Source: Gemmatimonadota bacterium (GTDB lineage: Bacteria > Latescibacterota > UBA2968 > UBA8231). Taken from it: 16,940 bases of DNA. The DNA lies in NCBI GenBank assembly GCA_002712305.1, contig PATE01000135.1, forward strand, positions 1 through 16,940, read 5' to 3'. Shown here in pieces: positions 1 through 16,940 of this stretch. The notes under the pieces were generated by a model. It had not been told where the DNA came from, did no database searches, and saw only the letters and a program-made list of their open reading frames with translations. A program made the translations under genes and the position numbers. Position 1 is the first letter of the stretch. Each line of letters starts with the position of its first letter.

Positions 1-599
1 GGCTGGTAGAAACAGTTGAACAACACCAGCCCATCGACACCGGCCTGGTCGAGGCGGTGGGGCATGTTGGCCATGGCACTGAAGTAGGGGCCGAGTTTGA
101 CGGCAACCGGCAGATCCACGGCCGATCGGACCTCGGAGAGGATGTCGAGGTATCGATCCTCCACATCATCGCCGGTTTCTTCCGGATCGGTCGGCAGATG
201 ATAGAGATTCAGCTCCAGCGCATCAGCACCGGCTGTCTCGATCTGACGGGCGTGTTCCGTCCAGCCACCGGGTGTGGATCCATTCAGACTGCCGATGATG
301 GGGATGTCGACGGCCTCCTTCAGGTGCTCGATGTGCGTGAGATAAGCGTCCGGCCCCGTCTCGTAACGGGCATGATCGGGGAAGTAGCCCATCACATCGC
401 CCCCATTTGGACGTCGATAGTGCTCGGGTGTCAACTCACCGTGGTGGATCTCCTCCTCGAACAGAGAGAACACGACCACGGCGGCGAGGCCTGCGTCCTC
501 CATGTGTCGAACCTGACCTACATCACGAGACAGGGGTGATGCGGACGCGACGAGGGGATTGCGCAGGGACAGGCCCAGATACTGCGTCTGCAGATCCAC
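1..599 (-). CDS. Dihydroorotate dehydrogenase-like FMN protein, 3' end beyond window
   Basis: The first about 199 residues of a TIM-barrel flavoprotein are visible and the reading frame runs off the left edge. The start is the GTG at 597-599, because AGGAGG lies six bases upstream and overlaps the stop of the preceding usp gene. Family features are NPLVASASPLSRD at residues 14-26, IIGSLNGSTPGGW at 101-113, ELNLYHLPTD at 129-138 and VAVKLGPY at 165-172. True class 1A enzymes have an Asn-Leu-Ser-Cys-Pro-like strand where this protein has NLYHLPTD, so it belongs to the PyrD-like group often found beside pyruvate:ferredoxin oxidoreductase genes rather than being a proven pyrimidine enzyme. The physiological substrate is unknown to me. 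It forms a two-gene unit with usp. Confidence 0.85.
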   Translation of the reverse strand, partial: MDLQTQYLGLSLRNPLVASASPLSRDVGQVRHMEDAGLAAVVVFSLFEEEIHHGELTPEHYRRPNGGDVMGYFPDHARYETGPDAYLTHIEHLKEAVDIPIIGSLNGSTPGGWTEHARQIETAGADALELNLYHLPTDPEETGDDVEDRYLDILSEVRSAVDLPVAVKLGPYFSAMANMPHRLDQAGVDGLVLFNCFYQ

Positions 600-609
600 G
601 ATCCACCTC

Positions 610-990
610 CTAGGGCATGATGAATTCGTGCTCGGGATGTTTCACGGTCAGGACGGGGCAGGGCGCCATCTGCACAATCTTCTCGGCGACACTGCCGATG
701 AGGGCGTGTTTGAGTCCACTTCGACCGTGGGTGGCCACCACGACCAGATCGATGTCTTCGTCGCGTGCGTGCTGCACGATCTGAACATGGGGCGAACCGA
801 CTCGCAGCGAGGTCACGACGTCGATCTCACCGATCGTTTCAGCCAGCTTGATCAGCCCTTTTTCGGCGTACTTCTCCAGGCGTTCGAGAATGTTGCTGCC
901 ATACTCCGGAAAAGCGACGCTTCCAGATGTGGCAATCCACTGTGCATCGATGACGTGCAGCAGATACAGTGAGGCGCCGTAGCTGCTGGC
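610..990 (-). pseudogene. Universal stress protein (UspA family), N-terminus missing
   Basis: The protein from SSYGASLYLLHVIDA to the C-terminus is a normal UspA domain. The ATP-loop region reads THGRSG...IGS, matching the family pattern G-2x-G-9x-G-(S/T) except that the first Gly is Ala, and the C-terminal strand is CPVLTVKHPEHEF. What is missing is the first roughly 35-40 residues, including beta-1 with the usual (R/H)ILVPxDFS motif. Upstream of about position 990 the minus frame stays open but encodes nothing like a USP, because that DNA is the 3' end of hemN on the other strand. The only available start, a TTG at 1071, is inside hemN and not credible. The stop codon overlaps the Shine-Dalgarno of the downstream PyrD-like gene, so the two were cotranscribed. 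I call it a truncated gene, either by deletion or by misassembly. Confidence 0.8.
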
Positions 991-991
991 C

Positions 992-1144
992 GGGCCCGTG
1001 AAGGATGGGTTCGTCATCATCACCGATGAAGCGATCGAAGTGACCGCCGAAGGCCAACTGTTCGTGCGCAATGTATGTATGCCCTTCGACCGCTATCTGC
1101 GAGAGAAGAGCCGCAGCAAGCCGACCTTTTCTCGAACGGTGTAG
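992..1144 (+). pseudogene. hemN: Oxygen-independent coproporphyrinogen III oxidase, C-terminal remnant
   Basis: On the plus strand about 48 codons read KDGFVIITDEAIEVTAEGQ, then LFVRNVCMPFDRYL, then KPTFSRTV and a TAG at 1142-1144. The order (D)GxVxI...xIxVTxxGxLFVRNVCMxFDxYL...KPxFSRT(V/I) is the extreme C-terminus of HemN, the radical-SAM enzyme converting coproporphyrinogen III to protoporphyrinogen IX without oxygen. A whole HemN is about 450-460 residues, so nearly 90% is absent. An in-frame TAG at 980-982 lies just upstream, in DNA that belongs to usp on the other strand. The ctaA start lies two bases after this stop, so hemN and ctaA were translationally coupled, which makes sense as a heme/heme A unit. 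Confidence 0.8.
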
Positions 1145-1146
1145 GG

Positions 1147-2244
1147 ATGACTCCGCCGGAGGTTGCACGAACCTCTACCGAGCCCGCGTGGCTTGAAAGA
1201 TGGTTGTGGATCGTCGCGTCCGCCTGCCTGCTGATGATCGTGGTGGGTGGCGTGGTCCGACTCACCCATTCGGGCTTGTCCATGACCGACTGGCGACCCG
1301 TCACCGGCGTTTTTCCGCCGCTGACTGAAGCGGCATGGCAGGCCGAGTTCTCCGCCTATCAGTTGACCCCCGAATACAAGAAGGTCAATGCCGGCATGAG
1401 TCTGGCTGAGTTTCGCTCGATCTTCTGGCCGGAATTCATTCATCGAGTGTTGGGCCGCGTCGTGGGACTCGTCGTCGCCATCCCGCTGTTGTTCGGCCTC
1501 GTGCGAGGCCTGTTTCCAACGCCTGTGCGTCTCCACGTGGTCGGGATCGGCCTGCTCTTTTTGGCCCAGGGCGTGATGGGCTGGCTCATGGTAAAGAGTG
1601 GTCTCGTCGACGATCCGAAGGTGAGTCCCTACCGGCTGGCTCTGCACCTTGCGCTGGCTCTGGCCCTTTTCGCGTGGTGTCTCTGGCTGATCTTCGAACG
1701 GCGCTGGTCCGCCATCCCGAATCAGATTGACCGGCGGACCCGAGAACTTGGCTCCGCGCTTCTGGCCACGGTCATCACGCAGATTCTGCTCGGAGCACTG
1801 GTCGCCGGGCATCGAGCCGGTCACGCGTCGGACACCTTTCCCTTCATGCACCGCCAACTCATCCCACACGGGTTGGGTGCGGATGAGCCGTGGATCTTGA
1901 ATCTGGTCGACAATCCGCTGACGGTGCACTTCGAACATCGCTGGTTCGCCTTCATCGTCTTTGCATTGTCGCTGACGCTCTATCTGCGACTGCGGCAGGT
2001 GAGCGCACCGGCTCCACTGCGCACAGCAGCCACGGCGCTGCTGCACATGCTCAGTTTGCAGATCCTACTGGGCATCGCCACCATTCTCACTCACGTTCCC
2101 GTCTGGCTTGCATCCCTGCATCAAGTGGGGGGTGTCGTCGTCTTCGGCCTCACGTGGCTGGTGTTTCATCAATCCAGGAAAGGCAACGTCTCAGCGGGCG
2201 GTGAGGTCTTCGCCGCCGGTGAGCCTGTGACCGGCGACCCTTGA
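1147..2244 (+). CDS. ctaA: Heme A synthase (COX15/CtaA, proteobacterial-mitochondrial type)
   Basis: A 365-residue inner-membrane protein that oxidises the C8 methyl of heme O to make heme A for cytochrome aa3-type oxidase. The signature of the long COX15-type branch is clear: GGVVRLTHSGLSMTDWRPVTG near the N-terminus, then an insertion with PEYKKVNAGMSLAEFRSIFWPEFIHRVLGR. Later His positions that serve as heme ligands in the family are visible in HRAGHASDTFPFM, VHFEHRWFAF and LHQVGGVVVF. About eight hydrophobic segments are present. I chose ATG 1147 over the upstream ATG at 1075 because the upstream part overlaps the hemN tail and because the gene then starts two bases after the hemN stop. 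Length is normal for the family and the reading frame is intact. Confidence 0.93.
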   Translation: MTPPEVARTSTEPAWLERWLWIVASACLLMIVVGGVVRLTHSGLSMTDWRPVTGVFPPLTEAAWQAEFSAYQLTPEYKKVNAGMSLAEFRSIFWPEFIHRVLGRVVGLVVAIPLLFGLVRGLFPTPVRLHVVGIGLLFLAQGVMGWLMVKSGLVDDPKVSPYRLALHLALALALFAWCLWLIFERRWSAIPNQIDRRTRELGSALLATVITQILLGALVAGHRAGHASDTFPFMHRQLIPHGLGADEPWILNLVDNPLTVHFEHRWFAFIVFALSLTLYLRLRQVSAPAPLRTAATALLHMLSLQILLGIATILTHVPVWLASLHQVGGVVVFGLTWLVFHQSRKGNVSAGGEVFAAGEPVTGDP

Positions 2245-2303
2245 CGCTCCGCTGACGGGAACCGATCTTCGGAGTCAAGTGTCTGAAGAAGGGAGTTTCT
2301 ACC

Positions 2304-3298
2304 GTGTCAGCGTCTCCCCTGTCCAACTCTGGAGAACGGGCCGCCGCCTGGCGGGCCCCTCTGGCGATCACTGTCGCCGGCTGGCTCCTGTTCGAGACCC
2401 TCTCTGGTCTCCTGATCCTGTTCCTACCCTTTGGTCTCACGCCTCAGTTCACCGTCGTGGTACATACCGGTGTGGGCTGCCTGTTCCTGCTGCCCTATCT
2501 GATATACCAGGTGCAGCACTGGTCGAGTTATCGATCATCGGCCTGGACTCACGTGAAACTCACCGAGTATGTCGCCTTCGGGGCGGCCATGGTCTGTGTC
2601 GTTTCGGGCGTCGTCCTCACCGTACAGGCGCTGGTAGGTACTCGTATCGGCTACGCGTGGGATCTGTTGCACACGGTGGGCACCTTCGCCCTGCTCGCCG
2701 CTGCGGTTCCACACGTGGTCACGCTGATGTTGAGGGTATGGGGAGCCGACCTGCTCGCGCCGCTGATCGCCGCCCAACAGCGGTGGATCGTGGGCACGGC
2801 AGGTTTCACTGTCCTCGGTCTGATCGGGGTGGCCGTGTGTATCGGTCTGTACAACCCGAGACGGGACCGCTGGTTCGCCTCGGTGAAGTGTCGCTGCTGC
2901 AAGGAGACATCGCTTCAGCCGATCGTTGGTTGGCGGCCGCAGCGCAGACCAATGCCCGTTCTGTGGCGGCTGTCTATCTGCGTGGCTACCTTGCCTGGCA
3001 TCGAGGAGATCTCGACCAGGCACAGACTCTGCTCACCCAAGCCGCCCTACTTGGCAGTGGAGTCGTGGCCGAAGCCAGCGGGTCTGCGGAGGGGCAGACG
3101 AAGCGAGGAAACCGTCCTCTACTCGAGGGGCGTCGGGCCTCGGAGTTGGCCCGCTTCTGGCGCCGCTTGCAGCGGGAATCTGTGGCCGATTCGACCCAGA
3201 TCGATCGAGGGTTGTCGGCGACGACCGAGTATCGGCAATTCGACCTCGCCCTGAGCAGTGCACGTGATCGTTTGGCTCGACCACCGGTAGATGGTTGA
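2304..3298 (+). pseudogene. Membrane cytochrome b / TPR protein, frame switch and probable internal deletion
   Basis: Starts at GTG 2304 with GGGAG eight bases upstream. The first about 185 residues form five hydrophobic helices (about 18-42, 50-70, 88-110, 122-143, 162-183). His54, His72, His123 and His137 are placed like the ligands of a di-heme cytochrome b561-like bundle. At about 2855-2875 the sensible frame changes: downstream coding lies in another frame and gives a TPR-like tail, with PLVRLGEVSLLQGD, ADRWLAAAAQTNARSVAAVY and GYLAWHRGDLDQAQTLL, ending at TGA 3298. From memory, similar proteins carry a multiheme c-type domain between membrane part and TPR tail. No CXXCH is present here, so the middle was probably deleted, though a simple frameshift is not excluded. 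It lies 59 bases after ctaA. Confidence 0.6.
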
Positions 3299-3303
3299 CA
3301 CGG

Positions 3304-3329
3304 ATGTTACCCTTTCGATGAAAGGACAT
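3304..3329. promoter_or_regulatory. Inverted repeat overlapping the RBS of the CMD-like gene; candidate Rrf2 operator
   Basis: CCTTTC-GAT-GAAAGG at 3311-3325 is a perfect 6-3-6 dyad, flanked by ATGT (3304-3307) and ACAT (3326-3329), which extend the symmetry around a three-base bulge. A TTGACA lies at 3295-3300, so the dyad would cover the -10 region of a promoter there, but no good -10 hexamer is visible. The right arm contains the Shine-Dalgarno AAAGGA of the gene starting at 3336. Two readings are possible: an operator for the Rrf2 regulator encoded two genes downstream, or an RNA hairpin hiding the ribosome site. Neither is proven. Confidence 0.45.
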
Positions 3330-3335
3330 TCTACC

Positions 3336-3662
3336 ATGAGTGAACCAACGAGGCCTCCGAAGATGTATCAGCGTTTCGTCGAGCAGTATCCCAAGCTGGG
3401 CCAGGCCTGGGATCTGATCGCCGACCAGGGCGCCGACGGGCCCCTCGACGAGCGCACCCAGCGACTGATCAAACTCGGCATCGCCATGGGTGCCATGCGG
3501 ACCGGTGCCGTACACTCCGGTGTGCGCAAGGCGCTGGCCCTCGGCATCACCGAAGAGGAACTCGAGCAGGTGGTGGCGCTGGCAGCGGGCACGCTCGGCA
3601 TGCCATCGACGGTGGCCAACTACAGCTGGGTGCGTGATGTGCTGGACGCGGAAGGTGATTGA
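3336..3662 (+). CDS. Carboxymuconolactone decarboxylase (CMD/AhpD)-like protein without the catalytic cysteines
   Basis: A 108-residue all-helical protein. ATG 3336 was chosen for AAAGGA nine bases upstream; the in-frame ATG at 3291 lies in the previous gene. The core reads RTQRLIKLGIAMGAMR, then TGAVHSGVRKALALGITEEELEQVVALA, then GMPSTVANYSWV. This is the CMD fold, where AhpD-type members carry E..C..C.xxH. Here the His of AVHSG remains but both cysteines are absent, so thiol peroxidase activity is unlikely. The subtype sits beside Rrf2 regulators and respiratory genes, but its reaction is unknown to me. It ends three bases before the Rrf2 gene, so the two are cotranscribed. Confidence 0.85.
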   Translation: MSEPTRPPKMYQRFVEQYPKLGQAWDLIADQGADGPLDERTQRLIKLGIAMGAMRTGAVHSGVRKALALGITEEELEQVVALAAGTLGMPSTVANYSWVRDVLDAEGD

Positions 3663-3665
3663 ACA

Positions 3666-4079
3666 ATGATCTTGAGTCAGGCCTCCAAATATGCCTTGCG
3701 TGCCGCCATCCATCTGGCGCGTCATGCCGACGAGCCCCAACTGAGTCGTGACATTGCCACGTCCATCGATGTACCCGGCCAGTATCTGGCCAAGATCCTT
3801 CAGGATCTCGCCCGGCACGGTGTATTGACCTCGACCAAAGGGCGCGGCGGCGGCTTTCGCCTATCCCATGCGGCGACGGACGTAGAGCTTCTCAGCGTCG
3901 TAAAGGCGATCGAAGGGAAGGACTTCGGTGAAGGGTGCGTACTGGGTCTGCCCGAGTGCAGCAATGACGATCCCTGTCCGCTGCACGAACAGTGGAAGAC
4001 GATTCGCGACGCCCTGATCAAGATGCTGCAGCAGACACGCTTCTCTGATCTGTCCCCCTCGTCCAAACTGCTCGACTGA
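3666..4079 (+). CDS. Rrf2-family transcriptional regulator with Fe-S cysteine triad (NsrR/IscR type)
   Basis: A 137-residue cytoplasmic winged-helix regulator. The N-terminus MILSQASKYALRAAIHLA and the wing TKGRGGGFRLSHAA (about residues 57-70) are diagnostic for Rrf2. Cys91, Cys98 and Cys104 (spacing x6 and x5) followed by PLHEQW match the Fe-S binding loop of NsrR, IscR and RsrR-like members. Such proteins lose or change the cluster on exposure to NO, oxygen or iron limitation and so alter DNA binding. The downstream NnrS-like gene suggests NO as signal, but this is inference. It starts three bases after the CMD gene and ends nine bases before the next ATG. The dyad at 3311-3325 is the obvious candidate operator for autoregulation. 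Confidence 0.92.
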   Translation: MILSQASKYALRAAIHLARHADEPQLSRDIATSIDVPGQYLAKILQDLARHGVLTSTKGRGGGFRLSHAATDVELLSVVKAIEGKDFGEGCVLGLPECSNDDPCPLHEQWKTIRDALIKMLQQTRFSDLSPSSKLLD

Positions 4080-4088
4080 CCCGAGCCG

Positions 4089-4881
4089 ATGACGGCCACG
4101 CCCAGCGCCCCGTCGTGGGATTCCATTACCGCGCGAGCACGGCGCCTGGGTCATGCTGTATGCGCCACTGCTAACGGGGCTCGTGGTGTACAACATTCAC
4201 CCCCTCATGTGTCTGCTGCTGATCGCCATGGCGACAGCAGCCTTCTTCGCTCAGAACGCCCTGGGGCTGCTGCTGCGGGAGCGTGGAGACGCGCAGACCT
4301 GGTGGTGGCTGGGGGGCTGCGGCCTGATCGTGGTTGCTGGGGCCGGGGTACTACAACTGCTCGGCCATGGACGGGTTCTGTGGTTGGCCGTGCCCGCAGT
4401 GGCCCTGTTAGGTTGGCAAGCGATGCGACGACGAGGGACGCGGCGACAGATCGATCATTCACTCCTCAATGAAATGCTCACGGTCCCCGTTCTCGGCCTC
4501 GGGGCGCCGGCGGCGCAGATCGTCGCCTCCGAGTCGGTGACCCATCATGCTCTTCTCCCGTAGCTCTGCTTCAATCTCTACTTCCTTGGCAGCGTGCTGC
4601 TGGTGAAGATGCTGGTTGGCGCAGCCGGTGACCGATCCACCGAACCGCTGCGCTGGCGTCGCGGTGGGACGAATCTCATCTATCACGCGGCCGTTTTCGC
4701 CGGCAGTGCAGTTTTCGTGGCCCGTCGGAGACCAGGGGTCCCACCTGATGTCGGGCCTGATCGGTTTCGGCCCCGTCTTATTGCGGTCGGTGGTTCTGTG
4801 GTGGAGACAAGTGTCGCGCTCTGGTTCAGTGTCTGGACGGGCATTCTGATCAGTCGCTGGCCCGTTGTGGAGGCGATGTAG
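4089..4881 (+). pseudogene. YwiC-like integral membrane protein, broken by a frameshift and an in-frame TAG
   Basis: From ATG 4089 the first codons give MTATPSAPSWDSI. The recognisable family motif PREHGAWVMLYAPLL, however, is read one base on (the frame containing 4135), and that frame has a TGA at 4090-4092 and no plausible start before 4153. A one-base indel between about 4091 and 4130 explains this. The motif frame then encodes several helices up to HHALLP, meets TAG at 4561-4563, and continues in the same frame with LCFNLYFLGSVLLVKMLVG, a typical family segment. A Trp (TGG) at the TAG position would restore it. Between about 4710 and 4800 another frame looks more membrane-like (SGLIGFGPVLLRSVVLWW), so a compensating indel pair is possible. 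The original frame ends at TAG 4879-4881, directly against the next ATG. Function of the family is not established. Confidence 0.7.
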
Positions 4882-6225
4882 ATGCCGCCGCGCGGGACGA
4901 ATCATCGACCCTTTCCCATGGGTTTCATCCACACGGCCCTCCTGTCGGCGTTGTTGATCGGTTTCTCCTCCGCGTCGTACATGGCGTCCCATCTGGGATT
5001 CGATCTGCCGATCTCCAGCATCTGGCCGGCCATCGTGCAGGTCCACGGGCACACGCAACTGGCCGGTTGGCTCGGTCTGTTCATCATGGGCGTCAGCCTG
5101 CATGTGCTGCCCCGACTCAGCGGGGTTCCCCTTGCCTTTCCCGGCGCGGTGCACGTGGTCTGGATCGCCATGGCCGGATCGCTCACCTGGCGGGCCGTGG
5201 CGCAGCCGCTGTTGATGGCCGGGATCGGTGGCCCTTTCCTGGTGGTCGGCATGCTGATGGCCGGCCTGGCGCAGATGGTGGCAGTGTTGATATACGTGGG
5301 TCTCTTGCTGGCGTCTCTTCGAGCCAGCCAGATCGACGCGACAAGCCATCCGAAGATCGGACCTTTGCGACCCCTGTTTCTTCTGAGTCTGACGAGTTGG
5401 CTGCTGTTCGGCCTGACCATGGGCAGTTCCACCATCTCGGCAGGTCTCGACCAGGCGGGTCTGCTGCGACTTGACCGGCATCTGTGGGCGGCGGATCTGT
5501 TCGTCGCCGGTGTCCTGATCCCCGTCGCGTTTGCGTTCTCTCTGCGGCTGTTTCCCCTGTATCTGCGCATCGAGCCGGCCACATGGAATCCGATGGGATT
5601 CACGACGGCGTACACGCTGACCACGATCATCGAGTTCGGTGCGCGCGGACCGTGGGCATCCTGGCTTGGGGCGCTGTCCCTGGATGTGGGGGCCGCGGCG
5701 AGTCTCCTGCGCAGTCTGCTGCTGCTGCTGTTCATCGCTGGTCTGGGTCTCCATCGGCATCGCACACCTCTAGGGAAGTGGAACCCGGAGGAACATGGCG
5801 ACGACCGACATGGTCGGACGCGTCCTCTCGTGCTGGCAGCCTACGGTTTCCTCGGCATAGGGGCGCTGCTGCAGGCTGCCGCTGCCGGGGCCTCGTTGGT
5901 GGGTGCCGAGGCCTGGTTGCAGCCGGCCGGTGCTCGCCACGCATTCGTGGCCGGCTTCGGCACGCTCCTGATTCTTGGCATCGCCCCGCGCATGGTGGCT
6001 GGTTTTCTGATGGTGCGTGGCCCTGCCTGGCCACGACTCGCGGCGGCGACTCTGTGGCTTGCCGCGCCCGGGGCGGCGATCGCTACGGTCCACCTCTCGA
6101 TTCCCGCGACGGTCAGTTGGCCTGCTCGCGGCGTGCTCTTTGGGCTCGCCGGACCTCTGTTGTGGGTCGCCGTCATGGTCCTTGCCTTCAACCTGTGGAC
6201 CACCGCTCTTCGTTCCTCAGAGTGA
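4882..6225 (+). CDS. NnrS-like multi-pass heme-copper membrane protein
   Basis: A 447-residue protein with about twelve hydrophobic helices. ATG 4882 is set by GGAGG at 4869-4873 and by direct contact with the upstream TAG, so translation is coupled. The motif IVQVHGHTQLAGWLGLFIMGVSLHVLPRL (residues about 51-79, with His55, His57 and His74) is the hallmark of NnrS-type proteins. Later conserved stretches are RHLWAADLFVAGVLIPVAF and ARHAFVAGFGTLLILGIAPRM. NnrS is a heme- and copper-containing protein induced by NO that protects cells from nitrosative stress in denitrifiers, with a mechanism still unclear. The Rrf2 regulator upstream in the same operon fits. The frame is intact although the gene before it is broken. 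Confidence 0.85.
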   Translation: MPPRGTNHRPFPMGFIHTALLSALLIGFSSASYMASHLGFDLPISSIWPAIVQVHGHTQLAGWLGLFIMGVSLHVLPRLSGVPLAFPGAVHVVWIAMAGSLTWRAVAQPLLMAGIGGPFLVVGMLMAGLAQMVAVLIYVGLLLASLRASQIDATSHPKIGPLRPLFLLSLTSWLLFGLTMGSSTISAGLDQAGLLRLDRHLWAADLFVAGVLIPVAFAFSLRLFPLYLRIEPATWNPMGFTTAYTLTTIIEFGARGPWASWLGALSLDVGAAASLLRSLLLLLFIAGLGLHRHRTPLGKWNPEEHGDDRHGRTRPLVLAAYGFLGIGALLQAAAAGASLVGAEAWLQPAGARHAFVAGFGTLLILGIAPRMVAGFLMVRGPAWPRLAAATLWLAAPGAAIATVHLSIPATVSWPARGVLFGLAGPLLWVAVMVLAFNLWTTALRSSE

Positions 6226-6312
6226 GTTGCCTGCGCCCCAGGCCTTGCGTCAGGCCCCTGCGCGCGCCACCTTCGCCACCTGGAAATATTCCCCAGACCG
6301 GGTGGTTCTTTG

Positions 6313-8565
6313 ATGAGTGACGCCAACGAGGCTCTGGAGTATCACCGCCAGTTTCCCCCAGGGAAGCTGGAAGTGAACCCAACGAAACCCTTCCTCACAC
6401 AGCGGGATCTCTCCCTGGCTTATTCGCCGGGTGTTGCAGAACCCTGCCGTGAAATCGCGGACAACGCTGACACGGCGCGGCTGTATACGGCGCGCGGAAA
6501 TCTCGTCGGTGTCGTCACCAATGGCACCGCCGTGCTGGGTCTCGGAAACATCGGCGCTCTGGCGGGCAAGCCGGTGATGGAAGGCAAGGCGATCCTTTTC
6601 AAGCGATTCGCTGATGTCGATGCCTTCGATATTGAACTCGATACAGAAGACGTGGAAGAGATCGTCAAGGCGGTGCAGCTGATGGCACCGACTTTTGGGG
6701 CGATCAATCTTGAGGACATCGGCGCTCCCGCCTGTTTTGCGATCGAGGAAGCGCTCCGCGACTCGATGCCCATTCCCGTCTTCCACGATGACCAGCACGG
6801 GACGGCCATCGTCAGTGGTGCGGCGATGCTCAACGCCCTCGAACTGACGGGCAAGTCGATCGAAGACGTCCGTGTCGTCTACACCGGCGCGGGTGCGGCC
6901 GGTCTGGCCTGCGCGGCATTCCATGAGACGCTGGGTGTGAAGCGAGAGAATCGTGTCGTGTGCGACAGTCGCGGCGTCATCTACGCAGGACGCGAAGGTG
7001 GCATGAATGAATACAAGCAGCGTGTCGCTATCGAAACCGATCTGCGCACCCTTGAAGAAGCGATGGACGGGGCGGACGTCTTCATGGGGCTGTCCGGGCC
7101 CGGCACGATGACGGCGCAGATGCTGAAGACGATGGCTGCCGATCCTCTTGTGTTTGCCATGGCCAATCCTGACCCGGAGATCCCCTACGACGACGCCAAG
7201 GCGGCGAGACCGGATGCGATCGTGGCCACAGGGCGATCGGACTATCCAAATCAGGTGAACAATGTGCTCGCCTTTCCCGCCATCTTCCGTGGCGCTCTCG
7301 ATGCACACGCCTCCACCATCAACGAGCAGATGAAGGCCGCCGTCGCACACGCTCTGGCGCAGATGGTACGCGAGGAGACACCCGATCAGGTGCTTCGTGC
7401 CTATGGCATGGATCGACTGCGGTTCGGTCCCGAATACATCCTGCCCAAACCCTTCGATCCCCGTGTAGCTGTGCGGGCCGCACACGCTGTGGCCGCCGCG
7501 GCGGTAGAGACCGGTGTGGCCGGGCGCGGGATGGATCTGGATGCTTATCGCCAAGAGCTTGAATTGCGCCTGGGACAAAGCCGCCAGGCGGTTCAGGTGG
7601 TGGCCATGCGTGCCGCCACCGACCCGAAACGAATCGTTTTTCCTGGTGGCGACCAACCCAGAGTGCTACGTGCCTGCCGCATCATTACCGAGGAGGGCAT
7701 TGCCGATCCCATTGTCATTGGTCCCCAACAGGAGATCACCCGGCAACTGGCGGACTTGGGCTATGCTCAGGACATGGTCACCATTGTCGATCCCATCGAC
7801 TTTCCGCAGCGCGACGCCTATGCGGAGAATCTATTCGAGCTGCGTCAGCGCAAAGGCCTGACCCGCGACGAAGCACGCGAACTGCTGACGCACCGCCACT
7901 ATCTCGGACCGATGATGGTGCGCATGGGAGATGCGGACGGTCTGATCGGTGGTTTGATCCACAAGTATTCTGACACGGTGCGCCCCGCCCTGCAGACGAT
8001 CGGTCTCGATGCCCGAGCGCGGCTCGCAGCGGGGATGTACATGATGGTCTTCAAGAGCGAGCTCATGTTCTTCGCCGATCCGGTCATCAACATCGAACCC
8101 AGTGCCGAGGATCTGGCTGAAATCGCCCTGTGCACGGCGGAGACGGCGCGCAGTTTCGATGTGGAGCCCCGCGTGGCCATGCTGTCGTTTTCGAATTTCG
8201 GCAGTTCGCGACACCCCCAAGCGGACAAGGTGCGTCGGGCGACGCAGATCATTCGCCAGCGAGCGCCCGACCTGGAAGTCGAAGGGGAGATGCAGGCAGA
8301 TCTGGCGTTGACACCGGCGATGCTGGAGGAGGCCTATCCCTTCGCCGACCTGTCCGGTCGAGCGAATGTTCTCATCTTCCCGGATCTATCGTCGGCGAAT
8401 GTGGCCTACAAGCTGACGCAGTGTCTGGCCGGTGCAGAGGCGGTGGGCCCCATCCTGATGGGGTTCGATCGGCCCGTGCATCTGATGCCGTCGAATTCGA
8501 CGGTCGAACAGATCGTGCAACTGACGGCCGTCGCCGTCGTAGATGCACAGCAAGGCGCAGCGTAG
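6313..8565 (+). CDS. maeB: NADP-dependent malic enzyme with C-terminal phosphotransacetylase domain
   Basis: 750 residues, the usual length for MaeB. ATG 6313 gives [21 protein letters not shown]; the TTG immediately before is rejected. The malic domain (about residues 15-150) shows [17 protein letters not shown], the catalytic-Lys region [24 protein letters not shown], and the metal-site region [16 protein letters not shown]. The NADP-binding Rossmann loop is [14 protein letters not shown]. The remainder (about 430 to end) is a phosphate acetyltransferase-like domain ([57 protein letters not shown]), which in MaeB proteins mediates regulation by acetyl-CoA and probably does not catalyse. It converts malate to pyruvate and CO2 with NADPH. 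It lies 87 bases after the NnrS gene with no strong ribosome site visible, and converges with adk. Confidence 0.95.
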
Positions 8566-8592
8566 GCTGGCTCGGTCAGCCGCTCAGGCGGC
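8565..8592. terminator. Weak overlapping stems between convergent maeB and adk
   Basis: Only 18 bases separate the two convergent stop codons. The junction holds GGCTG (8565-8569) pairing with CAGCC (8577-8581), and GCCGC-TCAG-GCGGC (8579-8592), a perfect five-base stem with a four-base loop inside the end of adk. The two stems share bases and are mutually exclusive. Neither is followed by a T-tract, so intrinsic termination is only a suggestion. Confidence 0.25.
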
Positions 8593-9207
8593 GTGCTGCA
8601 GGGCCTCGGGGAAGAGCATGATCTGCAGGACCTCGATGATCTGCCGCAAGACCTCCAGTGGAGCGGCACCGGCATCGACCGTACGGATCTTGGCGGCAGG
8701 ATAGAAGTCGAGAATCGGCGCCGTCTCGGCTTCGTACTCCTGAAATCGACGACGCAGGACATCTGGATTCGCGTCGTCGAGGCGGTTCTCCTGCAAGGCG
8801 CGTTTGTGAATGCGCTCGAGCATCGGCTCCTGATCGGCGCGCAGATGCAGCAGCAGGAGCATGTCGACTTTGTCTGCAAGCACCTCCGCCTGCGCTCGAC
8901 TCCGCGGTATCCCATCGAGAAACAGCACGTCTCTTTTGATACTGAACTGCCCTGAGTTGGCCAGGCGATCCATGTGATGCTCCCAGAGACGGACCGTCAG
9001 ATCGTCAGGTACCAATTCACCTCGTGTCGAATGTTCAAGGAAGATGCGTCCCAGATCGCTCTGTGGGTCGAGATTCCGAAACATGTCGCCGGAGGACACG
9101 TGCAGGAAACCAGGCATCTGAGACAGAACCTTGCCTTGAGTGCCTTTGCCTGAACCCGGCGGGCCAAGGACGAGAACGGACTTGTACAGAGGATGGTCGC
9201 CGGACAT
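8584..9207 (-). CDS. adk: Adenylate kinase family nucleoside monophosphate kinase (short LID)
   Basis: 207 residues from ATG at 9205-9207. The in-frame ORF extends to 9249, but MSGDHPLYKSVLVLGPPGSG is the natural N-terminus, with a purine-rich AGAGAGATAAGAG just upstream. The P-loop is GPPGSGKGTQG (residues 15-25), the NMP-binding part HVSSGDMFR, and LFLDGIPRSRAQAE (95-108) is the DGFPR motif with Phe replaced by Ile. The LID is short, without zinc cysteines: KRALQENRLDD...DVLRRRFQEYEAET keeps the Arg pair and the RxDD motif. It transfers phosphate between ATP and AMP (or a related NMP) in the cytosol. It stands alone on this strand, about 80 bases downstream of the terminator at 9284-9317, and therefore needs its own promoter, which I cannot place. 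Confidence 0.9.
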   Translation of the reverse strand: MSGDHPLYKSVLVLGPPGSGKGTQGKVLSQMPGFLHVSSGDMFRNLDPQSDLGRIFLEHSTRGELVPDDLTVRLWEHHMDRLANSGQFSIKRDVLFLDGIPRSRAQAEVLADKVDMLLLLHLRADQEPMLERIHKRALQENRLDDANPDVLRRRFQEYEAETAPILDFYPAAKIRTVDAGAAPLEVLRQIIEVLQIMLFPEALQHAA

Positions 9208-9283
9208 AAATCTCTTATCTCTCTGGATGCGGAAACGGATGGGAGACATGGATCGGAAACATTCAACAGAGGAAAGATGATAA

Positions 9284-9317
9284 GAAAACCTCGGGGCACA
9301 AGCTGCGAACCCCGAGG
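9284..9317 (-). terminator. Rho-independent terminator of the small minus-strand membrane ORF
   Basis: CCTCGGGG (9289-9296) and CCCCGAGG (9310-9317) form a perfect eight-base stem with a 13-base loop. Read on the minus strand the stem is followed immediately by TTTTCTT, giving a classical terminator polarity; on the plus strand it is followed by CTCTTACC, which is not T-rich. It lies 44 bases beyond the stop of the 34-residue ORF at 9362-9466 and upstream of adk, which supports that ORF as a separate transcription unit. Confidence 0.8.
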
Positions 9318-9361
9318 CTCTTACCTCCGGCTCTTCTCATCAACCACACCACCGGAACCCC

Positions 9362-9466
9362 TCAGCCGAAGAGCCGAAAGAGGACGGCAAAGCTCCCCCA
9401 AACCAGCGCGAAGGCGGCGGGAAGGCCTATGTCCATCACCCAGTTGTGCCGCTTGTGCACTGACAT
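9362..9466 (-). CDS. Small single-pass membrane protein, 34 residues
   Basis: An ATG at 9464-9466 with GGGAGG eight bases upstream opens 34 codons ending in TGA at 9362-9364. The product begins MSVHKRHNWVMD, with four basic residues (counting His), then a hydrophobic helix IGLPAAFALVWGSFAVLFRL, and ends FG. The good ribosome site, the coherent transmembrane segment and the terminator 44 bases downstream together support a real gene. I do not recognise it. The layout (short polar N-terminus, one helix with Trp-Gly) resembles small accessory subunits of sodium-coupled transporters, but no transporter gene is next to it, so no function is assigned. Confidence 0.6.
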   Translation of the reverse strand: MSVHKRHNWVMDIGLPAAFALVWGSFAVLFRLFG

Positions 9467-9740
9467 CACCCAGGCCTCCCTTCATTGCCGGCGCTCTGTG
9501 AGCGCCCTGCCGTTCTCTGCCCATTTCCAAGGCAACCTCTGTGCCAACCGTTTCTCAGGGAGAAAGGGCCAAGAAGGGGCACGATTGAGCGCTTCCTACG
9601 GGACCATTCGAGTCCCAGTGGGGCGAGAGTGCCACACGTGACGGCCTCCTCTGGTGCGCAGCAAGAACACTGGACAGGGCAGGGCGAACCACGGATTCTC
9701 CCGTAGATGACAACAGCAACCTCAACCCCACGAGTCCGCC
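9467..9740. other. Divergent intergenic region with two perfect short inverted repeats
   Basis: Between the small membrane ORF (minus) and the aldolase (plus) I see no convincing coding frame. It contains GGCGCTC-TGT-GAGCGCC (9490-9506), a seven-base stem with three-base loop, 23 bases upstream of the small ORF's start codon, and TTTCTC-AGG-GAGAAA (9551-9565), a 6-3-6 dyad. They may be operators or leader hairpins for the two divergent units. The aldolase ATG has no clear Shine-Dalgarno. Confidence 0.5.
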
Positions 9741-10766
9741 ATGAACGCCGACCCCCTCGTTCGTACTGCCGCTGAACTGGTCAGCCCAGATCGTGGTATT
9801 CTCGCAGCTGACGAGAGCAACAGCACCATCGCCAATCGGTTCGACGACATCGACACCGAATCGAGCCTCGACAACCGACGCGCCTATCGCGAACTGCTGT
9901 TCACCACACCGGACATGGAGCGCTATGTCAGTGGTGTCATCCTGTATGATGAGACCCTGAGACAGGAGGCGGCCGATGGAACCCCCTTCGTTCAACTTCT
10001 GGCGTCCAAGGGGGTTCAGGCGGGCATCAAGGTAGACCAAGGTCCACAGCCACTGGCGGGGTATCCCGGAGAGATGGTCACCGAGGGCCTCACGGGGCTG
10101 CGCGAACGTCTCAAGGAGTATGCAGATCTTGGCGCGAGTTTCGCCAAGTGGCGGGCGGTGATTGAGATCGATCCAGATGCCGGTATCCCGACGGCTGCGG
10201 GCATCGACGCCAATGCTCACGCCCTGGCGCGATATGCGGCGCTGTGTCAGGAGCAGGGTCTGGTGCCGATCGTCGAGCCGGAAGTCGTGATGGAAGGAAG
10301 TCACGATCTGGCCGCGTGTGAGGCGGCGACCGAGCATTCGCTCGCTACTGTCTTTGAGCACCTGCGGCGATTCGGCGTGCTGCTGGAAGGGGTGCTGCTC
10401 AAGCCGAACATGGTTGTCTCGGGAAAGACGTGTCCCACGCAAGCGAGCGTCGACGAGGTGGCCGCGGCAACGCTGCGCTGTTTTCGGCGTACGGTGCCTG
10501 CCGCCGTGCCGGGGATCGTCTTTCTCTCTGGGGGACAGTCGCCTCAAGACGCGACGGCCCACCTCAACGCAATGAACGCGATGGGACCCTCGCCCTGGGA
10601 ACTGAGCTACTCTTACGGACGCGCGCTGCAGCAGCCTGCACTGGCCGCCTGGCTTGGCAAACCGCAGAATGTGGAAGCCGCTCAGAGGGCCTTCGGCCAG
10701 CGGGCTAGACTCAACTCTCTGGCTCGCTCCGGTGCGTACGATGCGTCGATGGAGCTGGCCGCTTGA
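9741..10766 (+). CDS. Class I fructose-bisphosphate aldolase
   Basis: 341 residues, close to the classical eukaryotic-type class I aldolase. Motifs in order, with presumed muscle-enzyme equivalents: GILAADES with Asp25 (Asp33), GIKVDQG with Lys97 (Lys107), ASFAKWRAV with Lys136 (Lys146), VPIVEPEV with Glu179 (Glu187), and GVLLKPNMV with Lys221, the Schiff-base lysine (Lys229). LSGGQSPQDATAHLNAMN and WELSYSYGRALQ form the phosphate-binding part. It cleaves fructose 1,6-bisphosphate to the two triose phosphates, or runs in reverse for gluconeogenesis, without metal. It is a monocistronic gene by layout. ATG 9741 has no strong Shine-Dalgarno, but it gives the expected N-terminus. Confidence 0.95.
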   Translation: MNADPLVRTAAELVSPDRGILAADESNSTIANRFDDIDTESSLDNRRAYRELLFTTPDMERYVSGVILYDETLRQEAADGTPFVQLLASKGVQAGIKVDQGPQPLAGYPGEMVTEGLTGLRERLKEYADLGASFAKWRAVIEIDPDAGIPTAAGIDANAHALARYAALCQEQGLVPIVEPEVVMEGSHDLAACEAATEHSLATVFEHLRRFGVLLEGVLLKPNMVVSGKTCPTQASVDEVAAATLRCFRRTVPAAVPGIVFLSGGQSPQDATAHLNAMNAMGPSPWELSYSYGRALQQPALAAWLGKPQNVEAAQRAFGQRARLNSLARSGAYDASMELAA

Positions 10767-10772
10767 CGAGAC

Positions 10773-10967
10773 TCAGGCGTCGAGAGCGACGAGGGTAAGG
10801 CCGAGGTCTTTCTCAGCCGCCTGCAAGCGGTTCAGTTCGTCGTCTGACAGGGATGCGGGTTCGCCAGGCAGTCCGGTGAGGGCAACGATGCAGCGACCGG
10901 TCTGCTTTTCCAGATCCTGAAGTACATCCAGCTGATCGGCGGTGAGTTGGGCGACACTGAAAATCAC
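10773..10967 (-). CDS. Small protein of 64 residues, unknown function
   Basis: The longer ORF reaches 11039, but the GTG at 10965-10967 is favoured because GGAGG lies seven bases upstream and the product then starts MIFSVAQLTADQLDVL. The rest is QDLEKQTGRCIVALTGLP, GEPASLSDDELNRLQAAEKDL, GLTLVALDA. It looks like a compact alpha/beta protein with two helices rich in Glu, Asp and Leu and two short strands (CIVALTG and LTLVALD), one Cys and no signal or membrane segment. It ends six bases from the aldolase stop, convergently, and is divergent from the enolase remnant. I do not recognise a family. Confidence 0.6.
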   Translation of the reverse strand: MIFSVAQLTADQLDVLQDLEKQTGRCIVALTGLPGEPASLSDDELNRLQAAEKDLGLTLVALDA

Positions 10968-11053
10968 GGGGAACCTCCGGGGAAAGTTTCTGTGAGACAT
11001 GCGACAAAATACAGACCGCGATGGACACAAGACAATCACGTGGATCGGATCGC

Positions 11054-11310
11054 ATGAAAATCACCCACTTTGAGCGCACCGTTGTCCGGGTACCCTTCGA
11101 ACCCGGCATCGTCACGGACGAGTTCTGGGAGGTGCGTGACGCCTACCCCGAAACCCTCGACCGGCGATGCCACGATGTGTGTCGGCTGCACACCGATGCA
11201 GGTCTGGTCGGCCTGGGAATGAGCGATCCCTACTATGATGAGCGGGCCGACACGCCCCCGGAGGAATGGCTTGGCCGTGAGCCTGAGTCGTTTGAGAGCG
11301 GCGATGAATC
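11054..11310 (+). pseudogene. Enolase-superfamily gene, N-terminal remnant
   Basis: ATG 11054 starts MKITHFERTVVRVPFEPG, then EFWEVRDAYPETLDRRCHDV, RLHTDAGLVGLGMSDPYYDE and EEWLGREPESFESGDESLA. This is the capping-domain N-terminus of the mandelate racemase/muconate lactonising type (MKIT..E......PF..., then hTD.GlvGlG). After about residue 80-85 the similarity stops. The frame stays open by chance to join the next enolase gene, but the intervening 240 bases encode nothing family-like, and no barrel domain or metal ligands exist for this copy. It was probably cut by a deletion or an assembly join near 11300. The end coordinate is approximate. Confidence 0.6.
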
Positions 11311-11539
11311 GTTGGCGTCGTGTCATTCGATCGGCGTCATGCTTTCGGGTTGCGGGCGGTCATCTGGTCAGTGTACCCGAACCGAGGACACCCCGACCCC
11401 GGCGTGCGTCGGCTTTGCCTGTCACAAGGGGGGCGACTGGATCCGTAGGCAGTGCGGACCGACATTTCGCGCATCTGCCTTCCACGATCGAGTCGGATTC
11501 GTTTATGGCCTGCGCGTCAGGTCCAGGAGAATTGCCAGG
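11311..11539. other. Stretch without recognisable gene between enolase remnant and intact enolase gene
   Basis: The plus frame shared with both enolase genes is open, but it gives a Cys-, Ser- and Arg-rich translation unlike either. The other frames yield short Arg-rich products with no motif I recognise. The last part must hold the ribosome site (AGGAGA, 11525-11530) and possibly the promoter of the gene at 11540. Confidence 0.5.
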
Positions 11540-12625
11540 ATGAAGATCACCGAGATCACCACATATCCCGTGTTCATTCCCTACGAAGTGCCCGTGGGGC
11601 CGTATGTCGGTCGGCCACGTACAAGCCGCGACGACGAACAAAATGCGGGGACGCTCGGTGCCACGGCCTTGATCGTGCGCATCGATTCTGACGAGGGCAT
11701 CACGGGCTGGGGCGAAGGCACCGGCTCGCTCTCGCCTGAAGACATCGCCGCATTCGGTGGCGCAGACGCGCTGAACATCGAGGGGGCGTTAGCGATCATT
11801 CATCAGGCCGGGATTGGCACAGGTCCCGCATCCGGTATCGAGATGGCCCTGTGGGATCTACAGGGCAAGGCAGCTGGCCTGCCCGTGCACACGCTGCTGG
11901 GTGGGCGTGTGCGGGATCGGGCACAGTTCACCGCCTGCATGGGGATCAAGGAACCTGAAGAGTCCGCACAGACGGCGCGGATCTACTTCGAGCGCTGGGG
12001 GTTCACGTCGATCAAGACGAAGGCCGGACACGATGCGGAACTGGATCTGGCCATTGCCGCCGCCATCGTGAAGGAGATGGGTGATCAGGCGCAACTGCGT
12101 CCTGATGCGAATGCCGGCTACAGCGAGCAGATCGGCGTTGAACAGATGCAGCGCATGCGAGATGTGGGGGTGACGCGTTTCGAAGATCCAGTCGCACGTG
12201 AGCACCTCGATGCGCTGGTGCAGATGCGCAAAGAAGGGACGCAGATCCTGGTGAACATGGGCGTCGCAGGACCTGGCAGTGTGGCCGATCTGCTCGTGGC
12301 AGGCGCCGCCGATGCGCTTATGCCCGACACACCGGCTGCCGGCGGGTTGTTACCGGTTCAGAAGGTGGCGCGTGTGGCGGAGGGGTTCGACGTGCCGTGT
12401 CTGATGCACTGTGCCCACGATCTGGGACTCAAGACGGCGGCGATCACCCACATGGCGGCGGCGACACCGAACTTCTCGGGTCCGAATGACACGTGTTATC
12501 ACGGACTGATCGACGATGTGCTCACCGAATCGCTCGTGTTCGAGGGCGGCTGCATCGCTGTGCCCGAGGGGCCGGGGTTGGGCGTGGTCGTGGCGGAGGA
12601 AAAGCTGAGCCAGTACGCGATCTAG
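11540..12625 (+). CDS. Enolase-superfamily enzyme (mandelate racemase/muconate lactonising type) with Asn as third metal ligand
   Basis: 361 residues from ATG 11540, chosen over the in-frame start at 11021 because AGGAGA lies nine bases upstream and MKITEITTYPVFIPY is a textbook N-terminus. The capping domain includes ALIVRIDSDEGITGWGEG. In the barrel the general base motif is IKTKAG (Lys159, Lys161), metal ligands are DANAGY (Asp189) and RFEDP (Glu215), and the Asp-His dyad is DTPAAGG (Asp263) with LMHCAHD (His290). At the third metal position, normally Glu or Asp, the sequence is ILVNMGVAG, so Asn239 would serve, as Asn does in glucarate dehydratase. It probably dehydrates or epimerises a carboxylic sugar acid or similar; the substrate is unknown. 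It stands as a single gene. Confidence 0.88.
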   Translation: MKITEITTYPVFIPYEVPVGPYVGRPRTSRDDEQNAGTLGATALIVRIDSDEGITGWGEGTGSLSPEDIAAFGGADALNIEGALAIIHQAGIGTGPASGIEMALWDLQGKAAGLPVHTLLGGRVRDRAQFTACMGIKEPEESAQTARIYFERWGFTSIKTKAGHDAELDLAIAAAIVKEMGDQAQLRPDANAGYSEQIGVEQMQRMRDVGVTRFEDPVAREHLDALVQMRKEGTQILVNMGVAGPGSVADLLVAGAADALMPDTPAAGGLLPVQKVARVAEGFDVPCLMHCAHDLGLKTAAITHMAAATPNFSGPNDTCYHGLIDDVLTESLVFEGGCIAVPEGPGLGVVVAEEKLSQYAI

Positions 12626-12795
12626 CTGAGAGTCTTACACGAGACATCCCCGCCGCCGCTGAACCGTTTGAGAAACAGTGCGCAACGGGGATGCCTCTAT
12701 CGGCTGGACCGGGTCGCACGCCGATCCAGTGATGATGGTTGGATGCCCGCTGGACTCTGTGGTTCCCGCCGCGGCGTAAGGTGGTTCGCCGTAAG
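12626..12795. other. Convergent intergenic region with a spaced inverted repeat
   Basis: Between the enolase-type gene (plus) and the lipoprotein gene (minus) no convincing ORF is seen. CATCCCCG (12645-12652) and CGGGGATG (12686-12693) are perfect complements 33 bases apart, with a small GTTT-GAG-AAAC stem between them, so a branched hairpin serving as terminator is conceivable. No T-tract follows. Confidence 0.35.
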
Positions 12796-13719
12796 TCAGC
12801 GCTCAGACGTGGCCGACGGGGCCAGATGGATCTTCGCCCACAGCTCGATCGCGCCTGAGGGGGCGACGTAATCACTACGAGGGCCTCGCGAGCCGCGACC
12901 ACCGCCGATCGTGCCAAGCGCGCCATCCCGTCGGCGATCTCTGCCACTGAGACCGGGTTGCATCTGTAGCGATTCCGGTTTTGGGATCCTCACCGCCACG
13001 CCCACGCGTGGCTTGGTTGCCAGGTCGATGGAGTAGCTCGGGTGGCCGAGATACTCCAGTGGCAACCGCGCTTCGTAGGTGAGACGCCCTGCCTCATAAG
13101 CCAGACGTACCTGAAGCGCGTCGGCAACCCCCGCACTTGTCTCCCAACCCTCATCGTGCGGCGAATCGAGGACGAGGATGTTGCTGTTCGTGAGGCCTTC
13201 GAAGAGGGCTTCGAGGCGACGCGGGTCGATGGGGCTCCTCAAACCCGGTCGGCGTTCCTGAGCTCTCTGTCCTTGTTCGATTCTCGATCTGGCATCCCCC
13301 CAGTGTGTGGCGTCCTCGAAGGGGGATTCTCCGTGCAGCCCATCGCGGACCGCGCCTGGCAAGCGCAGCCCGAACACGTGTTTGGAACCGCCTTTCGGAT
13401 CGAGCCAGAGTTCGAGCCCGCGCATGGCGATCTGCATCTGCAACATACGATCCGTCGTGACCATCATCAGATACAGATGACCCTCGTCATTTACCACGCC
13501 GAGGCTGATCGGTATTTCCTCGAGGATGTAGCGGCGCTGTCCCCAATCCTGGTTCGCCCCGTCGACGATCAGTTCACGGTCGCGCCATCGACTGTTGAGC
13601 TGAATGGTATTGCCGCAGGCGACCAACAGCAGCAGGAGTGACAACAAGGGCACACGATGTCGAATCAAGGCGCGCTTCCTTTGAGGGGATGGTCGACGAC
13701 GCATAATGCTGACGCCCAT
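12796..13719 (-). CDS. CBM9/DOMON-like outer surface lipoprotein, hypothetical
   Basis: 307 residues from ATG 13719, or 302 from ATG 13704; neither start has a clear ribosome site. An Arg-rich n-region and hydrophobic core LLSLLLLL lead to the lipobox LVAC, with Cys35 counted from 13719, so a lipidated, exported protein is predicted. The mature part begins with the pattern IVDGANQDWGQRRYILEE, then SLGVVNDEGHLYLMMVTTDRM and GLELWLDPKGGSKHVFGLRLP. This is the carbohydrate-binding CBM9-like/DOMON beta sandwich found in many uncharacterised lipoproteins. The C-terminus has a Gly/Arg-rich stretch (GGGRGSRGPRSD) before a last strand AIELWAKIHLA. Ligand unknown. It is monocistronic and divergent from the PepSY pair. 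Confidence 0.8.
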   Translation of the reverse strand: MGVSIMRRRPSPQRKRALIRHRVPLLSLLLLLVACGNTIQLNSRWRDRELIVDGANQDWGQRRYILEEIPISLGVVNDEGHLYLMMVTTDRMLQMQIAMRGLELWLDPKGGSKHVFGLRLPGAVRDGLHGESPFEDATHWGDARSRIEQGQRAQERRPGLRSPIDPRRLEALFEGLTNSNILVLDSPHDEGWETSAGVADALQVRLAYEAGRLTYEARLPLEYLGHPSYSIDLATKPRVGVAVRIPKPESLQMQPGLSGRDRRRDGALGTIGGGRGSRGPRSDYVAPSGAIELWAKIHLAPSATSER

Positions 13720-13790
13720 GAAGTAAGGCTCTACACTTCGCCCCCGACACCTCTGACCAAGACCGGGCTTAGGCGGACAACCTTCTACGC

Positions 13791-14383
13791 ATGACTTTCT
13801 GGATGAAGCGACTCCACATGTATTCGGGGCTGCTGAACGCAGCGGCCTTGCTGTTGTTCGGGCTCGTCGGCATTGCGGCTACCTTATTGCCCCGGCACAA
13901 TCAGCGAGATACGCCGGAGTCTACGTCGCAGATGATCGATTTTGTCATCCCCGGCGACCTCGACGACCGGCAGCTGGCCGACCACATCCAGCGTGAGTTG
14001 GCTATTCCCCTCACAGGTCCTGCACCCAACTGGTCGTTTTGGCACGATGGTGACCAGAATCTGCACTTCCGCCTGCCCACGCCCGCCCGCCGCTACGATA
14101 TCACCGTGCGGAGGCGCGAAATCAGGTGCAAATTCGGACGCAGCCCTTCGACAAGTGGCAGTACATGATGCACCTGCACGAGATGACGCCCAGTCGCAAC
14201 GAGGGCGATTGGCGGATCACATCATGGGCGGTGTATATGGAGTTCTCCCTCTGGTCGCTGATCTTCATGGCCCTCAGCGGCGTGTATCTCTGGCTCGCCT
14301 CACGTCCCGGGCATCGTTGGGCGCAGATCTGCTTCGGCGCGGGAACGGCGATATTCATCCTCTTCTACGCGGCGGTGCGGTGA
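13791..14383 (+). pseudogene. PepSY-associated membrane protein, first of a pair, single frameshift
   Basis: The N-terminal frame (from ATG 13791) gives MTFWMKRLHMYSGLLNAAALLLFG, a first helix, then a periplasmic PepSY-like part with DDRQLADHIQRELAIPL and FRLPTPARRYDITVRR, and would stop at about 14168 after a nonsense tail. The frame shifted by one base encodes the expected continuation: VQIRTQPFDKWQYMMHLHEM, then two helices (AVYMEFSLWSLIFMALSGVYLWLA and AQICFGAGTAIFILFYAAV) ending at TGA 14383. The switch lies in the GC-rich run at about 14105-14125 and needs one missing base. Such paired PepSY-TM proteins often accompany TonB-dependent receptors or metal reduction, but none is visible here. 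Its stop overlaps the next start (TGATG). Confidence 0.75.
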
Positions 14384-14543
14384 TGTATCGGGTTCTGCGC
14401 GATACACATCTGCTCGTCGGCCTCGGGCTGTTCGCCTTCGTGCTGATGTTCGGCGTAAGCAGCGTGAAGTTCGCCCATCGGGACTGGTTCTCGAATGACC
14501 CCGTCGAAACACACCTGACCGTGCAGATCGATCCGTCTGTGGC
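14383..14543 (+). pseudogene. PepSY-associated membrane protein, second of a pair, 3' end missing
   Basis: Starts at ATG 14383, overlapping the TGA of the first gene by one base. Residues MYRVLRDTHLLVGLGLFAFVLMFGVSSV form one signal-anchor helix typical of the second member of such pairs, followed by FAHRDWFSNDP and THLTVQIDPSVAET. From about position 14540 the DNA is better read on the other strand as a transcription regulator, and the plus frame gives a Ser/Arg-rich nonsense tail to 14646. Everything after the first about 53-56 residues is therefore missing. The end coordinate is the inferred join. Confidence 0.65.
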
Positions 14544-14642
14544 AGAGACGTCGAAGATTTCTGCCAGTTGGGCTGCTGTGAGTTTTCGGCGGGAACGCAG
14601 CAGCAGGATGATGGCCAGCAGGCGGTCGGTGCGGTTCGTCAT
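14544..14642 (-). pseudogene. WYL-type (YafY-like) HTH regulator, N-terminal remnant
   Basis: On the minus strand ATG at 14640-14642 starts MTNRTDRLLAIILLLRSRRK followed by LTAAQLAEIFDVS. This is the first helix pair of the DeoR-like winged HTH found at the N-terminus of WYL-domain regulators, where it normally continues (V/T)RTIYRDIxAL. Here it changes after 33 residues into the reverse complement of the PepSY gene. The whole effector domain (about 200 residues) is missing. The identification rests on these 33 residues only. A strong inverted repeat lies 19 bases upstream of its start. Confidence 0.6.
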
Positions 14643-14661
14643 GTGAATGAAGATAGCCGCT

Positions 14662-14687
14662 CTCCCTGACAACCCCATGTCAGGGAG
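14662..14687. promoter_or_regulatory. Perfect 10-6-10 inverted repeat upstream of the WYL regulator remnant
   Basis: CTCCCTGACA (14662-14671) and TGTCAGGGAG (14678-14687) are exact complements around ACCCCA. It sits in the region between the minus-strand regulator remnant and the plus-strand crotonase, and has the size and GACA/TGTC halves expected of an operator for a dimeric YafY/WYL-type regulator. A T-run does not follow directly on either strand, which argues against a terminator. Confidence 0.6.
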
Positions 14688-14709
14688 GATTTCATCGGGT
14701 CGAAAAAAG

Positions 14710-14791
14710 TAAGGTCGACGTAACTGCTTGGGGAGGAGCAAAATAGCAGGCGGTGAACACTGGCCCCCGCTCGTCGAGGTGGTTTTTTTCA
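14710..14791 (+). other. Noncoding stretch with a possible stem closing before a seven-T run
   Basis: In the gap upstream of the crotonase gene, TCGACG (about 14715-14720) can pair with CGTCGA (about 14772-14777), and the second arm is followed by GGTGG and a run of seven T ending near 14789. Internal segments such as GCT...AGC and GGCGG...CCGC allow further helices. This could be a terminator of a small transcript or a leader RNA. It matches no riboswitch class that I recognise. Confidence 0.2.
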
Positions 14792-14851
14792 ACGTGTCAG
14801 TAGATTGTCACCCCACAGCACGATCGCCATCCAACAAAACAGGAGAGGCAG

Positions 14852-15643
14852 ATGCCGCCGCCGTTCGAACACATCCTCTACGAGAAGAGGGAGCACGTGG
14901 CCTACGTAACCCTCAATCGACCACAGGTGATGAATGCGCTGCATCCGCCTCTTTATGCCGAGTTGAACCAGGCGTGGGCGGAAGTCATCGACGACGACCA
15001 GGTGTGGGTAGCGGTGCTCACCGGTGCGGGGAATCGGGCCTTCTCCGCCGGATCAGATCTCAAGTGGCGGGTGGAGGATGCCGATGAGAATGAGCTGCGC
15101 AATCCAACCCACGCCACGTCCGATGTGCTCGACAACTGCCACAAACCGATCATCGCCGCCATCAACGGGTATGCAGTGGGTGGCGGCCTCGAACTGGCCC
15201 TGACATGCGATCTGATCGTGGCTGCCTCCACGGCTCAACTCGGCCTTCCCGAGGCACGTCGTGGGCTGCTGGCCGACCGGGGGGGCGTTTTTCGACTGTC
15301 TCGCCGGCTGCCCTATCATCTGGCGATGGGCATGATTCTGACGGGGCGACTGGTAGGCGCACAAGAGGCTCACACCATGGGATTGGTGAACGAAGTGGCT
15401 GCCGAGGCCGAGCCGGTCATGGATGTGGCTCAACGCTGGGTGGAACAGATTCTCGAATGTGGTCCATTGGCTGTACAGGCGGCCAAGCAAGCGGTGACGA
15501 AAACGATAGACCTCTCCGTGTCGCAGGCCCTCTCGCAGCTTGAAGACCTGAGTGCCGTGCGTCGTCTACGCGATTCTCAGGACTATGCAGAGGGACCGAA
15601 GGCCTTCGCCGAGAAGCGCAAGCCGGAATGGAAGGGACGATGA
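14852..15643 (+). CDS. Enoyl-CoA hydratase/isomerase (crotonase) family protein
   Basis: 263 residues from ATG 14852 with AGGAGAGG six to seven bases upstream. The crotonase fold shows VTLNRPQVMNAL, the oxyanion-hole segments AFSAGSDLK (residues 63-71) and INGYAVGGGLELAL (104-117), and CDLIVAASTAQLGLPEARRGLL (119-140). Glu134 corresponds to the first catalytic Glu of rat hydratase (Glu144). The second (Glu164) falls on Gly160 in LAMGMILTG, so simple syn-hydration is doubtful and a CaiD-like dehydratase, isomerase or lyase reaction is possible. Its last bases overlap the CoA-transferase start (ATGA), so the two proteins are made together and probably act on the same CoA ester. Confidence 0.92.
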   Translation: MPPPFEHILYEKREHVAYVTLNRPQVMNALHPPLYAELNQAWAEVIDDDQVWVAVLTGAGNRAFSAGSDLKWRVEDADENELRNPTHATSDVLDNCHKPIIAAINGYAVGGGLELALTCDLIVAASTAQLGLPEARRGLLADRGGVFRLSRRLPYHLAMGMILTGRLVGAQEAHTMGLVNEVAAEAEPVMDVAQRWVEQILECGPLAVQAAKQAVTKTIDLSVSQALSQLEDLSAVRRLRDSQDYAEGPKAFAEKRKPEWKGR

Positions 15644-16872
15644 CCCCGCCGCAAAGTGTTCCGACAGGTGACGCCAATCTCGGTGCGCTGCAGGGCGTGC
15701 GGATTCTGGATTTCACCCATGTCTATCAGGGACCGGTCTGTACGCAGTTGCTCGCCGACTTCGGTGCGGATGTGATCAAGGTTGAGCGTCCCGGGACGGG
15801 GGATTGGAGTCGCCAGTGGGGTCCCTTCGTCGGCGACGTGAGTCTTCCCTATGCGGGTCTCAATCGCAACAAGCGTTCTCTGGCGCTGAATCTGAAGGAC
15901 GAACGGGGCCTGGCGATCATGCACAAGCTCGTCACTCGCTCCGACGTTCTGGTGCACAACTTCCGACCCGGGGCAATGGAGAAACTCGGCCTCGGATACG
16001 ACGACGCCCGCAAGCTGAATCCACGACTCGTGTACGCCACCTCCAGTGGATGGGGCGACGAAGGCCCTTATGTCGAACGAGGTCGCGGTGGACACGACAT
16101 GATGGCGCGGGCCACATCGGGATTGTTCGATGGCGTGGATAAATTTGGCCAACCTGCCCCGGCGGGGATCTCCGCCGACTACGTGGCCGGTCTGCTTCTG
16201 GGGCAGGCGATCCTCATCGCCCTGCTGGCGCGCGAACGGACCGGTGAAGGCCAGTGTGTGACGACGGATCTGCTCAGTGCCGGGTTCCACGCCAACACGT
16301 GGAATGGCACCCAGCAGCTGAATCCAGACCGTATCGACAGGGAGGGACACATCGGCGCTGCTGAAAAGGCGCTGCGTCGTGTCTATCGGACAGCCGACGA
16401 CTACATCGAACTGTCACCGACGTTTTCCCCCACCGGATTTCAGGATCTTGCGTTGGCCCTGGGGCTCGACGACCTGCCGGAGGATCCACGGTTCTCAACC
16501 AATGATGCCCTGCTGGCGCATCGAGAAGAGCTGAACCAGATCGTCGCCGCTCGTTTCGCCGAGCAGACGACGTCGGCGTGGATGGCACAGCTGGAACCTC
16601 AGGGAATTCTGTGCGCGGAAGTGAAGACCTTCGAGCAGGCTGCCGAGGACGAGCAGGTCCACGCCAACAACATGGTCATCGATCTGCAACACCCGCGGGC
16701 AGGAACGCTGAAAGTGCAGGGCACACCCATTCGCATGAGTGAAACGCCAAGCCACATCGACAGAGCCCCACCGGATCTCGGTGCCGATGGCCGGCAGATC
16801 CTGGCCGAACTGGAATACGATCCTGGCGAGATTGATGTGTTTGCCAGCGATGGGGTTTTCGACGAGGAGTAG
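15640..16872 (+). CDS. CaiB/BaiF family (class III) CoA-transferase
   Basis: 410 residues. The in-frame ATG at 15628 is rejected in favour of ATG 15640, which overlaps the preceding stop as ATGA and has AAGGGA just upstream. Family features: GVRILDFTHVYQGPVCTQLLADFGADVIKVE (residues 19-49), NRNKRSLALNLK, NFRPGAMEKLGLGYDD, and GRGGHDMMARATSGL, where Asp153 is the expected nucleophile that forms the aspartyl-CoA anhydride (Asp169 in formyl-CoA transferase). ERTGEGQCVTTDLL and the C-terminal GTPIRMSETP are also typical. It moves CoA between carboxylic acids, or between succinyl-CoA and an acid. With the crotonase it makes an activate-then-dehydrate or hydrate module of the carnitine type. The substrate cannot be read from sequence. 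Confidence 0.94.
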   Translation: MTPPQSVPTGDANLGALQGVRILDFTHVYQGPVCTQLLADFGADVIKVERPGTGDWSRQWGPFVGDVSLPYAGLNRNKRSLALNLKDERGLAIMHKLVTRSDVLVHNFRPGAMEKLGLGYDDARKLNPRLVYATSSGWGDEGPYVERGRGGHDMMARATSGLFDGVDKFGQPAPAGISADYVAGLLLGQAILIALLARERTGEGQCVTTDLLSAGFHANTWNGTQQLNPDRIDREGHIGAAEKALRRVYRTADDYIELSPTFSPTGFQDLALALGLDDLPEDPRFSTNDALLAHREELNQIVAARFAEQTTSAWMAQLEPQGILCAEVKTFEQAAEDEQVHANNMVIDLQHPRAGTLKVQGTPIRMSETPSHIDRAPPDLGADGRQILAELEYDPGEIDVFASDGVFDEE

Positions 16873-16876
16873 GCGG

Positions 16877-16940
16877 ATGACGCCGGGTCGGCGTCGCTGG
16901 TCTGAGCTACAGCAGGACCACGTGCGGTCTAAGGTGTCCA
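16877..16940 (+). CDS. Start of a further ORF in the same operon, cut by window edge
   Basis: AGGAG precedes ATG 16877 at a suitable distance, overlapping the stop region of the CoA-transferase gene. The frame is open for the 21 codons left (MTPGRRRWSELQQD, then HVRSKVS). Spacing and strand suggest a third member of the crotonase/CoA-transferase operon. Too short to assign a family. Confidence 0.5.
   Translation, partial: MTPGRRRWSELQQDHVRSKVS

Follow-up and report, generated by a model that had tools for sequence, protein, structure and literature searches.

A universal stress protein gene (usp) and hemN, which lie divergently side by side in related bacteria, have both lost their 5' ends at a single point in the genome of an uncultivated Gemmatimonadota bacterium. 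The probable cause is a genuine and recent loss of about 1.67 kb, either fixed in this population or still segregating, which may have arisen through slippage or through end joining at short repeated sequence and was tolerated alongside hemF. The window, meaning the whole stretch of DNA analyzed, is the complete contig C135 (16,940 bp) of a MAG (G000) of 4.77 Mb in 146 contigs that is 90.9% complete. Our main reference was G001 (SI074_bin69), the sole genome of the same genus that was compared; three other relatives with usp and hemN (G005, G011, and G017) belong to the same family. No second genome of the same species was found among the genomes searched. The features around the join are as follows.

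610 to 990, minus strand: usp remnant, with residues 28 to 160 of 160 kept and the 27 N-terminal residues lost (tblastn with G001 Usp)
983 to 991, no strand: deletion join, CTGCTGGCC, placed by blastn ends at 985 and 989 and by codon comparison with four relatives
989 to 1144, plus strand: hemN remnant, comprising the last 51 residues and the stop codon (tblastn, 83% identity with the C terminus of G001 HemN)
991 to 998, no strand: palindrome CGGGCCCG, native to hemN (Gly-Pro-Val codons) and not created by the join
1147 to 2244, plus strand: ctaA/COX15 haem A synthase, intact (PF02628, 6e-96) and directly 3' of hemN, as in G001 and G005

The loss of both 5' ends at one point had been proposed in a sequence-only reading of this DNA, and Pfam and tblastn confirmed its coordinates and the identity of both genes. 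On the minus strand, positions 610 to 990 match the Usp family (PF00582, 3.4e-25) over profile positions 27 to 141 of 141. That reading was right that usp is truncated at its 5' end but put the loss at 35 to 40 residues; only 27 are missing. A functional Usp has the complete domain including the first strand, and with that strand and the promoter gone, the remnant is probably dead. The plus strand from 989 to 1144 translates as AGPVKDGFVIITDEAIEVTAEGQLFVRNVCMPFDRYLREKSRSKPTFSRTV followed by a stop codon, a 51-residue C terminus that shares 83% identity with the final part of G001 HemN (463 residues). Residues 1 to 412 are lost. The radical-SAM core of a functional HemN, with its CxxxCxxC cluster, is gone from what is left (residues 413 to 463 alone); in G001, PF04055 lies at 92 to 265 of the open reading frame (ORF). 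Both remnants are expected to be nonfunctional.

A divergent ancestral pair, as that reading had supposed, is what the relatives carry. In G001, usp (160 amino acids) and hemN (463 amino acids) are full length, divergent, and adjacent, with ctaA after hemN, and the full-length divergent pair is present in all four relatives that have it (G001, G005, G011, and G017). Using blastn, we found homology between the window and G001 at 608 to 985 and again from 989 on; between these two stretches, the window lacks about 1.67 kb of G001 sequence. The absent DNA, at approximately 985 to 991, is one contiguous block of G001 with both flanks collinear. The flanks are adjacent and in the same orientation in the relatives and a single block is missing, as in a simple deletion. 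The missing block had no match elsewhere in the assembly (about 91% complete), which gives no sign of its relocation. A deletion is thus supported, because the pair is complete in the relatives, the gap is a single one, and the missing DNA matches nothing else. One event accounts for both truncations, at about 1.67 kb against a guess of about 1.5 kb. The sequence-only reading had also entertained an inversion or a chimera of distant pieces; both were rejected because the two sides of the join neighbor each other in the same orientation in the four relatives.

At the join itself (GTAGCTGCTGGCCGGGCCCGTGAAGG), the two remnants meet with an overlap of two bases. Usp codons can be traced to about 991, and HemN codons can be traced back to 989 for certain and possibly to 983. 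The sequence common to both sides is therefore GCC (989 to 991) for certain and possibly as much as CTGCTGGCC (9 bp), an uncertain length, since the ancestral sequence has to be read from relatives at approximately 70 to 80% identity. Since about 6% of random joins would share at least 3 bases by chance, this repeat is weak evidence on its own. The palindrome CGGGCCCG does lie at 991 to 998, as had been noted, but it says nothing about the join: the octamer belongs to hemN and is present at the same codons in the intact hemN of G005, so it was discarded as a cause. The window contains 74 perfect eight-base palindromes, and this octamer occurs in it twice (991 and 7095).

We propose that one deletion of about 1.67 kb took the beginning of usp, the divergent promoter region that the two genes shared, and codons 1 to 412 of hemN, and so would have left the remnants joined head to head. 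It may be the result of replication slippage or of end joining, with the short repeat (3 to 9 bp) as its site. In a search with the HemN protein, no other full-length HemN-like match was found in the assembly; besides the tail, there was only a 26%-identical relative on C26. The loss of hemN would abolish oxygen-independent coproporphyrinogen oxidase activity. With oxygen, haem synthesis can go on through HemF, which is intact on C45, and ferrochelatase (hemH) is intact on C84. Because hemF, the oxygen-dependent coproporphyrinogen oxidase gene, is intact, hemN is probably dispensable in this genome, and its loss may have been tolerated for that reason. The annotation is corrected accordingly, with no functional Usp at this locus and no HemN in the assembly, and the result suggests that haem synthesis in the species relies on the oxygen-dependent HemF.

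The usp-hemN join is one of three in this 17-kb contig. The other two involve the following features.

2304 to 2860, plus strand: multihaem cytochrome remnant, the N-terminal ~187 residues of 714, ending at the CCGAG join (2856 to 2860)
2856 to 3298, plus strand: TPR gene remnant, the C-terminal part of a gene that encodes 304 amino acids in G001, fused out of frame to the cytochrome remnant
11054 to 11276, plus strand: enolase-superfamily (MR/MLE) fragment, N-terminal, cut at the third join; full-length homologue on C547 of G005

At 2856 to 2860, the window lacks 4,007 bp that in G001 lie between two identical CCGAG pentamers. This loss takes most of the multihaem cytochrome gene, the whole of an FG-GAP/ASPIC-UnbV gene, and the first half of the TPR gene, and the missing 4.0-kb piece is also absent from the rest of the assembly. 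The MR/MLE ORF breaks off at approximately 11276, some 80 residues in, and continues in frame into DNA from upstream of a second MR/MLE gene, which in G001 is on a different contig. The 534-residue ORF listed at 11021 to 12625 is consequently not one gene, since this join fuses two MR/MLE pieces. Elsewhere in the window, a class I fructose-bisphosphate aldolase (9741 to 10766) lies within 9546 to 10795, where G001 has only about 180 bp, and the stretch from 13791 to 14792 holds PepSY-type and HTH-type fragments with broken frames, possibly more truncated genes.

A census of gene breakage against G001 covered about 100 kb of contig stretches. No gene was truncated by deletion in C4 (~20 kb), an insertion of about 0.9 kb interrupted one gene in C84 (~19 kb), and C6 (~20 kb) showed a single minor case at most. 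In C45 (12 kb), one heparinase-like gene was truncated and the chloride-channel gene next to it was lost. The first 10 kb of C3, compared with C15 of G001, had several truncated accessory genes (LanC-like, methyltransferase, and GDSL lipase). In the ~100 kb compared, the broken genes are accessory (usp, hemN, multihaem cytochrome, ASPIC/UnbV, TPR, MR/MLE, LanC-like, and heparinase-like), while adk, ctaA, the malic enzyme gene, hemF, and hemH are intact. In this small sample, the restriction of breakage to accessory genes fits real deletions that passed through selection better than it fits random errors of assembly.

The remnants are undecayed. Those of usp, hemN, the cytochrome, and the TPR gene contain no stops in approximately 470 codons. 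Their pN values are 0.10 for usp (0.096), 0.10 for hemN (0.103), 0.15 for the cytochrome, and 0.29 for the TPR gene, compared with 0.06 to 0.23 for intact neighbors, and pS is about 0.5 to 0.7 throughout; only the TPR remnant slightly exceeds the range of the intact genes. Because the remnants are free of stops and mostly under normal constraint, the deletions took place long after the split from G001, or they are artefacts.

Overlaps with two neighboring contigs bear on how the assembly should be read. C79 overlaps positions 1 to 392 of the window at 97 to 98% identity as an unmerged contig end, and it lacks 84 bp, in frame, between two copies of CGGCAGAT that the window and G001 keep (window 108 to 199 versus C79 1 to 308). 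C90 (36327 to 36856) overlaps positions 16438 to 16940 nearly identically, with a few differing or N positions, and carries 27 bp more than the window, bounded by GACGCCGGG repeats. Both small deletions lie at direct repeats of 8 to 9 bp, and slippage deletions typically have short direct repeats at their ends. Since both overlaps differ from the window by indels of this kind, variants with deletions at short repeats have entered the bin. Signs of assembly quality are mixed, with unmerged overlapping contig ends, scattered Ns, and G-rich contig ends. The Ns are scattered singly in C90, and the start of C4 and the end of C79 have G-rich, low-complexity ends resembling sequencing or assembly debris.

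It is possible, and a tentative reading of the overlaps, that the deletion is real but present in one strain only, and that the bin mixes in strains that keep both genes. C79, with its divergence and 84-bp deletion, and C90, with its 27-bp indel, show that the bin holds more than one allele, but the assembly contains the usp-hemN region only once. The same overlaps, unmerged on both sides and themselves differing by short-repeat deletions, fit a rather unlikely account in which the ~1.67 kb was skipped, whether by the assembler, in the merging of contigs, or through template switching in amplification, and usp and hemN are intact in the living organism. Ns and G-rich ends elsewhere in the assembly agree with it. 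So do two observations that count against a real deletion, namely, that three joins are many for 17 kb and that the remnants are undecayed, as an artefact would also leave them. However, the skipped DNA is in no other contig, and in the ~100 kb compared, only accessory genes are broken. De Bruijn joins require long shared words, and the flanks of the usp-hemN and 4.0-kb joins share at most 3 to 9 bp, which makes an artefact less plausible.

That the two ORFs are normal genes, encoding a conserved short Usp and a conserved HemN-tail protein that stands alone, is highly improbable. Both frames are open, and an alternative TTG start at 1071 would give a 153-residue minus-strand ORF, but its added residues are antisense hemN. 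The sequence-only reading had named such an arrangement in relatives as evidence against its deletion; the comparison of neighborhoods found none, and the full-length versions in G001, G005, G011, and G017 refute it, barring short forms in a closer relative. The locus is probably the result of an ordinary deletion that broke two genes, with an assembly error as the less likely cause, and does not represent a new type of gene. We infer both the mechanism of the deletion and that it is real DNA rather than an assembly error. It is doubtful that the lineage as a whole is in a phase of gene loss dominated by deletion, an unusually deletion-prone population with many recent, partly segregating short-repeat deletions and few point-mutated pseudogenes. 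By itself, the usp-hemN deletion matters little. If the pattern of many short-repeat deletions is real, this population offers a view of genome shrinkage in progress; if it is artefactual, it is a warning about claims of gene loss made from this MAG.

Compared with the universal stress protein family (PF00582), the usp remnant retains most of the profile (27 to 141 of 141) and lacks the first 27 residues and the promoter region. HemN, the oxygen-independent coproporphyrinogen III oxidase, combines Radical_SAM (PF04055) and HemN_C (PF06969) domains; the remnant keeps the final 51 residues, 83% identical to G001, without the Radical-SAM domain and most of HemN_C. The event as a whole resembles the short-direct-repeat deletions of bacteria, attributed to RecA-independent slippage or alternative end joining, in that one stretch was lost, the ends may share a repeat of a few bases, and two truncated genes were left behind, and it differs from them in the uncertain length of its repeat (3 to 9 bp).
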